Part shown: positions 1-64,000 of the stretch, in pieces
Position numbering within the stretch: position 1 is the stretch's first letter
Layout: the number at the start of each line of letters is the position of its first letter
NCBI RefSeq assembly: GCF_038019025.1
Contig: NZ_CP150496.1
Span: forward strand, 3,101,536 to 3,165,535
Length of the DNA: 64,000 nt
Source of the DNA: Polaribacter marinaquae
Lineage (GTDB): Bacteria; Bacteroidota; Bacteroidia; Flavobacteriales; Flavobacteriaceae
Direction: 5' to 3'
Position numbers and translations under genes: made by a program
The notes under the pieces: generated by a model
The model's database searches: none
The model's input: the letters and a program-made list of their open reading frames with translations, nothing else
What the model was told of the DNA's origin: nothing

Positions 1-315
1 TACAAAAACTTTTCCGTAAGGCCCAGTTCCGTTCCAATCATCACCATATTGATCATAAACTCTTATGGTATAATTTCCGTTAGGAAGGTTTACAACTGAT
101 GAGTTCTGATTTAAAAAACTTGTGTTTGTTCCATTCCCAAAATTATCATCAATTGATAAAACAACTTGATTGGATGAGTTAATAATTTCCATTTTATTTT
201 CGCCGGAATAACTTGGCCAGTTTACGTTTAAATAAACATTGTTTTGCGAAAAGAAACTTAATGATTGTGAAAAAATAATTAAGACAAGACAGTGCCTTAA
301 AAAATTAGGGGTAAT
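1..315 (-). CDS. Secreted beta-sandwich-type protein, 5' part only, defective or non-ATG start
   Basis: The reading frame is open from position 318 to the left edge of the window. It encodes a hydrophobic signal-peptide-like stretch ending SFFSQ, then a mature part with SIDDNFGNGT and YGDDWNGTGPYG. Such YGDxWNG segments are common in beta-sandwich modules of proteins exported by Bacteroidota, often through the T9SS; I infer a secreted product. There is no ATG, GTG or TTG between the in-frame stop at 319-321 and the signal peptide. An ATG at 325-327 is in frame but gives M-P-stop. Changing that TAA to AAA would give a typical signal peptide beginning MPKK. The options are a nonsense mutation at codon 3, an ATT start at 313-315 (coordinates used here), or a shorter protein from the internal ATG at 190-192, which would lose the signal peptide. 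The C-terminus is outside the window. Confidence 0.6.
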   Translation of the reverse strand, partial: MTPNFLRHCLVLIIFSQSLSFFSQNNVYLNVNWPSYSGENKMEIINSSNQVVLSIDDNFGNGTNTSFLNQNSSVVNLPNGNYTIRVYDQYGDDWNGTGPYGKVFV

Positions 316-326
316 TTTTTAAGGCA
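293..326. repeat. Perfect 15-bp inverted repeat with GGGG loop
   Basis: Arms 293-307 (TGCCTTAAAAAATTA) and 312-326 are exact reverse complements separated by GGGG (CCCC on the minus strand). The hairpin lies over the expected start of the leftmost minus-strand gene and contains its in-frame stop codon. The loop overlaps one of two copies of ATTAGGGGTAA (304-314 and 332-342). Confidence 0.9.
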
Positions 327-371
327 TTTATATTAGGGGTAAAAAAGGTTAATTTAGACTTATGTTAGAGC

Positions 372-404
372 AAAAAAAAGGCTGTTAACATAAATTTAAC
401 AGCC
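372..404 (-). terminator. Intrinsic terminator of the rsfS-to-YceI operon
   Basis: A perfect 9-bp stem (380-388 with 396-404, GGCTGTTAA/TTAACAGCC) with a 7-nt loop is followed on the minus strand by eight T residues (372-379). It sits 38 bp after the stop codon of the YceI lipoprotein gene. Confidence 0.85.
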
Positions 405-441
405 AAATATAATATATTTTTTGAATTATTGTTACAAATTT

Positions 442-1056
442 TTAGAATTTTGTAGTGATGTTTAGTGCAACTTCGCTCCAAGTCTTAGAAACTCCGTCAG
501 AACCAGTATGTAAAGCTTCACAAACTTTATTTAAAGAAGCTAAAGCATCTAAGGCATTCCAATTACTAACGTCCATTTTACCACTCATGGCAAAAGTATT
601 GTTTACAATTGTGTATTTAAAAGGTACTTTGTTAGATACACCGTTCATTTTAATTGTTGCACTACCAATAGAATCATTTTCAATATTTAATTTCCCAGAA
701 AGTAATTTTGTGTCAGACATTACTCCGAAGAAAAACTTCTGAATTTTGTAATCTCTACTAGAATCTTTTGTAAAAATACTACTAACAGGAATAGAGAATT
801 CTGTATTGTTAATTGCTTCTTTAATTGTTTCTCCAGTACCACCAGAAATTACATCTACTTGTCTAAATTGACCCCCTACAGGTGTTTTTTCTGTAAATTT
901 ATATGCTGTAAAATTAATTTCTTTTTCAGCTTTATTTACAGAAAACTTAGCGATGTCTTCTTTTTGTGTTGTTTTCGCTGTTGTTTTATCAGATTTACAA
1001 GAGATAAAACTGATGTTTGTTGCAACTAATAATAATAAAATAAATGCTTTTTTCAT
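442..1056 (-). CDS. YceI-like lipoprotein
   Basis: 204 aa. A lipoprotein signal ends at Cys20 (SFISC), so the protein is probably anchored in the envelope. From about residue 36 it shows the YceI-like pattern INFTAYKFTEKTPVGGQF near the start and SNWNALDALASLN with a C-terminal ALNITTKF strand. YceI proteins are lipocalin-like beta barrels that bind isoprenoid or other lipid ligands; the ligand here is unknown. The start codon overlaps the stop of the upstream ACBP gene by 4 bp (1053-1056), so the two are probably translationally coupled. It is the last gene of the phospholipid operon and is followed by an intrinsic terminator. Confidence 0.85.
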   Translation of the reverse strand: MKKAFILLLLVATNISFISCKSDKTTAKTTQKEDIAKFSVNKAEKEINFTAYKFTEKTPVGGQFRQVDVISGGTGETIKEAINNTEFSIPVSSIFTKDSSRDYKIQKFFFGVMSDTKLLSGKLNIENDSIGSATIKMNGVSNKVPFKYTIVNNTFAMSGKMDVSNWNALDALASLNKVCEALHTGSDGVSKTWSEVALNITTKF

Positions 1057-1325
1057 TTTGATTGTTTTTTATTTAATACTGCGTTTGCTAATTTTATATA
1101 TTCTTGTTTTGCTTCTTCAGAAGACATGTCTTTTAATTGCATCCAAGCATTTAATTTAAATGCATTTCTAACATTTAAATCGTTTTCAAAAGGTAAATTA
1201 CTTCCATAATTAGCTTGTTTGTAATACGCATAAAATTTAAGCATAATATCTGGTGTAACTGCCTCTTTAAGCTCAGATATTTTAATGAAAGCTTCTTTAA
1301 ACTCTTTGTCTAAATCACTATTCAT
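1053..1325 (-). CDS. Acyl-CoA-binding protein (ACBP)
   Basis: 90 aa, the usual length of a single-domain ACBP. It shows the four-helix pattern with KFYAYYKQANYG and NAFKLNAWMQLKDMSSEEAKQEYI, matching the family's YGLYKQAT and WNAWxxLxGxSxxxAxxxYI signatures. It binds long-chain acyl-CoA esters in the cytoplasm. Bacterial ACBPs are scattered, but in flavobacteria this small gene is commonly beside phosphatidylserine decarboxylase, as here, which suggests that it buffers acyl-CoA for membrane lipid synthesis. It is separated from psd by 5 bp. Confidence 0.9.
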   Translation of the reverse strand: MNSDLDKEFKEAFIKISELKEAVTPDIMLKFYAYYKQANYGSNLPFENDLNVRNAFKLNAWMQLKDMSSEEAKQEYIKLANAVLNKKQSK

Positions 1326-1330
1326 ATTAT

Positions 1331-1987
1331 TTATTTTCTTGCTACAATTTGTGTGCCTCCTTTTACTTTATCACCTAGTTTTACAGCCAATTCTGTACCT
1401 AATGGTAAATATAAATCTACTCTAGATCCGAACTTAATAAAACCAGCATCAGTACCTTGCACCACTTCTTCTCCTTCTTTTGCGTAGTTTACAATTCTTT
1501 TAGCTAAAGCACCTGCAATTTGTCTGTATAAAACTTCTCCTATTACATTGTTTTCGATAACAACCGTTGTTCTTTCATTTTCTGTAGAAGCTTTTGGATG
1601 CCATGCAACTAAATATTTACCTGGATGGTATTTGCTGTATTTAATTATACCGCTCATTGCATATCTAGTAACGTGTACATTTATAGGAGACATAAAGATA
1701 GATACTTGTAATCTTTTATCTTTAAAATATTCTGGTTCTTCTACCTCTTCTATCACAACAACTTTACCATCAACTGGCGCAATGATAGTTCTTTCATCTA
1801 AAGTGGTAACTCTTTTAGGGTTTCTAAAAAATTGAAGTACTGTAAAAAGCAATATTAGTATCGCTATTTGAATAACTTTTACAAGCCAAATAATTTCAAT
1901 GAATTTATCTGCCAATAAAATACCTGCAATAGATAAAATAAAAGCAATTACAATAATTTTATACCCTTCTTTATGAAAACGAATCAT
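1331..1987 (-). CDS. psd: Phosphatidylserine decarboxylase, short type
   Basis: 218 aa. It decarboxylates phosphatidylserine to phosphatidylethanolamine at the inner membrane. Two hydrophobic segments lie at about residues 11-28 and 33-50, followed by RNPKR, APVDGKV, SIFMSPINVHVTR and, near the C-terminus, IKFGSRVDLYLP. Gly187-Ser188 is the predicted self-cleavage site that makes the pyruvoyl group. The short length and FGSR site match the archaeal/Bacteroidota form rather than the longer E. coli enzyme. It lies 2 bp downstream of cdsA, so consecutive enzymes of phospholipid synthesis are co-transcribed. Confidence 0.93.
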   Translation of the reverse strand: MIRFHKEGYKIIVIAFILSIAGILLADKFIEIIWLVKVIQIAILILLFTVLQFFRNPKRVTTLDERTIIAPVDGKVVVIEEVEEPEYFKDKRLQVSIFMSPINVHVTRYAMSGIIKYSKYHPGKYLVAWHPKASTENERTTVVIENNVIGEVLYRQIAGALAKRIVNYAKEGEEVVQGTDAGFIKFGSRVDLYLPLGTELAVKLGDKVKGGTQIVARK

Positions 1988-1989
1988 AC

Positions 1990-2784
1990 TTAAATAATAA
2001 AGTTAATATACAAATATACAAACGGAGCCGCAAATAATAAACTATCTAGCCTATCTAAAATACCTCCATGACCTGGCATAATATTACCACTGTCTTTAAT
2101 TTTTGCTTGTCTTTTCAATTTAGATTCTACCAAATCACCAATTGTACCAATTACAGAAACAATTGTAGCTATGATAAACCAATTTAGTAAAGAAAAATCG
2201 TTGTTTAATCTACTAATAAAATATGCTGCCACTAAAGAAAATACAAAACCACCTATAAAACCCTCGATGGTTTTTTTAGGAGAAACAGAAACAAACAATT
2301 TTGTTTTACCAAAGTTTTTACCGACCAAGAAAGCGAAACTATCGTTTACCCAAATAAGGATTAAGATAGATATCATTATATAAGGTCTGTACTCTTCATT
2401 TACAAAAGGTAATAAAATTAAGAAACAAAAAGAAAAAATAAGATATCTTATTGTTAAGCCTAGTTTATCTCTTTCTGTTTTAAATTTAATTTCTTTCTTT
2501 TTAAATAACTGAAAAATTAAAAATAATGAAGATGCAATATTTATAGCCAAAATAATATTGATAGCGTAATTGTAAGGTCTTTTAATTATTAGAAATAGCG
2601 AAAAACCAAAAAGTAAATAAGCACCTATACTTTTTAATTGAATCATTTTTGAAAGTTCCCAAACGGCAACAAAACCAAAAAATGCAATTAAAGCCATATA
2701 AGATTCTTTAGAAAAAAGAATAGCAGATATAAAAATTAAAACATATATGATTCCAGAAAAACTCCTTCTTAAAAGGTTGCGCAT
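1990..2784 (-). CDS. cdsA: Phosphatidate cytidylyltransferase
   Basis: 264 aa polytopic membrane protein with about seven hydrophobic segments. It makes CDP-diacylglycerol from phosphatidate and CTP, the precursor of phosphatidylserine, phosphatidylglycerol and cardiolipin. The C-terminal CDP-transferase signature is clear at roughly residues 220-248: SKLKRQAKIKDSG, then PGHGGILDRLDS. It is followed by psd after 2 bp and preceded by the LUD gene after 1 bp, in one operon. Confidence 0.95.
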   Translation of the reverse strand: MRNLLRRSFSGIIYVLIFISAILFSKESYMALIAFFGFVAVWELSKMIQLKSIGAYLLFGFSLFLIIKRPYNYAINIILAINIASSLFLIFQLFKKKEIKFKTERDKLGLTIRYLIFSFCFLILLPFVNEEYRPYIMISILILIWVNDSFAFLVGKNFGKTKLFVSVSPKKTIEGFIGGFVFSLVAAYFISRLNNDFSLLNWFIIATIVSVIGTIGDLVESKLKRQAKIKDSGNIMPGHGGILDRLDSLLFAAPFVYLYINFII

Positions 2785-2785
2785 A

Positions 2786-3370
2786 TTATAAATCTTCTAA
2801 CAGCAGCAAATATAAGTTTTTTGTATTACTGTTGCCATAATTTAAAAAATTATCATCTTTTTTATTAATTTCATAATTTTTTACTGAAGATATATTTGTT
2901 GGCAAAGTATCTTTAGAGTTTGTTTTGATACCTGTTAAACCCTCGCCAGTGTTTCTAACTAGTTGACTAGTTGTGGCGTAAACAATAAAGTTTTCTGATA
3001 ATTCTGATAATTTGGTACTCTTTAATTGATTGGAAGAAAATAAAACTTCTCCTTTATCTGCAATTAAATGTTCGCATGAAGTAAGAAAAGGAACCGATTT
3101 TTTAAAATTACTGTGTATTGCAATTTTATCTTCGTCTATAAATCTGCGTAAATTGTCATTTATTAGTAAAATTTCTTTCCAATCGTTTTCAGAAAGTATT
3201 CTTTTTAGGTTCTCTAAAACCTCTTCTTTCTTTAAACAATATAGAAATTTACCACCTTTTTCTATGAAATTATGTACAAAAAGATCATCCAAAGACAAGT
3301 TTACTTCTTGTCTTTGGATTTCTTTATCTTCTTTAACCGGTATGTTAAATATCTTTTTTAAAAAATTCAT
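2786..3370 (-). CDS. LUD domain (LutC/YkgG-like) protein
   Basis: 194 aa. The C-terminal two thirds resemble the LUD fold of lactate-utilization proteins: LTSCEHLIADKGEVLFSSNQ, IVYATTSQLVRN, then a short hydrophobic tail LYLLLLEDL. There are no lutA or lutB genes nearby, so lactate oxidation is not supported. In flavobacteria a stand-alone LUD gene between ftsH and cdsA is common and of unknown role. It lies 21 bp after ftsH and 1 bp before cdsA. Confidence 0.75.
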   Translation of the reverse strand: MNFLKKIFNIPVKEDKEIQRQEVNLSLDDLFVHNFIEKGGKFLYCLKKEEVLENLKRILSENDWKEILLINDNLRRFIDEDKIAIHSNFKKSVPFLTSCEHLIADKGEVLFSSNQLKSTKLSELSENFIVYATTSQLVRNTGEGLTGIKTNSKDTLPTNISSVKNYEINKKDDNFLNYGNSNTKNLYLLLLEDL

Positions 3371-3391
3371 TCTTAATTGTCGAATATTAGA

Positions 3392-5377
3392 TTATTCCTC
3401 AGTGCTTTCTGCTGCTGGGGGAACATTCGCTTCTTCTTCAATCAATTTTTCTACTTTTACTTCTGCATCTAATGCTTCAAATGGTCTTTTACCAAATACT
3501 TTTTCTAAATCGTCTTTAAAGATAACTTCTTTCTCTAAAAGCAACTCAGCTAAAACTGTTAATTTTTCCTTATTATTATGTAATAACTCAATAGCTCTTT
3601 GGTATTGATTTTCGATTAATTTAGAAATTTCTTCGTCAATTCTTTTTGCAGTATCATCACTATAAGGCTTCACAAAAGAATCGTTTCCAGAAGAATCGTA
3701 ATAGGTAACATTACCAACTTCTTCATTTAAACCATAAACCGTTATCATTGCTCTTGCTTGCTTAGTAACTTTTTCTAAATCACTTAAAGCACCTGTAGAT
3801 ATTTTATTAAAGATGATTTTTTCTGCAGCTCTACCACCAAGTGTAGCACACATTTCATCTAACATTTGTTCTGTTTGCACAATTAACCTTTCAGCTGGTA
3901 AATACCATGCAGCTCCTAAAGATTGTCCTCTTGGTACAATAGTTACTTTTACTAAGGGTGCAGCATGTTCTAACATCCAACTTACTGTTGCATGACCAGC
4001 TTCGTGATAAGCAATTACTTTTTTCTCTTTTGGTGTAATTACCTTGTTTTTCTTTTCTAAACCACCAACAATTCTATCTACAGCATCTAAAAAGTCTTGA
4101 TGATGAATCGCAGTTTTACCATTTCTGGCAGCAATTAAAGCAGATTCGTTACACATATTAGCAATATCTGCACCCGAAAAACCAGGTGTTTGTTGTGCTA
4201 AAAACTCAACATTTACATCATCTGCTAATTTTAAAGGTTTAATATGAACCTCAAAAATTGCTTTACGCTCATTAATATTAGGTAAGTCTACATAGATTTG
4301 TCTGTCAAATCGACCAGCACGCATAAGTGCACTATCTAAAACATCTGCTCTGTTGGTTGCAGCAATAACAATTACGTTTGTATCTGTACCAAAACCATCC
4401 ATTTCTGTTAACAGTTGGTTTAATGTGTTTTCTCTTTCATCGTTACCACCTGTCATGCTATTTTTACCACGAGCTCTACCAATTGCGTCAATCTCATCAA
4501 TAAATATTATTGAAGGCGATTTTTGTGCAGCTTGTTTAAACAAATCTCTAACTCTAGAGGCACCAACACCAACAAACATCTCTACAAAGTCTGAACCAGA
4601 TAATGAAAAGAAAGGTACTCCAGCTTCACCTGCAACAGCTTTTGCTAATAAAGTTTTACCTGTTCCCGGAGGTCCTACTAATAAAGCACCTTTTGGTATT
4701 TTACCACCAAGTGAAGTATATTTCTCTGGGTTTTTTAAGAAATCTACAATTTCTTGCACTTCTTCTTTAGCGCCTTCTAAACCTGCTACATTTTCAAAAG
4801 TTGTTTTTACTTTCGTGTCTTTATCAAATAACTTAGCTTTCGATTTACCAATGTTAAAAATTTGGCCACCACCACCAGAACCAGCACCACCGCCAGACAT
4901 TCTACGCATAAAGAATAACCAAATAGCAATTAAGATAATAAAAGGTAAAAAACCAATTAAGGTATCTAACATGCTTGTTCTACTTTCGTTTTTTAAATCG
5001 AAAGTTAAATCGTTTTCTTTTTTAGCTTCTTGTAAGCTGTTTTCAAAATTTTGTAAATCACCAAAATTATATTCGTACAAAGAAGATCCTTTTCTGTAAA
5101 ATGTAGAATTTATTAATTTTTGATATTTCTCTTTCTTAATAGCTTCTTCTTTTATAAAAACCTGAGCGACGTTGTTATTAACTACAATTATTTTAGAAAT
5201 ATCGTTATCTCTTAAAACTTCATTAAACTCGTTTTTCGAGATGCTTTTAGTAGCTAAGTCACCACTGCTAAAAAACTGAAATCCAATTAGTAATACTAAA
5301 ATTGCACCATAAATCCAATAAGCGTTAAACTTAAATTTTGGTGTATTTGTGTTGTTGTCTTTTTTATTTTCGTTCAT
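3392..5377 (-). CDS. ftsH: ATP-dependent zinc metalloprotease FtsH
   Basis: 661 aa membrane-anchored AAA+ protease that degrades misfolded membrane proteins and short-lived regulators. Transmembrane segments lie at about residues 19-37 and 138-157, and a Gly-rich linker follows. Walker A is GPPGTGKT (235-242), Walker B IIFIDEID (290-297), the second region of homology ends ALMRAGRFDRQ, and the zinc site HEAGH is at 458-462. The acidic C-terminal tail is typical. It lies 20 bp downstream of rsfS. Confidence 0.97.
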   Translation of the reverse strand: MNENKKDNNTNTPKFKFNAYWIYGAILVLLIGFQFFSSGDLATKSISKNEFNEVLRDNDISKIIVVNNNVAQVFIKEEAIKKEKYQKLINSTFYRKGSSLYEYNFGDLQNFENSLQEAKKENDLTFDLKNESRTSMLDTLIGFLPFIILIAIWLFFMRRMSGGGAGSGGGGQIFNIGKSKAKLFDKDTKVKTTFENVAGLEGAKEEVQEIVDFLKNPEKYTSLGGKIPKGALLVGPPGTGKTLLAKAVAGEAGVPFFSLSGSDFVEMFVGVGASRVRDLFKQAAQKSPSIIFIDEIDAIGRARGKNSMTGGNDERENTLNQLLTEMDGFGTDTNVIVIAATNRADVLDSALMRAGRFDRQIYVDLPNINERKAIFEVHIKPLKLADDVNVEFLAQQTPGFSGADIANMCNESALIAARNGKTAIHHQDFLDAVDRIVGGLEKKNKVITPKEKKVIAYHEAGHATVSWMLEHAAPLVKVTIVPRGQSLGAAWYLPAERLIVQTEQMLDEMCATLGGRAAEKIIFNKISTGALSDLEKVTKQARAMITVYGLNEEVGNVTYYDSSGNDSFVKPYSDDTAKRIDEEISKLIENQYQRAIELLHNNKEKLTVLAELLLEKEVIFKDDLEKVFGKRPFEALDAEVKVEKLIEEEANVPPAAESTEE

Positions 5378-5397
5378 TTTTTATAAAATCTAAAAAT

Positions 5398-5766
5398 TTA
5401 AGCTGGTTTTATTTCTGTAATTTTTGCATCTCCCCAAAGACCTTCAATGTCATAAAAATCTCTTGTTTGTTTTTGAAAGATATGTACTGCAACGTTTACG
5501 TAGTCCATTAGAATCCATTCAGCAATATTTTCACCTTCTATGTGCCAAGGCTTATCTTTTAGCTGTTTGCTTACCATTTTTTGAACCGAACCAGAAATTG
5601 CTTTTACTTGTGTGTTGGAGTTACCAGAGCAAATTATAAAATAATCGCAAACGGTATTTTCAATTTCGCGTAAGTCAAGTAATTGAATATCTTCTCCTTT
5701 AACTTCCTCAATTCCCTGAATTATAACAGATATTAAATCATCTGTACTTACTTGTTTATTTGTCAT
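5398..5766 (-). CDS. rsfS: Ribosomal silencing factor RsfS
   Basis: 122 aa. It shows the RsfS/Iojap pattern CDYFIICSGNSNTQVKAIS and WILMDYVNVAVHIFQ...YDIEGLWGDA. RsfS binds uL14 on the 50S subunit and blocks subunit joining when nutrients are short. It is the first gene of the operon that continues into ftsH, the order usual in Bacteroidota. A TAnnTTTG-type -7 element lies 23 bp upstream of the ATG. Confidence 0.95.
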   Translation of the reverse strand: MTNKQVSTDDLISVIIQGIEEVKGEDIQLLDLREIENTVCDYFIICSGNSNTQVKAISGSVQKMVSKQLKDKPWHIEGENIAEWILMDYVNVAVHIFQKQTRDFYDIEGLWGDAKITEIKPA

Positions 5767-5788
5767 TAATTTTTTTCTAATTTAAACG

Positions 5789-5796
5789 CAAAGTTA
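5789..5796 (-). promoter_or_regulatory. -7 promoter element for rsfS-ftsH operon
   Basis: Minus-strand TAACTTTG matches the Bacteroidota -7 consensus TAnnTTTG and predicts a start of transcription near 5782, 16 nt before the rsfS ATG. I see no clear -33 TTG at the usual spacing. Confidence 0.55.
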
Positions 5797-5853
5797 TTAT
5801 TTTTTTGCGACTATTTTATGTAATATTGAACTTGTTTACACTTTATTTAACAC

Positions 5854-6585
5854 TTGAAAATAATCAAACTTAGTGCCATCGATTCTACCAATTCTTTTTT
5901 AAAAGAAATGGCATCTAATTCTGTTCTAGAAAATTACACAATTGTTGTTACAGATAGCCAAGTAAATGGTCGTGGGCAACAAGGCAGTGTTTGGGTTTCA
6001 GAACCTTATAAGAACTTGATATTTAGTGTTTTTGTTCGTTTTTCTGATTTGGATATTTCGAAAAGAAGATACTTGAATTTTGCAGTTTCTTTGTCCATTT
6101 ATCAAGTTTTAACAGCTTTAGAAATTCCGAAAGTTACCATTAAATGGCCTAACGACATTTTGGCAGTAAACAAGAAAATTTGCGGAGTTTTAGTTGAAAA
6201 TAGTTTAAAAGGGGCAAAAATAGCATCTTCTGTAATCGGAATAGGACTCAATGTAAATCAAACTGTTTTTCCTAAGCACTTAGAAAAAGCGAGTTCTTTA
6301 AAACTGATAAGACCCAAACCTTATAATTTAGAAGAAATTTTAGATTTACTTATTTTAAAGTTGAAAGAGAAGATAGCAGTTTTAGAATCTGATCATTTTG
6401 AGACTTTAGAAAAAGACTATTTACATGTGTTGCATAAAAAAAACATTCCTACTATGTTTAAAGATAGTAAAAATGCTTTATTTATGGGTGTAATTCGAGG
6501 TATTTCTATAGATGGTAAGCTTCAAGTAGAAGTAGAAGATGAAACCATTTTAGAATTTGGCATTAAAGAAATTTCTTTACTTTAA
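5854..6585 (+). CDS. birA: Biotin--[acetyl-CoA-carboxylase] ligase
   Basis: 243 aa. It activates biotin with ATP and transfers it to the carrier protein of acetyl-CoA carboxylase. STNSFLKEM near the N-terminus, GRGQQGSVWVS (39-49) and TIKWPNDI...KICGVLVE are the biotin protein ligase signature. There is no N-terminal winged helix, so it is a class I, non-repressor ligase. The start is TTG: the family's conserved IDSTNS lies before the first in-frame ATG. It is divergent from rsfS, and its 3' end overlaps the convergent SRPBCC gene by 4 bp. Confidence 0.93.
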   Translation: MKIIKLSAIDSTNSFLKEMASNSVLENYTIVVTDSQVNGRGQQGSVWVSEPYKNLIFSVFVRFSDLDISKRRYLNFAVSLSIYQVLTALEIPKVTIKWPNDILAVNKKICGVLVENSLKGAKIASSVIGIGLNVNQTVFPKHLEKASSLKLIRPKPYNLEEILDLLILKLKEKIAVLESDHFETLEKDYLHVLHKKNIPTMFKDSKNALFMGVIRGISIDGKLQVEVEDETILEFGIKEISLL

Positions 6586-6971
6586 AGTTTCGAAATATTT
6601 TCTGTCAAAGTATCTACAAATTTAGATAATGGTTTTTTTACCATCATAGCCATCATTGGGTTAAAATCTCCATTAAAATTTAAAGAAACCTCACTTTTAG
6701 TATCTTCAATTTTAACAATATCCGCAGCCAATGCAAAAGATAATTTACTGCTAGCAGCACCAAGGGTAATGTTAGAAAATTCAGTTTTTTCTTTTAATAC
6801 CAATCTTATTTCTGGCATTCCTGGTAAGCTAAATAAAAAAGAATCGCCATCAACTTCAAACTTTTGTGTGTTTTCTGGCATTATTTTTTCAAAATTATTT
6901 AATTCGCTAAAAAAGTTAAATAATTCTTCTTGCGATTTATCAATCACAACTTTGTTTCCTGTAATATTCAT
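6582..6971 (-). CDS. SRPBCC (START-like) family protein
   Basis: 129 aa from the ATG at 6969-6971. A longer frame reaches an ATG at 7001 inside pyrE, but the family begins at about MNITGNKVVIDKSQEELFNFF. It is a small START/Bet v1-like beta-grip fold with an N-terminal strand-helix and a C-terminal long helix KPLSKFVDTLTENISKL. Such proteins hold hydrophobic ligands; no ligand can be named here. It lies 17 bp behind pyrE and is probably co-transcribed with it. Confidence 0.8.
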   Translation of the reverse strand: MNITGNKVVIDKSQEELFNFFSELNNFEKIMPENTQKFEVDGDSFLFSLPGMPEIRLVLKEKTEFSNITLGAASSKLSFALAADIVKIEDTKSEVSLNFNGDFNPMMAMMVKKPLSKFVDTLTENISKL

Positions 6972-6988
6972 GTTTTTAATCTTTTTTT

Positions 6989-7630
6989 TTATTGATTCCA
7001 AGTACTAGGCTCTCTTCTCCATTCGTGCAAGGTAATCAATTCTTTTTCAGAAATATAATTACTTTCTAGTGCTTGTTCTAACAAGTTGTCGTAGTTGCTT
7101 AATGTAGTAAGTGCAACGTTCTTTTCTTTAAAATTGTCTGTTGCAACCTCAAAGCCATAAGAAAAAATAGCGACCATACCTTTAACAACAGCGCCCGCTT
7201 CTTTTAAAGCATCTACTGCATTTAAGCTACTTTTACCAGTACTTATTAAATCTTCTATAACCACTACATTTTGTCCGCTTTCTAAATGCCCTTCAATTTG
7301 GTTTTTTCTACCATGTTTTTTAGGTTCTGGTCTTACATAAATAAAAGGTACACCTAATTCTTGCGCTACTAAAATACCAATTGCTATTGCACCCGTTGCA
7401 ACACCAGCAATTACATCTGGTTTACCGTATTCTTTCTCTACAATTTTTGCAATTTCTTCTTTTAAGAAAATACGAACCGGAGGATATGAAAGCGTTACTC
7501 TGTTATCGCAATAAATTGGCGATTTCCAACCCGATGCCCAATTAAAAGGATCGCTTGGGTTTAGCTTAATTGCTTTTACTTGTAGTAAAAGTTCAGCTGT
7601 TTTTTTTGCCGTATCTTTGTTTAAAATCAT
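6989..7630 (-). CDS. pyrE: Orotate phosphoribosyltransferase
   Basis: 213 aa. It joins orotate to PRPP to make OMP in de novo pyrimidine synthesis. SGWKSPIYCDNR near the N-terminus and the PRPP-binding loop VVVIEDLISTGKSSLNA match the family. The flexible-loop lysines lie in RPEPKKHGRKNQIEG. It is divergent from the Nudix gene, with start codons only 7 bp apart, so the two promoters must overlap the opposing coding regions. Confidence 0.96.
   Translation of the reverse strand: MILNKDTAKKTAELLLQVKAIKLNPSDPFNWASGWKSPIYCDNRVTLSYPPVRIFLKEEIAKIVEKEYGKPDVIAGVATGAIAIGILVAQELGVPFIYVRPEPKKHGRKNQIEGHLESGQNVVVIEDLISTGKSSLNAVDALKEAGAVVKGMVAIFSYGFEVATDNFKEKNVALTTLSNYDNLLEQALESNYISEKELITLHEWRREPSTWNQ
7612..7619 (+). 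promoter_or_regulatory. -7 promoter element for the Nudix gene
   Basis: TATCTTTG fits TAnnTTTG exactly. It lies inside the pyrE 5' end and predicts transcription from about 7626, which favours the ATG at 7638 as the Nudix start over the one at 7617. Confidence 0.65.
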
Positions 7631-7637
7631 ACCGCAA

Positions 7638-8234
7638 ATGTATAAAGTTTTTGTAAATGATAAGCCAATAATTGTAACATCTTCTCAAAAAAAAGAGAAT
7701 GATTTTCCTTTGTATATTTTAAAAAATTCTGTAACAGAAGAAATTATACACAAACTTAAAAGTAACAGTGTTAAGGGGATAACGCTTTATACGCCCAATT
7801 TAGAGGAAGGTTGGCGCGCTTTTTTAAAAACTTTTAATATCGTTTCTGCAGCCGGTGGTTTGGTTTTAAATACCCACAAAGAAATATTGTGTATTTACAG
7901 GTTTGATAAATGGGATTTACCTAAAGGAAGAATCGAAAAAGGCGAGTCTGTAGAAGAAGCTGCTGTAAGAGAGGTAGAAGAAGAATGTGGTATAGATGGC
8001 TTGCAATTGGAACAACCATTACTTACTACCTACCATGTTTATTTTCAAAACGGAATGAAACTAAAAGAAACCTTTTGGTATTTGATGACGACGACGTATG
8101 CGGGCGCTTTAACACCACAATTAGAAGAGGGTATTACAAAGGTTGTTTTTAAGAAACAAAAAGAGGCAGCAATAGCGTTAACAAATTCGTATAAAAACAT
8201 CGCTTTAGTTTATGATACTTACCTAAATATGTAA
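7638..8234 (+). CDS. Nudix hydrolase
   Basis: 198 aa from ATG 7638 (MYKVFVNDKPI); an upstream in-frame ATG at 7617 lies on the -7 element and is unlikely. The Nudix box is complete, GRIEKGESVEEAAVREVEEECGI, preceded by LCIYRFDKWDLPK. About 65 N-terminal residues precede the Nudix fold. It hydrolyses a nucleoside-diphosphate-linked substrate that cannot be predicted from the sequence. It is divergent from pyrE, an arrangement common in flavobacteria. Confidence 0.88.
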   Translation: MYKVFVNDKPIIVTSSQKKENDFPLYILKNSVTEEIIHKLKSNSVKGITLYTPNLEEGWRAFLKTFNIVSAAGGLVLNTHKEILCIYRFDKWDLPKGRIEKGESVEEAAVREVEEECGIDGLQLEQPLLTTYHVYFQNGMKLKETFWYLMTTTYAGALTPQLEEGITKVVFKKQKEAAIALTNSYKNIALVYDTYLNM

Positions 8235-8252
8235 TATTCTCAAAAAACATTC

Positions 8253-8260
8253 TATCTTTG
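8253..8260 (+). promoter_or_regulatory. -7 promoter element for the SulP gene
   Basis: TATCTTTG, an exact TAnnTTTG match 25 bp before the ATG at 8286. No convincing -33 TTG is visible. Confidence 0.6.
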
Positions 8261-8285
8261 CCGACTTCTAAAAAGCTACAATAAA

Positions 8286-10178
8286 ATGACAGGATTTATC
8301 AAAAAAATAATGCCAAATGCAAAAGATGATGCATTAGCAGGTATAACGGTTTCTTTAGCAATGATACCAGAGGTGGTAGCCTTTGCTTTTGTAGCGCAAA
8401 TTAGCCCAATTGTGGCCTTGTTTGGTGCTTTTGTTATTGGATTAATTTCTGCTGTTTTTGGTGGTAGACCAGGATTAATTTCTGGAGCAGCTGGTGCTGT
8501 AGCCGTTATTTTTGTAAATATGATACAAGAAGGGCACGCCAAAGGATTGCTTTTTGACACACCTGTAGAAAATATGGGGTATTTCTACCTGTTAGCAGCA
8601 GTGGTTTTAATGGGAGTTATACAGGTAATTGCCGGTTTGTTTAAACTAGGTAAGTTTGTAAGGCTAATTCCGCACCCTGTAATGATGGGATTTGTAAACG
8701 GTTTGGCTATTGTTATTTTTATGGCACAGTTGGGTATGTTTACAGAAAACAAGAAAGATGTTTATGGACAAAATATGCGTAAAACAACAGCCAAAGAATT
8801 GGTATATAAAGTAGAGAATAATCAAGTAAAAGATCTTGCTTCTGGCACAGTGTTGTTTACAATAGAAGGTAGTACCATTAAAAACGCAAATACCAACCAA
8901 GACGCATTTTTAGTTTCAGAAGGTCAGGTTTTTGATATCAACACAAAAAAGGTAATCTATAATGCAGATAAAGAAGGTTTTTACACTGTAAAAGATAGTG
9001 GTGTGGTAAAAACAACCATGCAAGGTAAAACACTGTATGTTATGATTGGTTTGGTGTTGTTAACCATGTTTATTGTTTGGGGCTTGCCTAAATTAACAAC
9101 AAAAATACCGGCAGCTTTAACAGCTATTTTAATCGTAACATTGGTGTCTATATTTAGTGGTTTAGGTTCTATAAATGTAGGAGACTTTATTAGAGATGGA
9201 GGAGGAGCTGGCTTAAACGGAATAGCAGAACTTTCTAAAAACTTAAATGTATTAGAATTATGGAGTAACCTGCCTTTTAATTTAGACACTTTAAAATTCA
9301 TTGCGCCGTATGCCTTTTTAGCTGCTTCTGTTGGTTTGATAGAAACGCTAATGACAATGAACTTGGTAGACGAGTTAACAGAATCTAGAGGTAATGGTAA
9401 TAAAGAATGTGTAGCGCAAGGTGCTGGTAACATCTTAAGTGGTATGTTTGGTGGTACAGGTGGTTGTGGTATGATTGGGCAAACTGTAATTAATATCAAC
9501 GCAGGTGGTAGAGGCCGTTTGTCTGGTGTTATGATGGCATTAACTTTATTAACCTTTATTTTATTTGCAGATAAATATATAGAACAAGTACCAATTGCAG
9601 CTTTGGTTGGGGTTATGTTTATGATGGTTATAGAAACCTTTGCCTGGTCTAGTTTTAGAATTTTAAAGAAAATACCAATATCGGATGCCGCAGTATTAAT
9701 TATTGTATCTGCAGTAACCGTGTTTTTTGATTTAGCCATTGCAGTATTTGTGGGGGTTATTATTTCTGCTTTATCTTTTGCATGGACAAGTGCTAAGAAA
9801 ATTAGAGCAAGAAAACGTTTTAAAGCAGATGGTACAAAGATTTACGAAATTTGGGGGCCTTTGTTCTTTGGAAGCATTACTGCTTTTAATGATAAGTTTG
9901 ATATTAAAACAGATCCAGAACATATAGAAATAGATTTTGTAGAGTCTAGAGTTTCAGACCACTCTGCCATCGAGGCAATATTTGCTTTGGTAGAAAAATA
10001 CCAGGCAGCGGGTAAAAAAGTTACGTTAAAGCATTTAAGTGAAGATTGTAAAGTGCTTTTATACAAAGCATCTCCTATTTTTGACGGAGTTATCGAAGAA
10101 GGTATCGACGATCCTCGTTATCACTTAGCTGCAAACCCAGAGAAGTTCCCGAAACCTCTTGGTGAGTATAAGTTTTAA
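8286..10178 (+). CDS. SulP-family anion transporter with STAS domain
   Basis: 630 aa inner-membrane transporter of the SulP/SLC26 family, which moves sulfate, bicarbonate or other small anions. The N-terminal AGITVSLAMIPEVVAFAF matches the family's first core helix, RPGLISGAAGAVAVI follows, and the C-terminal cytoplasmic STAS domain occupies about 530-630. A hydrophilic segment of about 95 residues (roughly 154-248) interrupts the membrane core after the FVNGLAIVIFMAQLGMF helix; it is unusual for SulP proteins generally. The gene has its own promoter and no transport partners nearby, so the substrate is open. Confidence 0.9.
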   Translation: MTGFIKKIMPNAKDDALAGITVSLAMIPEVVAFAFVAQISPIVALFGAFVIGLISAVFGGRPGLISGAAGAVAVIFVNMIQEGHAKGLLFDTPVENMGYFYLLAAVVLMGVIQVIAGLFKLGKFVRLIPHPVMMGFVNGLAIVIFMAQLGMFTENKKDVYGQNMRKTTAKELVYKVENNQVKDLASGTVLFTIEGSTIKNANTNQDAFLVSEGQVFDINTKKVIYNADKEGFYTVKDSGVVKTTMQGKTLYVMIGLVLLTMFIVWGLPKLTTKIPAALTAILIVTLVSIFSGLGSINVGDFIRDGGGAGLNGIAELSKNLNVLELWSNLPFNLDTLKFIAPYAFLAASVGLIETLMTMNLVDELTESRGNGNKECVAQGAGNILSGMFGGTGGCGMIGQTVININAGGRGRLSGVMMALTLLTFILFADKYIEQVPIAALVGVMFMMVIETFAWSSFRILKKIPISDAAVLIIVSAVTVFFDLAIAVFVGVIISALSFAWTSAKKIRARKRFKADGTKIYEIWGPLFFGSITAFNDKFDIKTDPEHIEIDFVESRVSDHSAIEAIFALVEKYQAAGKKVTLKHLSEDCKVLLYKASPIFDGVIEEGIDDPRYHLAANPEKFPKPLGEYKF

Positions 10179-10189
10179 GAGGGGCATTT

Positions 10190-10384
10190 CTATAAAAAGT
10201 GGATACCTTTAATTGCTTTTTTACCTGAATACGAAGAAACGAATTCTTTATCATTTAAAGATTTCTTAAATAATGCTGCAATAAGATATTTTTTTATTGC
10301 AGCTTTTAAATTGTTTCCCTTCTCATTTCCTAAATGAATGTCGTTTTTATAGATAGCAAATAATGTTTGCTTTTCTTTTTTCAT
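10190..10384 (-). CDS. Small lysine-rich hypothetical protein
   Basis: 64 aa, rich in Lys (MKKEKQTLFAIYKNDIHLGNEKG...), no signal peptide or membrane segment, not recognised. It is convergent with the SulP gene (11 bp) and lies 29 bp downstream of the helicase gene on the same strand, so it could be the last gene of the MutT-helicase transcript. Codon use looks like that of its neighbours. It may be a genuine small protein, but I have only the open frame and position as support. Confidence 0.5.
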   Translation of the reverse strand: MKKEKQTLFAIYKNDIHLGNEKGNNLKAAIKKYLIAALFKKSLNDKEFVSSYSGKKAIKGIHFL

Positions 10385-10413
10385 GTTGAATTATACTATT
10401 TTTTGTTAATAAT

Positions 10414-13400
10414 TTATCCAATTGATAATTTTGCAGCATCTTTCCATAAATAAAGAGGCATTGGCTCTTTTAATTCCCAATTAATATTCATTGGTTTTGA
10501 ACCATAATGGTCTTTTATTTCTCCTTCTCCAATAAATACGTAACCGGTACTTTTACCAAATTCATTTTTTGCTTTTTCTCGAACAAAAAGAAGAATTCTT
10601 TTTTCTTGTTCTTTATGCTTGATATATGATAGACCTTTTCCCAAATCTGGTCTAGCAGAATTTTGAGTTTGCCAATGAAATAATAATTCATTTACAGCAT
10701 AATCATCATACATTGTTGTTGGTGAAAAGTTTTCTTCGGATTTTATAAGATTGATAAATAATATTTCAGTATTTAAGTCTTTATTTAATGCTGTTCCTTC
10801 TCTATTAGATGATTTTTTGTTAAAACTACTAAGTTGAAATGCTGATAAAATTTGGTCTCTTGTATAACGACTATGCAATTTCAATGGTTGGTGATACGGT
10901 AGTTGAATTGGTAATTCTTTAAAGTCGATGTTTTCGATTAATAATTCGAGAACTTCTTTAATTTCTTCAATTAAAATTTTATTTAAACCAATTGTTTTAA
11001 TACTTTCTTCTAATGAATCAAAACCACCTTCTTTTTGCCAAACATCATAATGTAACATCAAAAGCATGATTTTTTCGTTTTGATTGAATTCTGAAATATT
11101 TATATTAAAATTTTGTTTGGCAATTTTTAAAATGAATGTAAAATAGCTTAACGAATTTGTTGAAAGCCATTTATTCGATATGGTAGAGACTATTTCTTTC
11201 TCATTTTTCGGATCAAAATCATTAATTTTTCCGGCTAAATGACATAATCGTTTCCAGCTACCTCTTTTGTATATTGATTGTAATGGTATATTATAAAACT
11301 TACTAAAGTTACCGATTGTTAAAGGTAGATTAGTGTCATTTTGAAATTGCTGTATTCTTTGAATTAACTTATTCTTATTTAATGAGGTTGCAGCTGAAAT
11401 ATTTTTAAGTATTGTTTCTTTTGTTTTTTTCTCTAAAATGATAGAGCAACCTAAAGGTAGATGAGGAAAATCGTCCTCAATTTCTTTTAAAACAGTTGTA
11501 TTTGTTTTACCTATTAAAGCTCTAAACTTACTTTCAAAGTTGTATTCAGGTTTTGAGTTTCCAACAAAATCTAAAACTGTCAAGCAATCTTTCTCTTCAT
11601 GAAGTCTTAATCCTCTTCCTAATTGTTGTAAAAAGACTGTTAAGCTTTCCGTTGGTCTTAAAAATAAAACCGTATCGATTTCTGGAATATCGATTCCTTC
11701 GTTAAACATGTCGACAACAAATAGATAATTGATTTCTTTTTTTTCTAATTTCTGACGAATATAAACTCTGTCTTTACTGTTTTCGCTAGTTAAATAGTCA
11801 GCTTTTAATCCAGCTAAAGTAAATTTTTCAGCCATGAATTTTGCATGTTCCATTGTAGCACAATAACCTAAAGACCTAACCTCATTTATGTCTTTTGTGT
11901 ATTTGTCTAATGCATCTATGATTTCCCTAGCTCTTCTGTCATTCCCTGTATACAAATCTGTTAATTCACTTGGTGCATATTTTCCTCTTGACCAACTTAC
12001 GTTTGTTAAATCAACACTATCGGTAATTCCAAAATATTGAAAAGGACAAAGCAATTTTCGATTCATTGCTTCAGGTAATCTAATTTCTGCAGCAATCTTA
12101 TTCTCAAAATCTTCTAAAATGTCTCCACCATCCATTCGTTCTGGAGTAGCAGTTAAGCCAAGTAAAACCTTTGGTTTAAAATGATTTATTATTTCTCTAT
12201 AACTATTAGCTGTTTGATGATGACATTCATCTATTATGATGTAATCATAATAATCAGGAGTTAAATTGTATTCTTTAAATTTGTTTTTAACAGATTGTAC
12301 CGAAGCAAATACAAATTCAAAATTATCAGGAACCATTCCGTCAACCCATAATTCACCAATATTGTTATTTCTTAAAACACCCTGAAAAGTAGACAATGAT
12401 TTTTGTATGATTTCTTTTCTATGTGCAAGGAATAGAAGTTTTGCAGATTTGTTATTTTGTTTAAAACGTTTGTAATCAAACGCAGAAATAACTGTTTTTC
12501 CAGTTCCAGTTGCTGCAACTACAAGGTTTCTAAATCTTTTGTGAACCGTTCTTTCTACTTCTAGTTTTTCTAATACTTCTTTTTGATAAGGAAAAGGTTT
12601 AATATCAAACAAAGCTGTTGCGTTTTCATAAGGTTTACTAAATTTACTTTGTTTTAAGGCATTTTGAAGTTTCTCCTTGTGTTTAGAATCATCAAATAAT
12701 TCAAAATCATCACTATTCCAATAAGAATCAAATGTCTTATTGAATTTATCAATTATGTGACTTACTTCTTTGGTTGTAACTTTTAAATTCCATTCTAAAC
12801 CATCTGTTAAAGCTGACCTCGAAAAGTTAGAAGAGCCAATATATGCTGTATGAAATCCAGTATTTCTATAAAAAAGATATGCTTTTGCATGTAACCTTTC
12901 ATTACTTGTATTGTACGATATTTTAACTTCAGTATTTGGTAGTTTTGAAAGTAGTTGAATAGCTTTATAATCAGTTGCACCAATATAAGTAGTTGTAATA
13001 ACTTTTAGTTTTCCACCACGTTCAGTAAATTCTCTTAACTCTTTTTCAAGAATAATGATACCTTTAAATTTTATAAAAGAGACAAGAAGATATATTTCGT
13101 TAGACGAAAGAATCTCCTTTTTAAGCTCACTTTCTAGTGATAGACCACCGTTTCCACCTGTAAATAATTCACTTTGTGTTAATCTTGTATAAGGAGTGAT
13201 TTCTTTTAATCTTAAATCTAAATTTGAAAAGTGCGCATCAGTTTTTGAAAATACTGCCTTTAAAATTTCACCTTCGACACTAACTAAATCATCATTGAAT
13301 TCTTGTTTATTTAATTCATCTTTAAGTAATTTAATTATTTTGTTAGCAATTTCAATTTGTAATTCGGCTTTGCCTTTTATAAGTTGAAATGCATGTTTTA

Positions 13401-13548
13401 AAGTTTTAGCTAGATGTTTAGATAAAACACTTGAGGCTTCCTCTTTGTCAATTGAAGTTTTCTTTAGAAAGAATTTATCTTTATCAATTTTATTTAAATT
13501 TTCAGATACTAATTGGGTTATTAATTCTTCGTAAATTCCTTGATTCAT
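10414..13548 (-). CDS. PLD-nuclease / SF2 helicase / DUF3427 protein
   Basis: 1044 aa multidomain protein. Residues about 140-290 are a phospholipase D-like nuclease domain with one HxK motif (HAKAYLF, His220 and Lys222, then IGSSNFSRSAL). Residues about 315-660 are a superfamily 2 helicase: motif I ATGTGKT (346-352), II DECHH (440-444), III TATPE (466-470), V FNEGIDIP, VI QQLGRGLRLH (641-650). Residues about 700-1040 resemble DUF3427. A single PLD half-site implies dimerisation if it is a nuclease. Proteins with this order are widespread but patchy in bacteria and are suspected of acting in DNA repair or phage defence. It overlaps the MutT-like gene by 4 bp, so the two are coupled. All motifs look intact. 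Confidence 0.9.
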   Translation of the reverse strand: MNQGIYEELITQLVSENLNKIDKDKFFLKKTSIDKEEASSVLSKHLAKTLKHAFQLIKGKAELQIEIANKIIKLLKDELNKQEFNDDLVSVEGEILKAVFSKTDAHFSNLDLRLKEITPYTRLTQSELFTGGNGGLSLESELKKEILSSNEIYLLVSFIKFKGIIILEKELREFTERGGKLKVITTTYIGATDYKAIQLLSKLPNTEVKISYNTSNERLHAKAYLFYRNTGFHTAYIGSSNFSRSALTDGLEWNLKVTTKEVSHIIDKFNKTFDSYWNSDDFELFDDSKHKEKLQNALKQSKFSKPYENATALFDIKPFPYQKEVLEKLEVERTVHKRFRNLVVAATGTGKTVISAFDYKRFKQNNKSAKLLFLAHRKEIIQKSLSTFQGVLRNNNIGELWVDGMVPDNFEFVFASVQSVKNKFKEYNLTPDYYDYIIIDECHHQTANSYREIINHFKPKVLLGLTATPERMDGGDILEDFENKIAAEIRLPEAMNRKLLCPFQYFGITDSVDLTNVSWSRGKYAPSELTDLYTGNDRRAREIIDALDKYTKDINEVRSLGYCATMEHAKFMAEKFTLAGLKADYLTSENSKDRVYIRQKLEKKEINYLFVVDMFNEGIDIPEIDTVLFLRPTESLTVFLQQLGRGLRLHEEKDCLTVLDFVGNSKPEYNFESKFRALIGKTNTTVLKEIEDDFPHLPLGCSIILEKKTKETILKNISAATSLNKNKLIQRIQQFQNDTNLPLTIGNFSKFYNIPLQSIYKRGSWKRLCHLAGKINDFDPKNEKEIVSTISNKWLSTNSLSYFTFILKIAKQNFNINISEFNQNEKIMLLMLHYDVWQKEGGFDSLEESIKTIGLNKILIEEIKEVLELLIENIDFKELPIQLPYHQPLKLHSRYTRDQILSAFQLSSFNKKSSNREGTALNKDLNTEILFINLIKSEENFSPTTMYDDYAVNELLFHWQTQNSARPDLGKGLSYIKHKEQEKRILLFVREKAKNEFGKSTGYVFIGEGEIKDHYGSKPMNINWELKEPMPLYLWKDAAKLSIG

Positions 13549-13934
13549 AGTGATAAATATTCTTGTAAAATTGGCAAATCTGCTTCAGCCCAATCTAAAT
13601 TAATCAATTTTTTTTTATTAACTAAAACAGAGTTAGCATGTTCTTTAAGTATTAATTCACCTGAAACATATTCAGCAGTAAAAGGAATCAATTTAATTTT
13701 AAAATCAGGATATTCATGAGTCACAGGAGTTAACTGATTTTTGATTTCAATTTTGATATTTAATTCCTCAAAAATTTCTCTTTTTATACATTCAACTTCT
13801 GTTTCTCCTTCTTCAATTTTTCCTCCTGGAAATTCCCACTTAAGTGGAAGTTTCATTGTTTCACTTCTTTGAACTGCTAAAACTTCATTGTCATATAAAA
13901 TGATAGCACAGGTAACTTTGATAGTTTTATTCAT
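13545..13934 (-). CDS. MutT-like Nudix (deoxy)nucleotide pyrophosphohydrolase
   Basis: 129 aa. The N-terminus VTCAIILYDNEVLAVQRSE and KWEFPGGKIEEGETEVECIKREIFEELNI form a complete MutT-type Nudix box, and the C-terminal VNKKKLINLDWAEADLPIL is typical of (d)NTP pyrophosphohydrolases such as 8-oxo-dGTP diphosphatase. Its stop overlaps the start of the PLD-helicase by 4 bp, so its role is probably tied to that protein: clearing modified nucleotides or making a nucleotide signal are both possible. It differs from the Nudix gene at 7638. Upstream lies an unusual 360-bp non-coding region. Confidence 0.88.
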   Translation of the reverse strand: MNKTIKVTCAIILYDNEVLAVQRSETMKLPLKWEFPGGKIEEGETEVECIKREIFEELNIKIEIKNQLTPVTHEYPDFKIKLIPFTAEYVSGELILKEHANSVLVNKKKLINLDWAEADLPILQEYLSL

Positions 13935-13970
13935 TATTAAACCATATAAGAAAAATTATAAGCACTAATT

Positions 13971-14000
13971 TATAAAAAATAAAGGAGTAATCGATACCCC
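13971..14000 (-). terminator. Intrinsic terminator or attenuator upstream of mutT-like gene
   Basis: On the minus strand GGGGTA (from 13995-14000) pairs with TACTCC (13984-13989), one pair being G-U, across a 5-nt loop, and is followed by TTTATTTTTTATA. It lies upstream of the MutT-like start at 13934, so it would end an upstream transcript or attenuate the operon. Confidence 0.6.
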
Positions 14001-14075
14001 TCAGGTACTAATCACAACACAACACAGCAGCAAATACTGCAAAGCTGCTGAGCAATTGCAACATTGCACAGGAGT
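13971..14075 (-). ncRNA. Candidate structured small RNA or leader
   Basis: A minus-strand RNA from about 14075 would contain a 7-bp stem CAGCAGC/GCTGCTG (14025-14031 with 14044-14050), a possible second pairing between CTCAG and CTGAG around it, and end in the intrinsic terminator at 13971-14000. The block is richer in G+C than its surroundings. No known RNA family is recognised and no minus-strand TAnnTTTG element was found, so this is a hypothesis. Confidence 0.3.
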
Positions 14076-14096
14076 AAGTTTGTAAAAGTTCTAGAA

Positions 14097-14146
14097 TATA
14101 TTTGAAAATATACTAGTATATTTTTGAATTTATACTAGTATAAATT
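14097..14146. promoter_or_regulatory. Tandem palindromic operator-like repeat
   Basis: Two 22-bp units (14097-14118 and 14119-14140) agree at 19 of 22 positions. Each starts with a plus-strand TAnnTTTG element (TATATTTG, TATTTTTG) and contains TATACTAGTA. Read across units, they form two perfect 20-bp palindromes, 14105-14124 and 14127-14146, both centred on TATACTAGTATA, with centres exactly 22 bp apart, about two helical turns. This fits cooperative binding of a dimeric regulator on one face of the DNA. Confidence 0.7.
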
Positions 14147-14294
14147 TTAAGAAGTTGTAGTGTTTTTATTAGTGTTGGTTGTAAACGCTTGTTTTGCAGG
14201 TAAGTATGCGCCTTGTACAATATACAATATTTAAACTTAAAAAAAGGTTTTATGTTGCATATTTATTCAAAGAGATACTAAGGGTTTTTAACAA

Positions 14295-16508
14295 TTACAC
14301 AAAACCAGCATCTGTTAAAGGCAAACTTCTTACACGTTGCCCTGTAGCTTTAAAAATAGCATTGCAAATAGCAGGTGCCATTACAGGTACACCAGGTTCA
14401 CCTACGCCTGTTGGTGGTTCGTGCATTTTATCCATTATGTGTATGTGTATATTTGGGGAGTCTTGCATGCGTGCCATTTGGTAATCGAAAAAATTATGCT
14501 GCTTAACAGCACCATTTTCTGTAGAGATTTTACCGTACATGGCTAAAGACATTCCAAAAATGGCTGCACCTTCTAATTGGTTTTTAATATTATCTTTATT
14601 CAAAGCCAAACCACAATCTATCGTGGTAAATACATTTTCTATTTTTACTTTTTTATCAATAACAGAAACTTCTACAATGGTGGCTACATAGCTATAAAAA
14701 CTATAATGTATGGCAACACCCATACCGTGGTTTTTAGGAAGCTTTTTACCCCAATTGGCCATTTTAGCGGTTTGTTTTAACACTGCAACCATTCTGTTAG
14801 TACGATATTGCAATGCTGTTTTTTCTAAACTTATGGTTTCTTTGCTTAGTAAATCTAAATGCATTTGCACAGGATCTATATTCCCTGCAAAGGCCAATTC
14901 GTCTACAAAAGAGTTGTTACCAAAACCACTGTGAATATGAACTACAGAACGCAGCCAGCCAATTCTAAGGTTGGCTTCTGCCTTTACGTTTTCTAATCTA
15001 AAATTTGGAATTTGATATGGATTTTTTGTAAAACCTTGGCCAAGTTCAAAACCAGAGGCATAATCAGACAAAGGTTTGAAAGAAGAAACAATAGAAGGAA
15101 ACCCAACTCTTTGCAACCAACCGGTTACTTTACCGTTTAACAAACTTCCTTTTAAATATTGTGTACTTGTTGCATGGTAAAAACTATGTTGTATATCGTC
15201 TTCTCGCGTCCAAACTACTTGTACAGGCGCGTTTATTTTTTTTGAAATAGTTACGGCTTCAACTACAAAATCCGACTTTGATTTTCTACCAAAACCACCA
15301 CCTAAAAATGTAACGTTAATGGTGATGTTTTCAATCGGAATTTCAAAAAAGTGCGCTAATTCACTTCTAGCAGTTTGTGGATCTTGCACAGGTGCCCAAA
15401 CCTCTATTTTATCTTTTTGAAACCAAGCAGTAGCATTGGGCACCTCCATAGGCGCGTGTACTAAAAAAGGCACATGGTAGGTAGCTTCTACTACTTGATC
15501 TGCATGTTTAAAAGCAGTGTGTACGTTTCCGTTACCACCAGGAACTAATTTACCTCTTTTGTGTACGCGTTCTGTAAGTGTTTGTTTAAATTCTTCTGTA
15601 TTAAAAGCAGCATTGTCACCATAATTCCATTCGATATCTAAAGCTAGTTTACCTTGAAAAGCTGCCCAAGTATTGTTGGCAACAACGGCAACCCCACCAA
15701 ACATACCAAAGAATTTTCCGGTAGGTGGCGTACGTCTTTCTAATGCTATAATTTGTGAAACACCCGCAACTTTTTCTGCCTTATTTTTTTTAAAACTCTT
15801 TACAGAGCCAAATGCTACCGGACATCTGGCAACGGCTGCAAATTGCATGTTTGGTATTCTTACATCGATACCATAAGTAGCGGTTCCGGTTGTAAAATCT
15901 TTTAAATCTACACTTTTTAAGGTTTTACCAATATATTTAAAGTCTGCTACTTTTTTTAATTGAATTGTAGTTTCTTCTGGCACTTCTAATTGAGATGCCA
16001 ATGCCACCAAATCACCATAAAATAACTTGTCGTTAGTTAAGGTGTTTATAATAAAATGATTTTCTGCTTTGCAATCTTTTTCAGCAATGTTCCATTTTGT
16101 GGCTGCCGCAGAAATCAACATCATTTTAGCTGCTGCACCCATTTTACGCATGGGTTCTAACCTTGTTCTTACACTTCTAGAACCGTCTGTGTTTTGGTTT
16201 CCGTATTTTTCATGCCCTGTTGCTTGTTTTACTTTTACGTATTGCCAATCTGCTTCTAATTCATCTGCAATTGCAGAAGCTAAAGAGGTTCTTATGCCTT
16301 GTCCCATTTCAGATCTAGAAGCAATTAAAGTAATTGTACCAGCGATATCTATTTGTACAAATAGATTAGGCTCAAAAAAATCTGGATTTATTGTGGGTTT
16401 AAATTTCTTTTCTATCGTGGTTGATGTGCATCCTAAAATTATTCCACCAGAAGCCAAACCAAATAGTTTTACAAAATTTCTTCTGTCTATTTTTTGTATG
16501 TTACTCAT
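14295..16508 (-). CDS. Molybdopterin-binding subunit of a Tat-exported xanthine dehydrogenase-family enzyme
   Basis: 737 aa. The N-terminus has a twin-arginine signal (KIDRRNFVKLFGLASGG) with a possible lipobox ending at Cys27. The remainder matches the large subunit of the isoquinoline 1-oxidoreductase (IorB) branch of the xanthine oxidase family: SRSEMGQGIRTSLASAIADEL, GGGFGRKSKSDFVVEA, and MHEPPTGVGEPGVPVMAPAI with the base-catalyst region near the C-terminus. It hydroxylates an aromatic aldehyde or N-heterocycle using Mo-cytosine dinucleotide, in the periplasm; the substrate is unknown. It overlaps the iron-sulfur subunit gene by 8 bp. No FAD subunit or XdhC-type maturation gene is in the window. 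Confidence 0.92.
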   Translation of the reverse strand: MSNIQKIDRRNFVKLFGLASGGIILGCTSTTIEKKFKPTINPDFFEPNLFVQIDIAGTITLIASRSEMGQGIRTSLASAIADELEADWQYVKVKQATGHEKYGNQNTDGSRSVRTRLEPMRKMGAAAKMMLISAAATKWNIAEKDCKAENHFIINTLTNDKLFYGDLVALASQLEVPEETTIQLKKVADFKYIGKTLKSVDLKDFTTGTATYGIDVRIPNMQFAAVARCPVAFGSVKSFKKNKAEKVAGVSQIIALERRTPPTGKFFGMFGGVAVVANNTWAAFQGKLALDIEWNYGDNAAFNTEEFKQTLTERVHKRGKLVPGGNGNVHTAFKHADQVVEATYHVPFLVHAPMEVPNATAWFQKDKIEVWAPVQDPQTARSELAHFFEIPIENITINVTFLGGGFGRKSKSDFVVEAVTISKKINAPVQVVWTREDDIQHSFYHATSTQYLKGSLLNGKVTGWLQRVGFPSIVSSFKPLSDYASGFELGQGFTKNPYQIPNFRLENVKAEANLRIGWLRSVVHIHSGFGNNSFVDELAFAGNIDPVQMHLDLLSKETISLEKTALQYRTNRMVAVLKQTAKMANWGKKLPKNHGMGVAIHYSFYSYVATIVEVSVIDKKVKIENVFTTIDCGLALNKDNIKNQLEGAAIFGMSLAMYGKISTENGAVKQHNFFDYQMARMQDSPNIHIHIMDKMHEPPTGVGEPGVPVMAPAICNAIFKATGQRVRSLPLTDAGFV

Positions 16509-16968
16509 CTGTTTTGTTTTTTAGAGCTACTGCTTCATGAATTGCTTTTCTAATACGAGTAAAAGTACCACACCTGCAAATATTATTACTCATGGCTTTG
16601 TCTATATCTTGGTCTGTTGGGTTGGCCACAGTGTCTAGTAGTGCAGTGGCTGCAATTAATTGCCCAGACTGACAATAACCACATTGTGGTACATTAATTT
16701 CTGACCAAGTTTGTCTTAAGATTTCTAAATTTTTAGAACTCCCTTCGATTGTAAACACTTGCTTGTCTAGAGCGTAAGAAACCGGTACACTGCAAGATTT
16801 GGTTAATTTACCATCTAATAATACAGAACAAGCACCGCATTGGCTAACACCGCAACCAAACTTAGTACCTGTTAAGCCAACAATGTCTCGAATTGCCCAA
16901 AGAAGCGGCATGTCTTCTTGTGCATTTATGGTATATGTTTTTCCGTTGATAGATAAATTTGTATTCAC
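16501..16968 (-). CDS. (2Fe-2S) subunit of the xanthine dehydrogenase-family enzyme
   Basis: 155 aa. It carries the ferredoxin-like cluster ligands Cys39, Cys44, Cys47 and Cys59 (FGCGVSQCGACSVLLDG) and the second cluster Cys96, Cys99, Cys131 and Cys133 (QCGYCQSG, NICRCGT), the usual small subunit (IorA-type). It passes electrons from the molybdenum subunit. It has no signal peptide, so it should be exported bound to the Tat-bearing large subunit. The start codon is GTG at 16966-16968. Confidence 0.93.
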   Translation of the reverse strand: MNTNLSINGKTYTINAQEDMPLLWAIRDIVGLTGTKFGCGVSQCGACSVLLDGKLTKSCSVPVSYALDKQVFTIEGSSKNLEILRQTWSEINVPQCGYCQSGQLIAATALLDTVANPTDQDIDKAMSNNICRCGTFTRIRKAIHEAVALKNKTDE

Positions 16969-17104
16969 TTATAGACGTTTTAAAGTCTACAAGTTACAAA
17001 TAAAAAAGAGTTTGTTGCTTATTTTAAGTGATGGGTTTTTATGTAATGTAAAGCAAGAGTTTATGGGCTAATTAAAAGCAAAACCATTGTTTGTCTATTA
17101 CAAA

Positions 17105-17146
17105 AATAGATTTGTAATCGCTGTTTAAAGCTTTTACAAATCTATT
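17105..17146. repeat. 13-bp perfect inverted repeat in intergenic DNA
   Basis: AATAGATTTGTAA (17105-17117) and its exact reverse complement (17134-17146) flank a 16-bp spacer. It lies between the M14 peptidase stop and the hydroxylase small-subunit start. No T-run follows on either strand, so it is not a classical terminator. The rest of 16969-17209 shows nothing else. Confidence 0.8.
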
Positions 17147-17209
17147 GATGTTGTTTATTTTAATAGGGTAGTATCTTTTAAAGCGTATAAATATAGCTTT
17201 GTAAAAAGT

Positions 17210-18955
17210 TTAATACAATTTATAAACTGGCAGTAATAAATGTGCAGGCTCGTAATGTGGCGTTTGTTTATAGACAAAATCTAATTGAGCTCTTGGGTTT
17301 TTCGCAAAATTGGCATCATTTTTAATCTTTTCTGCTAAAGCGATTTTTAATTCAGGGTTTTCTGAAAGGTATTGTTCGGCAATATCCTCAAAAACATATG
17401 CAGAATAGCCTTCTTTTTTCTGTAAAATAGTATCAAAGAAATTCCAATTAAAAAATGAATCTGTAGCTTCTGCTTCTAAGGTTTCTATAAGATATCTAAG
17501 TCCGTTTTGATTTGTAGGAATCAACAAATCACCTGCCTTAAAAGCAACTTCTTTTGTTGATTTTACAGTTTCTGTGCCATAATGTAAATAGTGGCCTTCG
17601 TATGCAGCACTTCTAGTTTTAAAATCTTTAATATGAGAAACCTCTACAGTAATTGTAGTGTCGTTTTTAAAGCGAGTATATGCAATGGCATTATTATCTA
17701 ATCGATCTACAACTTTATGCCAACCTTGTTTTAAAATATAAGCATCCGGAATCTCTATTTCTTTTGTAATTTTAAAATTGTTGTAGTAGTTGGTTTCTTT
17801 TTCAAATGGTTTTGTAGTATCGTAAAACAACCTTTTGCCAGTTGTAACTTTACTGTCTATATAACTAGCTTCATATCCTTTAAAATTAAGTGTTGTGGGT
17901 TTGGTATTATCAACGGCAAATGCAATTGGGTACTTTTTCTTAGCAAGAATTTCTTCGAGTGCCTTTGCTCTTAATTCTTTAATTTTTTCTGAATTTTTAT
18001 CTGTAAAATCAAAAGCAGAAAGCATTAGTTCATAAGTTTGTTCTACTCTAATTTTATAAGGTTTTAACATGTGTGTTTCTACCATTAACCCCAAAGTGTT
18101 AAACAGAGTAGTGTACCCTGTAGAATATCTTGGCGAATCGAAAAATTGCGAAAAACCTGCCTCTGGCGTATTGCCCCAAACATTTACATACGGTGTAATA
18201 ATAATGTTTTTATCTTCTAAAGATTGTTCTATTTCTGGCCTCATGGTCGTTTCTAAAAAACTACCTAATTTGCCACCCAATTTATTGTGCTGTGTAAATA
18301 AATGAGTAATTGCATATTGATAGTCTGCACCGTTGCTAACATGATTGTCTATAAAAACATCTGGCTGTACTGCATGAAAAATTTCTGCAAAAGCTGCCGC
18401 ATTTTTAGTGTCTTGTTTAATAAAGTCTCTATTTAAATCGAAGTTTCTTGCATTGCCTCTAAAACCATATTCTAACGGACCGTTTTGATTGGCTCTTGTA
18501 TGCGAATTTCTATTTAAAGAACCACCAACATTATACACAGGTATCACTGCAATTAAAGTGTTTTTGTATTTTTCTTGTAAAGAATCATTTTGAACGATGT
18601 CTCTTAAAAGCATCATCGATGCATCAATTCCGTCTGATTCTCCCGGATGAATTCCGTTATTTATCAGAATTCTATTTTTAGAAGAATTGGTAATTTCATC
18701 AATATTATAAACACCTTCTCTATTGTAAGTAATTAGATGTAAAGGCTCGCCAGCATCCGTTTGTCCGAAGGTAAATACAGAGATTTCTGAATAAGCTTCT
18801 GCTAAATTTTCATAATACGTAATAATATCTTTGTATTCTGGTGTTTCTTTACCTTTGGATTTTTCGAATTGAGTTGTAAAATCGATGGTATCTTTTGCAT
18901 CTTTATTACAAGAAATTATAAAAAGAGTTAAGACAAATAGTAGTAGTTTTTTCAT
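17210..18955 (-). CDS. M14-family metallopeptidase (zinc carboxypeptidase-like) lipoprotein
   Basis: 581 aa with a lipoprotein signal (LTLFIISC, Cys16). The zinc-binding HxxE is in NNGIHPGESDGIDASMML, an Arg/Asn substrate region follows at NARNFDLNRDFIK, and the downstream His in FIDNHVSNGADYQY and Glu in LMVETHMLK complete the carboxypeptidase A-like site. The C-terminal third is an additional beta-rich region. It is probably a surface or periplasmic peptidase; its substrate is unknown. It starts 6 bp from the coaD stop, so it is likely in that transcript. Confidence 0.9.
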   Translation of the reverse strand: MKKLLLFVLTLFIISCNKDAKDTIDFTTQFEKSKGKETPEYKDIITYYENLAEAYSEISVFTFGQTDAGEPLHLITYNREGVYNIDEITNSSKNRILINNGIHPGESDGIDASMMLLRDIVQNDSLQEKYKNTLIAVIPVYNVGGSLNRNSHTRANQNGPLEYGFRGNARNFDLNRDFIKQDTKNAAAFAEIFHAVQPDVFIDNHVSNGADYQYAITHLFTQHNKLGGKLGSFLETTMRPEIEQSLEDKNIIITPYVNVWGNTPEAGFSQFFDSPRYSTGYTTLFNTLGLMVETHMLKPYKIRVEQTYELMLSAFDFTDKNSEKIKELRAKALEEILAKKKYPIAFAVDNTKPTTLNFKGYEASYIDSKVTTGKRLFYDTTKPFEKETNYYNNFKITKEIEIPDAYILKQGWHKVVDRLDNNAIAYTRFKNDTTITVEVSHIKDFKTRSAAYEGHYLHYGTETVKSTKEVAFKAGDLLIPTNQNGLRYLIETLEAEATDSFFNWNFFDTILQKKEGYSAYVFEDIAEQYLSENPELKIALAEKIKNDANFAKNPRAQLDFVYKQTPHYEPAHLLLPVYKLY

Positions 18956-18961
18956 GGTAGT

Positions 18962-19420
18962 TTATTGTTTTACTCTAACAGGTTTCGGAACTAATTTGGT
19001 GTAATCACCATTATTTCTAATTACATCTCTTACAATAGAAGAAGAAATATAAGAAGTGCTAGCCGCAGTTAATAAAAACACTGTTTCTATAGCTGCTAAA
19101 TCTCTATTGGTGTGTGCAATGGCTTTTTCGAATTCGAAATCTGCCGGATTTCTTAAACCTCTTAATATAAAATCAACATCATTTTGCTCGCAAAAATCGA
19201 CTGTTAAACCTTTGTAGGTCACTACTTTTATTTTTGGATTGTCTTTAAAACATTCTTCAATAAAGTTTTTGCGTTCTTCTAACGAAAACATATATTTTTT
19301 ATCTGCATTTACACCAATGGCAATAATCAATTCATCAAAAAGGGTAACACCTCTTTCGATAATATCGAAATGGCCTAGTGTTATTGGGTCAAAAGATCCC
19401 GGAAAAATTGCTCTTTTCAT
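18962..19420 (-). CDS. coaD: Pantetheine-phosphate adenylyltransferase
   Basis: 152 aa. It makes dephospho-CoA from 4'-phosphopantetheine and ATP. FPGSFDPITLGHFDII carries the nucleotidyltransferase T/HxGH motif, FILRGLRNPADFEFE is the pantetheine-binding region, and TSYISSSIVRD is the second ATP motif. Gene order ddl-coaD is frequent in flavobacteria, with ddl 42 bp upstream here. Confidence 0.96.
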   Translation of the reverse strand: MKRAIFPGSFDPITLGHFDIIERGVTLFDELIIAIGVNADKKYMFSLEERKNFIEECFKDNPKIKVVTYKGLTVDFCEQNDVDFILRGLRNPADFEFEKAIAHTNRDLAAIETVFLLTAASTSYISSSIVRDVIRNNGDYTKLVPKPVRVKQ

Positions 19421-19462
19421 GTTTAATATTTTAAATTAGCTACAGTATAACTGCGGCATTTC

Positions 19463-20440
19463 TTAGTTTTTTAAAGCAGTAGTTATGGCATTTTCAAATA
19501 ATGCAGCTAAAGTAATGCCTGCAGCTTGTGCTTGTTGTGGTAATATGCTTTCTTCTGTTAATCCTGGTACAGTATTCATTTCTAAAAAGTAAGGTTCGTC
19601 GTTTACAAAAATGTATTCAGATCTAGAAAAACCACGCATGTTTAAAATGGTATATACTTTTTTGGCAACTGCTATTACTTTTGCTTCTTGTATAGAAGAA
19701 ATTCTTGCCGGCGTAATCTCTTGCGATTTGCCTTGGTACTTTGCTTCGTAATCGAAAAAATCGTTTTCAGAAACAATCTCTGTAATTGGTAACACTTTAA
19801 CTTTACCTTGGTATTGAATAACACCAACAGAAACTTCTGTACCATCTAAAAAAGACTCGATTAAAATTTCTGAATCTTCTTTAAAAGCAGTTTCTATGGC
19901 AGGTAAAATGGCCTCTTTTGTATGCGCTTTAGAAATACCGTAGCTAGAACCGGCGTTGTTTGGTTTGATAAAACAAGGCAAACCTACTTTTTTTACAATA
20001 GCATCGATATCTATAAAATCGCCTTTATTGATGTAAATAGATGTTGCTGTTTGAATACCATAAGCTTTTACCGCACTTAACGTATCTCTTTTATTAAAAG
20101 TTAAAGCCATTTGATAAAATGGGGCAGAGGTGTGCTTTATATTGATAAGGTTGAAATACGCTAACAGTTGTCCGTTTTCTCCGGGAGCACCATGTATGGC
20201 ATTAAAAACACAATCAAAAGTAACTTTAGCATTTTTATAAATAAAAGAAAAATCGTTTTTATCTATTGGGTATTCTTTCTCATTATGATCTAATACAACC
20301 CATTTTTCTTTTAAAATAAGGACTCTATAGACATTGTACTTGTCTTTGTTTAGATGGTTATAAACTACATTTCCGCTTTTTAAAGAAATGTGAACTTCAG
20401 ATGAATAACCACCCATTACTATGGCAATATTTTGCTTCAT
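19463..20440 (-). CDS. ddl: D-alanine--D-alanine ligase
   Basis: 325 aa ATP-grasp enzyme making D-Ala-D-Ala for peptidoglycan. The N-terminal MGGYSSEVHISLKSG, GAPGENGQLLAYF, the ATP-binding NNAGSSYGISK and the C-terminal RSEYIFVNDEPYFLEMNTVPG are diagnostic. It is divergent from the PASTA gene with 91 bp between the two start codons. Confidence 0.96.
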   Translation of the reverse strand: MKQNIAIVMGGYSSEVHISLKSGNVVYNHLNKDKYNVYRVLILKEKWVVLDHNEKEYPIDKNDFSFIYKNAKVTFDCVFNAIHGAPGENGQLLAYFNLINIKHTSAPFYQMALTFNKRDTLSAVKAYGIQTATSIYINKGDFIDIDAIVKKVGLPCFIKPNNAGSSYGISKAHTKEAILPAIETAFKEDSEILIESFLDGTEVSVGVIQYQGKVKVLPITEIVSENDFFDYEAKYQGKSQEITPARISSIQEAKVIAVAKKVYTILNMRGFSRSEYIFVNDEPYFLEMNTVPGLTEESILPQQAQAAGITLAALFENAITTALKN

Positions 20441-20504
20441 TTTATAAAAAATAATAAAACAAATTTATCAAAATATAAATAGAAATAGCAACGTTTAGTT
20501 TTTA

Positions 20505-20512
20505 TATCTTTG
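20505..20512 (+). promoter_or_regulatory. -7 promoter element for the PASTA-rlu operon
   Basis: TATCTTTG matches TAnnTTTG; transcription should start near 20519. That places the GTG at 20514 upstream of the transcript start and supports an ATG start at 20526 or 20532. Confidence 0.65.
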
Positions 20513-20531
20513 CGTGATTAAAAAAATGATT

Positions 20532-21089
20532 ATGAGTTTAATTCAGTTTTTAAAAAGTAAAACTTTTTTTGTACAAATAGCTATTGTAGTTATCGGTTTA
20601 TTGGTGTTTGTTTTTGCACTAAAATTTTGGTTAGGTGTTACCACCAATCATAACCAAAAAATACAGGTTCCAGATTTACAAAAACTTTCTTTAGATGAGG
20701 TAGAAAGAAAGTTAACCGAATTAGATTTAACTTATAAAATTATAGATAGTGCTAGCTTTAATCCAGATTATCCAAAAAAATCTGTAATCGAACAAACACC
20801 TTTAGCAGGTGATTTTGTAAAAGAAAAACGTAAAATCTATTTAACCTTAAATCCGTCTAAATACAGAGATGTTACTATTCAGAATTTAAACGGTAGAACC
20901 AAAAGACAAGCATCTTCTCAATTAAGAGCAATGGGCTTAATTGTTGGTACAAACTATACGTATGTAAATGATATTGGTAAAGATGTTGTTAGAGGTTTGC
21001 GCTACAAAGGAAAAGTTTTAAATGAAGGCGATAAACTGCCTTTAAACTCTATTGTAGATTTAGTGCTAGGAGACGGTAACGGTAATTAA
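20532..21089 (+). CDS. Membrane-anchored PASTA-domain protein
   Basis: 185 aa from ATG 20532 (MSLIQFLKSKTFF). One N-terminal transmembrane helix (about residues 10-35) is followed by PASTA repeats: VPDLQKLSLDEVERKL...EQTPLAGDFVKEKRKIYLTL, then VTIQNLNGRTKRQASSQLRAMGL, and a third C-terminal half ending IVDLVLGDG. PASTA domains bind peptidoglycan fragments in other bacteria. There is no kinase or transpeptidase domain. In flavobacteria this gene lies between ddl and an rluD-like gene, as here, suggesting a wall-linked role, though this is inference. Confidence 0.87.
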   Translation: MSLIQFLKSKTFFVQIAIVVIGLLVFVFALKFWLGVTTNHNQKIQVPDLQKLSLDEVERKLTELDLTYKIIDSASFNPDYPKKSVIEQTPLAGDFVKEKRKIYLTLNPSKYRDVTIQNLNGRTKRQASSQLRAMGLIVGTNYTYVNDIGKDVVRGLRYKGKVLNEGDKLPLNSIVDLVLGDGNGN

Positions 21090-21150
21090 TTTACTTTTTA
21101 TTGTTGTATTGCGAGTAGTAAGTAATTAATTAGAAATAAAGAAAATCGGT

Positions 21151-22200
21151 TTGCAAGAAAATCAAAATCAAGATTTAGAAAAGGAAGAGTTGTACGAGCA
21201 CCATAGGTTTACTGCTAGTGAAGGGCAAGTGCCTTTAAGAGTAGATAAGTTTTTAATGAATTTTATTGAAAATGCTACACGTAACAAAGTACAACAAGCG
21301 GCAAAAGCAGGTAATGTTTTGGTAAATGATGTTGCTGTAAAATCGAATCATAAAGTAAAACCACACGATGTAGTTCGTGTTGTGTTGGCGTATCCGCCAG
21401 CAGAAAATCTTTTGGTAGCAGAAGATATTCCTATCGATATTGTGTATGAAGATGATGCTGTTATTGTAGTAAATAAACCCGCAGGTATGGTTGTGCATCC
21501 TGGGCATGGTAATTATTCTGGTACTTTGGTAAACGGTCTAATTCATCATATAGAAAATTTACCAACCAACTCTAACGAAAGACCAGGTTTGGTGCATCGA
21601 ATAGATAAAGATACTAGTGGTTTGTTGGTTGTTGCAAAGACAGAATTTGCAATGGCGCATTTATCTAAACAATTTTATGACAGAACAACAGAACGTTTAT
21701 ATTATGCCTTAGTTTGGGGTAATATAGATGAAGATGAAGGAAGAATTGAAGGCAATATTGGTAGAAGTTTAAAAAACCGATTGCAAATGGCTGTTTTTCC
21801 TGATGGGGAATTTGGTAAACACGCTGTTACTCATTTTAAAGTTTTAGAAAGACTTACCTACGTAACCTTAGTACAATGTAAATTAGAAACAGGTAGAACG
21901 CACCAAATTAGAGCACATTTTAAGCATATTGGGCATACACTTTTTAACGACGAACGTTACGGTGGTAATGCTATTTTAAAAGGAACCACTTTTACAAAAT
22001 ACAAACAATTTGTAAATAACTGTTTTCAAGTATTACCAAGACAAGCATTGCACGCAAAAACCTTAGGTTTTACACACCCAACTACGGGCGAGTTTATGCA
22101 GTTTAATTCTGAAATACCTTCGGATATTACAGAGTGTTTAGAAAAATGGAGGACTTATTCTGAAAACTCGAAAGACGTAGATTCAGACGATTTGTTATAG
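21151..22200 (+). CDS. RluA/RluD-family pseudouridine synthase
   Basis: 349 aa. An N-terminal S4 RNA-binding domain (VPLRVDKFLMNFIENATRNKVQQAAKAGNVLVN) precedes the catalytic domain with LVHRIDKDTSGLLVVAKT, whose Asp is the nucleophile, and ETGRTHQIRAHFKHIGH. It isomerises uridine in 23S rRNA; the RluD type is most likely from the S4 domain. The start appears to be TTG at 21151, since no ATG precedes the S4 domain in frame. It follows the PASTA gene by 61 bp and ends in a strong terminator. Confidence 0.92.
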   Translation: MQENQNQDLEKEELYEHHRFTASEGQVPLRVDKFLMNFIENATRNKVQQAAKAGNVLVNDVAVKSNHKVKPHDVVRVVLAYPPAENLLVAEDIPIDIVYEDDAVIVVNKPAGMVVHPGHGNYSGTLVNGLIHHIENLPTNSNERPGLVHRIDKDTSGLLVVAKTEFAMAHLSKQFYDRTTERLYYALVWGNIDEDEGRIEGNIGRSLKNRLQMAVFPDGEFGKHAVTHFKVLERLTYVTLVQCKLETGRTHQIRAHFKHIGHTLFNDERYGGNAILKGTTFTKYKQFVNNCFQVLPRQALHAKTLGFTHPTTGEFMQFNSEIPSDITECLEKWRTYSENSKDVDSDDLL

Positions 22201-22215
22201 TCGATATTATGAAAT

Positions 22216-22253
22216 AAAAAAAACTGTTATCTATGTTAGATAACAGTTTTTTT
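22216..22253. terminator. Bidirectional intrinsic terminator
   Basis: AAACTGTTATCTA (22221-22233), loop TGT, TAGATAACAGTTT (22237-22249), flanked by A-run and T-run. It serves the pseudouridine synthase gene on the plus strand and the ars-type operon on the minus strand. Confidence 0.9.
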
Positions 22254-22271
22254 GCTTTTTAAAGGTATTGA

Positions 22272-22745
22272 TTAACAACAACCAGAGTTAGGACTGCAAC
22301 TTGTTGCACCGCTATTTAATTCTGAAAATTGCAATTTTGGTTTCGAAGGTGTTATCCCGCAAGCATCTGGGGCTAAACAAGCGGTAACTTTAGATGTTAA
22401 CAAAAAGTTTGTTCCGTCAAAATCCAATCCGTATTTACCAATAGTTTCTTTACCTTGATATTCAACTTCGATTTCTAAATCATCAAACTGAAACTTTTTT
22501 TCTGATAACTCAATAATATTTATCAATTTCTCTGGATGCAATCTATGGTCGTAATCATTCTCTTCCCACAATTGAAAATTGATAACTGTTTCATTTCTAA
22601 CCTTGCCACCACAATCAATAAAATCTTTGGTGATTTTACCAACTTCTGTAACGTGAAAATGACTTGCTACCAACTCTCCGTTAGGTAGTATAAAACCTAT
22701 GGTTTCTAAACCTTTTAAGTGATTTTTAATTTCTGATAATTTCAT
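22272..22745 (-). CDS. DUF6428-like protein of ars operon
   Basis: 157 aa, cytoplasmic. It resembles the DUF6428 family found beside arsenate reductase in Bacteroidota. The C-terminus is rich in Cys: VTACLAPDACG, then SGATSCSPNSGCC, which could bind a thiophilic metalloid. FIDCGGKVRNETVINFQLWEE and the DYDHRLHPEKL segment are likely conserved. It is the third gene of the operon, 4 bp after the phosphatase-like reductase, and its function is not known. Confidence 0.75.
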   Translation of the reverse strand: MKLSEIKNHLKGLETIGFILPNGELVASHFHVTEVGKITKDFIDCGGKVRNETVINFQLWEENDYDHRLHPEKLINIIELSEKKFQFDDLEIEVEYQGKETIGKYGLDFDGTNFLLTSKVTACLAPDACGITPSKPKLQFSELNSGATSCSPNSGCC

Positions 22746-22749
22746 AAGG

Positions 22750-23373
22750 TTACTTTTTTATGTTAGAAAATATATAGAACATTTCTGTTGCTATTTGTAA
22801 ACTTCTTTCTTGGTATTTTTCTGCTTGTTGTTGTGTATTGTCAAACATTTTTGGGTCATCGTAAGTAATTGGTATTCTTTTTTCTGCACCAGCAATAAAA
22901 GGACAACCACCATCTGCTTGAGAACACGTCATGATTGCTGCAAAACCAGAAGCAGGATTAAATTTTGCATCGTATTTTTTAGAAAAACCAATTATAGGAT
23001 TTGTGTTGTCGTTAAACTTTATTGCATATACAGGGTTTTTACTTTCAGACAATTCTAAAATTTCGAAACCTGTATTTTTTAAAGTTTCTGCAACCATAGG
23101 AAACATTGCTGTAGCCTCTGTACCACCAGAATAAGTGGTAACATTTTTAAAATTAAAATAGTTGGCAAGTGTTTGTGCCCATATTTGCGTTAAATGGCTT
23201 CTTCTAGAATTGTGTGTACATATAAAGTTAATATTCGCATCTTTATTAGCAGTAACTTTACTTTGTACAAAATCTATAAGCGGTTGTAAAACATTTTTTC
23301 TATCCGTAGAAATGGTTTCTACATTTAAGTTTAAAATAGTATTTTCTATTTTATCGTACACTTTTTTTTCCAT
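22750..23373 (-). CDS. Arsenate reductase-like LMW protein tyrosine phosphatase family protein
   Basis: 207 aa from the ATG at 23371-23373 (MEKKVYDKI), 11 bp after arsR; an ATG at 23391 inside arsR is less likely. The P-loop is INFICTHNSRRSHLTQIWA (CxxxxRR type), and the later Cys in IMTCSQADGGCPFIAG fits the redox-active cysteines of thioredoxin-linked arsenate reductases. The order ArsR, reductase, DUF6428 supports arsenate reduction. No efflux pump gene (arsB or acr3) follows, so export must be encoded elsewhere. Confidence 0.88.
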   Translation of the reverse strand: MEKKVYDKIENTILNLNVETISTDRKNVLQPLIDFVQSKVTANKDANINFICTHNSRRSHLTQIWAQTLANYFNFKNVTTYSGGTEATAMFPMVAETLKNTGFEILELSESKNPVYAIKFNDNTNPIIGFSKKYDAKFNPASGFAAIMTCSQADGGCPFIAGAEKRIPITYDDPKMFDNTQQQAEKYQERSLQIATEMFYIFSNIKK

Positions 23374-23384
23374 TAGACTTAAGA

Positions 23385-23711
23385 TTAACAACAGTTGTTG
23401 GTTGGCGTTTTATTTAAAAATTGATTTAATATAGATGTAATTCTATTCCAGTTATCTTCGTTTATGCAATAGCAAACACTTGTACCTTCTATAGTACCTT
23501 TTATAATACCTACTTTTTTCAATTCTTTTAAATGTTGTGAAATTGTAGGTTGTGCGAGTCCTATTTCTTTTACCAAGTCTCCGCAAACACAAGTATTTAG
23601 TTTTATAATATGTTCTAGAATGGCAATTCTTGCCGGATGCCCTAATACTTTGGCAATGGCAGCAATTTCATTTTGTTGTTCTGTAAATATTTCTGACTTC
23701 GTTAATCCCAT
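23385..23711 (-). CDS. ArsR/SmtB-family repressor
   Basis: 108 aa winged-helix regulator. LGHPARIAILEHIIKL...CVCGDLVKEIGLAQPTISQHLKELKKVGII is the typical DNA-binding domain. The CVCG motif at the start of the recognition region and a C-terminal NNCC could be metalloid ligands, giving release from DNA on arsenite binding. It is first in the operon, with an operator-like site just upstream. Confidence 0.93.
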   Translation of the reverse strand: MGLTKSEIFTEQQNEIAAIAKVLGHPARIAILEHIIKLNTCVCGDLVKEIGLAQPTISQHLKELKKVGIIKGTIEGTSVCYCINEDNWNRITSILNQFLNKTPTNNCC

Positions 23712-23723
23712 TCGTATTTGTTT

Positions 23724-23739
23724 ATTGCAATATTACGAT
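23724..23739 (-). promoter_or_regulatory. ArsR operator overlapping promoter
   Basis: Imperfect inverted repeat with half-sites ATTGCAAT and ATTACGAT, 13 bp upstream of the arsR ATG. The minus-strand TAATATTG within it resembles a -7 element, so a bound repressor would block transcription. The assignment rests on position and symmetry. Confidence 0.5.
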
Positions 23740-23825
23740 TAATGTTTTAAATAAAAAACAACTACTTCATTTTTTTACAAAAAATAGTGTAGTTGCTTTT
23801 TGATATATTAGTCTCTAATTGTTTT

Positions 23826-24608
23826 TTATGAATTAGGATCTTGCATTTTCTTCACTTGTTTTAACAACACTTTTTTGGGTGTTATAGGTATTGCTTTTAG
23901 CATTAGTTTCTGCGCTAAACTTACGCCAGATATTACATCTAAATCTCCATTAAGCATTGCATTATAACCATCTTTAGCAACAGAATTTGCATCTGCAGTA
24001 TTTTTAAATAGAGAAGTTTTGTCCATACCAGAAGTTTTACCAAAATAGGTTTCTGTAGCACCTGGCATTAATGTGGTAACGGTTACGTTTGTTTCTGATA
24101 ATTCTTCTGCAATAGCATTGCTAAAAGAAGTTACATAAGCCTTTGTTGCAAAATACACAGCTTGCATAGGACCTGCCATTAAACTAGCAGTAGAAGATAC
24201 ATTTAATATTTTACCGCTATTTTTTTCTACAAAAGTTGGTAAAAACAATCTTGTTAATGCCGTAAGTGCAACAACGTTTAATTGAATCATGTTTAGGTCT
24301 TCTTCTAACTTTCTTTCATGAAATTTACCAATTCCACCAAAACCCGCATTGTTAATTAAATAGTCGATTTCTATTTTGCTATACTTTACAAAATTGAAAA
24401 CCTCTTTTGCAGCATCCTTTTCTGTTAAATCTTTCTCTATAACAGATACGTGTATTTTATATTCTTTTTCTAACGCTTCTTTTAAAGCTAATAGTTTATC
24501 TTTACTTCTAGCAACAATAACTAAATTGCCACCAGTTTTTGCATGAATTTTTGCAAATTCTTTTCCGATTCCGCTACTTGCTCCTGTAATTAATGCTGTT
24601 TTTTTCAT
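23826..24608 (-). CDS. Short-chain dehydrogenase/reductase
   Basis: 260 aa Rossmann-fold oxidoreductase: TGASSGIGKEFA (nucleotide binding), LINNAGFGG, Ser in NVSSTASLMAG and YFATKAYVTSFS (Tyr-Lys catalytic pair). The ARSKDKL after the second strand favours NADP(H). The substrate is unknown. It stands alone with its own -7 element upstream. Confidence 0.92.
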   Translation of the reverse strand: MKKTALITGASSGIGKEFAKIHAKTGGNLVIVARSKDKLLALKEALEKEYKIHVSVIEKDLTEKDAAKEVFNFVKYSKIEIDYLINNAGFGGIGKFHERKLEEDLNMIQLNVVALTALTRLFLPTFVEKNSGKILNVSSTASLMAGPMQAVYFATKAYVTSFSNAIAEELSETNVTVTTLMPGATETYFGKTSGMDKTSLFKNTADANSVAKDGYNAMLNGDLDVISGVSLAQKLMLKAIPITPKKVLLKQVKKMQDPNS

Positions 24609-24627
24609 AACGTTTAGATTTATATAT

Positions 24628-24635
24628 CAAAGATA
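24628..24635 (-). promoter_or_regulatory. -7 promoter element for the SDR gene
   Basis: Minus-strand TATCTTTG, an exact TAnnTTTG, 19 bp upstream of the ATG at 24608. Confidence 0.6.
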
Positions 24636-24685
24636 TTGTAAATTAAAAGTATAATTGAACGCAAATAACTGTAAGATTAACGTTT

Positions 24686-25201
24686 TTAAAATTCTAGAAA
24701 TAATAAATAGTTAGGTCTAGTTTCTGTGGCTGATATTGGAAAATCATAAGAAGCAATTTTTTTAAATCCTACTTTTTTATAAAAATCGATGGCTCTAAAG
24801 TTTTTAATCCAAACGTAAAGCCAAATTCCTTTCTGATTTTCTTTTTGAATAAAATCTAGATTGTATTTAAAGAGTTCTTTTCCTAAACCTTTGCCAAAAA
24901 AATCTTCTACTAAATACAAACGTTCCATTTTGGTGACGTTTTCTAGATTGATATTTTCATTTTTCTGATTCAAAATAATTTTAGAAAATCCGGCTAAAGT
25001 ATCATCAACATATAACAAACGATACTCGAAATTTTTATTATTAATTTCAGCGATGATGTTTTCTTCATTAAAATTCTCTTTAAGATACACATCCATTATA
25101 TGCTTAGGTATTGCATCTTTATGCGGTAAGTAAAATGCTTTTTTACCAACTTCGGTTAATTTTTTAACGTCTTTGTTGGTCGCTTTTCTAATAGTAAACA
25201 T
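24686..25201 (-). CDS. GNAT-family N-acetyltransferase
   Basis: 171 aa from the ATG at 25199-25201 (MFTIRKATNKDV), 7 bp after the zinc peptidase stop; an upstream ATG at 25237 inside that gene is not needed. The acetyl-CoA site is MERLYLVEDFFGKGLGKELFKY, followed by WLYVWIKNFRAIDFYKKVGFKKI. The acceptor is unknown. Confidence 0.87.
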   Translation of the reverse strand: MFTIRKATNKDVKKLTEVGKKAFYLPHKDAIPKHIMDVYLKENFNEENIIAEINNKNFEYRLLYVDDTLAGFSKIILNQKNENINLENVTKMERLYLVEDFFGKGLGKELFKYNLDFIQKENQKGIWLYVWIKNFRAIDFYKKVGFKKIASYDFPISATETRPNYLLFLEF

Positions 25202-25208
25202 ATTGTAA

Positions 25209-26096
25209 TTATAAAGAACGAGCGTTAAAAGTATCACCTTGGTTTACATCGCCAGTTTCAAAACCTTTTTTAAACCAACGCATTCTTTGTGCAGAAGTAC
25301 CATGTGTAAAAGAATCTGGTACAACTCTACCTGTAGATTGTTTTTGTAAACGATCGTCGCCAATTGCATGAGCAGCGTTTAAGGCTTCTTTTAAATCTCC
25401 GGAGTCTAAAATCAATTCCATGTTTTTAGCATGATGTGCCCAAACGCCAGCATAAAAGTCTGCTTGTAATTCTAGCATTACAGAAAGTTTATTGTATTCT
25501 GTTTGGCTAATTTTACCTCGCATCGATTGTACTTTTCTATTCATACCAGTTAAGTTCTGAATATGATGCCCAACTTCATGCGCAATTACATAAGCTTGTG
25601 CAAAATCTCCAGGCGCATTTAGTTTTCTTGCCATTTCTTCAAAAAAACTTAAATCGATGTATAATTTATCATCACCAGGGCAATAGAAAGGACCAGTTGC
25701 GCTAGATGCACCACCACAAGCAGAAGTTACCGAACCTGTAAAAAGCACTAGTGTAGGCTCTTTGTAATTCGGAATAATTTTATTCCAAACGTCTTCTGTA
25801 CTTCTTAAAACACGATTACTAAATGCTGCTAATTCATTTTCTTTAGCAGAACCTTTATAAGTAGTATTTTGTATTTGATTATTGGTATTTCCGGTTAAAA
25901 AGTTTAGAGGATTATTGCCTGTAAAATACATTACACCTGCAACTATTGCCACAATAATTAACCCTTTTTTAGAAGTAACTAATTTTAATAGCAAACCAAT
26001 TAGCATTGGGTTTAATCCGCCACCAGAACTTCTACCAGAAGAAGCACCTCTTCTATCATCTACATTTGTACTTCTTCTATTACTTCTCCACTTCAT
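25209..26096 (-). CDS. YpfJ-type neutral zinc metallopeptidase
   Basis: 295 aa. N-terminal basic region, a Gly/Ser-rich stretch, one membrane segment (GLIIVAIVAGVMYF, about residues 44-58), then a zincin domain with HEVGHHIQNLTG and the downstream LELQADFYAGVWA. FYCPGDDKLYIDLSFFEEM is a family signature. It is anchored with the protease domain probably outside the cytoplasm. It shares a transcript with the GNAT gene. Confidence 0.92.
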   Translation of the reverse strand: MKWRSNRRSTNVDDRRGASSGRSSGGGLNPMLIGLLLKLVTSKKGLIIVAIVAGVMYFTGNNPLNFLTGNTNNQIQNTTYKGSAKENELAAFSNRVLRSTEDVWNKIIPNYKEPTLVLFTGSVTSACGGASSATGPFYCPGDDKLYIDLSFFEEMARKLNAPGDFAQAYVIAHEVGHHIQNLTGMNRKVQSMRGKISQTEYNKLSVMLELQADFYAGVWAHHAKNMELILDSGDLKEALNAAHAIGDDRLQKQSTGRVVPDSFTHGTSAQRMRWFKKGFETGDVNQGDTFNARSL

Positions 26097-26172
26097 ATCT
26101 ATTATGTTTAAAAATATAAAATTACTGTTTATTTTTAAAGTGTTAAAATAGATTGATGTTCAAAATGTAAAT

Positions 26173-27180
26173 TTATTCTAAAACGTTAAAAGTTGAACTT
26201 GTAATTATTTCATTATTATAATATAGATGTATGTCAAATTTGCCTGTTTTTTTAAATTGATGTTTAATTGCAATTTGACTTGAGTTTTGTATATCTAACT
26301 TTAAGTTGAGAACCTCGTTACCTTCATTAACTTTTAATTTTAATTTCTTTGGATTTATGGTTTTCGAAGTGTGAAAGTTTATAAAGCAAGAATAATTTTT
26401 AGATACATCGTTATTTAGTTTTAAAGATTTGGTTGGGTAAATTCCGTATTTAAAAGCGCCACCATAAACAATTGGATTTTCTGTAAAATTATTTTTTGAT
26501 TTACTGTTGTTATCTATTAAAAACCATTTCTTTTTAAACGGATAATGTGTTTTAGAATATATTAACGGATTTTGTAAAAAGTATCCATCATTATAATCGA
26601 AAACAAATGCATTGTTATTTAAATCTAAATAGCCACTTGACAATGTAGCATCTGCTAAATACCATTTATTATTAATTTTTACAGCATTCCAAGAATGGTT
26701 TGGGTTTTCTAACGTTAGTACGTTGCTACTTGAGTTTCTAACATAACCGTTAACTATCTTGCACTCTATATTTATTAAGTTTGTCATCACTTTTAATAAG
26801 TACGCATAACCAGTACACATTGTTTTTTTGTTGTTCAATAACCTCTTAAAAACTTTTTTAGAATAATTTTTGTTCCAAATTGCATAAGCAATACTATCTT
26901 TTTTATGTCTTTTTCTAGCGCTATTAATTCGCTTATACATATAATAATCAGCTTTTATATTCATACAAATCCATGAGTATATAGCTCTAAATTTTTCTAC
27001 ATCTGTTTCTAAGTTTATTGTTAAATTATAAGTTAACATTGGTAAGTTTTTTAAGTTTTCACCATTGTATAATTTAGCAATACTATCTGCTTTTGTAAAA
27101 TTTATGTTTTTAAAATCATTAAGCTGCGCATGAATCTCGATAGAAATTAAAAAGAATACAAAAAGTATAAAATACTTCAT
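26173..27180 (-). CDS. Exported transglutaminase-like (CYK3-type) domain protein
   Basis: 335 aa with a signal peptide ending IEIHAQ. The transglutaminase-like core is readable: KTMCTGYAYLLKVM (catalytic Cys), NPNHSWNAVKINNKWYLADATL (His and Asp). YSWICMNIKADYYMY precedes it. A C-terminal beta domain of about 100 residues follows (from about 235). These proteins are proteases or peptide-modifying enzymes of the envelope. The start lies 6 bp from the stop of the CPD-repeat gene, so they are co-transcribed. Confidence 0.85.
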   Translation of the reverse strand: MKYFILFVFFLISIEIHAQLNDFKNINFTKADSIAKLYNGENLKNLPMLTYNLTINLETDVEKFRAIYSWICMNIKADYYMYKRINSARKRHKKDSIAYAIWNKNYSKKVFKRLLNNKKTMCTGYAYLLKVMTNLINIECKIVNGYVRNSSSNVLTLENPNHSWNAVKINNKWYLADATLSSGYLDLNNNAFVFDYNDGYFLQNPLIYSKTHYPFKKKWFLIDNNSKSKNNFTENPIVYGGAFKYGIYPTKSLKLNNDVSKNYSCFINFHTSKTINPKKLKLKVNEGNEVLNLKLDIQNSSQIAIKHQFKKTGKFDIHLYYNNEIITSSTFNVLE

Positions 27181-27186
27181 AAGAAA

Positions 27187-27825
27187 CTAAGATTTCTTTT
27201 GAGATTTATAAACATTTCTCACGTCTACAGCTCCCATTAATACATAATTATCTTCTTCAAATTTAATATTCATAAAAACTTTAGAACTATTATTGTTAGA
27301 GGTTACTTTTACTTTTTTTGTAACATACCCCAAATAAGAAAATACAATTACATCTCCTTTTTGTAATTTTTTAGGAAATGTAAATTCTCCATCAAAATTA
27401 GTTTCTGTACCAATGTTACTTCCTTCTAACATAACACTAACTCCAGGTAAAAAATCGTTGTTATCAGACACTGTACCTTTTAAAGTTATATTATTTAGTT
27501 TTTTTATTTGTTTCTGCTGATTATTCTTTTGGGCATGAATATTTCCTATTGATAGAAAAGAAATCATTGAAAACGCAATTCCTGTTAAAACGTTTATTCT
27601 TTTTCTAGGTTTAAAAAGGTGAATTTGTTTTTGAGTGAATTTTCCACAAGTATTTTTAGTAGATTTCATTTTAAAATAGTTTATTATTTCTGTAGATGTC
27701 ATTTTAGAAAAATCAATAACTTCTTTTTGACAAGAATTACAAAACCCACCTTTTTCGGTTTGTTTAAATAAATTAAAATTTTCTTTGCAAGGACTTTTAA
27801 TTTCTAACTGTAATTGTGTTTTCAT
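27187..27825 (-). CDS. Carboxypeptidase-regulatory-like domain membrane protein with Cys-rich N-terminus
   Basis: 212 aa from the ATG at 27823-27825; an ATG at 27852 overlaps the -7 element and is unlikely. The N-terminal 65 residues contain Cys13, Cys28 and Cys31 (GFCNSCQKEVIDFS) and another in NTCGKF, like a small zinc-binding module, followed by a membrane segment (about 82-97) and then a CPD-like beta domain: LKGTVSDNNDFLPGVSVMLEGSNIGTETN, the fold that begins SusC proteins. This arrangement is frequent in flavobacteria and its role is unknown. Confidence 0.82.
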   Translation of the reverse strand: MKTQLQLEIKSPCKENFNLFKQTEKGGFCNSCQKEVIDFSKMTSTEIINYFKMKSTKNTCGKFTQKQIHLFKPRKRINVLTGIAFSMISFLSIGNIHAQKNNQQKQIKKLNNITLKGTVSDNNDFLPGVSVMLEGSNIGTETNFDGEFTFPKKLQKGDVIVFSYLGYVTKKVKVTSNNNSSKVFMNIKFEEDNYVLMGAVDVRNVYKSQKKS

Positions 27826-27849
27826 AGTATGTATTTTAAAGTTATGTAT

Positions 27850-27857
27850 CAAAACTA
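27850..27857 (-). promoter_or_regulatory. -7 promoter element for the CPD/transglutaminase operon
   Basis: Minus-strand TAGTTTTG fits TAnnTTTG; predicted transcript start near 27843, supporting ATG 27825 as the first start codon of the operon. Confidence 0.6.
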
Positions 27858-27953
27858 CCTATTAACTTTAGGTTTTAAAATACAGTTTTAGGCAAATGGC
27901 TAATTTGAAAGGTAAAGTGTAGTTTTGGGTTAGTAAGCTTAAAATTTTTGCAT

Positions 27954-27981
27954 AAAAAAACCTCTCTGAAAAACAGAGAGG
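27954..27981 (-). terminator. Intrinsic terminator of htpG
   Basis: Perfect 8-bp stem CCTCTCTG/CAGAGAGG (27961-27968 with 27974-27981), 5-nt loop, then seven T on the minus strand, 43 bp after the htpG stop. Confidence 0.9.
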
Positions 27982-28023
27982 TTTGTATTTGTGGTTTTCG
28001 GTTATACGAAAAACATCGTTGTT

Positions 28024-29928
28024 TTACTTGATTAACTCGTAAGAACGTTTGATAAAGTTTGTTAATTCTTCACCATGTAATAGGTTTTGAGATAATTTTG
28101 CTAAATCAAAAGCCTGAGAAATCAATCCTTTTTGAGCTTCTTCATCTTTATTATTTAAAATCTCTGAAACTAATGGGCTGTTTGTGTTGACTACTAAATT
28201 GTACATGTCTGGAAAATTACCCATTCCCATCATTCCGCCACCACCAGTTGCTTGCATTTCTTTCATTCTTCGCATAAATTCTGGAACAGTAATTATAAAC
28301 GGAGAAGAATTAGAATCCATTGCCTCTAATTGAACAGTGTAAGATTTAGAGTTTACAGCACTTTCTATAATAGGCTTTAATTTTTCTTTTTCTTCTTCTG
28401 TTAATTTAGAAATAACGTTATCGTCTTTCTTAATTAAGTTATCTACATGATCTGCATCTACTCTTGTAAATTTAATTTTACCATCTCCACCTTCTAATTT
28501 TTGCATTAAGTGAGATATAATTGGCGAGTCTAAGATTAAAACTTCGTAACCTTTAGCTGTAGCTTCTTGTATGTAACTGTGTTGTGCATCTTTGTTAGCT
28601 GCATATAAAATTACATGGTTACCATCTTTATCTGTTTGAGTATCTTTTGTTTTTTCGATCAATTCATCAAAAGTGAAAAAAGTATCTGCAACCGTTGGGT
28701 ATAAAGCAAACTTTTTAGCTTTGTCAAAGAATTTATCTTCAGACAACATTCCGTATTCGATAATTACTTTAATATCGTTCCATTTTGTTTCAAAATCTGC
28801 TCTATCTTTTTTGAATAAAGAAGATAATTTATCAGCAACTTTTTTAGTAATGTAGCCAGAGATTTTTTTAACAGCACCGTCTGCTTGTAAATAAGAACGA
28901 GAAACGTTTAATGGAATATCTGGTGAGTCGATAACACCTTTTAACATCTGTAAAAAGTCTGGTACAATTCCTTCTACATTATCTGTTACAAAAACTTGAT
29001 TTTGATACAATTGGATTTTATCCTTTTGCATATCCATGTTTTGAGATAACTTAGGAAAGAATAAAATACCTGTTAAATTAAAAGGATAATCTACATTTAA
29101 GTGAATGTGAAATAAAGACTCTTCGAACTGCATTGGATACAATTCTCTGTAAAAATTATCATAATCTTCTTTTTCTAAATCTGCTGGTTTCTTAGTCCAA
29201 GCAGGTTCTGTATTATTAATAATTTTGTCTACAGTTATTTGTTTGTGCGGTTCTGTAGTTTCTTTACCGTCTTTATCTTTTGTAGTTTTAGGTGTAAACT
29301 CTGGATCGTTAATTTCTTTTGTTCCAAATTTAATTGGCACTTGATTAAAACGATTGTATTTCGTTAATAAACCTTCAATTTTACTTTCTTCTAAAAACTC
29401 TAAAGAATCTTCTGCAACATGTAAAACAATTTCTGTTCCTCTGTCAGACTTATCATGTTCTACCAATGTATACTCTGGCGATCCATCACAAGTCCAATGC
29501 GCTGCAGGTGCATCTTTAAACGATTTTGTAATAATTTCTACTTTGTCTGCAACCATAAAAGCAGAGTAAAAACCTAAACCAAAATGCCCAATAATACCAG
29601 CTTCGTTGTCTTTGTATTTATCTAAAAACTCTTCTGCACCAGAAAAAGCAATTTGATTGATGTATTTCTCAACCTCATCGGCAGTCATACCAAGACCTTG
29701 ATCTTTAATAGTAATTGTTTTAGCATCTTTGTTAATGCTAACCTCAATTTTTGCGTCTCCTAATTCAGTATCTGCTTCACCAATAGCAATTAAATGCTTT
29801 AATTTAGAAGTAGCATCTGTTCCGTTAGAAATTAATTCACGTAAAAAAATTTCGTGATCTGAGTATAAGAACTTTTTAATTAACGGAAAGATATTCTCTA
29901 CCGATACATTAATATTTCCTTTTGCCAT
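28024..29928 (-). CDS. htpG: Molecular chaperone HtpG (Hsp90)
   Basis: 634 aa cytoplasmic Hsp90. The ATPase domain motifs are present: DQGLGMTADEV, GHFGLGFYSAFMVADKV, SDRGTEIVLHV, and the N-terminal EIFLRELISNGTDATSKL, where Asp/Asn bind nucleotide. Middle and dimerisation domains are complete. A charged segment between N and middle domains (PKTTKDKDGKETTEPHK) is slightly expanded compared with E. coli HtpG. It has its own terminator and a palindrome-rich upstream region. Confidence 0.97.
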   Translation of the reverse strand: MAKGNINVSVENIFPLIKKFLYSDHEIFLRELISNGTDATSKLKHLIAIGEADTELGDAKIEVSINKDAKTITIKDQGLGMTADEVEKYINQIAFSGAEEFLDKYKDNEAGIIGHFGLGFYSAFMVADKVEIITKSFKDAPAAHWTCDGSPEYTLVEHDKSDRGTEIVLHVAEDSLEFLEESKIEGLLTKYNRFNQVPIKFGTKEINDPEFTPKTTKDKDGKETTEPHKQITVDKIINNTEPAWTKKPADLEKEDYDNFYRELYPMQFEESLFHIHLNVDYPFNLTGILFFPKLSQNMDMQKDKIQLYQNQVFVTDNVEGIVPDFLQMLKGVIDSPDIPLNVSRSYLQADGAVKKISGYITKKVADKLSSLFKKDRADFETKWNDIKVIIEYGMLSEDKFFDKAKKFALYPTVADTFFTFDELIEKTKDTQTDKDGNHVILYAANKDAQHSYIQEATAKGYEVLILDSPIISHLMQKLEGGDGKIKFTRVDADHVDNLIKKDDNVISKLTEEEKEKLKPIIESAVNSKSYTVQLEAMDSNSSPFIITVPEFMRRMKEMQATGGGGMMGMGNFPDMYNLVVNTNSPLVSEILNNKDEEAQKGLISQAFDLAKLSQNLLHGEELTNFIKRSYELIK

Positions 29929-29946
29929 TTTGTATATAGTTTAAAA

Positions 29947-29981
29947 TTTGACTTTATTATTTTGATATATCAATAGTCAAA
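29947..29981. promoter_or_regulatory. Palindromic site upstream of htpG
   Basis: A perfect 12-bp palindrome TTGATATATCAA (29962-29973) sits inside a wider inverted repeat TTTGACT (29947-29953) / AGTCAAA (29975-29981), 19-53 bp upstream of the htpG ATG. It is a plausible operator; the regulator is unknown. Confidence 0.45.
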
Positions 29982-30072
29982 AAAAATACCAAAAAGAAGA
30001 TTCTGACAAGATGACAGAAAGAAGTTTTTTAATGTCAATAAAAACTATTTCTGATATAAAAACAAAAATCAC

Positions 30073-30080
30073 TATTTTTG
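30073..30080 (+). promoter_or_regulatory. -7 promoter element for fabH
   Basis: TATTTTTG matches TAnnTTTG, 44 bp before the fabH ATG at 30125. Confidence 0.5.
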
Positions 30081-30124
30081 CTAATTACAAACAAACGAAT
30101 AATTAAAATATTGACCATTAAATT

Positions 30125-31132
30125 ATGTATAATTCAAAAATAACAGGTCTTGGATATTATGTTCCTGATAATGTCGTAAAAAATGATGATTTAAAGGAGT
30201 TTATGGAAACTTCTGATGAGTGGATTCAGGAAAGAACGGGTATAAAAGAAAGAAGATGGATAGACCCGAAATCTGGAGATACAACAGCGGTTATGGGGGC
30301 AAAAGCTTCTAGAATTGCCATTGAAAGAGCGGGTCTAACTAAAGATGATATTGATTTTATAGTATTTGCAACTTTAAGCCCAGATATGTATTTTCCTGGT
30401 GGCGGAGTTCAAATTCAAGAAATGCTAGAGATGCCAACAATTGGTGCTTTAGATGTACGTAACCAATGTTCTGGTTTTATTTATGCAATGTCTGTAGCAG
30501 ATCAGTTTATTAAAACTGGTATGTACAAAAACATTTTAGTTATTGGTGCAGAAAATCATTCTGGTGGTTTAGAAAAATCTACAAGAGGTAGAAATGTATC
30601 TGTAATTTTTGGTGATGGTGCAGGAGCAGCTGTACTTTCTAGAAGCGAAGAAGCTGGTAAAGGTATTTTATCATCTCATTTACACTCAGAAGGAAAACAT
30701 GCGAAAGAATTGGCGTTAATTGGTCCATCCACTAAAAGATGGGTTCCAGAAATTATCGAAGCTAATGATCCTGATGATGTTTCTTATTATCCTTACATGA
30801 ACGGACAATTTGTTTTTAAACATGCAATAGGACGTTTTTCTGAAGCAATTGTAGAAGGTTTAGAAGCAAATAAATTGCAAAAAGAAGATATTGATATGCT
30901 TATTCCGCATCAAGCAAATCTGCGTATTGCTCAATTTATTCAAAAGAAATTTCAACTTTCTGATGATAAAGTGTACAACAATATCATGAAATATGGTAAT
31001 ACAACTGCAGCATCTGTAATTATTGCGTTAACAGAAGCTTGGGAAAAAGGAAAAATAAAAGATAATGATCTTGTGGTTTTAGCTGCTTTTGGTAGTGGAT
31101 TTACATGGGGTTCTGTAATTATACGTTGGTAA
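30125..31132 (+). CDS. fabH: 3-oxoacyl-ACP synthase III family protein
   Basis: 335 aa thiolase-fold enzyme that starts fatty acid synthesis by condensing an acyl-CoA with malonyl-ACP. WIQERTGIKERRW near the N-terminus, the active-site Cys in RNQCSGFIYAM, His in IPHQANLRI and Asn in YGNTTAASV make the complete Cys-His-Asn triad. It is a single-gene unit, not next to plsX or other fab genes, so it may be one of several paralogs, possibly with branched-chain preference. Confidence 0.9.
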   Translation: MYNSKITGLGYYVPDNVVKNDDLKEFMETSDEWIQERTGIKERRWIDPKSGDTTAVMGAKASRIAIERAGLTKDDIDFIVFATLSPDMYFPGGGVQIQEMLEMPTIGALDVRNQCSGFIYAMSVADQFIKTGMYKNILVIGAENHSGGLEKSTRGRNVSVIFGDGAGAAVLSRSEEAGKGILSSHLHSEGKHAKELALIGPSTKRWVPEIIEANDPDDVSYYPYMNGQFVFKHAIGRFSEAIVEGLEANKLQKEDIDMLIPHQANLRIAQFIQKKFQLSDDKVYNNIMKYGNTTAASVIIALTEAWEKGKIKDNDLVVLAAFGSGFTWGSVIIRW

Positions 31133-31155
31133 ATATTACATTTTACTTATAATTT

Positions 31156-31187
31156 AAAAAGACTTGTTGTAACAAGTCTTTTTTTTT
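31156..31187 (+). terminator. Intrinsic terminator of fabH
   Basis: AAAAAGACTTGTT / AACAAGTCTTTTT stem with a 2-nt apparent loop and a run of nine T, starting 24 bp after the stop. Confidence 0.88.
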
Positions 31188-31248
31188 GTTTAACATCTTT
31201 TTAAAACAGGCAAATATCATTTAAAGTTCTTGTTGTTTAATATTTTAG

Positions 31249-31256
31249 TATATTTG
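31249..31256 (+). promoter_or_regulatory. -7 promoter element for the GLPGLI gene
   Basis: TATATTTG, an exact TAnnTTTG, with a TTG at 31230-31232 (16-nt gap) as a possible -33 element; ATG at 31280. Confidence 0.6.
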
Positions 31257-31279
31257 TTAAACAATAAATAAGTATTATT

Positions 31280-32092
31280 ATGAAAGTCAGTTATATAAAG
31301 TATGTTGTTTTTGTTTTTTTGTTCTTTATTTCTTCGACCTCTTTTTCTCAAAGTTTTAGTGGTAAAGTAACCTATGTTTCAAAATCTAAAATGGAATTAG
31401 GAAAATGGGGAGCAAAAATGAGTGAAGCTCAGAAAAAACAAATTGCCAGTAGACTTAAAAACAGGTTAGAAAAAACATATGTTTTAAAATTTAACAAACA
31501 AGAATCTTTTTTTAAAGAAGATGAAAAAATAGATGCTATATCTGGTGCAACAGATTCTTGGGGAGCTTATTTTTCTAGAGGAGATCAATACAAAAGTATT
31601 TCAGATAACAAGTTGATTCAGTCTCAAGAGTTTTATGGTAAAAGGTTCTTAGTGAAAGACGATTTGTATAAAATTAATTGGACTTTAGGTTCGGAAACTA
31701 AGCAAATTGGTAACTATACTTGCTTTAAAGCAAAAGCATTTGTTCCTTATCAAGAGTTAAAATGGTTCGAATTTTCTTGGAGTGATTTAAACGCATCTAA
31801 TAAAGAAGGGCAAGAAGAAAAAATGATTGTAGTAGAAGCGTGGTATACACCCACAATACCAATTGCCCAAGGACCTGCAGAATATTGGGGTTTACCAGGA
31901 TTAATTTTAGAAGTAAGTGCCCAAAATACAACGCTTTTATGCACAGAAATAGTAATAGATAAGCAAAATAATTTAGAGGTTTCTCCGCCAGAAAAAGGGA
32001 AACAAATAACTAAAAAGGAATATGCGAAAACTGTTAAAAATAAAATGTTAGAAATGAGAAATAATAGAATGGGTAGAGGTAGAAGAGGTTAA
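31280..32092 (+). CDS. GLPGLI-family exported protein
   Basis: 270 aa with a signal peptide ending SSTSFSQ. It contains the family's namesake motif in EYWGLPGLILEV, preceded by VVEAWYTPTIPIAQGP, and a conserved Trp-rich middle. The C-terminus is basic (RMGRGRRG). GLPGLI proteins are restricted to Bacteroidota and their function is unknown; they often accompany TonB-dependent receptors, but none is here. Confidence 0.9.
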   Translation: MKVSYIKYVVFVFLFFISSTSFSQSFSGKVTYVSKSKMELGKWGAKMSEAQKKQIASRLKNRLEKTYVLKFNKQESFFKEDEKIDAISGATDSWGAYFSRGDQYKSISDNKLIQSQEFYGKRFLVKDDLYKINWTLGSETKQIGNYTCFKAKAFVPYQELKWFEFSWSDLNASNKEGQEEKMIVVEAWYTPTIPIAQGPAEYWGLPGLILEVSAQNTTLLCTEIVIDKQNNLEVSPPEKGKQITKKEYAKTVKNKMLEMRNNRMGRGRRG

Positions 32093-32102
32093 TTTTTTTT
32101 TA

Positions 32103-32110
32103 TAGTTTTG
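32103..32110 (+). promoter_or_regulatory. -7 promoter element for small membrane protein gene
   Basis: TAGTTTTG fits TAnnTTTG; it predicts transcription from about 32117, 17 nt before the ATG at 32134. Confidence 0.55.
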
Positions 32111-32133
32111 ATCTATACTTTTAGAAATTATTT

Positions 32134-32325
32134 ATGAGAAAAAATTTAAAAATACTTTTATTATTATCAAACATCTTTCTATTTATTTTTGTTTTAAATG
32201 CATTTGTTAAATTTATAATTTTCGAGGGTACAAAGACCAATTCGATACTTATTTTTATCTTTTGTATTGTAAATATTATAATAGCTGTTAAAGGCTCGAT
32301 AGAGGCCACAGAAAATAACAAATAA
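32134..32325 (+). CDS. Small two-helix membrane protein
   Basis: 63 aa: MRKNLKI, a hydrophobic helix (about 8-30), a short polar turn EGTKTNS, a second helix (about 37-53), then SIEATENNK. It is not recognised. Support comes from a -7 element at the right distance, a strong terminator immediately after the stop, and a positive-inside N-terminus. An overlapping minus-strand frame of similar size lacks such signals. Confidence 0.65.
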   Translation: MRKNLKILLLLSNIFLFIFVLNAFVKFIIFEGTKTNSILIFIFCIVNIIIAVKGSIEATENNK

Positions 32326-32358
32326 AAAATCCGTAGTATTAATTACTTCGGATTTTTG
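32325..32358 (+). terminator. Intrinsic terminator
   Basis: Stem AAATCCGtAGTA / TACTtCGGATTT with one T-T mismatch, followed by T residues, directly after the small membrane protein gene. Confidence 0.85.
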
Positions 32359-32451
32359 TTATTAAATCAAATAAATTACTTTAGTGAAGACAAAGTAATT
32401 ATCTTATAGACGAATGTAAAATCTATTTGTTTCAATTTTTATTTAAAAAAT

Positions 32452-32814
32452 ATGAGTAAGAAAACGTTAGTAATAGGAGCTTCTTTAAAAGAAGAAAGGT
32501 ACTCTAACCGTGCAATACAAAAATTAAGAGCTCACCAAATTGATACTGTTGCTATAGGCTTAAGAAAAGGTATAGTTGCAGATGTTAATATAGATGTAGA
32601 GAAAAAAGAGTATCAGAATATAGATACGGTTACTTTATATTTAAATCCGAAAAGACAAGAAGAGTATTACAACTATATTATAGATTTAAAACCCAATAGA
32701 GTTATTTTTAATCCGGGTACAGAGAATTTTGAATTTCTTAAGATGTTAAAGAATAATAATATAGAAAGTGAAATTGCCTGTACCTTAGTTTTGTTAGGAA
32801 CAAACCAATACTAA
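32452..32814 (+). CDS. CoA-binding (YccU-like) domain protein
   Basis: 120 aa single Rossmann-type CoA-binding domain: TLVIGASLKEERYSNRAIQKLR at the N-terminus and FNPGTENFEF near the C-terminus are typical. It is cytoplasmic with an unknown role. Its stop codon abuts that of the convergent rnz gene (32814/32815) with no gap. Confidence 0.85.
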   Translation: MSKKTLVIGASLKEERYSNRAIQKLRAHQIDTVAIGLRKGIVADVNIDVEKKEYQNIDTVTLYLNPKRQEEYYNYIIDLKPNRVIFNPGTENFEFLKMLKNNNIESEIACTLVLLGTNQY

Positions 32815-33729
32815 TTATTTTAAAGTAAATTTAGCTCCAGGTTTTGCTAAAGAAACATTATCAAAAACTGTTTTTGCCTCTTTTTGAAACACAGTTGTAT
32901 CTGGATATCTACCAGAAAAATGACCTAGAATTAATTCTTTAGCACTTGCATCTTTGGCAATTTTAGCAGCTTCTATAGAAGTAGAGTGCTTTGTTTTTTT
33001 AGCCAAATCTTGTCTGTCTGCTAAAAAGGTAGACTCATGATACAATAAATCTACATCTTTTATAATTGGTACAATATCTGGTTTATAACTAGTATCGCTA
33101 CAAAAAGCATAGCTTAATGGTTTTGGTGGATCTAATGTTAAACTTTTATTTGGTACAACTTCACCAGAGGTTAATGTAATATCTCTACCAGCTTTAATGT
33201 TTAAATAATCTGCTTTGTCAATTTCTGGATAACCGCTAATATTTAGCATGTTTAATTTTCTTGGTTTTTCTTTCTCTTTAAAAAGATAACCATTTGTGTA
33301 CACTCTGTGGTTTAAAGGAATTGTAGTAACGGTAACTTTATCATCTTCATAAATTAATTCACTTTCTTTTGAAGTTAGTTCATGAAATACCATATTAAAT
33401 TTGGCATGAGATTCAGATATTTTTAGCATCTGCATGGTTGCTTTTTGAATACCTTTTGGCCCGTAAATATGCATTTCTTTTTCTCTACTTAACATACCAT
33501 AAGTAGATAGTAAACCAACCAAACCATAATAGTGGTCGCCGTGTAAATGAGAAATAAATATGTGATTTATTTTAGAAAAACCAACTTTGTATTTACGCAT
33601 TTGGCGTTGCGTGCCTTCGCCACAATCTATAAGAAAATGCTTGTTGTTAATTTCTAAGTATTGTGCAGTAGGAAATGCGTTTGCACGAGGTGTTGCAGAA
33701 TGACAACCTAGAATAGTAAGGTTTATCAT
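32815..33729 (-). CDS. rnz: Ribonuclease Z
   Basis: 304 aa metallo-beta-lactamase-fold endonuclease that trims tRNA 3' ends. The zinc motif FISHLHGDHYYGLVGLLS (HxHxDH), the N-terminal DCGEGTQRQ, and later YAFCSDTSYKPD and LGHFSGRYPD are complete. The start overlaps the upstream T9SS-tail gene by 4 bp. Co-transcribed with that gene, a STAS-like gene and pyrB. Confidence 0.95.
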   Translation of the reverse strand: MINLTILGCHSATPRANAFPTAQYLEINNKHFLIDCGEGTQRQMRKYKVGFSKINHIFISHLHGDHYYGLVGLLSTYGMLSREKEMHIYGPKGIQKATMQMLKISESHAKFNMVFHELTSKESELIYEDDKVTVTTIPLNHRVYTNGYLFKEKEKPRKLNMLNISGYPEIDKADYLNIKAGRDITLTSGEVVPNKSLTLDPPKPLSYAFCSDTSYKPDIVPIIKDVDLLYHESTFLADRQDLAKKTKHSTSIEAAKIAKDASAKELILGHFSGRYPDTTVFQKEAKTVFDNVSLAKPGAKFTLK

Positions 33730-34046
33730 TTAATTACAAAACGTTTAGAAATTACCTTCTTATTATTCTGTATACTGTAAATGTACATACCTGTAGCTAA
33801 ATCGTTTTTATAAAATGGTATTTTATTTTTACCCGATGTAGTATTATACGTTTTCTTAAAAACAGTTTTACCCAAAACATTTCTTACAGTTAAAATAACC
33901 GAAGAATTGGACACAGAATTGAAAGTTATATTTGTAACACTTGTAAAAGGATTAGGAGCAGTAGATAAGTTATCTACAGTTTTTTTTTGCGAAAAAGCTG
34001 TAAATGAAACCGATAAAAATAAAATGAAAAGTATTTTTTTTACCAT
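33726..34046 (-). CDS. Orphan T9SS type A sorting-domain protein
   Basis: 106 aa made of a signal peptide (MVKKILFILFLSVSFTAFSQ) and then almost directly a type A C-terminal secretion domain: LSTAPNPFTSVTNITFN, LTVRNVLGKTVFKK, LATGMYIYSIQNNKKVISKRFVIK. No effector domain lies between them. The type IX system normally cleaves this tail and exports the cargo. It could be a decoy, a tiny surface protein or a remnant. It overlaps rnz by 4 bp, so it is translationally coupled to a tRNA-processing gene. Confidence 0.85.
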   Translation of the reverse strand: MVKKILFILFLSVSFTAFSQKKTVDNLSTAPNPFTSVTNITFNSVSNSSVILTVRNVLGKTVFKKTYNTTSGKNKIPFYKNDLATGMYIYSIQNNKKVISKRFVIK

Positions 34047-34056
34047 AAATTATCTT

Positions 34057-34389
34057 TTAAAATCCTAATTCTCTTTCTATTGCTTCCATTTCTAAAATAT
34101 CTTCTGCTTCTTGCAAAGTAGGTACAATATTTAAGTTTTCTGGAAAGTTATCAATATCAATAACCGAATTAACTATCACAAATGACGTGCCATTTTGCTG
34201 TTTTTCTTCGGCTATATCCAAAAATAGTAAAAAATCTTTATTTTCTAAGCTTATTTTTTTAGAAATATGAATAATTAAATGTCCGTCTTTAATGTATCCG
34301 TAGTTATCTTTAAATTTTTTATAAAATTCTGTAAAGTTTTCTTCTTCGGAAGTTACAAGAATATAATTCTCTTTTTTTGTAATTAGCAT
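34057..34389 (-). CDS. STAS-like conserved protein of the pyrB-rnz operon
   Basis: 110 aa cytoplasmic protein with alternating strands and helices resembling a STAS/anti-sigma antagonist fold: HLIIHISKKISLENKDFLLFLDIAEEKQQNGTSFVIV. The C-terminus is acidic (EAEDILEMEAIERELGF). In flavobacteria it sits regularly between pyrB and rnz and is sometimes mislabelled ribonuclease Z because of that. It is 1 bp after pyrB. The function is unknown. Confidence 0.7.
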   Translation of the reverse strand: MLITKKENYILVTSEEENFTEFYKKFKDNYGYIKDGHLIIHISKKISLENKDFLLFLDIAEEKQQNGTSFVIVNSVIDIDNFPENLNIVPTLQEAEDILEMEAIERELGF

Positions 34390-34390
34390 C

Positions 34391-35320
34391 TTATCTTTTT
34401 ATTTGTTGCGCCAATAAATAAATTACTGCCATTCTTACAGCAACACCATTTTCTACTTGATTAAGTATAATAGAATCATTAGAATCTGCTACATCACTTG
34501 TTATTTCTACACCTCTATTTATTGGTCCTGGATGCATGATTACAATTTTCTTGCCAAGGTTGTCTAATATTTGTTGATTTATACCAAATAATTGTGTGTA
34601 TTCTCTTGTAGACGGAAAATATTTGATATCCATTCTTTCATGCTGTACACGTAAAACATTGGCAACGTCACACCACTCTAAGGCTTTTTTTAAGTTTGTT
34701 TCTACCTCTACACCCAAACTTGTAATATGTTTAGGTATAAGTGTTGTTGGACCACATACTTTTACTTTTGCACCTTGAAGTTGTAAAGCGAAAATGTTAG
34801 ACAAAGCAACTCTAGAATGTAAAATATCACCAACAATAACTATTTTTTTACCTTTTACGCTTCCTAATTTTTCTCTAATAGAATAAGAATCTAAAAGTGC
34901 TTGTGTTGGGTGCTCGTGAGTACCATCTCCGGCATTTATAATTTTTGCATTTACATGTTTAGATAAAAATACGCCCGCCCCAACATTACCATGTCTCATT
35001 ACAACAATATCTACCTTCATGGCTAAAATATTGTTAACCGTATCTATTAAAGTTTCTCCTTTTTTTACAGAAGATTGTCCTGCAGAAAAGTTAATTACAT
35101 CTGCAGAAAGTCTTTTTTCTGCAAGTTCGAAACTTAGTTTTGTTCTTGTGCTGTTTTCAAAAAATAAATTTGCAATGGTAATATCTCTTAAAGATGGTAC
35201 TTTTTTAATAGGTCTATTAATTACCTCTTTAAAATGATCTGCAGTTTTAAAAATAACATCAATATCATTGGGCTTTAAATATTTTATTCCCAATAAATGT
35301 TCTACGCTTAATTCTGACAC
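34391..35320 (-). CDS. pyrB: Aspartate carbamoyltransferase catalytic subunit
   Basis: 309 aa. It makes N-carbamoyl-aspartate, the committed step of pyrimidine synthesis. FFENSTRTKLSFE (carbamoyl phosphate site), GTHEHPTQALLDSYSIREK and IMHPGPINRGVEI are diagnostic. No pyrI regulatory subunit follows; control is probably through pyrR, which lies 59 bp upstream. Confidence 0.96.
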   Translation of the reverse strand: MSELSVEHLLGIKYLKPNDIDVIFKTADHFKEVINRPIKKVPSLRDITIANLFFENSTRTKLSFELAEKRLSADVINFSAGQSSVKKGETLIDTVNNILAMKVDIVVMRHGNVGAGVFLSKHVNAKIINAGDGTHEHPTQALLDSYSIREKLGSVKGKKIVIVGDILHSRVALSNIFALQLQGAKVKVCGPTTLIPKHITSLGVEVETNLKKALEWCDVANVLRVQHERMDIKYFPSTREYTQLFGINQQILDNLGKKIVIMHPGPINRGVEITSDVADSNDSIILNQVENGVAVRMAVIYLLAQQIKR

Positions 35321-35379
35321 ATCAACATATTTAAGTTAGATATTTGTTTTTTATTCTTCATGGTAGCTTGTAAACTTGG

Positions 35380-35919
35380 TTACTTTAATTCTATAAAAAC
35401 AGCGTCTTTGCTATGGGTTTCTTTCCAGGTAACCAAAACACGCTCTTCATTTATAGCATCTACTTGTCGGCCTCTATAATTTGGCTGAATAGGTAAATGC
35501 CTGCTAAATCTTCTGTCAATTAAAACCAAAAGTTCTATATTTTCGGGTCTTCCGTAAGACTGAATTGCTGTTAAAGCAGCTCTAATACTTCTTCCAGAAA
35601 ATAAAACATCATCAATAATTACAACTTTTTTACCTTCTATTAAAAAATCCATTTCTGTAGTTTCTGCAGCCAACGGTTTTTCTTTTCGTCTAAAATCGTC
35701 TCTGTAAAAAGTAATATCTAAAAGTCCTAACTCTAAGTTTTTAATATTATAATCTGTTTTTAGCAAATTGGCTAATCTATTTGCCAAATAAGAACCTCTT
35801 GGTTGTAAACCAATAAGTACTGTATTAGAAAAATCATTATGGTTTTCAATTAACTGACAAGCTAATCGATGAAGAATAATTTCAATATCTTTTGAGTTAA
35901 GTAAGGTTTTTTTGCTCAT
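35380..35919 (-). CDS. pyrR: Bifunctional pyr operon regulator / uracil phosphoribosyltransferase
   Basis: 179 aa PRTase-fold protein. The PRPP loop is KVVIIDDVLFSGRSIRAALTA; GLQPRGSYLANRLANLL and DRRFSRHLPIQPNYRGR match PyrR. In other phyla PyrR binds pyr mRNA and senses UMP; here no clear PyrR anti-terminator is visible, only a short hairpin CTATCAA/TTGATAG at 35927-35946 just upstream of its start. Confidence 0.93.
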   Translation of the reverse strand: MSKKTLLNSKDIEIILHRLACQLIENHNDFSNTVLIGLQPRGSYLANRLANLLKTDYNIKNLELGLLDITFYRDDFRRKEKPLAAETTEMDFLIEGKKVVIIDDVLFSGRSIRAALTAIQSYGRPENIELLVLIDRRFSRHLPIQPNYRGRQVDAINEERVLVTWKETHSKDAVFIELK

Positions 35920-36110
35920 AAGAAGGCTATCAATTTAAGTTGATAGTTATTGAAAATCAAAATTAATGTAAATTTATGTATGCACAAAATTATTAAGGCT
36001 TAAATAAAGTTGGCTTTTTGTTAATTAAATTGTTGAAAAGAAAAACTTCGCAGCCAATTGTTTTCCTAGAGTTATACTACCTTTATTATCATAATTCAAA
36101 TCTCTTAGTT

Positions 36111-37481
36111 ATGTCTCTATTAAAATTTGAATCGATGCTCAAAACCAACAATATTTATTTTTTTGATTTGGTAGAGTTTGAAGAAATCATCATACATTAT
36201 TTAGATTCTGGTAAAGTATCATTAGCAAAAAAAGCAATAAAATTGGGGTTAGAACAACACCCAGAATCTATTGATTTAAAATTGTTGATGGTAGAAATGC
36301 ACTTAACAGAGCATGAGGTAGATAAAGCCGAAAAACTTTTAAAAAAAGTAGCAATTATTGCACCAGATAATGAAGAAGTTTTTATACAAAAAGCTACAAT
36401 AAACTCTAAAAGAGGATTGCATAAAGTAGCCATTAAAGATTTAGAAAAAGCTTTAGATTTAACTGAAGATAAAGTAGATGTTTGGTCTTTATTGGGTATG
36501 GAATATTTATACTTAGATGATTTTACAAATGCTAGAAAAAACTTTGCAAACTGTATCGAAGTAGATTATGAAGACTATTCTGCACTTTATAATATTGTGT
36601 ATTGTTTCGATATGCAAGAAGAGCATGAAGAGGCTGCAACATACTTAAAATCTTACATAGAAATAAACCCTTATTGCGAAGTTGCATGGCATCAATTGGG
36701 GAGACAATATTTTGTTTTAAATAATTTTGAAGAAGCTTTAAAAGCTTTTGAATATGCTGTTTTAATTGACGAATCTTTTTTAGGCGGATATCTAGAAAAG
36801 GCAAAAACATTAGAACAATTAGGAAATTATCAAGATGCTATAGACAATTATTTAATTACTTTAGAGTTAGATGATCCTACTGCATACGCATACATTAGAG
36901 TAGGTGAGTGCTACCAAAAATTAGAAAATTTAGAAGCTGCAATTTCCTATTATAAGAAGGCTGTACACGAAGATCCATTACTAGATAAAGGTTGGGGTTT
37001 ATTAGCTAACATTTATTTTGATCTAGAAAATTACCAAAAAGCATCTTATTATTTATCTAAAGCATTAAAAATAGACGAAGACAATGCGGTGTATTGGAGA
37101 AGGTATTCAGAAATAAAACTAAAACTTAGCTTTTTGGAAGAAGCCGTTTCTGGTTATAATAATTGTTTGCGTTTGGGCGATAATTCCCCGGAAATTTATT
37201 TAGGTTTAATTGATGTTTTATCATTTTTAGGCGAATATAATTACGCTTTAAAAGTAATTTTTGAAGCTCAGAAAATACATAAAGGCTTTGCAGAAATAGA
37301 ATACCGATTTGCAGGCTTATTTTTTATTATGAATAAAAATAAATATGCTTTTTCTCATTTGATCAAAGGAATGCAGATTGATTATGATTATCACATCATT
37401 TTAAAAGAGCTTTATCCTACGGTTTATGATAATTTAGAAGTTAAAAAGCTTTTAAGTAACTACAAAAAAGCAACAGAATAG
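36111..37481 (+). CDS. Tetratricopeptide repeat protein
   Basis: 456 aa from the ATG at 36111 (MSLLKFESMLKTNNIYFFD); the frame reaches an ATG at 36018, but the extra 31 residues look like untranslated sequence. No signal peptide. At least ten TPR units fill residues 50-430 (for example VWSLLGMEYLYLDDFTNARKNF and AWHQLGRQYFVLNNFEEALKAF). It is a cytoplasmic scaffold of unknown partners, conserved in flavobacteria. Confidence 0.88.
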   Translation: MSLLKFESMLKTNNIYFFDLVEFEEIIIHYLDSGKVSLAKKAIKLGLEQHPESIDLKLLMVEMHLTEHEVDKAEKLLKKVAIIAPDNEEVFIQKATINSKRGLHKVAIKDLEKALDLTEDKVDVWSLLGMEYLYLDDFTNARKNFANCIEVDYEDYSALYNIVYCFDMQEEHEEAATYLKSYIEINPYCEVAWHQLGRQYFVLNNFEEALKAFEYAVLIDESFLGGYLEKAKTLEQLGNYQDAIDNYLITLELDDPTAYAYIRVGECYQKLENLEAAISYYKKAVHEDPLLDKGWGLLANIYFDLENYQKASYYLSKALKIDEDNAVYWRRYSEIKLKLSFLEEAVSGYNNCLRLGDNSPEIYLGLIDVLSFLGEYNYALKVIFEAQKIHKGFAEIEYRFAGLFFIMNKNKYAFSHLIKGMQIDYDYHIILKELYPTVYDNLEVKKLLSNYKKATE

Positions 37482-37490
37482 TTATAAAAA

Positions 37491-37523
37491 GTAAGCGCTG
37501 TTTTTTTAAAAACAGCGACTTAC
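37491..37523 (+). terminator. Intrinsic terminator after TPR gene
   Basis: Stem of 15 bp with one bulged A: GTAAG + CGCTGTTTTT pairs with AAAAACAGCG + CTTAC. It starts 10 bp after the stop codon at 37481. Confidence 0.75.
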
Positions 37524-37583
37524 CAAGTAAACTAATAAAACCAAGTATTAGTAACCATATTAGAAGTTAGCTTTCTAATTTTT

Positions 37584-37820
37584 TTATTTTTTCGCATAAA
37601 ACTGTTTGCTGTTTTTCGACAAAATTTCATTTATATTTTTCGGTTGTTCTAATTTAGATGAGTTTTCTGTAAAAACATTCTTATCGCCTTTTATTGACTT
37701 ATAAAATTCAGAATTTTTTTCTATTTGAGTATTCGAAATCCAAGTAAAAAAGAACATGATTATTGCAATTAATACTTTTACAATCATAGAATCTTTAATT
37801 GAATCTAATAATGTTTTCAT
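37584..37820 (-). CDS. Small membrane-anchored hypothetical protein
   Basis: 78 aa: a short amphipathic N-terminus, one hydrophobic helix (about residues 14-29, VKVLIAIIMFFFTWIS), then a polar tail rich in Asn, Lys and Ser. Not recognised. It lies downstream of the GIN-domain gene on the same strand, 70 bp away across a perfect 11-bp stem-loop. Confidence 0.55.
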   Translation of the reverse strand: MKTLLDSIKDSMIVKVLIAIIMFFFTWISNTQIEKNSEFYKSIKGDKNVFTENSSKLEQPKNINEILSKNSKQFYAKK

Positions 37821-37836
37821 AGCTGTTTTTTTAGAA

Positions 37837-37864
37837 TTCTTCAGGTTTATTACAACCTGAAGAA
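37837..37864. repeat. Perfect 11-bp stem-loop between GIN and small membrane gene
   Basis: TTCTTCAGGTT (37837-37847), loop TATTAC, AACCTGAAGAA (37854-37864). No T-run follows on the minus strand, so it may stabilise or process the mRNA rather than terminate it; a short T-run lies on the plus strand side. Confidence 0.75.
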
Positions 37865-37890
37865 ATCATTTTTTGGTTGATTGATTTATT

Positions 37891-38616
37891 TTATTTTCTA
37901 GAAATACTTCCTCCAGAAGAAGACTTTTTATTTACAATTTTCGGATTACCTTTATAATCGATATCTCCGCCACTAGTTGCTTTCGCTTCAATTTTTTCTG
38001 AAGCATAAATATCAATATCTGCACCACTTGTTACTTTGGCAATAACGTTTTTACTTTCTAAGTCGTAAGCATCTATAGAACTTCCGCTTGTAGCGCTTGA
38101 TGCATGATTGGTTGTGTTACCAGCTATATTAATATCTGATCCACTTGTAGATTTTGTAGCTACACTTTCTGCATCAACTTTAATGTTTATGTCTGCGCCA
38201 CTTGTTGCAGAAATAGATATCTCTTTTGTATTTATAACATCTTCTGTATACACATCTGCACCACTTGTAGCTTTTAAATTAGATAGTTCTTGTAGTGTTA
38301 CATAAACTTTTCTTGATTTTGATTGCCAAATGTTTTTATCTGTATAAATTCTTAAAACACCATCATTAACTTCGGTTTTTATAATTTCTTGTAGGTTTTC
38401 ATCAGCTTCGACAACAACTTCTGTATTGCTACTTTGGCTGATATATAAATCGATACCGTTGCTTACATGTATACTATTAAAAGTATCGTTAACGTTTCTT
38501 GTCTCTGTAGTAACATTTCTATTACCATTTACTTTATTTAAATAATCGACACCACAAGATGTTAAAATAGTCGATAAAAATAAAATTGTTAAAAGTTGGT
38601 TGATTGATTTTTTCAT
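37891..38616 (-). CDS. Head GIN domain (DUF2807) lipoprotein
   Basis: 241 aa. Lipoprotein signal ending at Cys22 (TILTSCG). The rest is a right-handed beta-helix-like region with repeated SGADI/SGSDI/SGGDI turns, the head GIN (putative auto-transporter adhesin) pattern. It is an envelope protein of unknown ligand, commonly found beside PspC and PadR genes in Bacteroidota, as here. Confidence 0.9.
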   Translation of the reverse strand: MKKSINQLLTILFLSTILTSCGVDYLNKVNGNRNVTTETRNVNDTFNSIHVSNGIDLYISQSSNTEVVVEADENLQEIIKTEVNDGVLRIYTDKNIWQSKSRKVYVTLQELSNLKATSGADVYTEDVINTKEISISATSGADINIKVDAESVATKSTSGSDINIAGNTTNHASSATSGSSIDAYDLESKNVIAKVTSGADIDIYASEKIEAKATSGGDIDYKGNPKIVNKKSSSGGSISRK

Positions 38617-38713
38617 GATGTTGTTTTTAAGTTTATATGGTAAATATCACAGTTAAGACGCTTATTGCCAATATAAAGTTGCCCAGTTGTATTTTAATTG
38701 TACTGAATTGTAA

Positions 38714-40396
38714 TTAAAATGTGTCTTCAACTTTTTTATCTTCATCATCTTCTTTTTCAGTTGCACAATCTGTACATACTAAAGCGCTGTTTGTCATTTT
38801 AAAATAATGATTAGTCATTTCGTCTTCGTCTAAATTATTTTCATTTGTAACATTATATAAAAATGATTTCACCGAATTATCAAAATAGATAGTAGAAGTA
38901 GTTGGTAAAAACAACGTAATTACAATTTCTTCATCTTTAAAAATATTTTTTATATTCGAAAGAAAGTAAGCATCTAATAAAAGCTCATTATTAGAAAATG
39001 TAAAATTATATGCTATTTTTTCAGCATTTTTAGTCGCTCTAATACTACTTCTACCATAAGATTCTTTTTGAATAATTACATAACCTTCGTTTGTATTGCT
39101 TTTATTAACATCAATTCTTATGTCATTTGTATAAACCATACGCTTACTATCAACTTCAACTTCGTGTCTTCTAGAAGATCTTCTTAAGTTGTGTTTATAA
39201 TAGATCTCGTCATTGTTAATCATCTTTACAGTTAACGTGTCTTGTTTCGAAATTGTAAGATTCTTTTTTACCACATTTTTACCATAATTAGCATGTGTTG
39301 TACCAAATTCTATTGCCGTAAAAATGATCATTAACAAAGCAATTATCCATAGACCTAAAAGAGATAAAGAGGTTGCTCTACTAACTTGTTTTACATTACT
39401 AGATAACATTCTTAAACCTAAAATTAATAATGCTAAAAAAGGAATACCAACTAAAACAAATAAAGAAACTGTTAGCAACCATCTTGGTAGCGTTGCGTCA
39501 TAAAAGAATTCTGGGTAACTAATATAATTTCCATCAATATTTAAGAATTCTAAACTTCCTACAGAAAACCCTCCAATAATTAGAGATAAAATAATGGCGG
39601 CACCTAAGAATACAAATAGTACACCTAAAAACTTTCCTATAATTTTAAAAAAGCCAAGTATAATTTTACCAATTGTATCTAAAAAATCTTGTAAACCATT
39701 ATTTTTTTTTGTCTTTGCTGAAAAAGTTTGACTCATTTTTTCTGAGAACTCATTAGCACCATCTTTAAATTTTTCTGATGCTTGATTCGCAACATTTCTA
39801 ACATTTTCTGATACGTTAGAAAATTCTTCTCTAATTTTCTTTTCAATGTTATCAATATTTACAGGTTCACCTTCCATCTGTAATTTTTCTGCTGTAGTTT
39901 TTGCCTCTGGCAATAGAATCCATAAAATAATGTAAATTAAAATTCCGAATCCTGCTCCAAAGAAAAGTGCTAACAAACCTAAACGAATCCAAATTGCGTC
40001 AATATCAAAATAATGCGCAATACCAGATGCAACACCACCTAAAAATTTATCATCGCCATCTCTAAATAATTTTTTCCCAGAAGTATTATTTCTCTTATAA
40101 GAATAACTTGCATCAGAATATGCTTCTTCTGCCTCTGCGTAATCTTCTGGTTGCCCCATTATTACAATAATATCTTCGATATCACCTTCGTTAACAACTT
40201 GTCTAGCATCAGTAATTTTTTCTGATAAAAGTTCACTTATACGTGCTTCTATATCTGCTATTATTTCATTTTTTCCTTGCGGATCTTCACTTAAAGATTT
40301 AGAGATAGACTCTAGATATCTTCTTAGTTTTTGATAGGCAATCTCGTCTATATGGAAGAAAAATCCGCCTAAATTTATATTTATTGTCTTATTCAT
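38714..40396 (-). CDS. PspC-domain membrane protein
   Basis: 560 aa. An N-terminal soluble region of about 100 residues (FHIDEIAYQKLRRYLESISKSL) precedes the PspC domain (about 108-170, LFRDGDDKFLGGVASGIAHYFDIDAIWIRL with its helix). Then a helical charged linker, several membrane segments (about 250-380) and a soluble C-terminal domain ending in an acidic tail with CTDCATEKEDDEDKK. PspC senses envelope stress in proteobacteria; in Bacteroidota it pairs with PadR. It overlaps padR by 8 bp. Confidence 0.92.
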   Translation of the reverse strand: MNKTININLGGFFFHIDEIAYQKLRRYLESISKSLSEDPQGKNEIIADIEARISELLSEKITDARQVVNEGDIEDIIVIMGQPEDYAEAEEAYSDASYSYKRNNTSGKKLFRDGDDKFLGGVASGIAHYFDIDAIWIRLGLLALFFGAGFGILIYIILWILLPEAKTTAEKLQMEGEPVNIDNIEKKIREEFSNVSENVRNVANQASEKFKDGANEFSEKMSQTFSAKTKKNNGLQDFLDTIGKIILGFFKIIGKFLGVLFVFLGAAIILSLIIGGFSVGSLEFLNIDGNYISYPEFFYDATLPRWLLTVSLFVLVGIPFLALLILGLRMLSSNVKQVSRATSLSLLGLWIIALLMIIFTAIEFGTTHANYGKNVVKKNLTISKQDTLTVKMINNDEIYYKHNLRRSSRRHEVEVDSKRMVYTNDIRIDVNKSNTNEGYVIIQKESYGRSSIRATKNAEKIAYNFTFSNNELLLDAYFLSNIKNIFKDEEIVITLFLPTTSTIYFDNSVKSFLYNVTNENNLDEDEMTNHYFKMTNSALVCTDCATEKEDDEDKKVEDTF

Positions 40397-40733
40397 CTGA
40401 AGTTGGTTTTGTGCTAATTACTTGGTTAACTGCGTTTACTAAATTACTCCATGTTTTGTCTAATTCTTTTAAAAACATGCCTCCGTTTTCTGTTAAAACG
40501 TAGTATTTTCTTGGTGGTCCAGAGGTTGATTCTTCCCATCTATACGATAATAAACCAGCATTTTTTAAGCGAGTTAGTAACGGGTAAATGGTTCCTTCAA
40601 CCACAATCATTTCTGCACCTTTAAGCGTAGAAAGTATTTCTGATGTATATGCATCTCCATTTTTTAGAATGGATAAAATACAATACTCTAAAACACCTTT
40701 TCTCATTTGTGCTTTTGTGTTTTCTATCTTCAT
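40389..40733 (-). CDS. PadR-family transcriptional regulator
   Basis: 114 aa winged-helix regulator: LEYCILSILKNGDAYTSEILSTL, EGTIYPLLTRLKNAGLLSYRWEESTSGPPRKYYVLTENG is a textbook PadR domain, without the long C-terminal helical domain. It probably controls its own operon (DUF4870, padR, pspC) through the site at 41224-41250. Confidence 0.93.
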   Translation of the reverse strand: MKIENTKAQMRKGVLEYCILSILKNGDAYTSEILSTLKGAEMIVVEGTIYPLLTRLKNAGLLSYRWEESTSGPPRKYYVLTENGGMFLKELDKTWSNLVNAVNQVISTKPTSDE

Positions 40734-40743
40734 ATAATGTGGT

Positions 40744-41175
40744 TTATTTAATAAATTTTATAGTAAAAGGGTACTTGTAATTTTCTCCTTCTTTTGCTTT
40801 TAAAGAAGCTATTATAACTAATGCAATGCCAATTAAATAAATAATACTTGCTACCGTACCAAAACCAATTATTCCTAAAAAGTTATGAGAATTTAAATCT
40901 AAATTGATGCTAAAATTGTCGAAATGATTGAATTCTCTGATAAAAGAACCAAAGGCAAATGGAATAAATGTTAAGGTCAACAAGAAAGAATATAAAGTGT
41001 AGCTAATATTAAAATTTACTGCCTCTTTACCTTGTTCATCTAAAAATTCACTTCGTTCTTTTAATGTTTGCCACGCTATTAACGGTGTAATTATATGGCC
41101 AAAAGGAAATATAAAACCAGCAAAAGCAGATAAGTGAATTAAAAAGGCGTTTGTATTTTGTTTATTATTTTTCAT
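40744..41175 (-). CDS. DUF4870 (Tic20-like) membrane protein
   Basis: 143 aa from the ATG at 41173-41175; an ATG at 41205 lies on the -7 element. It has four hydrophobic segments with the family pattern FIFPFGHIITPLIAWQTLKERSEFLDEQGKEAVNFNISY. Function unknown. First gene of the padR-pspC operon, 10 bp before padR. Confidence 0.88.
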   Translation of the reverse strand: MKNNKQNTNAFLIHLSAFAGFIFPFGHIITPLIAWQTLKERSEFLDEQGKEAVNFNISYTLYSFLLTLTFIPFAFGSFIREFNHFDNFSINLDLNSHNFLGIIGFGTVASIIYLIGIALVIIASLKAKEGENYKYPFTIKFIK

Positions 41176-41202
41176 GATTATAGTATATAATACTTTCTTA
41201 TG

Positions 41203-41210
41203 CAAATATA
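41203..41210 (-). promoter_or_regulatory. -7 promoter element for the DUF4870-padR-pspC operon
   Basis: Minus-strand TATATTTG (TAnnTTTG), predicted transcript start near 41196, supporting the start at 41175. Confidence 0.6.
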
Positions 41211-41223
41211 TATCTTAAAAAAG

Positions 41224-41250
41224 GTATTATGCAATACATAGTACTATAAT
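41224..41250. promoter_or_regulatory. Candidate PadR operator
   Basis: GTATTATGCAATAC (41224-41237, 5-bp arms) is directly followed by the perfect palindrome ATAGTACTAT (41238-41247). TACTATAAT at 41242-41250 is the exact reverse complement of ATTATAGTA at 41177-41185, on the other side of the -7 element, so two similar half-sites bracket the promoter. This fits autorepression by PadR. Confidence 0.55.
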
Positions 41251-41325
41251 TAACATTTTTTTAACATTTTTAAAATGCTAAATATGATTAATAAAAGTGG
41301 TACTTTGCCTGTCTTAATAAGCAAT

Positions 41326-41781
41326 ATGAAGATTACACCTAAAAAAGTAAACCTGTTTATGTTACTTAAATTACCATTGGGTTATTTAAGCGGAATGAGA
41401 GTTTTATCTATATCTAAAGATGAGACAGTTGTAAAAATTAAACATAAATGGATGAATCAAAATCCTTTTAAAAGTATGTTTTGGGCAGCACAAGGTATGG
41501 CTGCAGAAATGAGTACTGGTGTTTTGGTGATGAAAGCTATCGAAGATTCTAATAGAAAAGTTTCTATGTTAGTTACCAAGCAAGATGCAGCGTTCTATAA
41601 AAAGGCAACGGGTAAAATTATATTTACTTGCAATGGTGGTGTAGAAGTTACCAAAGCTATTCAGAAATCTATTAAGACAAATGAAGGGCAAGTTGTGGTT
41701 TTGTCTTCCGAAGGCGTAAATGAAGACGGTATAATAGTTTCAAAATTTAATTTTGAATGGAGTCTAAAAGTAAAGACTTAA
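41326..41781 (+). CDS. DUF4442 hotdog-fold protein
   Basis: 151 aa from the ATG at 41326 (MKITPKKVNLFM), chosen because the fold begins there; an in-frame ATG at 41275 would add 17 residues. HKWMNQNPFKSMFWAAQGMAAEMSTG is the characteristic DUF4442 segment, a thioesterase-like hotdog domain. The substrate is unknown. Its stop overlaps the convergent 53-aa gene by 4 bp. Confidence 0.82.
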   Translation: MKITPKKVNLFMLLKLPLGYLSGMRVLSISKDETVVKIKHKWMNQNPFKSMFWAAQGMAAEMSTGVLVMKAIEDSNRKVSMLVTKQDAAFYKKATGKIIFTCNGGVEVTKAIQKSIKTNEGQVVVLSSEGVNEDGIIVSKFNFEWSLKVKT

Positions 41782-41939
41782 ACTAATTCGCTAGTTTTTT
41801 TTCTAAGATATAATTTTGGTCTTTCTTCGTTGTAGTCACAATCTTGAAAGATACCACAAGAAACACTAGTTCTAGCTAAAGATTTTGTCTCTTCGTGTTT
41901 TTTAGATAAGGCTTCAATTTCTGGAGATAAATATTTCAT
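41778..41939 (-). CDS. Small conserved-looking 53-aa protein
   Basis: 53 aa: MKYLSPEIEALSKKHEE, TSVSCGIFQDCDYNEE, RPKLYLRKKTSELV. Two Cys lie six residues apart in SCGIFQDCDY. Charged and cytoplasmic, not recognised. A minus-strand -7 element TAGTTTTG lies 28 bp upstream of the ATG and no other gene occupies this stretch, so it is likely expressed. Confidence 0.65.
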   Translation of the reverse strand: MKYLSPEIEALSKKHEETKSLARTSVSCGIFQDCDYNEERPKLYLRKKTSELV

Positions 41940-41966
41940 AATTGATTATAATTTAAAATTATGATG

Positions 41967-41974
41967 CAAAACTA
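41967..41974 (-). promoter_or_regulatory. -7 promoter element for the 53-aa gene
   Basis: Minus-strand TAGTTTTG matches TAnnTTTG, with TTTG 14 nt farther upstream (41989-41992) as a possible but close -33 element. Confidence 0.55.
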
Positions 41975-42052
41975 GATTTTTTTTGAAGCAAATATGTTAA
42001 ATAAAAGATAATTTTAGATTATTGATACTTTATCGAAATAAATTTTAAGCAT

Positions 42053-42082
42053 AAAAAAACCGAGTATAAACTCGGTTTTTTT
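42053..42082. terminator. Bidirectional intrinsic terminator
   Basis: Stem ACCGAGT/ACTCGGT (42059-42065 with 42070-42076), loop ATAA, flanked by A-run and T-run. It lies directly downstream of the DUF4369 gene stop on the minus strand. Confidence 0.88.
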
Positions 42083-42085
42083 AAT

Positions 42086-42784
42086 TTATTCTTTTGCTTT
42101 TATTTCGCTTATATATTTATCTAAACGTTTACCGTATGCAGATTTTTTAACATCTATTGATAATGAATTATTAATTGTGTCTAATAATTTAATGTTTGCA
42201 TCGTACAATTGTGTTAATGCAATATATGGTGCTACTTCTAAGTCTTTATTGTTTAACGCAAAATTTGTGGTGTAAAGATATTTTCTACGGATCATTCTAT
42301 CAAAGTCAGTTTTAACTTTAGTCATTAAATCTTGATCCTGTGCCTTTGTTGCTTCAAATTCTTTTTTAATAAATTCTAATCGTTGGTTTTTAAATTTGTT
42401 ATTAACCTTTATAAAATTATTTAAAACTTCTTGATTTTTAGAACCTGTAATCTCTGGGTTGAATCCGAAAATATCAATATTATCATTAATTGTAATAGTT
42501 CCTTTATCACCAAAAAATAAAATTCTTTTATCTGTTGTTTTACTATCAAACGCTAAATAGTACATCACAGGCGATTCTACATTGTCTGTTAATTTAAAAT
42601 TTCCGTCTCCAAAAACATTTACAGAATCTACAGAAACCAATAGTGTATCATTCATTTTCTGAAGATATAAGGTTCCTTTTTTAAGTCCTTTTATGTTTCC
42701 TTGAACAATCATGTTTCCATCTTTTTTAGACGAACATGCAAAAATTAACATCGATGCTAGTAAAACTGTTACTATTTTCTTCAT
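42086..42784 (-). CDS. DUF4369-domain lipoprotein
   Basis: 232 aa. Lipoprotein signal ending Cys17 (LIFACSSKK). The DUF4369 beta domain follows: VQGNIKGLKKGTLYLQKMND...SVNVFGDGNFKL, then a helical half with many Lys/Glu. In longer relatives this domain precedes a thioredoxin fold, absent here. Function unknown. It follows the DUF819 gene by 39 bp. Confidence 0.85.
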   Translation of the reverse strand: MKKIVTVLLASMLIFACSSKKDGNMIVQGNIKGLKKGTLYLQKMNDTLLVSVDSVNVFGDGNFKLTDNVESPVMYYLAFDSKTTDKRILFFGDKGTITINDNIDIFGFNPEITGSKNQEVLNNFIKVNNKFKNQRLEFIKKEFEATKAQDQDLMTKVKTDFDRMIRRKYLYTTNFALNNKDLEVAPYIALTQLYDANIKLLDTINNSLSIDVKKSAYGKRLDKYISEIKAKE

Positions 42785-42823
42785 TGTTTATAAAAATTTA
42801 GTCTGCAAATATGCTTTATTTTT

Positions 42824-44128
42824 TTAAATAGTTGAAGCTAATTCCATTAAAATTGTACACAAAATTGCACCAACTGTACCAATAGCGTATCCAAAAACAG
42901 CTAATAATACACCAACAGTTGCTAAAGAAGGATGAAAAGCTTGAGCTACAATGGGTGCAGAAGCGGCACCACCAACATTAGCTTGACTACCAACTGCTAA
43001 AAAGAAATAAGGTGCTTTAATTACTTTAGCAACAATTATTAATAAAACAGCATGTATTGTCATCCAAACAAAACCAATTGCAATTAATCCTGGATTTTCA
43101 AATGCCTGATTTAAATCCATTTTCATGCCAATTGTTGCAACTAAAATGTATATAAAAATACTACCAAGTTTACTTGCACCAGCGCCTTCATAGTTTTTAG
43201 CTTTAGTATAAGATAATAAAATGGCTACAATTGTAGAAATACTAATTAACCAGAAAAAACCAGATCCTAAGAAAGAAAACATATTTCGCCAAGTTTGAGA
43301 TTCTATAGAAGCAACAAACTCAGAAAAAAATTGACTTAAGTATTTTGCTGAAAAATGACCAAAACCAACAGTACCAAATGCTATAGCAAGCATAATCATA
43401 AAGTCTGTTAATGTTGGATTTTTCTTTACTTTTTTAGTAAATAAAATTACCTTTTCTTTTAAGTCTTCGATAGCAGAAGTATCTGCTTTTAGCCATTTGT
43501 CTATTTTTTCTTTCTTACCAATACCAATTAGTAAAACTGCCATCCAAACATTTGCAATTACAATATCAACAATTACCATTCCGCCATATTTTGCAGGATT
43601 GTATTTGTAAATTTCTAGCATTGCAGTTTGGTTTGCACCACCACCAATCCAGCTACCAGCTAATGTAGATAAACCTCTCCAAACAGCATCAAAATCTGCA
43701 CCACCAACTGTTTCGGGTGAAAATGCAGAAATTAATAATATAGCTAAAGGTCCGCCAATTATAACACCAACAGTACCAGTAAAAAACATGATTAATGCTT
43801 TAGAACCTAAATTAAAGATAGCTTTTAAATCGATACTTAGTGTCATTAAAACCAAAGCAGCAGGTAATAAGAATCTACTAGCAACGTAATAAAGTTGAGA
43901 AGAGTTTTTACTAACAGCGCCTGTAGCATCTGTAGTTTGCCATTCTGGAGAAATAATACCAACAGTGGTAAAAATTGCAGGAATAAAATATGCCATAAAT
44001 AAACCTGGCACTATTTTATAGAATTTTGGCCAGAAGCCAGTTTTTAATCCTTCAGTATAAAAAACAAAGCCTAAAGAAATCATTAGGATACCAAAAACAA
44101 TGGCATCATTTGTAAAAATTGGTTGCAT
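42824..44128 (-). CDS. DUF819-family membrane protein
   Basis: 434 aa with about ten to twelve hydrophobic segments. GSWIGGGANQTAMLEIY and ALGSQANVGGAASAPIVA-type Gly-rich segments (here AVGSQANVGGAASAPIVAQAF) are conserved in the DUF819 (YjcL-like) family, which resembles secondary transporters with inverted repeats. The substrate is unknown. It lies 2 bp after the DUF2490 gene. Confidence 0.88.
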   Translation of the reverse strand: MQPIFTNDAIVFGILMISLGFVFYTEGLKTGFWPKFYKIVPGLFMAYFIPAIFTTVGIISPEWQTTDATGAVSKNSSQLYYVASRFLLPAALVLMTLSIDLKAIFNLGSKALIMFFTGTVGVIIGGPLAILLISAFSPETVGGADFDAVWRGLSTLAGSWIGGGANQTAMLEIYKYNPAKYGGMVIVDIVIANVWMAVLLIGIGKKEKIDKWLKADTSAIEDLKEKVILFTKKVKKNPTLTDFMIMLAIAFGTVGFGHFSAKYLSQFFSEFVASIESQTWRNMFSFLGSGFFWLISISTIVAILLSYTKAKNYEGAGASKLGSIFIYILVATIGMKMDLNQAFENPGLIAIGFVWMTIHAVLLIIVAKVIKAPYFFLAVGSQANVGGAASAPIVAQAFHPSLATVGVLLAVFGYAIGTVGAILCTILMELASTI

Positions 44129-44130
44129 AA

Positions 44131-44811
44131 TTAAATTGTTTTCTTAGAAAAATCTGTATTTACAATGATACCTAATTGTAATCTTTTAAGTACTTCATTT
44201 GGCGTTTTAATTTGAAAATATCCGGCTTTTAATTTTATTGTATTGTTTAATTTATGCATAAAACCAACACCTGTCCAGTTTTGAGCAAATCTCTTACCTC
44301 TATCAAGGTTTAAGAAAAGTTCATTAAGAGCGTAAACACTCCAAGTTTTCGAAAGAGGATAACTTACATTCAAATCGTATCGTAACCAATTTTGAAATGC
44401 ATCAACATTAAAATCTTGATGAATAAAGCGTTGCTCTAATCTAAAACGATGTTTTGCAGTAAATTCTCCCCAAAAAGACTTTAAATTTAAATCTTGGTAG
44501 TAACGATATTCGTATAAGTAATTTGATGGTGATTCGTAAGTTCTATCTGCTGTAGCGTAACTTAGACCAAGTGTAACATTTACCTTTGGATTAAATGTAT
44601 AATTTAAACCTAACCTGTATATTTCTTGTTGAAAGTTTTCTGTAAGCTCATAATATCTAAAATGAGCCATCGTTTTTAAACCAAATTTATCAGATAATTT
44701 ATGTGAACCGTTATACATAAACCAGGTACCTAATTTATCTTCTGCGGTAGATTGAGCCTTTGCTTTATTAATTATAAAGCAAAGGCAAATGAATAATAAT
44801 AGTTTACGCAT
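44131..44811 (-). CDS. DUF2490-family outer-membrane beta-barrel-like protein
   Basis: 226 aa with a signal peptide (LLLFICLCFIINKAKAQ). Alternating amphipathic strands follow (LGTWFMYNGSHKLSDKFGLKTMAHFRYYEL), with RLEQRFIH and a terminal LQLGIIVNTDF strand, as in the DUF2490 family of small barrels. Function unknown. It lies 1 bp after the BNR-repeat gene in the same operon. Confidence 0.85.
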   Translation of the reverse strand: MRKLLLFICLCFIINKAKAQSTAEDKLGTWFMYNGSHKLSDKFGLKTMAHFRYYELTENFQQEIYRLGLNYTFNPKVNVTLGLSYATADRTYESPSNYLYEYRYYQDLNLKSFWGEFTAKHRFRLEQRFIHQDFNVDAFQNWLRYDLNVSYPLSKTWSVYALNELFLNLDRGKRFAQNWTGVGFMHKLNNTIKLKAGYFQIKTPNEVLKRLQLGIIVNTDFSKKTI

Positions 44812-44812
44812 A

Positions 44813-47800
44813 TTAATTTATAGAGTAAATTTTAGTGTCTTTAAATAAAGAAATTTTAATAGACTCTGTTTCTTTTTTGTAGTCTAACCAATCTTTATTA
44901 AAGAATGCGTTTGTTTCTGTAAGAGCTTTTTTAAATTCTTCTTTAAATTGATTCATTAAAACAGTCTCTGTTGATGTTTGTTCTCCAAAACGAGAACGGA
45001 TGTATCTACTTGCTTGTCCAAAACGTTGGTTAACTGTAATTTCTGGATTTCTAGTAATACCTTGTCTTTTGTCTATAGAACCTAAATATTTAGCAAGTAA
45101 ACCATCTATCTTTTTAATAACATCTTTAGAAGACTTAATTTGATCTTTATATTTTTTCTTGTCTTCTTTTGTTAACTGAGATTTAATTGTAGTTGCAGTA
45201 TTTTTGCTTTCAACTAGTTGTTTTACAACATTTGCAATTTTCTCTTGATACCTCTCTAGCTCTTTACTTGCATTGTATTTTTGATTAATTGCTTTGTCAG
45301 AAATTTTTAATCTAGGATCAAATTCTACTTTGATGTTTTGTTCTTCTATGACATCTCCAAATGTCATTTTTAAACGATAAGTACCTGGTTTTACTGTAAC
45401 ACCACCAGGTTCTCTACTAGATTTTCTAATTCTTCTAGAAGCCCTAGCAACACCTTTTTCTCTTAAATACCATGTAGTTTTATGTACACCGTTTTCTTTA
45501 GGAGCTTTAAATTTTAAAGTTCTAATTTGTCTATTACCATCAAAAATTTCTAATTTAATAGAATCGAACTTTACTTTATTTTCTTTTGATGATTTAGTTT
45601 TAGTTCTAGGAACATTAACATAATAAGAAATTAATGCACCACTTCTTCTGTTTTCTCCTTGATAAAGTCCGTCTGCACCAAATCTACTACCTGTAGGTTG
45701 TTGTCTTGCTGCTTGATAAGCAACAGGAGGTTCAAATAAATGTAGTTTTTTAGAAGTTGCGTTTTTAGCAGCTAAAGCTCTTAATGGTTTAATGTCATCT
45801 AACACCCATGCAGCTCTACCAAAAGTACCAATAACTAAATCGTCTTCTCTTGGATGAATTACTAAATCTTTAACAGGTACAGTTGGGAAACCGTTTGTCC
45901 ATTTTGTCCATTTTTTACCAGCATCTACAGAAATGTATAAACCATCATCTGTACCTAGAAATAATAAATTTTCATTTTTTGGATCTTCAATTATCGATAA
46001 TGTATAACTCTGTACATCATTTTCATCTACAATTCTTTCCCACGTTTTACCGTAATTTTTAGTTCTATAAGCATACGGAGTGTAATTAAAACGTCTATAA
46101 TCATTTGCGATTAAAAGAGCTTCGCCTTTATTTTTGTTTGAAGCTTTAATTTGAGTAATCCAGCTATTTTCTGGTAAACCTTTTAAGTTTTTAGCTACGT
46201 TGGTCCAAGAGTTTCCTCCGTTCATTGTAATATGAACTTGACCATCATCTGTTGCTGCCCAAATTACATCTTTTTGTAATAAAGAAGGTTCTATAACAAG
46301 CACAGTACAGTGATTTTCTGCACCGGTTGCATCCATAGTTAAACCACCGCTTTCAGATTGTCTTAATTTTTCTGGATCATTTGTAGATAAATCCGGAGAA
46401 ATAACCGTCCATGTTAATCCTTTATCAGTAGATTTATGTACAAATTGACTACCAAAATAAAGTGTAGAATTATCGAATGGATCTATGTTTATTGCAGAAT
46501 TCCAATTAAAACGCAATTCTACATTAGGATCTTTGTGTGTTGGTTTTACAGAATAATTATTACCTGTTAAGTAATCAAATCTAGATACAGAACCTTGTTG
46601 GCTCATTGTCCAACCATATCTAGAATCGTCTTTGTCTGGTACAACATCAAAACCATCACCAAAACTAATCTCTTGCCAATAAGAATTTCTAATTCCTTGA
46701 GATTTCCAAACATAAGCAGGACCTCTCCAAGAACCATTATCTTGCATACCACCGTAAACATTATAAGGAAATTCGTTATCAACATTTATATGGTAAAACT
46801 GTGCAACAGGTATGTTACCTATAAAACGCCAAGATTTACCACCATCTTTGGTAATATTTAAACCACCGTCATTTCCATCAATCATAAATTTACCATTATT
46901 TGGATGGATGTACCAAGCATGATGATCTGGATGCACACCATTATCTACACCATAAGCAGGCATTAATTCTTTAAAGCTTTTTCCGCCATCTTGAGATACG
47001 TTCACATACGTAAAAACTGTATATAATCTGTTTTCATTTTGAGGATCTACGTAAATTTCTGAATAATAGAACGGACGATTCCCGATACCAGGTTTATCGT
47101 TTATTTTTTTCCACTTAAAACCACCATCTTCACTTTTGTAAAGTGCATTTTTTTTAGATTCTACCAAGGCATACACAATGTCTGGATTACTTGGTGCAAT
47201 AGCAACACCAATTCTACCTAATTCGCCTTTAGGAAAACCTTCTTTTTCTGTGATTTTTTTCCAATTATCACCTCCATCATAAGTAATATATAATCCAGAG
47301 CCTTCTCCTCCAGATTTAAAAAACCAAGGATCACGCTTGTGTTCCCACATTGCAGCGATTATTTTATTAGGATTGTTTGGATCCATAATTAAATCTGCAG
47401 CACCAGATTTTTCATTTGTAAATAAAATTTGTTTCCAAGTTTTACCACCGTCAGTTGTTTTATAAACACCACGTTCTTTATGTTCTCCCCAAGGAGAACC
47501 AATTGCAGCAGCGTAAACAACATCCGGATTTGTAGGATCTATAACAACTCTGTGAATATGTCTTGTTTTTTCTAAACCCATAGATTTCCACGTTTTACCG
47601 GCATCCAAAGTTTTATAAATACCAAAACCACCATTTAAACTGTTTCTTGGATTACCTTCACCAGTACCTGCCCAAACAACACTTGGGTTAGATTGTTGTA
47701 TTGCAACAGCACCAATAGAGGCTGTAAGTTCTTTCTCGAAAATAGGTTCCCATTTAACGCCACCAGATGTAGATTTCCAGATACCGCCAGAAGCAGTACC

Positions 47801-47974
47801 AGCATAAATAATTTCTGGGTTAGCTGTAACAACATCTATAGAAGTTACTCTACCAGACATACCGCCCGGACCAATATTTCTAGGTTTCATGTTTTTTACT
47901 AAATCCATAGAAAACTCTTGAGAGAAGAGTAGGGAAGTAGCGCACAAAAAGACAAGTGTAAATAGTTTTTTCAT
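44813..47974 (-). CDS. Exported BNR/VPS10-like beta-propeller protein
   Basis: 1053 aa from the ATG at 47972-47974, which gives a clean signal peptide MKKLFTLVFLCATSLLFSQ; a farther ATG at 48034 would bury it. Residues 25-750 hold many sortilin/BNR repeats (YAGTASGGIWKSTSGGVKWEP, VYKTTDGGKTWKQI, LYITYDGGDNWKKI). The final 300 residues include a beta domain and a Lys-rich helical region. Often annotated glycosyl hydrolase, but no glycosidase site is visible. It leads an operon with DUF2490, DUF819 and DUF4369 genes. Confidence 0.9.
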   Translation of the reverse strand: MKKLFTLVFLCATSLLFSQEFSMDLVKNMKPRNIGPGGMSGRVTSIDVVTANPEIIYAGTASGGIWKSTSGGVKWEPIFEKELTASIGAVAIQQSNPSVVWAGTGEGNPRNSLNGGFGIYKTLDAGKTWKSMGLEKTRHIHRVVIDPTNPDVVYAAAIGSPWGEHKERGVYKTTDGGKTWKQILFTNEKSGAADLIMDPNNPNKIIAAMWEHKRDPWFFKSGGEGSGLYITYDGGDNWKKITEKEGFPKGELGRIGVAIAPSNPDIVYALVESKKNALYKSEDGGFKWKKINDKPGIGNRPFYYSEIYVDPQNENRLYTVFTYVNVSQDGGKSFKELMPAYGVDNGVHPDHHAWYIHPNNGKFMIDGNDGGLNITKDGGKSWRFIGNIPVAQFYHINVDNEFPYNVYGGMQDNGSWRGPAYVWKSQGIRNSYWQEISFGDGFDVVPDKDDSRYGWTMSQQGSVSRFDYLTGNNYSVKPTHKDPNVELRFNWNSAINIDPFDNSTLYFGSQFVHKSTDKGLTWTVISPDLSTNDPEKLRQSESGGLTMDATGAENHCTVLVIEPSLLQKDVIWAATDDGQVHITMNGGNSWTNVAKNLKGLPENSWITQIKASNKNKGEALLIANDYRRFNYTPYAYRTKNYGKTWERIVDENDVQSYTLSIIEDPKNENLLFLGTDDGLYISVDAGKKWTKWTNGFPTVPVKDLVIHPREDDLVIGTFGRAAWVLDDIKPLRALAAKNATSKKLHLFEPPVAYQAARQQPTGSRFGADGLYQGENRRSGALISYYVNVPRTKTKSSKENKVKFDSIKLEIFDGNRQIRTLKFKAPKENGVHKTTWYLREKGVARASRRIRKSSREPGGVTVKPGTYRLKMTFGDVIEEQNIKVEFDPRLKISDKAINQKYNASKELERYQEKIANVVKQLVESKNTATTIKSQLTKEDKKKYKDQIKSSKDVIKKIDGLLAKYLGSIDKRQGITRNPEITVNQRFGQASRYIRSRFGEQTSTETVLMNQFKEEFKKALTETNAFFNKDWLDYKKETESIKISLFKDTKIYSIN

Positions 47975-48023
47975 TAGTTTAAGTTTGTTGAATTTGAATA
48001 TTAGCGAACAAGATACAAAATAG

Positions 48024-48055
48024 AAAACGCTCAATAAAAATTGAGCGTTTTTTTA
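48024..48055. terminator. Intrinsic terminator of the SPFH operon
   Basis: AAAACGCTCAAT (48024-48035), loop AAAA, ATTGAGCGTTTT (48040-48051), with a T-run on the plus strand and a weaker TTTT on the minus strand. It lies 41 bp past the RHH gene stop on the minus strand and upstream of the BNR gene. Confidence 0.75.
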
Positions 48056-48091
48056 ACATAAATTAGCATTTTAAGAACCTTACAAATAGAT

Positions 48092-48256
48092 TTAGTCTTC
48101 TTTCTTTTTAGGTTCTCTGTTGTTTTCTTTTAAGGCTTGCATTAACATCCATTCTATTTGACCATTTGTAGAACGAAACTCATCTGCAGCCCATTTTTCT
48201 ATAGCTTTTAGCATATCTTCATTAACTCGCAACGCGAAAGCTTTCTTTTTTGCCAT
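48092..48256 (-). CDS. Arc-like ribbon-helix-helix protein
   Basis: 54 aa: MAKKKAFALRVNEDMLKAIEKWAADEFRSTNGQIEWMLMQALKEN is a complete ribbon-helix-helix DNA-binding domain with a Lys-rich tail. It dimerises and binds DNA in relatives such as Arc. It is the last gene of the SPFH operon, 1 bp after the alpha/beta hydrolase gene. No toxin is adjacent, so it is more likely a regulator of the operon than an antitoxin. Confidence 0.85.
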   Translation of the reverse strand: MAKKKAFALRVNEDMLKAIEKWAADEFRSTNGQIEWMLMQALKENNREPKKKED

Positions 48257-48257
48257 A

Positions 48258-49181
48258 TTATTTGTTTACAAATTGAACAACAGTTTCAATTAATTCTTTT
48301 GATAAAGGGAAATCACTAGAATAATAAGATTTTAAATTATCTTCTTCTTTTTCTATAGTTTTTAAAACATGATTCATGTTTTTGATAAAAACTAATTTTG
48401 CATTTGCATTCGCTTCTTTAAGCTTTTTTGCATCTTCAATTGTAACTTGCGTATCTTTTTCTCCTTGAATAATTAAAGTAGGAATTGTCAATTTCTTAAT
48501 TTCTTCTAAAGGATCAATTTGCAACCAAGAATATAAAAAAGGTTGATTTTTTTTTGAAAAAATAGTTACTAAAAACGGATTTATCTTTTCTATTTTCCCT
48601 TTAAATCTAAGTGTATCGAATTGTTTTTTTACAATAACACCTAGCATAGGATTATTCTTTTTTATTTGCTGAGTCATTATTTTATCTATTGTTTCTCCTG
48701 CGCCAGCAATAGAAATATATTTATCGATATTTTTTGATGCTAACATTGCAATTAAAGAACCTTGACTATGACCTGCTAAAATAATTTTAGAAAATTGTTT
48801 CTCTTTTTTTAAATGAGAAATTACTGTTTCCACATCAATCACAAAATCTCTAATTTTTGTGTCTTTTAAATATGGATAGTTTTTTTTATAAGCGGTTCTT
48901 TTGTCATAACTAAAAAAAGCAATATTCTTTTTATTTACAGAATCTCTAAACTCTTTAATGTAATTTGCTTTTACTGGTGTACCTGCTTGATTACCATTTC
49001 TGTCTACATTACCAGAACCATGTACCCAAATTATTAACGGAGATTTTTCTTTTGTAAACGTTAACGTTCCGGGTAATTCTATTTCTCCGTTTTTAATTAC
49101 AATTTCTTCGGATTCTATTTGTGCAAAAGCAGTTTTAATTCCGAATAAAATAATAACTATGGATGTAATAATTTTGATCAT
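48258..49181 (-). CDS. Exported alpha/beta hydrolase
   Basis: 307 aa with a signal peptide ending KTAFAQ. WVHGSGNVDRNGNQAG forms the oxyanion region, ILAGHSQGSLIAM carries the nucleophile Ser (GHSQG), and the catalytic Asp and His are likely in IQGEKDTQV and KNMNHVLK. The substrate is unknown. The start overlaps the upstream gene by 4 bp. Confidence 0.88.
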   Translation of the reverse strand: MIKIITSIVIILFGIKTAFAQIESEEIVIKNGEIELPGTLTFTKEKSPLIIWVHGSGNVDRNGNQAGTPVKANYIKEFRDSVNKKNIAFFSYDKRTAYKKNYPYLKDTKIRDFVIDVETVISHLKKEKQFSKIILAGHSQGSLIAMLASKNIDKYISIAGAGETIDKIMTQQIKKNNPMLGVIVKKQFDTLRFKGKIEKINPFLVTIFSKKNQPFLYSWLQIDPLEEIKKLTIPTLIIQGEKDTQVTIEDAKKLKEANANAKLVFIKNMNHVLKTIEKEEDNLKSYYSSDFPLSKELIETVVQFVNK

Positions 49182-49678
49182 TTTAAATTTATTTCATAGG
49201 TTTTTAAAACCTGAATTACACTTTCTTTTTGTTGAGTTCCTATAAGAAGCTTTTTGCCATCTTTAAGCTCTAATTGAATACCAATATCGCCAGAAACATT
49301 TATACATTTTCCTTTTTCTTTATTCCAAAATGAACCACCTTTAAAACCCCAACCACCATATTCTCCTATAGGATCATAGGTTCTAACATATGCTTTATTT
49401 ATTTCTGTCCATTTTATCAATTTTAATTTTAAATGAAACGGAAAAAATTGATAATAAATTCCTTTTTCGTCTATTCTGGTTTTAAGTTTAAAAAGAAAAA
49501 TTAGTAAGGCAGAACCTATTATAGCTAAAATGCTTAAAATAAGTTCATTTGTACTAATAGAAGAGTTGGCTTTATTATAATCTTGTAGTATAAGAGTAAT
49601 AGGTACAATTAAACTAACAGACATTAATAAAATTAACCAAGTTTGCGTAAAGCGCTGCTCTTCTTTAAAAACTTTCAT
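49178..49678 (-). CDS. Two-helix membrane protein with PH-like tail
   Basis: 166 aa from the ATG at 49676-49678 (MKVFKEEQRFTQTW), 1 bp after the DUF4177 gene; an ATG at 49756 lies inside that gene. Two membrane helices (about 15-33 and 45-64) precede a soluble domain: IDEKGIYYQFFPFHLKLKLIKWTEINKAYVRTYDPIGEYGGWG, resembling bacterial PH domains of small membrane proteins. Function unknown. Confidence 0.75.
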   Translation of the reverse strand: MKVFKEEQRFTQTWLILLMSVSLIVPITLILQDYNKANSSISTNELILSILAIIGSALLIFLFKLKTRIDEKGIYYQFFPFHLKLKLIKWTEINKAYVRTYDPIGEYGGWGFKGGSFWNKEKGKCINVSGDIGIQLELKDGKKLLIGTQQKESVIQVLKTYEINLK

Positions 49679-49679
49679 A

Positions 49680-49835
49680 TTAACGGTTTTTATCTCTTTC
49701 GAAAACAATTTTAAGGCTTGGTAAAATTTGGCAAACTTCCCAACCTTCCCTTGCATGTTGATTTAAAAGTTCTTCATATCGTTCGTAAAATTTTCTAAAT
49801 CCTGTTTTAGGTTGTACTACTTTGTATTCTTTCAT
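49680..49835 (-). CDS. DUF4177-like small protein
   Basis: 51 aa: MKEYKVVQPKTGFRKFYERYEELLNQHAREGWEVCQILPS. The YKVV start and LNxxAxEGWEV core match the DUF4177 family. Start and stop overlap the neighbouring genes (ATGA with the Gly-zipper gene; 1 bp to the next), so it is embedded in the SPFH operon. Confidence 0.78.
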   Translation of the reverse strand: MKEYKVVQPKTGFRKFYERYEELLNQHAREGWEVCQILPSLKIVFERDKNR

Positions 49836-49984
49836 TTTTTTACTTTTTTATTTTTATTAGCATCATAAATAATTCCGAATGCAATTCCTAAACTTACACC
49901 AATTGCAATGTTATTCATAACAACGCCAATAGCTGTTCCTATTGCAATGCCAATTGCAAGACCTGTTCCTTTTTTGTGTTCCAT
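49832..49984 (-). CDS. Glycine-zipper small membrane protein
   Basis: 50 aa: MEHKKGTGLAIGIAIGTAIG, then VVMNNIAIGVSLGIAFGIIYD and a Lys-rich tail. The repeated GxxxG spacing suggests one helical hairpin that oligomerises in the membrane. It lies 3 bp after the SPFH gene and overlaps the DUF4177 gene by 4 bp. Confidence 0.75.
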   Translation of the reverse strand: MEHKKGTGLAIGIAIGTAIGVVMNNIAIGVSLGIAFGIIYDANKNKKVKK

Positions 49985-49987
49985 ATC

Positions 49988-50848
49988 TTAATGACTTAAT
50001 GTACCAGCGTTCACAACCGGAGAAGCTTCTTTATCTCCGCAAAGTATAACTAGAAGATTACTTACCATTGCCGCTTTACGTTCTTCGTCTAGCTCAACAA
50101 TTTCTTTTTTATTTAACTCTTCTAATGCCATTTCAACCATTTCTACAGCACCTTGCACAATTTTGTGTCTAGCAGCAACAATAGCTGTTGCTTGTTGTCT
50201 TTTTAACATTGCCGATGCAATTTCTTGTGCATAAGCTAAATAACCTATTCTTGCTTCTAAAACCTCAATACCGGCAATAGATAAACGTTCGTCTATTTCT
50301 TTTTCAAGTGCTTCCGAAACTTCATTAACGCTAGAGCGTAAAGTAATGTCTTCATCATGGCCTTCATCAGCAAAATTATCATAAGGATACATGCTTGCCA
50401 GTTTTCTAACAGCTGCATCTGTTTGCACTCTTACAAAATTTTCGTAGTTATCAACATCAAAAGCTGCTTTATATGTATTTGTAACACGCCAAACTAAAAT
50501 GGTAGAAATCATTATTGGGTTTCCTAATTTATCGTTTACTTTTAATCTTTCAGAATCGAAATTACTAGCTCTTAAAGAGATTGTTTTTTTTCTAAAAAAA
50601 GGATTTGCCCAATACAAACCATTTGCTTTTATAGTTCCAACATATTTTCCGAAAAGTAAAATTACTTTAGATGTGTTTGGGTTTACTAGAATAAAACCAA
50701 AGAAACCAATAAAACTTAAAAAAGTAATAATTAAATAGATTGGCGTTTTATGATAAAAAGCCATTACAATACTACCTATAAATAGCGTAAAAACTATAAA
50801 AAGCATTAAATAGCCATTTGCAAGTTTTATTATTTTTTCTGATTTCAT
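49988..50848 (-). CDS. SPFH/Band 7 domain membrane protein
   Basis: 286 aa. Two N-terminal hydrophobic segments (about 12-30 and 34-52), then an SPFH domain: [106 protein letters not shown] proteins form large membrane scaffolds. It leads a six-gene operon and has a TTGATAT-type inverted repeat upstream. Confidence 0.92.
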
Positions 50849-50872
50849 GATGTTTGTTTTAGATTGATATTA

Positions 50873-50897
50873 AATTGATATCACTAATATATCAATT
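50873..50897. promoter_or_regulatory. Inverted repeat upstream of SPFH operon
   Basis: AATTGATAT (50873-50881) and ATATCAATT (50889-50897), exact 9-bp arms with a 7-bp spacer, 25-49 bp upstream of the start codon, in the promoter zone. The TTGATAT half-site also occurs upstream of htpG (29962-29973). Confidence 0.5.
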
Positions 50898-50969
50898 ATT
50901 TTGTAGTTACCAAAATTAATTTGAATTATATTTTTTATAACTTCGCAAAAAATATATAAAATTTTAAAA

Positions 50970-51752
50970 ATGAAACTTAAATTATTTTTATTGATTTCTT
51001 TCTTCTTTATGTCGAAACCAGCAGCAGAAGATACTCTGTTTTGGGGTCAAAATGGTCATAGGGCAACAGGTAAAATTGCAGAAGGGCATCTTACTAAAAG
51101 AGCAAAAAGAAAAATAGATAAATTATTACAAGGGCAAAGTTTGGCTTTTGTGTCTACTTATGCAGATGAAATTAAAGCAGATAGAGCTTTTCGTAAATAT
51201 TCTTCTTGGCATTATGTAAATATGGGGCTTAATGAAAGTTATGCTGATGCTGCAAAAAATCCTAACGGAGATATTGTAACCGGAATTAATAAATGTATAT
51301 CAGTTTTAAAAGATGATAATAGTTTAGAGGCAGACAAAGCTTTTCATTTAAAAATGCTTGTGCATTTTATAGGAGACTTACATCAACCAATGCATATTGG
51401 GCAAAGAGAAGATAAAGGTGGTAATACCATACAGGTGCAGTGGTTTGGTAAAGGAACAAACTTACATTCAGTTTGGGATACTAAAATGATAGAAAACTGG
51501 AATATGAGTTATTTAGAATTGGCAGACAATGCAAGAGATTTATCTAAAAAACAAATTGCAGCAATAAAAGAAGGTACAATTGTAGATTGGGTTAACGAAG
51601 TACATCAATTAACTAAAAAAGTTTACGGTTCTGTAAAAAAAGGAGAGAACTTACGTTACAGATATTCTTACGATCATTTTAGTATTGTAAGAGATCAATT
51701 ACAAATAGGAGGAATACGATTAGCTAAAATTTTAAATGATATTTTTAGTTAA
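50970..51752 (+). CDS. S1/P1-type nuclease
   Basis: 260 aa exported zinc nuclease. After the signal peptide, FWGQNGHRATGKIAEGHL gives the N-terminal Trp and His ligands; SSWHYVN, HFIGDLHQPMHIGQREDKGGN and NLHSVWDTKMI contain the other His/Asp ligands of the three-zinc site. It cleaves single-stranded DNA or RNA outside the cell, probably for nutrient or phosphate acquisition. Single gene with its own terminator. Confidence 0.93.
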   Translation: MKLKLFLLISFFFMSKPAAEDTLFWGQNGHRATGKIAEGHLTKRAKRKIDKLLQGQSLAFVSTYADEIKADRAFRKYSSWHYVNMGLNESYADAAKNPNGDIVTGINKCISVLKDDNSLEADKAFHLKMLVHFIGDLHQPMHIGQREDKGGNTIQVQWFGKGTNLHSVWDTKMIENWNMSYLELADNARDLSKKQIAAIKEGTIVDWVNEVHQLTKKVYGSVKKGENLRYRYSYDHFSIVRDQLQIGGIRLAKILNDIFS

Positions 51753-51773
51753 TTTTATTGCTAACAAATACTA

Positions 51774-51801
51774 AGCCTCATTAAAATTAATGAGGCTTTT
51801 T
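51774..51801 (+). terminator. Intrinsic terminator of the S1/P1 nuclease gene
   Basis: AGCCTCATTAA / TTAATGAGGCT (51774-51784 with 51787-51797), 2-nt apparent loop, then T-run. Confidence 0.9.
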
Positions 51802-51860
51802 TTATGTTAGGAATTTAATAAATGATAAAAAATAATTCTAAAAAAGCGTATTTTTATAAA

Positions 51861-52385
51861 ATGAAAACAAAATTATTAATTGGTTGTTTCCTTTTAGCAT
51901 TTATTGTTTCATGTAAAAAAGAGACAGCGAATTCCGAAGTTAAAAAAACAGAAGAAATTTCTAACATTTCTGTAAAGTCTTATTCTTATGATGAGTTAAA
52001 GCCTTTACTAGAAAAGAAAGATGATAAAATTTATGTTGTAAATTTTTGGGCAACTTGGTGTGCACCGTGTGTAAAAGAATTGCCTTATTTCGAAAAAATT
52101 AATAAGGAATATGCTTCTAAAAATGTAGAGGTTTTATTGGTGAGTTTAGATTTTCCGAGGCAAGTAGAAAAAAAGTTAATTCCTTTTATTAAGAAAAGAA
52201 ATTTACAATCTAAAGTAGTTTTATTAGATGATGTAAACGAAGATGTATGGATTAAAGATATAGATTCTACATGGTCTGGTGCGATACCAATTACCATCAT
52301 TTATAATAAAGACAAAAGAAAGTTTTACGAGCAATCTTTTACCTACGAGTCTTTAGAAAGCGAATTAAATAAATTTATAAACTAG
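51861..52385 (+). CDS. TlpA-family thioredoxin-fold lipoprotein
   Basis: 174 aa from the ATG at 51861, which gives a lipoprotein signal MKTKLLIGCFLLAFIVSC; the frame extends to an ATG at 51822. The thioredoxin fold has VVNFWATWCAPCVKELPYF (active CxxC) and the cis-Pro region GAIPITIIYNK. It is a periplasmic or outer-membrane-anchored thiol oxidoreductase. It lies 6 bp before the AhpC/TSA-like gene. Confidence 0.92.
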   Translation: MKTKLLIGCFLLAFIVSCKKETANSEVKKTEEISNISVKSYSYDELKPLLEKKDDKIYVVNFWATWCAPCVKELPYFEKINKEYASKNVEVLLVSLDFPRQVEKKLIPFIKKRNLQSKVVLLDDVNEDVWIKDIDSTWSGAIPITIIYNKDKRKFYEQSFTYESLESELNKFIN

Positions 52386-52391
52386 ATAATT

Positions 52392-53000
52392 ATGAAAATT
52401 TTAAAAACAACTTTAGTATTAGTTATGGTTGCTTTTTTATCAGCTTTTACTTTAAAAGTAGATAAAGAAAGTTATAAAATAGGAGATAAGATTGAAGACT
52501 TCACTTTAAAAAATATAGATAATAAAATGGTCTCGTTATCAGATTATAAAAACGCAAAGGGTTTTGTAATTATCTTTACCTGTAATACTTGTCCGTATTC
52601 GGTAGCAAATGAAGATCGAATTATTGCTTTGGATAAAAAGTATAAAGAAAAAGGATTTCCGGTAATTGCAATAAATCCTAATGACCCTGTTGCTGTGCCA
52701 GATGATAGTTTTGCTAAAATGAAAGATAGAGCTAACGAAAAAGGATTTACTTTTCCTTATTTATTGGATGTCGGTCAGAAAGTATATCCAAAATTCGGAG
52801 CAACAAAAACACCACATGTATACATTGTTACTAAAAATGATATGAAGGTAAAATATATTGGTGCAATAGATAATAGTTCTAGAAATCCAGATAAGGTTAC
52901 AGAAAAATATGTAGAAAATGCGCTAGATGCTTTATTAAAAGGTGCTGAGATTCAAAAGAAAGAAACAAGAGCGATTGGTTGTACAATCAAAGTTCAATAA
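52392..53000 (+). CDS. Exported AhpC/TSA-like thioredoxin-family protein
   Basis: 202 aa with a signal peptide (LVLVMVAFLSAFTLKV). IGDKIEDFTLKNIDNKMVSLSDY, then VIIFTCNTCPYSVANEDRI, in which CNTC replaces the single peroxidatic Cys context, and GATKTPHVYIVTKNDM. It resembles the redoxin family that follows TlpA-type genes in Bacteroidota; a role in repairing exported thiols is inferred from the pairing with the upstream gene. Confidence 0.88.
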   Translation: MKILKTTLVLVMVAFLSAFTLKVDKESYKIGDKIEDFTLKNIDNKMVSLSDYKNAKGFVIIFTCNTCPYSVANEDRIIALDKKYKEKGFPVIAINPNDPVAVPDDSFAKMKDRANEKGFTFPYLLDVGQKVYPKFGATKTPHVYIVTKNDMKVKYIGAIDNSSRNPDKVTEKYVENALDALLKGAEIQKKETRAIGCTIKVQ

Positions 53001-53010
53001 ATAAAATAAA

Positions 53011-53042
53011 AAATCCCAAACAATTTAGTTTGGGATTTTTTT
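53011..53042. terminator. Bidirectional intrinsic terminator
   Basis: AAAATCCCAAAC (53011-53022), loop AATTTA, GTTTGGGATTTT (53029-53040). It separates the redoxin pair from the convergent aspartoacylase-family gene. Confidence 0.92.
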
Positions 53043-53043
53043 A

Positions 53044-53994
53044 TTATTCTTCGATGCTAACATGAAACAAAGCATCTCCTTTATTTACAATTGGTGTTTT
53101 GTTAGTGCAAAAAACGTGACCGTTAAATGGTGCATAAACTTTCTTTTTAAATTCGCCAAAAGGATCTTGTATAACTCCTAAAACATCTTTTTTCTTTACA
53201 TAGCTGCCGTTAGCAACTCTTACTTTAAACATTCCAGAATGCGAAGCTCTAAGCCATTTTGCTTTTTTAACATAAATCGGAGTTTCTCTAACTGTTATTT
53301 CTCCTTCAATTAAGCCTAAATGAATTAAAACATTTTTTGTTCCATTTACACCTTCGTTAATAATTGTAGGGTTTAATTCTTTTGATTTTCCACCTTCAAA
53401 CAACAAAACAGTTTTTCCCATTTTATGAAGAGTTTCTCTAAGCGATTTAATTATGTTGTTAGAGTAAACTATAATTGGCGGATTAAAAACTTTAGCAAGT
53501 TCTAAACCTTTATCATCATCTTTATTACATCTTATTTGTGCAATATTATCTCTTTCTCCGCCGCCCGTATGAAAATCGATTACATAATCTATAAACGGAG
53601 CAATTTCTTTTGTAAACTGATATGCAAATTGACTTGCTAAAGAACCATTTGCTGTTCCTGGAAACATTCTGTTTAAATCTCTACCATCAGGAAACTCTCT
53701 GGTTTGTATTAAGTAACCAAAAATATTAAAAACAGGAATACAGATTATGGTTCCGTTTTTAGGTTTATTAATTCCTAAACTAATAATTTCTCTAATAATT
53801 CCTACGCCGTTTGTTTCATCACCATGTATTCCGGCTAAAAGTAAAACTACCGGTCCCGGGTTATGAGATCTTTCAATAATAACAGGAACCTTTACTGTAG
53901 TACGTGTATGTAATTTTGCAACTTCTAAATCTAGAACTGTGCGTTTTCCTTTAGGAATTTCTTTTCCTAATAGTACAAAAGGTTTATTCGACAT
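53044..53994 (-). CDS. Succinylglutamate desuccinylase/aspartoacylase-family protein
   Basis: 316 aa M14-like zinc deacylase: [20 protein letters not shown] (His and Glu ligands), NRMFPG, and [13 protein letters not shown] (third His). The C-terminal beta domain resembles a biotinyl/lipoyl-like extension, [23 protein letters not shown]. It overlaps the rimK gene by 11 bp, and together with the retropepsin-like gene forms a conserved three-gene unit; a role in removing or processing glutamate tails is inferred. Confidence 0.88.
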
Positions 53995-54859
53995 GTATTT
54001 CTAAATAACGTATAATTTCTTTGGCAATATTTTTACCAGTAGCAATTTCTATACCTTCTAATCCCGGAGAAGAGTTTACTTCTAAAACTAAAGGTCCTTT
54101 AGAAGATTGTAACATATCTACACCAGCAACTCCTAAACCTAAAGCTTTGGTTGCTTTTAGTGCAGTTTTTTCTTCTTCGTCTGTCAATTCTATAACAGTT
54201 GCGTTACCACCTCTGTGTAAATTAGATCTAAACTCACCTTCTTTTCCTTGACGTTTCATAGCGCCAATAACTTTACCATCTACAACAAAAGCTCTAATAT
54301 CTGCGCCGCCAGCTTCTTTAATAAATTGTTGCGCAATAACTCTTGCGCCCAAACCATTAAAAGCTTCTAATACAGATGTAGCAGCATTTTTTGTTTCCGC
54401 TAAAACAACACCTAAACCTTGTGTACCTTCTAACAATTTTAAAACCAATGGCGCACCACCAACAGATTCTACCACATGTTCTACATCTTTTGTGTAATTT
54501 GTAAAAACAGTTTTTGGTAAACCAACACCAGCTCTAGCTAAAATTTGTAAACTGCTTAATTTATCTCTAGATCTAGTAAGTGCTTGAGAAGAAACAGATG
54601 TAAATACCTTCATCATTTCAAATTGACGAATTACTGCTGTACCATAAAATGTAACCGATGCACCAATTCTAGGAATAATGGCATCGATGTTAGTTATGTA
54701 TTCTCCTTTATAATGAATTTTAGGAGATTTCTTTTCTATCTCGATATTGCATTTTAAATGATCTACCACCTGAACTTCATGACCTCTTTTTTCTGCGGAT
54801 TCAACCAATCTTCTAGTAGAGTATAATTTCGGATTTCTAGATAAAATTACAATTTTCAT
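53984..54859 (-). CDS. rimK: RimK-type alpha-L-glutamate ligase
   Basis: 291 aa ATP-grasp ligase: [31 protein letters not shown] at the N-terminus, [15 protein letters not shown] (ATP loop), [18 protein letters not shown] and [26 protein letters not shown]. RimK adds glutamate to ribosomal protein S6 in E. coli; here the context points to a linked modification/removal module. It overlaps the retropepsin-like gene by 4 bp. Confidence 0.93.
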
Positions 54860-55296
54860 TTATTTTTATTTTTTAATTTGTGTGATAAGTCTTTTTTTAT
54901 GGTGTCTATCACAAACTTTTTATTTAAAAATTTTCTTCCAAGTAATATAGGAAATTTCATGTCTTTTCTTTCACTTAAAGTCAAATAAATAGGAAATTTC
55001 TTTTGAAACATAATTATTTCTGTATGTATCATAAATCGAGTTTCAGAAATTCCATTAGAACTTTTAACAATTTTAGAAGCATAGTTTTTAAAAGTAAACT
55101 CTTTATTATTGTAAAGATCGTGTTCTGGATCTAATAATTTAAACCGAATATAAGTTGAATCATCAACAGTTATTTCTTTAATATTAGAACAGTGTATAGA
55201 AGAGGTATATGCACCAGAATCTATTTTAACATCTATATCTGTTAAAGATAATTCTGGAAAATCAGCTTTGTCAACTCTTCCAATTGTAATTTTCAT
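54856..55296 (-). CDS. RimB/retropepsin-like ATP-dependent zinc protease family protein
   Basis: 146 aa. [34 protein letters not shown] contains the DSGA aspartic protease-like motif, with [19 protein letters not shown] later, as in the RimB family that is found with RimK. RimB-type proteins act on RimK products. It is first in the three-gene unit. Confidence 0.88.
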
Positions 55297-55355
55297 CCGA
55301 TTGTTTTAAGTACTGTAAAATTAACAATACTAATTCATTTTAAATAAGAAAATTA

Positions 55356-56912
55356 TTACAATTTTGCAATTGCAGCTTCTGCACATCTTTCACCGTCCAT
55401 GGCAGCAGAAATTATTCCACCGGCATAACCACCACCTTCACCACAAGGAAATAATCCTTCTATTTCTGTATGCTCTAGATTTTCTTTTCTAGGTATATTT
55501 ACAGGAGATGAGGTTCTAGATTCTACACCAATAATATTTGCTTCATTGGTATGATAACCATGCATTTTTTGTCCGAAAGCAGCAAAACCTTTTCGTAATC
55601 TACTTCCAATAATTTTAGGTAATAAAGAGTGTAAAGGTGCAGATTTTAAACCTGGTTGATAACTACAATCATTTAAATCTGTAGATAATTTTCCATCTAT
55701 AAAATCTCCTAGTCTTTGTGCAGGTGCAGTTTGAGTTCTTCCGCCAGCGTAAAAAGCAATTTTTTCTAAATCTTTCTGAAATTCTAAACCTTTTAAAGCA
55801 CCAAATTTCTCATATTTTTTAAAATCTCTATCAATATCTAATTCTACAACAATACCAGAATTAGCAAATTTGTTATTTCTTTTACTTGGCGACATTCCGT
55901 TGACTACAACTTCTCCGTTTGCAGTTGCTGCAGGAACTATAAATCCACCAGGGCACATGCAAAAAGAATACACTCCGCGATTATTAACTTGGTGCACTAA
56001 ACTGTAGGCAGCTGCAGGTAAAAGCTCGTCTCTTTCACCAGAACAGTGGTATTGAATCTGATCTATAATTTCTTGCGGATGTTCTACACGAACTCCCATT
56101 GCAAAAGACTTTGCTTTTAAAGCAATTTCTTTTTTATGTAATAATTCGTAAACATCTCTAGCAGAATGACCAGTTGCTAATATTACAGAATTTACAGGCA
56201 TTTCTTGTCCGTTTTGTAATTGAATTGCTTGTAATTTATTGTTCTTTACAATAAAATCTGTTACTCTAGTTTCAAAGTGAACTTCGCCACCAAATTTTAA
56301 AATGTTCTCGCGAATATTTTGAATTATTTTAGGTAATTTATTGGTTCCAATATGCGGATGTGCATCAATTAAAATTTGTTCTGTAGCGCCATGAAATACT
56401 AAGTTTTCGAAAATCCTTCTAACATCGCCACGTTTTAAACTTCTTGTGTATAATTTTCCATCAGAATATGTACCAGCGCCACCTTCACCAAAACAATAAT
56501 TAGAATCTTCGTTTACAAAATGATCTTGGTTAATTGCTTTTAAATCGCGTCTTCTTTTTTGTACATCTTTACCTCTTTCTAAAACAATTGGTTTGTAACC
56601 TAACTCGATGCATCGCAAAGCAGCATACATACCAGCAGGACCAAAACCTACAATATGCACTTCTTTTGCGTTAGAAACATCTTTGTATTTAAATATATAA
56701 TCAGATTTTTCTGGAATCGGTTCATTTAAATATACAGCAACTTTATAATTAAAAATTATATCTTTTTTACGTGCGTCTATCGATTTACGCAAAACTTTTA
56801 CCGCATTAATTTCCTTTTTATCAACTTCTAACTTTTTAGAAGCTTTGTATAAAAGTATATTTTCTTTGCGTTCTTCTATTAAATTTACACGAAGCTGAAT
56901 TTCTTTAACCAT
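55356..56912 (-). CDS. FAD-dependent oxidoreductase (COG2509-type)
   Basis: 518 aa. An N-terminal domain of about 85 residues (IQLRVNLIEERKENIL...VLRKSIDARKKDI) precedes the FAD-binding fold VHIVGFGPAGMYAALRCIELGYKPIVLERG. DSNYCFGEGGAGTYSDGKLYTR and the C-terminal GLFPCGEGGGYAGGIISAAMDG are signatures of this uncharacterised dehydrogenase family. Its -7 element is only 5 bp from the ATG, suggesting a leaderless mRNA. Confidence 0.9.
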   Translation of the reverse strand: MVKEIQLRVNLIEERKENILLYKASKKLEVDKKEINAVKVLRKSIDARKKDIIFNYKVAVYLNEPIPEKSDYIFKYKDVSNAKEVHIVGFGPAGMYAALRCIELGYKPIVLERGKDVQKRRRDLKAINQDHFVNEDSNYCFGEGGAGTYSDGKLYTRSLKRGDVRRIFENLVFHGATEQILIDAHPHIGTNKLPKIIQNIRENILKFGGEVHFETRVTDFIVKNNKLQAIQLQNGQEMPVNSVILATGHSARDVYELLHKKEIALKAKSFAMGVRVEHPQEIIDQIQYHCSGERDELLPAAAYSLVHQVNNRGVYSFCMCPGGFIVPAATANGEVVVNGMSPSKRNNKFANSGIVVELDIDRDFKKYEKFGALKGLEFQKDLEKIAFYAGGRTQTAPAQRLGDFIDGKLSTDLNDCSYQPGLKSAPLHSLLPKIIGSRLRKGFAAFGQKMHGYHTNEANIIGVESRTSSPVNIPRKENLEHTEIEGLFPCGEGGGYAGGIISAAMDGERCAEAAIAKL

Positions 56913-56916
56913 TTTG

Positions 56917-56924
56917 CAAAAGTA
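56917..56924 (-). promoter_or_regulatory. -7 element for a probably leaderless transcript
   Basis: Minus-strand TACTTTTG (TAnnTTTG) ends 5 bp before the ATG at 56910-56912, so the predicted transcript start falls on or next to the start codon. Confidence 0.5.
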
Positions 56925-57003
56925 ATTAAATTAGGCGTGATTATACTGATGAAAATAACACAGTTTTTAAAACTAATATTAGAAGTTTTAATTAAATAAC
57001 TAA

Positions 57004-57867
57004 TTAGTTAAAGGTGCATTTAATCATTCTATCGTTACCAAAGTAATCTTTTTTTAGAATGATGTTTGTAAAGCCTTTTTCTTTTAGCATTAAAACAGTT
57101 TCTTGGCCTAAATATTGATTGATTTCAAAAAATAAAACTCCGTTTTTTAACAAATGATTTTTAGCTAAATCTGCGATTTTCTTATAAAATAATAACGGAT
57201 TATCATCTTCTACAAAAAGTGCAAGATGAGGTTCATTGTTTAAAACATTTTGTTTTATTTCTGCTTTTTCTAGCTCTCTAACATATGGCGGATTTGAAAC
57301 AATAATATCAAATTTTTGTGGCAAACTATTAGTTTCTAAAATATTCTGTTCTATAAAACTAATTTCTACATTGTTTAGAATTGCATTTTTTTTAGCCACT
57401 TTTAAGGCTTTATTAGAAACATCAATGGCAAAAATATTTGAGCTTTTTTGCTCTTTAGCCAAAGATATAGGAATACAACCAGAACCAGTACCAATGTCTA
57501 ATATTGATGCTTTTTCGTTTGATATTTCTTCTGTTTTGTTTATTTCTTCTAAAATCCAACTAACTAATTCTTCTGTTTCTGGTCTCGGAATTAATGTGTT
57601 TTTATCAACTAAAAAAGGATATCCATAAAACTCTGTATTTCCAATAATGTATTGAATAGGTTCTTGTTTTTGAAGTCTTGTGATAATGTTTTTTAATTCG
57701 ATTTCAATAGAATCTTCAATTAAAAAATTTGGATTAATAACAGTATCAATCCTTTTTAAATTTAGTTTTTCTTCTATCAAAATGAAAAAAAACGAGTCAA
57801 TTTCTGTTTGTGGATATGTATTAGAAAGAGCTTCTGTAAATAGAGTTTTAAATTCTTTTAATGTCAT
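57004..57867 (-). CDS. prmC: Peptide chain release factor N5-glutamine methyltransferase
   Basis: 287 aa. It methylates the GGQ glutamine of release factors. The N-terminal helical domain, PQTEIDSFFFILIEEKL, precedes PRPETEELVSWIL, ILDIGTGSGCIPISLAKE (SAM site) and FDIIVSNPPYVRELE (NPPY). It lies 7 bp after the cardiolipin synthase gene, in the same direction. Confidence 0.95.
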   Translation of the reverse strand: MTLKEFKTLFTEALSNTYPQTEIDSFFFILIEEKLNLKRIDTVINPNFLIEDSIEIELKNIITRLQKQEPIQYIIGNTEFYGYPFLVDKNTLIPRPETEELVSWILEEINKTEEISNEKASILDIGTGSGCIPISLAKEQKSSNIFAIDVSNKALKVAKKNAILNNVEISFIEQNILETNSLPQKFDIIVSNPPYVRELEKAEIKQNVLNNEPHLALFVEDDNPLLFYKKIADLAKNHLLKNGVLFFEINQYLGQETVLMLKEKGFTNIILKKDYFGNDRMIKCTFN

Positions 57868-57874
57868 AAGATAA

Positions 57875-59299
57875 TTATAATAAAGGACTAAAAAACCTAC
57901 ACAAACGCTCTAAAGTTTTCTGTTTGTTAGATCTATTTAAAAATTCTTCTAAGTTAATTTTGGTAGCTTTACTTTTTCTTTTGTCAAACTCTTCTCTAAT
58001 TGTAGAAGTGGCTTTTTTATCAAAAATAATGGCATTTAATTCGTAGTTGTGTTCAAAACTTCTACAATCAAAATTTGTAGAACCAATCGATGCAATTTCA
58101 TCATCAATAAAAATTACTTTAGAATGAGCAAAATCGTCTCTAACATAAATTTCTACACCCGCTTTTAATAAGTCTTCAAAATAAGAATACATACTGTAAG
58201 TTGCTACTCTAGAATCTCCTTTTTTTGGTAAAACAAGCATTACTTTAATGCCGCTTAAAGCCGCGATTTTAAAAGCTTCTAAAATAGAAAAAGTAGGTAT
58301 AAAATAAGGATTCATCACACAAATACTTTCTTCTGCTAAGTTTATAAAACTAAGGTATTGTTGCATTACAACAGATTGATCATAATCTGGCCCGCTAGAA
58401 ACAATATGAATTTTAGAGTTTGCATTAGTTTTGTGTTTCTTGGTATATTTTTCGTTTTTACTTAAATCTTTTTCTGTTGCATAATAGTAATCTCTTAAAA
58501 AAGTTTTGTGTAAATTATTTACTGCATCACCTTCTAATTTTATGTGTGCATCTTGCCAAATACCTAAAAAATCGTCATCATTAATATACTCATCAGTAAT
58601 ATTAACACCACCGGTAAATCCTATTTTATTATCAATTACACATATTTTTCTATGATTTCTAAAATTTAAAGTGAAAATAAAATTACCATATCTTAAAGGC
58701 ATTTCCGGATGAATTTCTACGCCAATGTCTTTCAGCTCTTTTTTAATTTTACTTTTTAAATCGAAACTTCCAATAGCGTCGTATAAAATTTTTACTTCAA
58801 CGTTTTCTTTTCTCTTTTCTTTTAAAAGTTCTATTAATTCTGATAAAATCTTACCTTCTTCAATAATATAGTATTGAAGGTGAATAAATTCTTTTGCGTT
58901 TTTAATTGCTTCGAAAATAGATTCGAACGTTTCTTTACCGTTTTTTAAAATGGTTAAATTGTTATTAACATCTAAAGGAATCCCAGTATTATTGTAAATT
59001 AAATTAGATATTTTTTTTGATTTGTTATCCTTAAGTTCTTCTGTGTTTTTATTCTCTTTATTGTCAAAAGTACTTTTAATGTAGTTTTTTCTTTTTTTAG
59101 TTTCTTTTAGTTCAAAAAATTTGATTTTTCTTCTATTAATACCAAATAATAAAAACGCAAAAACGCCTAAAAAAGGAAAGAAAAAACAAATAAGAATCCA
59201 GCTTAAAGACTTTGAAGGTTTTACGCCAAAATATAAGATATTGTAAAAAGCCCAACTAAAAAGTAGAATATGAACGCCAGAAAGTATGTAGTAAATCAA
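57875..59299 (-). CDS. cls: Cardiolipin synthase
   Basis: 474 aa. Two N-terminal membrane helices (about 2-22 and 32-54), then two PLD half-sites: HRKICVIDNKIGFTGGVNI and HSKVIFIDDEIASIGSTNFD (HxKxxxxD in both). It condenses phosphatidylglycerol into cardiolipin. A Lys/Asn-rich linker of about 40 residues follows the helices. The start codon is TTG at 59297-59299, 2 bp after the GNAT gene. Confidence 0.93.
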   Translation of the reverse strand: MIYYILSGVHILLFSWAFYNILYFGVKPSKSLSWILICFFFPFLGVFAFLLFGINRRKIKFFELKETKKRKNYIKSTFDNKENKNTEELKDNKSKKISNLIYNNTGIPLDVNNNLTILKNGKETFESIFEAIKNAKEFIHLQYYIIEEGKILSELIELLKEKRKENVEVKILYDAIGSFDLKSKIKKELKDIGVEIHPEMPLRYGNFIFTLNFRNHRKICVIDNKIGFTGGVNITDEYINDDDFLGIWQDAHIKLEGDAVNNLHKTFLRDYYYATEKDLSKNEKYTKKHKTNANSKIHIVSSGPDYDQSVVMQQYLSFINLAEESICVMNPYFIPTFSILEAFKIAALSGIKVMLVLPKKGDSRVATYSMYSYFEDLLKAGVEIYVRDDFAHSKVIFIDDEIASIGSTNFDCRSFEHNYELNAIIFDKKATSTIREEFDKRKSKATKINLEEFLNRSNKQKTLERLCRFFSPLL

Positions 59300-59301
59300 A
59301 A

Positions 59302-59796
59302 TTAGTTAATTTTTTTAAGCATCCAAACATTACAAGAATAATGGCCGGTGTTACCCATTGGTTTGTCTAAATTTACAAAACCATTTTTTGCGTACAGTTT
59401 TCTGGCAGCTTCCATGTATGGCATTGTTTCTAAATAACAATTATCAAAACCAAATTCTTTTGCTTTTTCTAAGCATTTGGTAATTAATTTGGTTCCAATT
59501 CCTTTACCTCTAACAATTGGTAAGAAATACATTTTTTGCAGTTCGCAAATGTTATCTTCGCAATTATCTAGTTTAGCAATTCCAGCGCCACCAACTACAA
59601 TATTGTTATGTTCTACCACAAAGTATGCAACTTTTTCTTTTTGATAATTTTCGAACATGCTATCAGTAGCTTTATCTTCGTACGCAGTTCCAATTTTTGG
59701 CGCGCCCATTTCTAGAATTACACTTCTAATTACTTCAGAAAGTTGTTTATTGTCTTTAGGTTGAATTTCTCTTATTATAAAATCTGCACTTGTCAT
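59302..59796 (-). CDS. GNAT-family N-acetyltransferase
   Basis: 164 aa. Acetyl-CoA motif LQKMYFLPIVRGKGIGTKLITKCLEKAKEFGF, then CYLETMPYMEAARKLYAKNGF; the N-terminus IIREIQPKDNKQLSEVIRSVI is typical of the TDP-like GNATs in Bacteroidota. The acceptor is unknown. It probably heads the GNAT-cls-prmC transcript. Confidence 0.88.
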   Translation of the reverse strand: MTSADFIIREIQPKDNKQLSEVIRSVILEMGAPKIGTAYEDKATDSMFENYQKEKVAYFVVEHNNIVVGGAGIAKLDNCEDNICELQKMYFLPIVRGKGIGTKLITKCLEKAKEFGFDNCYLETMPYMEAARKLYAKNGFVNLDKPMGNTGHYSCNVWMLKKIN

Positions 59797-59805
59797 TTAA
59801 TACTG

Positions 59806-59813
59806 TATTTTTG
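59806..59813 (+). promoter_or_regulatory. -7 promoter element for the LEA-ribD operon
   Basis: TATTTTTG fits TAnnTTTG, 35 bp upstream of the ATG at 59849. Confidence 0.55.
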
Positions 59814-59848
59814 CAAGAGCAAGTTACCTAAAAAAATAATCTTATTTG

Positions 59849-60313
59849 ATGAAAAACATACTATATTTTTCGCTACTGTTTTTGTTGATATTTGGCTGTT
59901 CTGTTCAAAAAGAACCAGTTTTTGTTAAGGTTGATAATGTAAAAGTAGTCAGTTTTGCTGCAGATACCATAAAGTTAAAAGCAATTGCTTTTTTTGAAAA
60001 CCCAAATGATGTTGGCGGAAAAATTTCTACTGATGATTTGGCTGTTTTTGTAAACGATACAGAAGTTGCTCAGATATTTTCTGAAGATTTTAAAGTGCCT
60101 GCAAGAGATAATTTTTCGATACCCTTAATTGCACATATTCCTACCAAAAACTTTTTAAATTCTAATAAAAACGGAATGTTAGAGGGTTTGATTAATTCGT
60201 TTATATCAAAAAAAATAAGTGTAAGAATTAAAGGAAATTTAGAATATGTAGTTTTCGGTTTCAAAAGAGATTTTTTGGTAGACAAAACAGAAGAAATTAA
60301 AATTAAATTTTAG
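59849..60313 (+). CDS. LEA type 2 (WHy)-like lipoprotein
   Basis: 154 aa from the ATG at 59849; a TTG one codon earlier is in frame. Lipoprotein signal ending at Cys17 (LLIFGCSVQK). The LEA14-like beta sandwich is readable: IKLKAIAFFENPNDVGGKISTDDLAVFVND and VPARDNFSIPLIAHIPTKNFL. Function unknown. It ends with TAG at 60311-60313, directly in frame with ribD, which starts 3 bp later. Confidence 0.87.
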   Translation: MKNILYFSLLFLLIFGCSVQKEPVFVKVDNVKVVSFAADTIKLKAIAFFENPNDVGGKISTDDLAVFVNDTEVAQIFSEDFKVPARDNFSIPLIAHIPTKNFLNSNKNGMLEGLINSFISKKISVRIKGNLEYVVFGFKRDFLVDKTEEIKIKF

Positions 60314-60316
60314 GTT

Positions 60317-61354
60317 ATTAACAAAGAAGTTTACATAAAGCGTTGCTTACAAATTGCAGAAAACGGAGTAGGAACAACAAGACCAAATCCTTCTGTAGGT
60401 GCAGTAATTGTTTACAATAATAAAATTATTGCAGAAGGATTTACTTCTCCGTTTGGCGGTAATCATGCAGAAGTAAATGCAATTAATGCGGTAAAAGATA
60501 AGTCGGTTTTAAAAGATGCTACAATCTATGTAACATTAGAACCTTGTAGTCATTTTGGTAAAACACCACCGTGCGCAGATTTAATAGTAAAACATCAATT
60601 TAAACAAGTTGTAATTGGTTGTTTAGATTCTAATACGTTGGTTGCAGGTAAAGGTGTTAATCGTTTAAAAGATGCAAATATTAATGTGGTTGTTGGTGTT
60701 TTAGAAAATGAGTGTAGAGCGCAACATAAACGATTTTTAAGTGTTCAAGAAAATTTAAGACCGTATATTATTTTAAAATGGGCAGAAACCAAAGATGGTT
60801 TTATTGCGCCAGAAACCAAAAAAGAAAAAAAGCCTGTTTTTATTTCTAACTCGTATTCACAACAATTAGTACATAAATTAAGAAGCAAAGAACACGCAAT
60901 TATAGTTGGTACAAATACAGCTTTGGTAGATAATCCGAAGTTAAATTTAAGAACTTGGTCTGGTTTAAACCCTGTAAGAGTAGTTTTAGACAGAACACTT
61001 AAAATAGAGCAAAGTGCTAATCTTTTTGATAAAACTATCAAAACAATTGTCTTAACAGGAAAAAAATCAGAAAAGCTTAATTCAGAAAATTTAATATTTG
61101 AAAAAATTAATTTCGACGATAATTTAGCAGCTACTATTATTAATGTATTGTCTAAGCATAAAATACAATCTTTAATTGTAGAAGGTGGTACGCAAACCTT
61201 ACAAACATTTATTGCCCAAAATTTATGGGATGAAGCGTTAGTCTTTGTTGGTAATTCTTCTTTTAAAAAGGGTGTTGTTGCACCAAAGATTGCTAAAAAT
61301 TACAAAGAGCATTTTATTAAAGATGATGTTTTAAAAATTTTTAAAAATGATTAA
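60317..61354 (+). CDS. ribD: Bifunctional pyrimidine deaminase/reductase RibD with AUU start
   Basis: 345 aa. It carries out the deamination and reduction steps of riboflavin synthesis. The N-terminal deaminase is complete: YIKRCLQIAENG, TRPNPSVGAVIVYNN, zinc ligands in NHAEVNAI and EPCSHFGKTPPCADL. The reductase half starts near residue 150 (RPYIILKWAETKDGFI) and ends with LIVEGGTQTLQTFI. The frame begins GTT-ATT-AAC right after the in-frame TAG at 60311-60313. There is no ATG, GTG or TTG before TTG 60638, which would remove the whole deaminase. By alignment to the family's MNKEVY-type start, ATT at 60317-60319 is the likely initiation codon. Confidence 0.88.
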   Translation: MNKEVYIKRCLQIAENGVGTTRPNPSVGAVIVYNNKIIAEGFTSPFGGNHAEVNAINAVKDKSVLKDATIYVTLEPCSHFGKTPPCADLIVKHQFKQVVIGCLDSNTLVAGKGVNRLKDANINVVVGVLENECRAQHKRFLSVQENLRPYIILKWAETKDGFIAPETKKEKKPVFISNSYSQQLVHKLRSKEHAIIVGTNTALVDNPKLNLRTWSGLNPVRVVLDRTLKIEQSANLFDKTIKTIVLTGKKSEKLNSENLIFEKINFDDNLAATIINVLSKHKIQSLIVEGGTQTLQTFIAQNLWDEALVFVGNSSFKKGVVAPKIAKNYKEHFIKDDVLKIFKND

Positions 61355-61955
61355 AAATATAATTTTCGACTTTGGTGACATTTTTATCAACCTTGATAAA
61401 GAAGGAACCTATAAAGCGATGGCAAAACTTGGTGTCACAGAAATTTCTAACGAAATGGTAGAAATTTATCATCAATATGAAAAAGGTTTCATTTCTTCGG
61501 ATGAATTTATAGACTTTTACAAGCAGAAGTTTCCTGCTATTGATAGCAAAGATTTGGTGGATGCGTGGAATGCAGTTTTATTAGATTTTCCTGAAAGAAG
61601 ACTAAAGTTTTTAAAAGAATTGAGCAATTCTAAAAAATACAACCTTTTCTTGTTAAGTAATACCAATGACTTGCATATTTCTTGGATTCAAGAAAACTGG
61701 GGAATGGATTTGTACTCAGAATTTAAAAATTGCTTTTCTAAATTTTATTTATCTCATGAAATTAATTTTAGAAAACCAGATTTAGATATTTATCAATTTG
61801 TGCTTACAGAAAACAATTTGGTCGCTAAAGAAACGCTATTTGTAGATGATTTAAAAGTAAATACAGATGCCGCTAAAACTTTAGGTATTAATGTTTGGAA
61901 TTTAATTCCGGGAGAAGAAGATGTAGTAGAATTGTTCACTAAAAAACATATTTAA
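61347..61955 (+). CDS. HAD-family hydrolase (YihX-like)
   Basis: 202 aa. Nucleophile motif IIFDFGDIFINLD, motif II LFLLSNTND, lysine in NFRKPDLDIY, and LFVDDLKVNTDAAKTLG complete the HAD-IA fold with a small helical cap. It is a phosphatase of a sugar phosphate or nucleotide; FMN/riboflavin precursor dephosphorylation is an attractive guess from its 8-bp overlap with ribD, but unproven. Confidence 0.88.
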   Translation: MIKNIIFDFGDIFINLDKEGTYKAMAKLGVTEISNEMVEIYHQYEKGFISSDEFIDFYKQKFPAIDSKDLVDAWNAVLLDFPERRLKFLKELSNSKKYNLFLLSNTNDLHISWIQENWGMDLYSEFKNCFSKFYLSHEINFRKPDLDIYQFVLTENNLVAKETLFVDDLKVNTDAAKTLGINVWNLIPGEEDVVELFTKKHI

Positions 61956-61956
61956 T

Positions 61957-62817
61957 TTGATTTTTTTATTGTTAAGTATCCTGTTTTCTACAGGATTGTT
62001 TGTGATTTTTAAATATTTTGGTATTTATAAAATAGATGTTTTAAAAGCCATATTTGTAAATTATATTGTTGCATTTTCAATGGGTTTTTTACTTGCAGAA
62101 AGGCAAATACCTATTTCAGAAATTTATTTACAACCTTGGTTTCCTGGTGCTTTGGTTTTGGGGGCTTTGTTTATTTCTATCTTTTTTGTGATGGCCATGA
62201 CAGCTCAGAAAAACGGAGTTTCGGTAACTTCTATCGCAGGTAAAATGTCTGTGGTTGTTCCGGTTTTATTTGGTATATTTTTATACAACGAATCTGTAAC
62301 TATATTAAAAGTTCTAGGAATCGTGATAGCATTAATTGCGGTCTACTTATCGTCTGTTAAAGAAGAAAAAACGCAGAATTCTGGTACTTTACTATTCCCA
62401 ATTTTATTATTTATAGGTTCTGGTGCTATCGATACTTTAATAAAATACGTACAAGTAAATCATGTTGCAGATCAAGACGTTTCTATATTTTCTGGAAGTT
62501 TATTTGGTATTGCAGCGATATTTGGTGGTCTAATTTTAACAATTAAGGCAATTAGAAAAAGAAGTTCTTTTGGACTTAAAAATATTGTTGCAGGTGTTGT
62601 TTTAGGAGTTCCAAATTATTTTTCTATCGTATTTTTAATAAAAGCTTTGCAAAATAAAAACTTTGAAAGTTCTACGTTGTTTACAGTAAATAATGTAGCT
62701 ATTGTAATTGTATCTACACTAGTTGGTTTATTGCTTTTTAAAGAGAAATTTAGTTTAAAGAATAAGATTGGTGTGGTCTTAGCAATTCTAGGTATTGTTT
62801 TAGTAACCATTGCATAA
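61957..62817 (+). CDS. EamA-family (DMT) transporter
   Basis: 286 aa with ten predicted membrane helices in two halves of the drug/metabolite transporter type; VTSIAGKMSVVVPVLFGIFLYNE and VAIVIVSTLVGLLLFKEKFSLKNKIGVVLAILGIVLV are typical end-of-half signatures. The start codon is TTG at 61957-61959, 1 bp after the HAD gene, since the first ATG would remove helix 1. The substrate is unknown. Confidence 0.86.
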   Translation: MIFLLLSILFSTGLFVIFKYFGIYKIDVLKAIFVNYIVAFSMGFLLAERQIPISEIYLQPWFPGALVLGALFISIFFVMAMTAQKNGVSVTSIAGKMSVVVPVLFGIFLYNESVTILKVLGIVIALIAVYLSSVKEEKTQNSGTLLFPILLFIGSGAIDTLIKYVQVNHVADQDVSIFSGSLFGIAAIFGGLILTIKAIRKRSSFGLKNIVAGVVLGVPNYFSIVFLIKALQNKNFESSTLFTVNNVAIVIVSTLVGLLLFKEKFSLKNKIGVVLAILGIVLVTIA

Positions 62818-63426
62818 ATGAAAGAAGACGTATATAAAACAATAGAAAAACCATCAGTAGAAACTCTTTTTAAAGAAAAAGGGAGTAAATTTTTTGGATA
62901 CACATTTCCTGTTACTTCAGAAGATGATGTAAAGGAAAGATTAGAAGAGCTTCGAAAAAAACATCATACGGCGCGTCATTTTTGTTATGCTTACCAATTA
63001 GGAATTGAGAAAATTAAATTTAGAGCAAATGATGATGGTGAACCAAATAATTCGGCAGGAATGCCAATTTATGGTCAAATTCAGTCTTTTGAAGTTACTA
63101 ACATTTTGGTAGTTTCTGTTCGTTATTTTGGCGGTACAAAATTAGGCGTAGGTGGTTTAATTTCTGCTTATAAAACATCAGCACAAATGGCGCTTGAGGC
63201 TTCTGATATTTTAGAAAAAACCATTAATATTTTCTATAAACTTACTTTTAATTACGATTTAATGAATGCTGTTCAAAGAGTGGTTAAAGAAAAAAATATA
63301 GAAATTGTACATCAAAAATTAGAAATGAATTGCGAATACACCATTTCTGTTCGTAAAAATGATTCAGAAATGATTTTTACTATTTTTGATAATTTGTACA
63401 AAGTTAAAATTAAAGAGCTAGAGTAA
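62818..63426 (+). CDS. YigZ (IMPACT-family) protein
   Basis: 202 aa. KGSKFFGYTFPV, KKHHTARHFCYAYQLG, NDDGEPNNSAGMPIYGQI and SVRYFGGTKLGVGGLISAYKTSA are diagnostic of UPF0029/IMPACT, followed by a ferredoxin-like C-terminal domain. Family members bind translation components. Its ATG follows the transporter stop with no gap, so the two are coupled. Confidence 0.92.
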   Translation: MKEDVYKTIEKPSVETLFKEKGSKFFGYTFPVTSEDDVKERLEELRKKHHTARHFCYAYQLGIEKIKFRANDDGEPNNSAGMPIYGQIQSFEVTNILVVSVRYFGGTKLGVGGLISAYKTSAQMALEASDILEKTINIFYKLTFNYDLMNAVQRVVKEKNIEIVHQKLEMNCEYTISVRKNDSEMIFTIFDNLYKVKIKELE

Positions 63427-63429
63427 TAT

Positions 63430-63828
63430 CTAAAATCCTAAGCTTTCTAATAAGTATTTTGGGCATCGTGTTGGCTTCATGTTAGCAGCGTTTATAAATG
63501 CTAAGACAGTGTTTCCTGTACAAATTAATTCATCATTTTGATTTTTAATTTCATAATCAAATTCTATTTTAACCAAAGGCTCTTTTTTTAAAAAAGTGTG
63601 TATTGTTAAAACATCATCATAAAGAGCAGATTTAATAAAATTACAGCTTAAAGAAATAACAGGTAGTATAATTCCGTTAGTTTCCATATCTTTGTAAGTA
63701 ACCCCTAAAGAGCGTAGCCATTCTGTTCTACCAAGTTCAAAAAATTGCGCATAATTACCGTGATATACTACACCCATTTGGTCTGTTTCAGAATATCTAA
63801 TTCTTGTTTTCGTTGATGATTTTTTCAA
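63430..63828 (-). CDS. Acyl-CoA thioesterase (4HBT hotdog fold)
   Basis: 132 aa. RIRYSETDQMGVVYHGNYAQFFELGRTEWLRSLG holds the catalytic Asp of the YbgC/4HBT type. It hydrolyses acyl-CoA; the chain length is unknown. In many flavobacteria a gene of this type is the last before dnaA, which fits the DnaA-box-like sequence just to its right. It is convergent with yigZ. Confidence 0.9.
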   Translation of the reverse strand: MKKSSTKTRIRYSETDQMGVVYHGNYAQFFELGRTEWLRSLGVTYKDMETNGIILPVISLSCNFIKSALYDDVLTIHTFLKKEPLVKIEFDYEIKNQNDELICTGNTVLAFINAANMKPTRCPKYLLESLGF

Positions 63829-64000
63829 TTGTTATAGATAGAATTTATTTTAGCATTTTACGTAAAAAAAAGTTAATAATCAATAGCAAATTGATTTTTT
63901 TATACTGAATTTTATTCACACTTTTGTACAACCTAAGAAAGCAGGCAAGTTCCCTTTTTTCGCCCAAAAAATAATAATCTAAATAGTATCAAAATTAATA
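63829..64000. other. Probable upstream region of dnaA/oriC flank
   Basis: 172 bp of non-coding DNA. It contains one TTATTCACA (63912-63920), a match to the DnaA box pattern TTWTNCACA, in an AT-rich context. Placement beside dnaA is inferred from the flavobacterial gene order; dnaA itself is not in the window. Confidence 0.4.

Follow-up and report, generated by a model that had tools for sequence, protein, structure and literature searches.

A mobile gene pair in Polaribacter marinaquae joining a SauUSI-family restriction enzyme to a Nudix hydrolase with a possible self-protection role

The window, a 64,000-nucleotide stretch of the Polaribacter marinaquae chromosome, harbours two overlapping genes encoding a Nudix hydrolase and a large PLD-helicase-DUF3427 protein. 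The large protein belongs to the SauUSI family of Type IV restriction enzymes, and the pair it forms with the Nudix gene is mobile. Nucleases of several unrelated kinds, all linked to methylated cytosine, have repeatedly recruited the Nudix subfamily in question, and the small enzyme of the pair probably destroys loose methylated-cytosine building blocks. We give about even chances to the reading that the pair is a Type IV restriction cassette that moves as a unit and brings its own enzyme for clearing the nucleotide pool, which would protect the host from its own nuclease.

The gene pair and its mobility

Both genes of the pair are real. As the first-pass annotation had described, the two open reading frames overlap by 4 bp on the reverse strand, and the PLD residues His220/Lys222, the Walker A motif (residues 347-352), DECHH (440-444), QLGRGLR (642-648 region) and the DUF3427 domain were all found in the larger product. 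The features are as follows.

13545..13934, minus strand: Nudix hydrolase gene, 129 aa, PDC-S07 family, first of the pair (ORF; PADLOC PDC-S07; Pfam NUDIX)
13755..13823, minus strand: Nudix box, residues 38-60, GX5EX7REUXEEX-N-U (read from the sequence)
13578..13643, minus strand: Nudix residues 98-119, Glu98-His99 ... Asp119, corresponding to NudG Glu97-His98 ... Asp118 (alignment with E. coli NudG and MutT)
10414..13548, minus strand: SauUSI-family PLD-helicase-DUF3427 gene, 1044 aa, second of the pair (ORF; PADLOC mREase_IV; 7clg)
12718..13047, minus strand: PLD nuclease domain, residues 168-277, including His220 and Lys222
12136..12603, minus strand: first SF2 helicase domain (ResIII), residues 316-471 (Pfam ResIII, 139 bits)
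11602..11916, minus strand: second SF2 helicase domain (Helicase_C), residues 545-649 (Pfam Helicase_C, 44 bits)
10438..11046, minus strand: DUF3427 domain, residues 835-1037, presumed modified-DNA reader (Pfam DUF3427, 99.5 bits)

The locus had been considered accessory, in agreement with the presence of the helicase in only one of 30 genomes of the same genus. In other genera the pair sits behind polA, and DNA homology to loci L002, L003, and L011 breaks off no more than 16 bp from either edge of the two-gene unit; the mobile unit is exactly the two genes. Rather than occupying one conserved site, the pair varies in its location, and rather than being rarely adjacent elsewhere, both genes are often neighbours in other genomes. 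In two sister genomes, the site of the pair is occupied by C5-methyltransferase systems.

Upstream of the pair, two TATACTAGTATA palindromes lie 22 bp apart (14109 and 14131), together with a CAGCAGC/GCTGCTG inverted repeat. These elements, which the first-pass annotation had described as a control region, do exist, but they are not part of the travelling unit: the DNA shared with other genera goes no further than the two genes, so that the region was rejected as a component, and in L002, L003, L011, and L098 neither the palindromes nor the repeat precede the pair. Even in L009, which is 97.6% identical, one palindrome is already imperfect. A proposed upstream RNA element found no support in Rfam (best E-value 0.79, far under the gathering score). 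The 64-aa reading frame at 10190-10384 yielded no family match of note in profile searches and lies beyond the DNA common to L002, L003, and L011, and was thus discarded as a third component; since L009 carries an intact copy that differs by two changes, it may be a separate gene.

The large protein as a member of the SauUSI family

The claim that the nuclease-helicase fits no known system did not hold. PADLOC mREase_IV matches the protein with 757.9 bits over residues 117-1040, and its best match in the PDB, by sequence as well as by fold, is 7clg (SauUSI), with a profile match of 469 bits over residues 133-1019 that takes in the PLD nuclease, the motor, and the C-terminal region at once. On 7clg, the DUF3427 profile falls within the C-terminal part, and an alignment of 23 homologues shows no variation at His220, Lys222, Lys351, Asp440, Glu441 or the core helicase residues. 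A structure model (mean pLDDT 70, pTM 0.42) served only to confirm domain identity. Like SauUSI, a Type IV enzyme of Staphylococcus aureus, the protein carries a PLD nuclease, an SF2 motor, and DUF3427 in identical order; unlike SauUSI, with which it shares about 24% identity in the fold alignment, it is of subtype A (PADLOC PDLC03659) and has about 120 additional N-terminal residues. In E. coli, SauUSI is described as a single sufficient polypeptide, with m5C and hm5C DNA as its cleavage targets (PMC3874153). Homology over nearly the whole length suggests that the large protein would act in a SauUSI-like manner.

The Nudix protein and its likely substrate

The smaller protein is matched over its full length by PADLOC PDC-S07 (164 bits, residues 1-127 on model positions 3-129 of 135). 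Its Nudix box had been called complete, which is correct except for the last Gly, replaced by Asn59 in the sequence, and Gly38, Glu44, Arg52, Glu53, Glu56, and Glu57 of the box are invariant in 25 aligned rows. With E. coli nudG and mutT as yardsticks, two base-pocket positions are NudG-like, His99 and Asp119, and not Gly and Asn as in MutT; the corresponding NudG residues His98 and Asp118 are those which we take to set specificity. The protein stays below both NCBIfam equivalog cut-offs, with 78.3 of 156 bits for NudG and 76.6 of 97.9 bits for MutT, and has Asp at the position for which the MutT criterion names Asn119. As the His/Asp signature was also present in 18 of 18 unlinked members, it places the subfamily without singling out those that accompany a nuclease.

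NudG (Orf135, the E. coli CTP/5-methyl-dCTP pyrophosphohydrolase, 2rrk) shares the Nudix fold, about 29% identity, and the pocket His and Asp with the window protein, which in turn does not keep NudG Arg72; unlike the window Nudix, NudG showed no nuclease linkage in the one record examined. NudG is catalogued as a 5-methyl-dCTP pyrophosphatase (PMC5389931), and dCTP and CTP are also given as its substrates (O'Handley 2001). By this resemblance, the substrate of the window Nudix would be 5-methyl- or 5-hydroxymethyl-dCTP. In PADLOC, PDC-S07 is a stand-alone candidate with no mechanism given, while a companion role is put forward here. Adjacency of Nudix and helicase is already in print, co-localisation of PDC-S07 with RM type IV having been reported for Streptococcus suis in 23 of 23 cases (PMC12813430), and we found no published explanation for it.

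Linkage of the Nudix subfamily to nucleases

With 100 bp as the greatest distance allowed, a Nudix gene adjoins the DUF3427 helicase in 14 of the 23 complete loci from genome_contigs; for subtype-A loci of Bacteroidota the count is 10 of 25, and for Bacillota loci 6 of 11. These figures ignore shared ancestry. The remaining helicases (9/23, 15/25, and 5/11, two of the 15 being too close to a contig end for judgement) have none, indicating that the Nudix is not essential. Broken, contig-end-cut or fragmentary loci were left out of the genome_contigs (L014, L023, L024, L028, L029) and Bacteroidota counts (L035, L055, L056, L058, L059), as were the contig-end-cut, Nudix-less L206, L212, and L219 from the Bacillota count, for which the 30 matches with loci were scanned. 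Among the excluded rows, L014, L023, and L059 carry a Nudix gene. By coordinates, a Nudix gene adjoins eight of eight intact Bacteroidota subtype-B genes (G048 omitted owing to in-frame stops; the G060 Nudix match crosses one stop). The subfamily flanks both SauUSI subtypes, upstream, downstream or convergently, and across the helicase tree its presence was gained or lost at least 12 times. One S. aureus record displays a broken SauUSI-type gene with a Nudix of the same subfamily one base upstream. Beside PLD-helicases without DUF3427, no Nudix was found (0/16).

The same subfamily also accompanies other nucleases. It was located beside SRA proteins in 6 of 14 places, and in 1 of 6 in a first phylum sample (296 genomes), a count made with a narrower Nudix model and of which two proteins recur in the later sample. 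Like the window pair, the 5mC/5hmC-directed SRA-HNH endonucleases of the TagI type have an adjoining Nudix; unlike it, they lack PLD and helicase, and their Nudix gene lies downstream instead of upstream. In one list of homologues, 38 of the 120 listed are fused to a McrA-like HNH domain, which matches McrA (6ghc) with 114 bits; in a separate list, 114 of the 120 are fused to Vsr. Beside SWI2_SNF2 (HsdR-type) loci no Nudix was seen (0/20), nor beside McrBC (0/14 loci, scanned over 3.9 to 9 kb each), which is 5mC-dependent as well; McrBC was therefore rejected as a further partner, a result that counts against the hypothesis in its widest form. Fusion to a Schlafen-group helicase and overlap with an AAA ATPase also occur, two partners without a known 5mC link.

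Plasmid homologues of the Nudix comprised 56 records, and neighbours were inspected in nine. Four showed clear nuclease links (SauUSI type in S. aureus and Hymenobacter, HNH fusion in Paenibacillus, Vsr fusion in Collinsella), two possible R-M links (Treponema, Lactobacillus), and in three no nuclease link was recognised (Selenomonas, Butyrivibrio, Pusillibacter). The Selenomonas record has a DUF262 gene 1.3 kb from the Nudix on the opposite strand. No annotated Nudix adjoins the SRA protein of a Janthinobacterium plasmid. Twenty PDC-S07 loci chosen as not near the DUF3427 helicase comprised one beside SRA-HNH, one Schlafen-helicase fusion, and 18 without a recognised partner; partners may have been missed, as few neighbouring or fused proteins were scanned (10 from 7 loci, plus 2 more later).

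Proposed function and alternatives

In the mechanism that we propose, the DUF3427 domain would read 5-methyl- or 5-hydroxymethylcytosine in incoming DNA, with the SF2 motor driving movement and the PLD nuclease cutting. Such modified nucleotides can be released when methylated DNA of foreign origin is degraded, or be made by phage enzymes, and polymerases accept them; use of 5-methyl-dCTP by polymerases, with degraded methylated DNA as a possible source, is described in PMC10742078. By hydrolysing 5-methyl- or 5-hydroxymethyl-dCTP, the Nudix would prevent modified cytosine from entering the host chromosome, so that the restriction enzyme would spare its own cell. The defence role and the partnership of Nudix and helicase assumed in the first-pass annotation are supported by SauUSI homology, mobility, repeated linkage and fusion, and further by the C5-methyltransferase systems at the same site in the sister genomes. 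The suggested involvement of modified nucleotides fits well and may be correct, while no finding points toward a nucleotide signal. A broader rule, 'pool immunity', seems possible, though we hold it somewhat more tentatively than the reading of the pair itself: nucleases directed at 5mC (SauUSI type, SRA-HNH, McrA-like HNH, Vsr) would repeatedly recruit a dedicated 5-methyl/5-hydroxymethyl-dCTP pyrophosphatase, self being protected via cleaning of the nucleotide pool and not via marking of the chromosome.

The main alternative, which we regard as unlikely, is that the Nudix is a second weapon, destroying 5-hydroxymethyl-dCTP or another modified dNTP of the phage while the nuclease cuts modified phage DNA, so that phage DNA synthesis would be starved or the phage DNA forced to be unmodified. 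The linkage of the Nudix to SauUSI-type, SRA, and HNH proteins serves this explanation equally well. However, the two arms would partly oppose each other, as removal of the modified precursor renders phage DNA invisible to the nuclease, and the Vsr fusions relate to host 5mC, with which the function of Vsr is concerned, and not to phage pools. On the side of a second weapon, hm5C DNA is reported to be cut by SauUSI as well as by the SRA-HNH enzyme TagI, and TagI to restrict T4gt (PMC3874153, PMC12707154).

It is less probable still that the Nudix does general housekeeping as a MutT-type enzyme, acting on 8-oxo-dGTP or the dCTP level, and that its travelling with defence genes has nothing to do with a modified base. 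The protein scores similarly against the NCBIfam models for MutT and NudG, reaching neither cut-off, and numerous subfamily members are unlinked, but Asp and His stand where MutT has Asn and Gly, and the subfamily is repeatedly linked or fused to methylated-cytosine nucleases, compared with none of 34 HsdR-type and McrBC loci and none of the DUF3427-less PLD-helicases. Slightly more improbable again, the large protein might not depend on modification at all, and might instead serve in repair as a helicase-nuclease or supply the nuclease for a restriction system of the conventional kind. RadD ranks third among its PDB matches by sequence, yet that match is confined to the helicase core and the NCBIfam RadD model gave 123 of 720 bits needed, whereas SauUSI covers the PLD, motor, and C-terminal parts. 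In the relative L016, which is 46% identical and lacks the Nudix, the start of the next reading frame, as read from the sequence, resembles a C5-methyltransferase; the window pair, in contrast, has no methyltransferase adjoining, none being present among the reading frames read in window positions 8000-17500.

Significance

For Type IV enzymes an antidote is usually considered unnecessary, since their host does not carry the modification in the first place. A host able to gain the mark via its nucleotide pool would, however, need an antidote at the nucleotide level. If self-protection through pool cleaning is true, the debris of DNA destroyed by the enzyme would be an example of a source of the host mark, PDC-S07 would be explained, and the structurally characterised S. 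aureus 'MutT' (5x1x) would gain a suggested function. Bacterial salvage of modified nucleotides would then carry a cost.

A SauUSI-family enzyme with a Nudix companion

The large protein encoded in the window is a Type IV restriction enzyme of the SauUSI family, and the neighboring Nudix protein is its proposed dedicated companion. Their genes overlap by 4 bp, as the first-pass annotation had claimed:

10414-13548, minus strand, PLD-helicase-DUF3427 gene, 1044 aa
13545-13934, minus strand, Nudix gene, 129 aa

The architecture proposed there for the 1044-aa protein, a PLD nuclease domain joined to a complete SF2 helicase and DUF3427, was borne out as well. Against the PADLOC Type IV restriction models it scored 757.9 bits with PDLC03659 (subtype A; residues 117-1040) and 275 bits with its sister, PDLC03658. 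PDB entry 7clg, entitled 'ATP-dependent restriction endonuclease SauUSI', was the top match both by sequence (274 bits) and by the fold of a predicted structure model, whose domain arrangement is not trusted owing to its low mean pLDDT (70) and pTM (0.42); a profile from 23 homologues matched 7clg with 469 bits (133-1019 on 33-918). A 23-row alignment of proteins 34-98% identical to that of the window shows no variation at His220, Lys222, or the core helicase residues. SauUSI itself is reported to cut 5mC- and 5hmC-containing DNA with ATP or dATP (PMC3874153).

Upstream of the pair, two TATACTAGTATA palindromes 22 bp apart (14109-14142) form an operator-like arrangement; they are the only two copies in the 64-kb window.

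The Nudix protein is a full-length member of the PADLOC candidate family PDC-S07 (164 bits) and stays below the NCBIfam equivalog cut-offs for NudG (78.3 against 156) and MutT (76.6 against 97.9). Among solved structures, its nearest relatives are 3gwy ('putative CTP pyrophosphohydrolase') and 5x1x ('mutator mutT protein'), which rank above NudG (2rrk) and MutT (1mut). It shares His98/Asp118 of E. coli NudG, whereas the Gly/Asn of E. coli MutT, whose Asn119 reads 8-oxo-G, are absent. Among linked or fused Nudix rows, the NudG-like Asp is found in 24/24 and the His in 23/24, and both are likewise present in 18/18 unlinked rows. PMC5389931 lists NudG as a pyrophosphatase acting on 5-methyl-dCTP.

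Linkage to DUF3427 helicases

Counting a Nudix gene as linked when at most 100 bp from a complete DUF3427 helicase, we found it at 14 of 23 complete loci in genome_contigs, where close kin are over-represented since the window protein served as query. In Bacteroidota (395 genomes) it adjoined 10/25 subtype-A loci among the best 30, two of the 25 lying too close to a contig end for judging, and, by coordinates, all eight intact subtype-B genes; in Bacillota (249 genomes), six of 11 DUF3427 helicases among the 30 loci listed. The helicases without an adjacent Nudix (9/23, 15/25, and 5/11, respectively) count against our reading, as does its absence from all 14 McrBC loci.

Nudix genes were also absent from 20 SWI2_SNF2-domain (HsdR-type) loci of 7.9-10.8 kb and from the neighborhood of 16 complete Bacillota PLD-helicases scored as lacking DUF3427 by a local model (3/16 checked with Pfam). 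Fisher tests, which ignore shared ancestry, gave p 0.0016 for the Bacillota DUF3427 helicases (6/11) against these 0/16 and p 6e-5 against HsdR-type plus McrBC loci (0/34). In the Bacillota sample, PLD-helicases lacking DUF3427 and some 800 aa long are common (e.g., L203-L205, L208, L209, L211, and L213-L215).

The Nudix gene mostly lies upstream of the helicase; in L022, L201, and L221 it is instead downstream, on the helicase strand, and in L198 the two genes converge. Nudix proteins from these downstream or convergent positions group together on the Nudix tree regardless of the helicase accompanied. On that tree, subtype-A and subtype-B partners need five changes each, with two forced by starred branches, and the helicase tree, a quick one with long branches flagged, holds at least 12 changes of Nudix presence. 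In Staphylococcus aureus (L106, labelled plasmid), the Nudix gene lies upstream of a broken SauUSI-type gene, one base away, and, compared by eye, its product equals 5x1x over the 125 aligned residues. At L016 (5836-12379), a helicase relative without Nudix is directly followed by an ORF with a C5-methyltransferase-like start and another large ORF; for an enzyme that attacks 5mC, such surroundings would be unusual.

The pairing has already been noted in print and is unexplained as far as we found: a figure legend mentions MutT homologues adjoining SauUSI homologues in Streptococcus (PMC7641849), PDC-S07 and RM type IV are reported to co-localise in 23/23 cases in S. suis (PMC12813430), and among the open-licence papers listed for SauUSI, DUF3427, or Type IV or modification-dependent restriction together with nudix or mutT, no others were seen to be relevant.

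Other nuclease partners

Most Nudix partners have one common thread, DNA methylated at cytosine C5. McrA derives its name from such DNA, and Vsr repairs the product of 5mC deamination. SauUSI (PMC3874153) and the SRA-HNH enzyme TagI (PMC12707154) are both reported to cut it. Within 350 genomes of one order, 13 held 14 SRA places, six of them directly adjoined by a Nudix gene on the same strand (Fisher p 2e-4 against 0/34, shared ancestry again ignored); five of 11 unbroken SRA-HNH frames had this neighbor, and Pfam confirmed both domains in L062, L241, and L246. A first sample, with Nudix beside only 1/6 SRA proteins, counts against our reading.

Fusions were found as well. HNH and Nudix domains occur together in 38/120 listed homologues of L109. 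The HNH part of this family matches E. coli McrA (6ghc) with 114 bits; in L109 itself, the HNH part scores 83 bits against a PADLOC mREase_IV model. A Nudix-Vsr fusion in Collinsella (L112, 4998-5987) has both domains in 114/120 listed homologues. Exceptions to the pattern are L071 (5825-8197), where a PDC-S07 Nudix is N-terminal in a fusion with a Schlafen-group-3 helicase (PADLOC PDC-S41, 951 bits), and L107, where the Nudix gene overlaps an AAA_21 ATPase, with C5-methyltransferase genes and an Eco47II-family endonuclease nearby. The Schlafen-Nudix fusion is adjoined by a PDC-S68 helicase (1508 bits; L071, 1586-5413).

Mobility of the pair

The helicase was found in 1/30 same-genus genomes. 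In 12 sister genomes from which the SulP-Xdh gap (window 10179-14294) was fetched, this site is an insertion hot spot: the flanking genes are less than 100 bp apart in seven, one unrelated ORF intervenes in three, and two hold other systems:

L227, 630-5798, C5-methyltransferase and GHKL-type ATPase
L228, 655-7215, two C5-methyltransferases, AAA protein, and DUF2357/PDDEXK_7 nuclease

The site thus accepts 5mC-making systems there and a predicted 5mC-attacking system in the window. Two Lacinutrix loci and one Olleya locus share DNA homology with the window across both genes to within 16 bp, with none outside them. In these loci and L098, the pair sits 1-13 bp behind a 950-aa gene, DNA polymerase I by Pfam in the two tested. 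Identity between the window pair and that of L002 is 92.5%, against a lower 87.2% between the pairs of L002 and its congener L003, although the polA genes of these congeners are 91.5% identical; this discordance indicates that the pair was transferred horizontally. The near relative L009 matches the window with 97.6% identity over the whole 19 kb surrounding the pair.

Proposed role of the Nudix protein

Whereas the linkage, the fusions, the mobility, and the nuclease family are observed, the substrate and role of the Nudix are inferred. A NudG-type Nudix would hydrolyse 5-methyl- or 5-hydroxymethyl-dCTP and thereby keep the mark out of host DNA. Both modified dCTPs are reported to be accepted by polymerases, degraded methylated DNA may be the main 5-methyl-dCTP source, and kinases acting on 5-methyl-dCMP and 5-hydroxymethyl-dCMP have been reported from phages (all PMC10742078). 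A direct attack of the Nudix on phage hm-dCTP seems unlikely, because loss of the modification from phage DNA would counteract the nuclease. The nuclease is thus of a familiar type, and its accessory, recruited many times over and so far unexplained, suggests a testable self-protection hypothesis.
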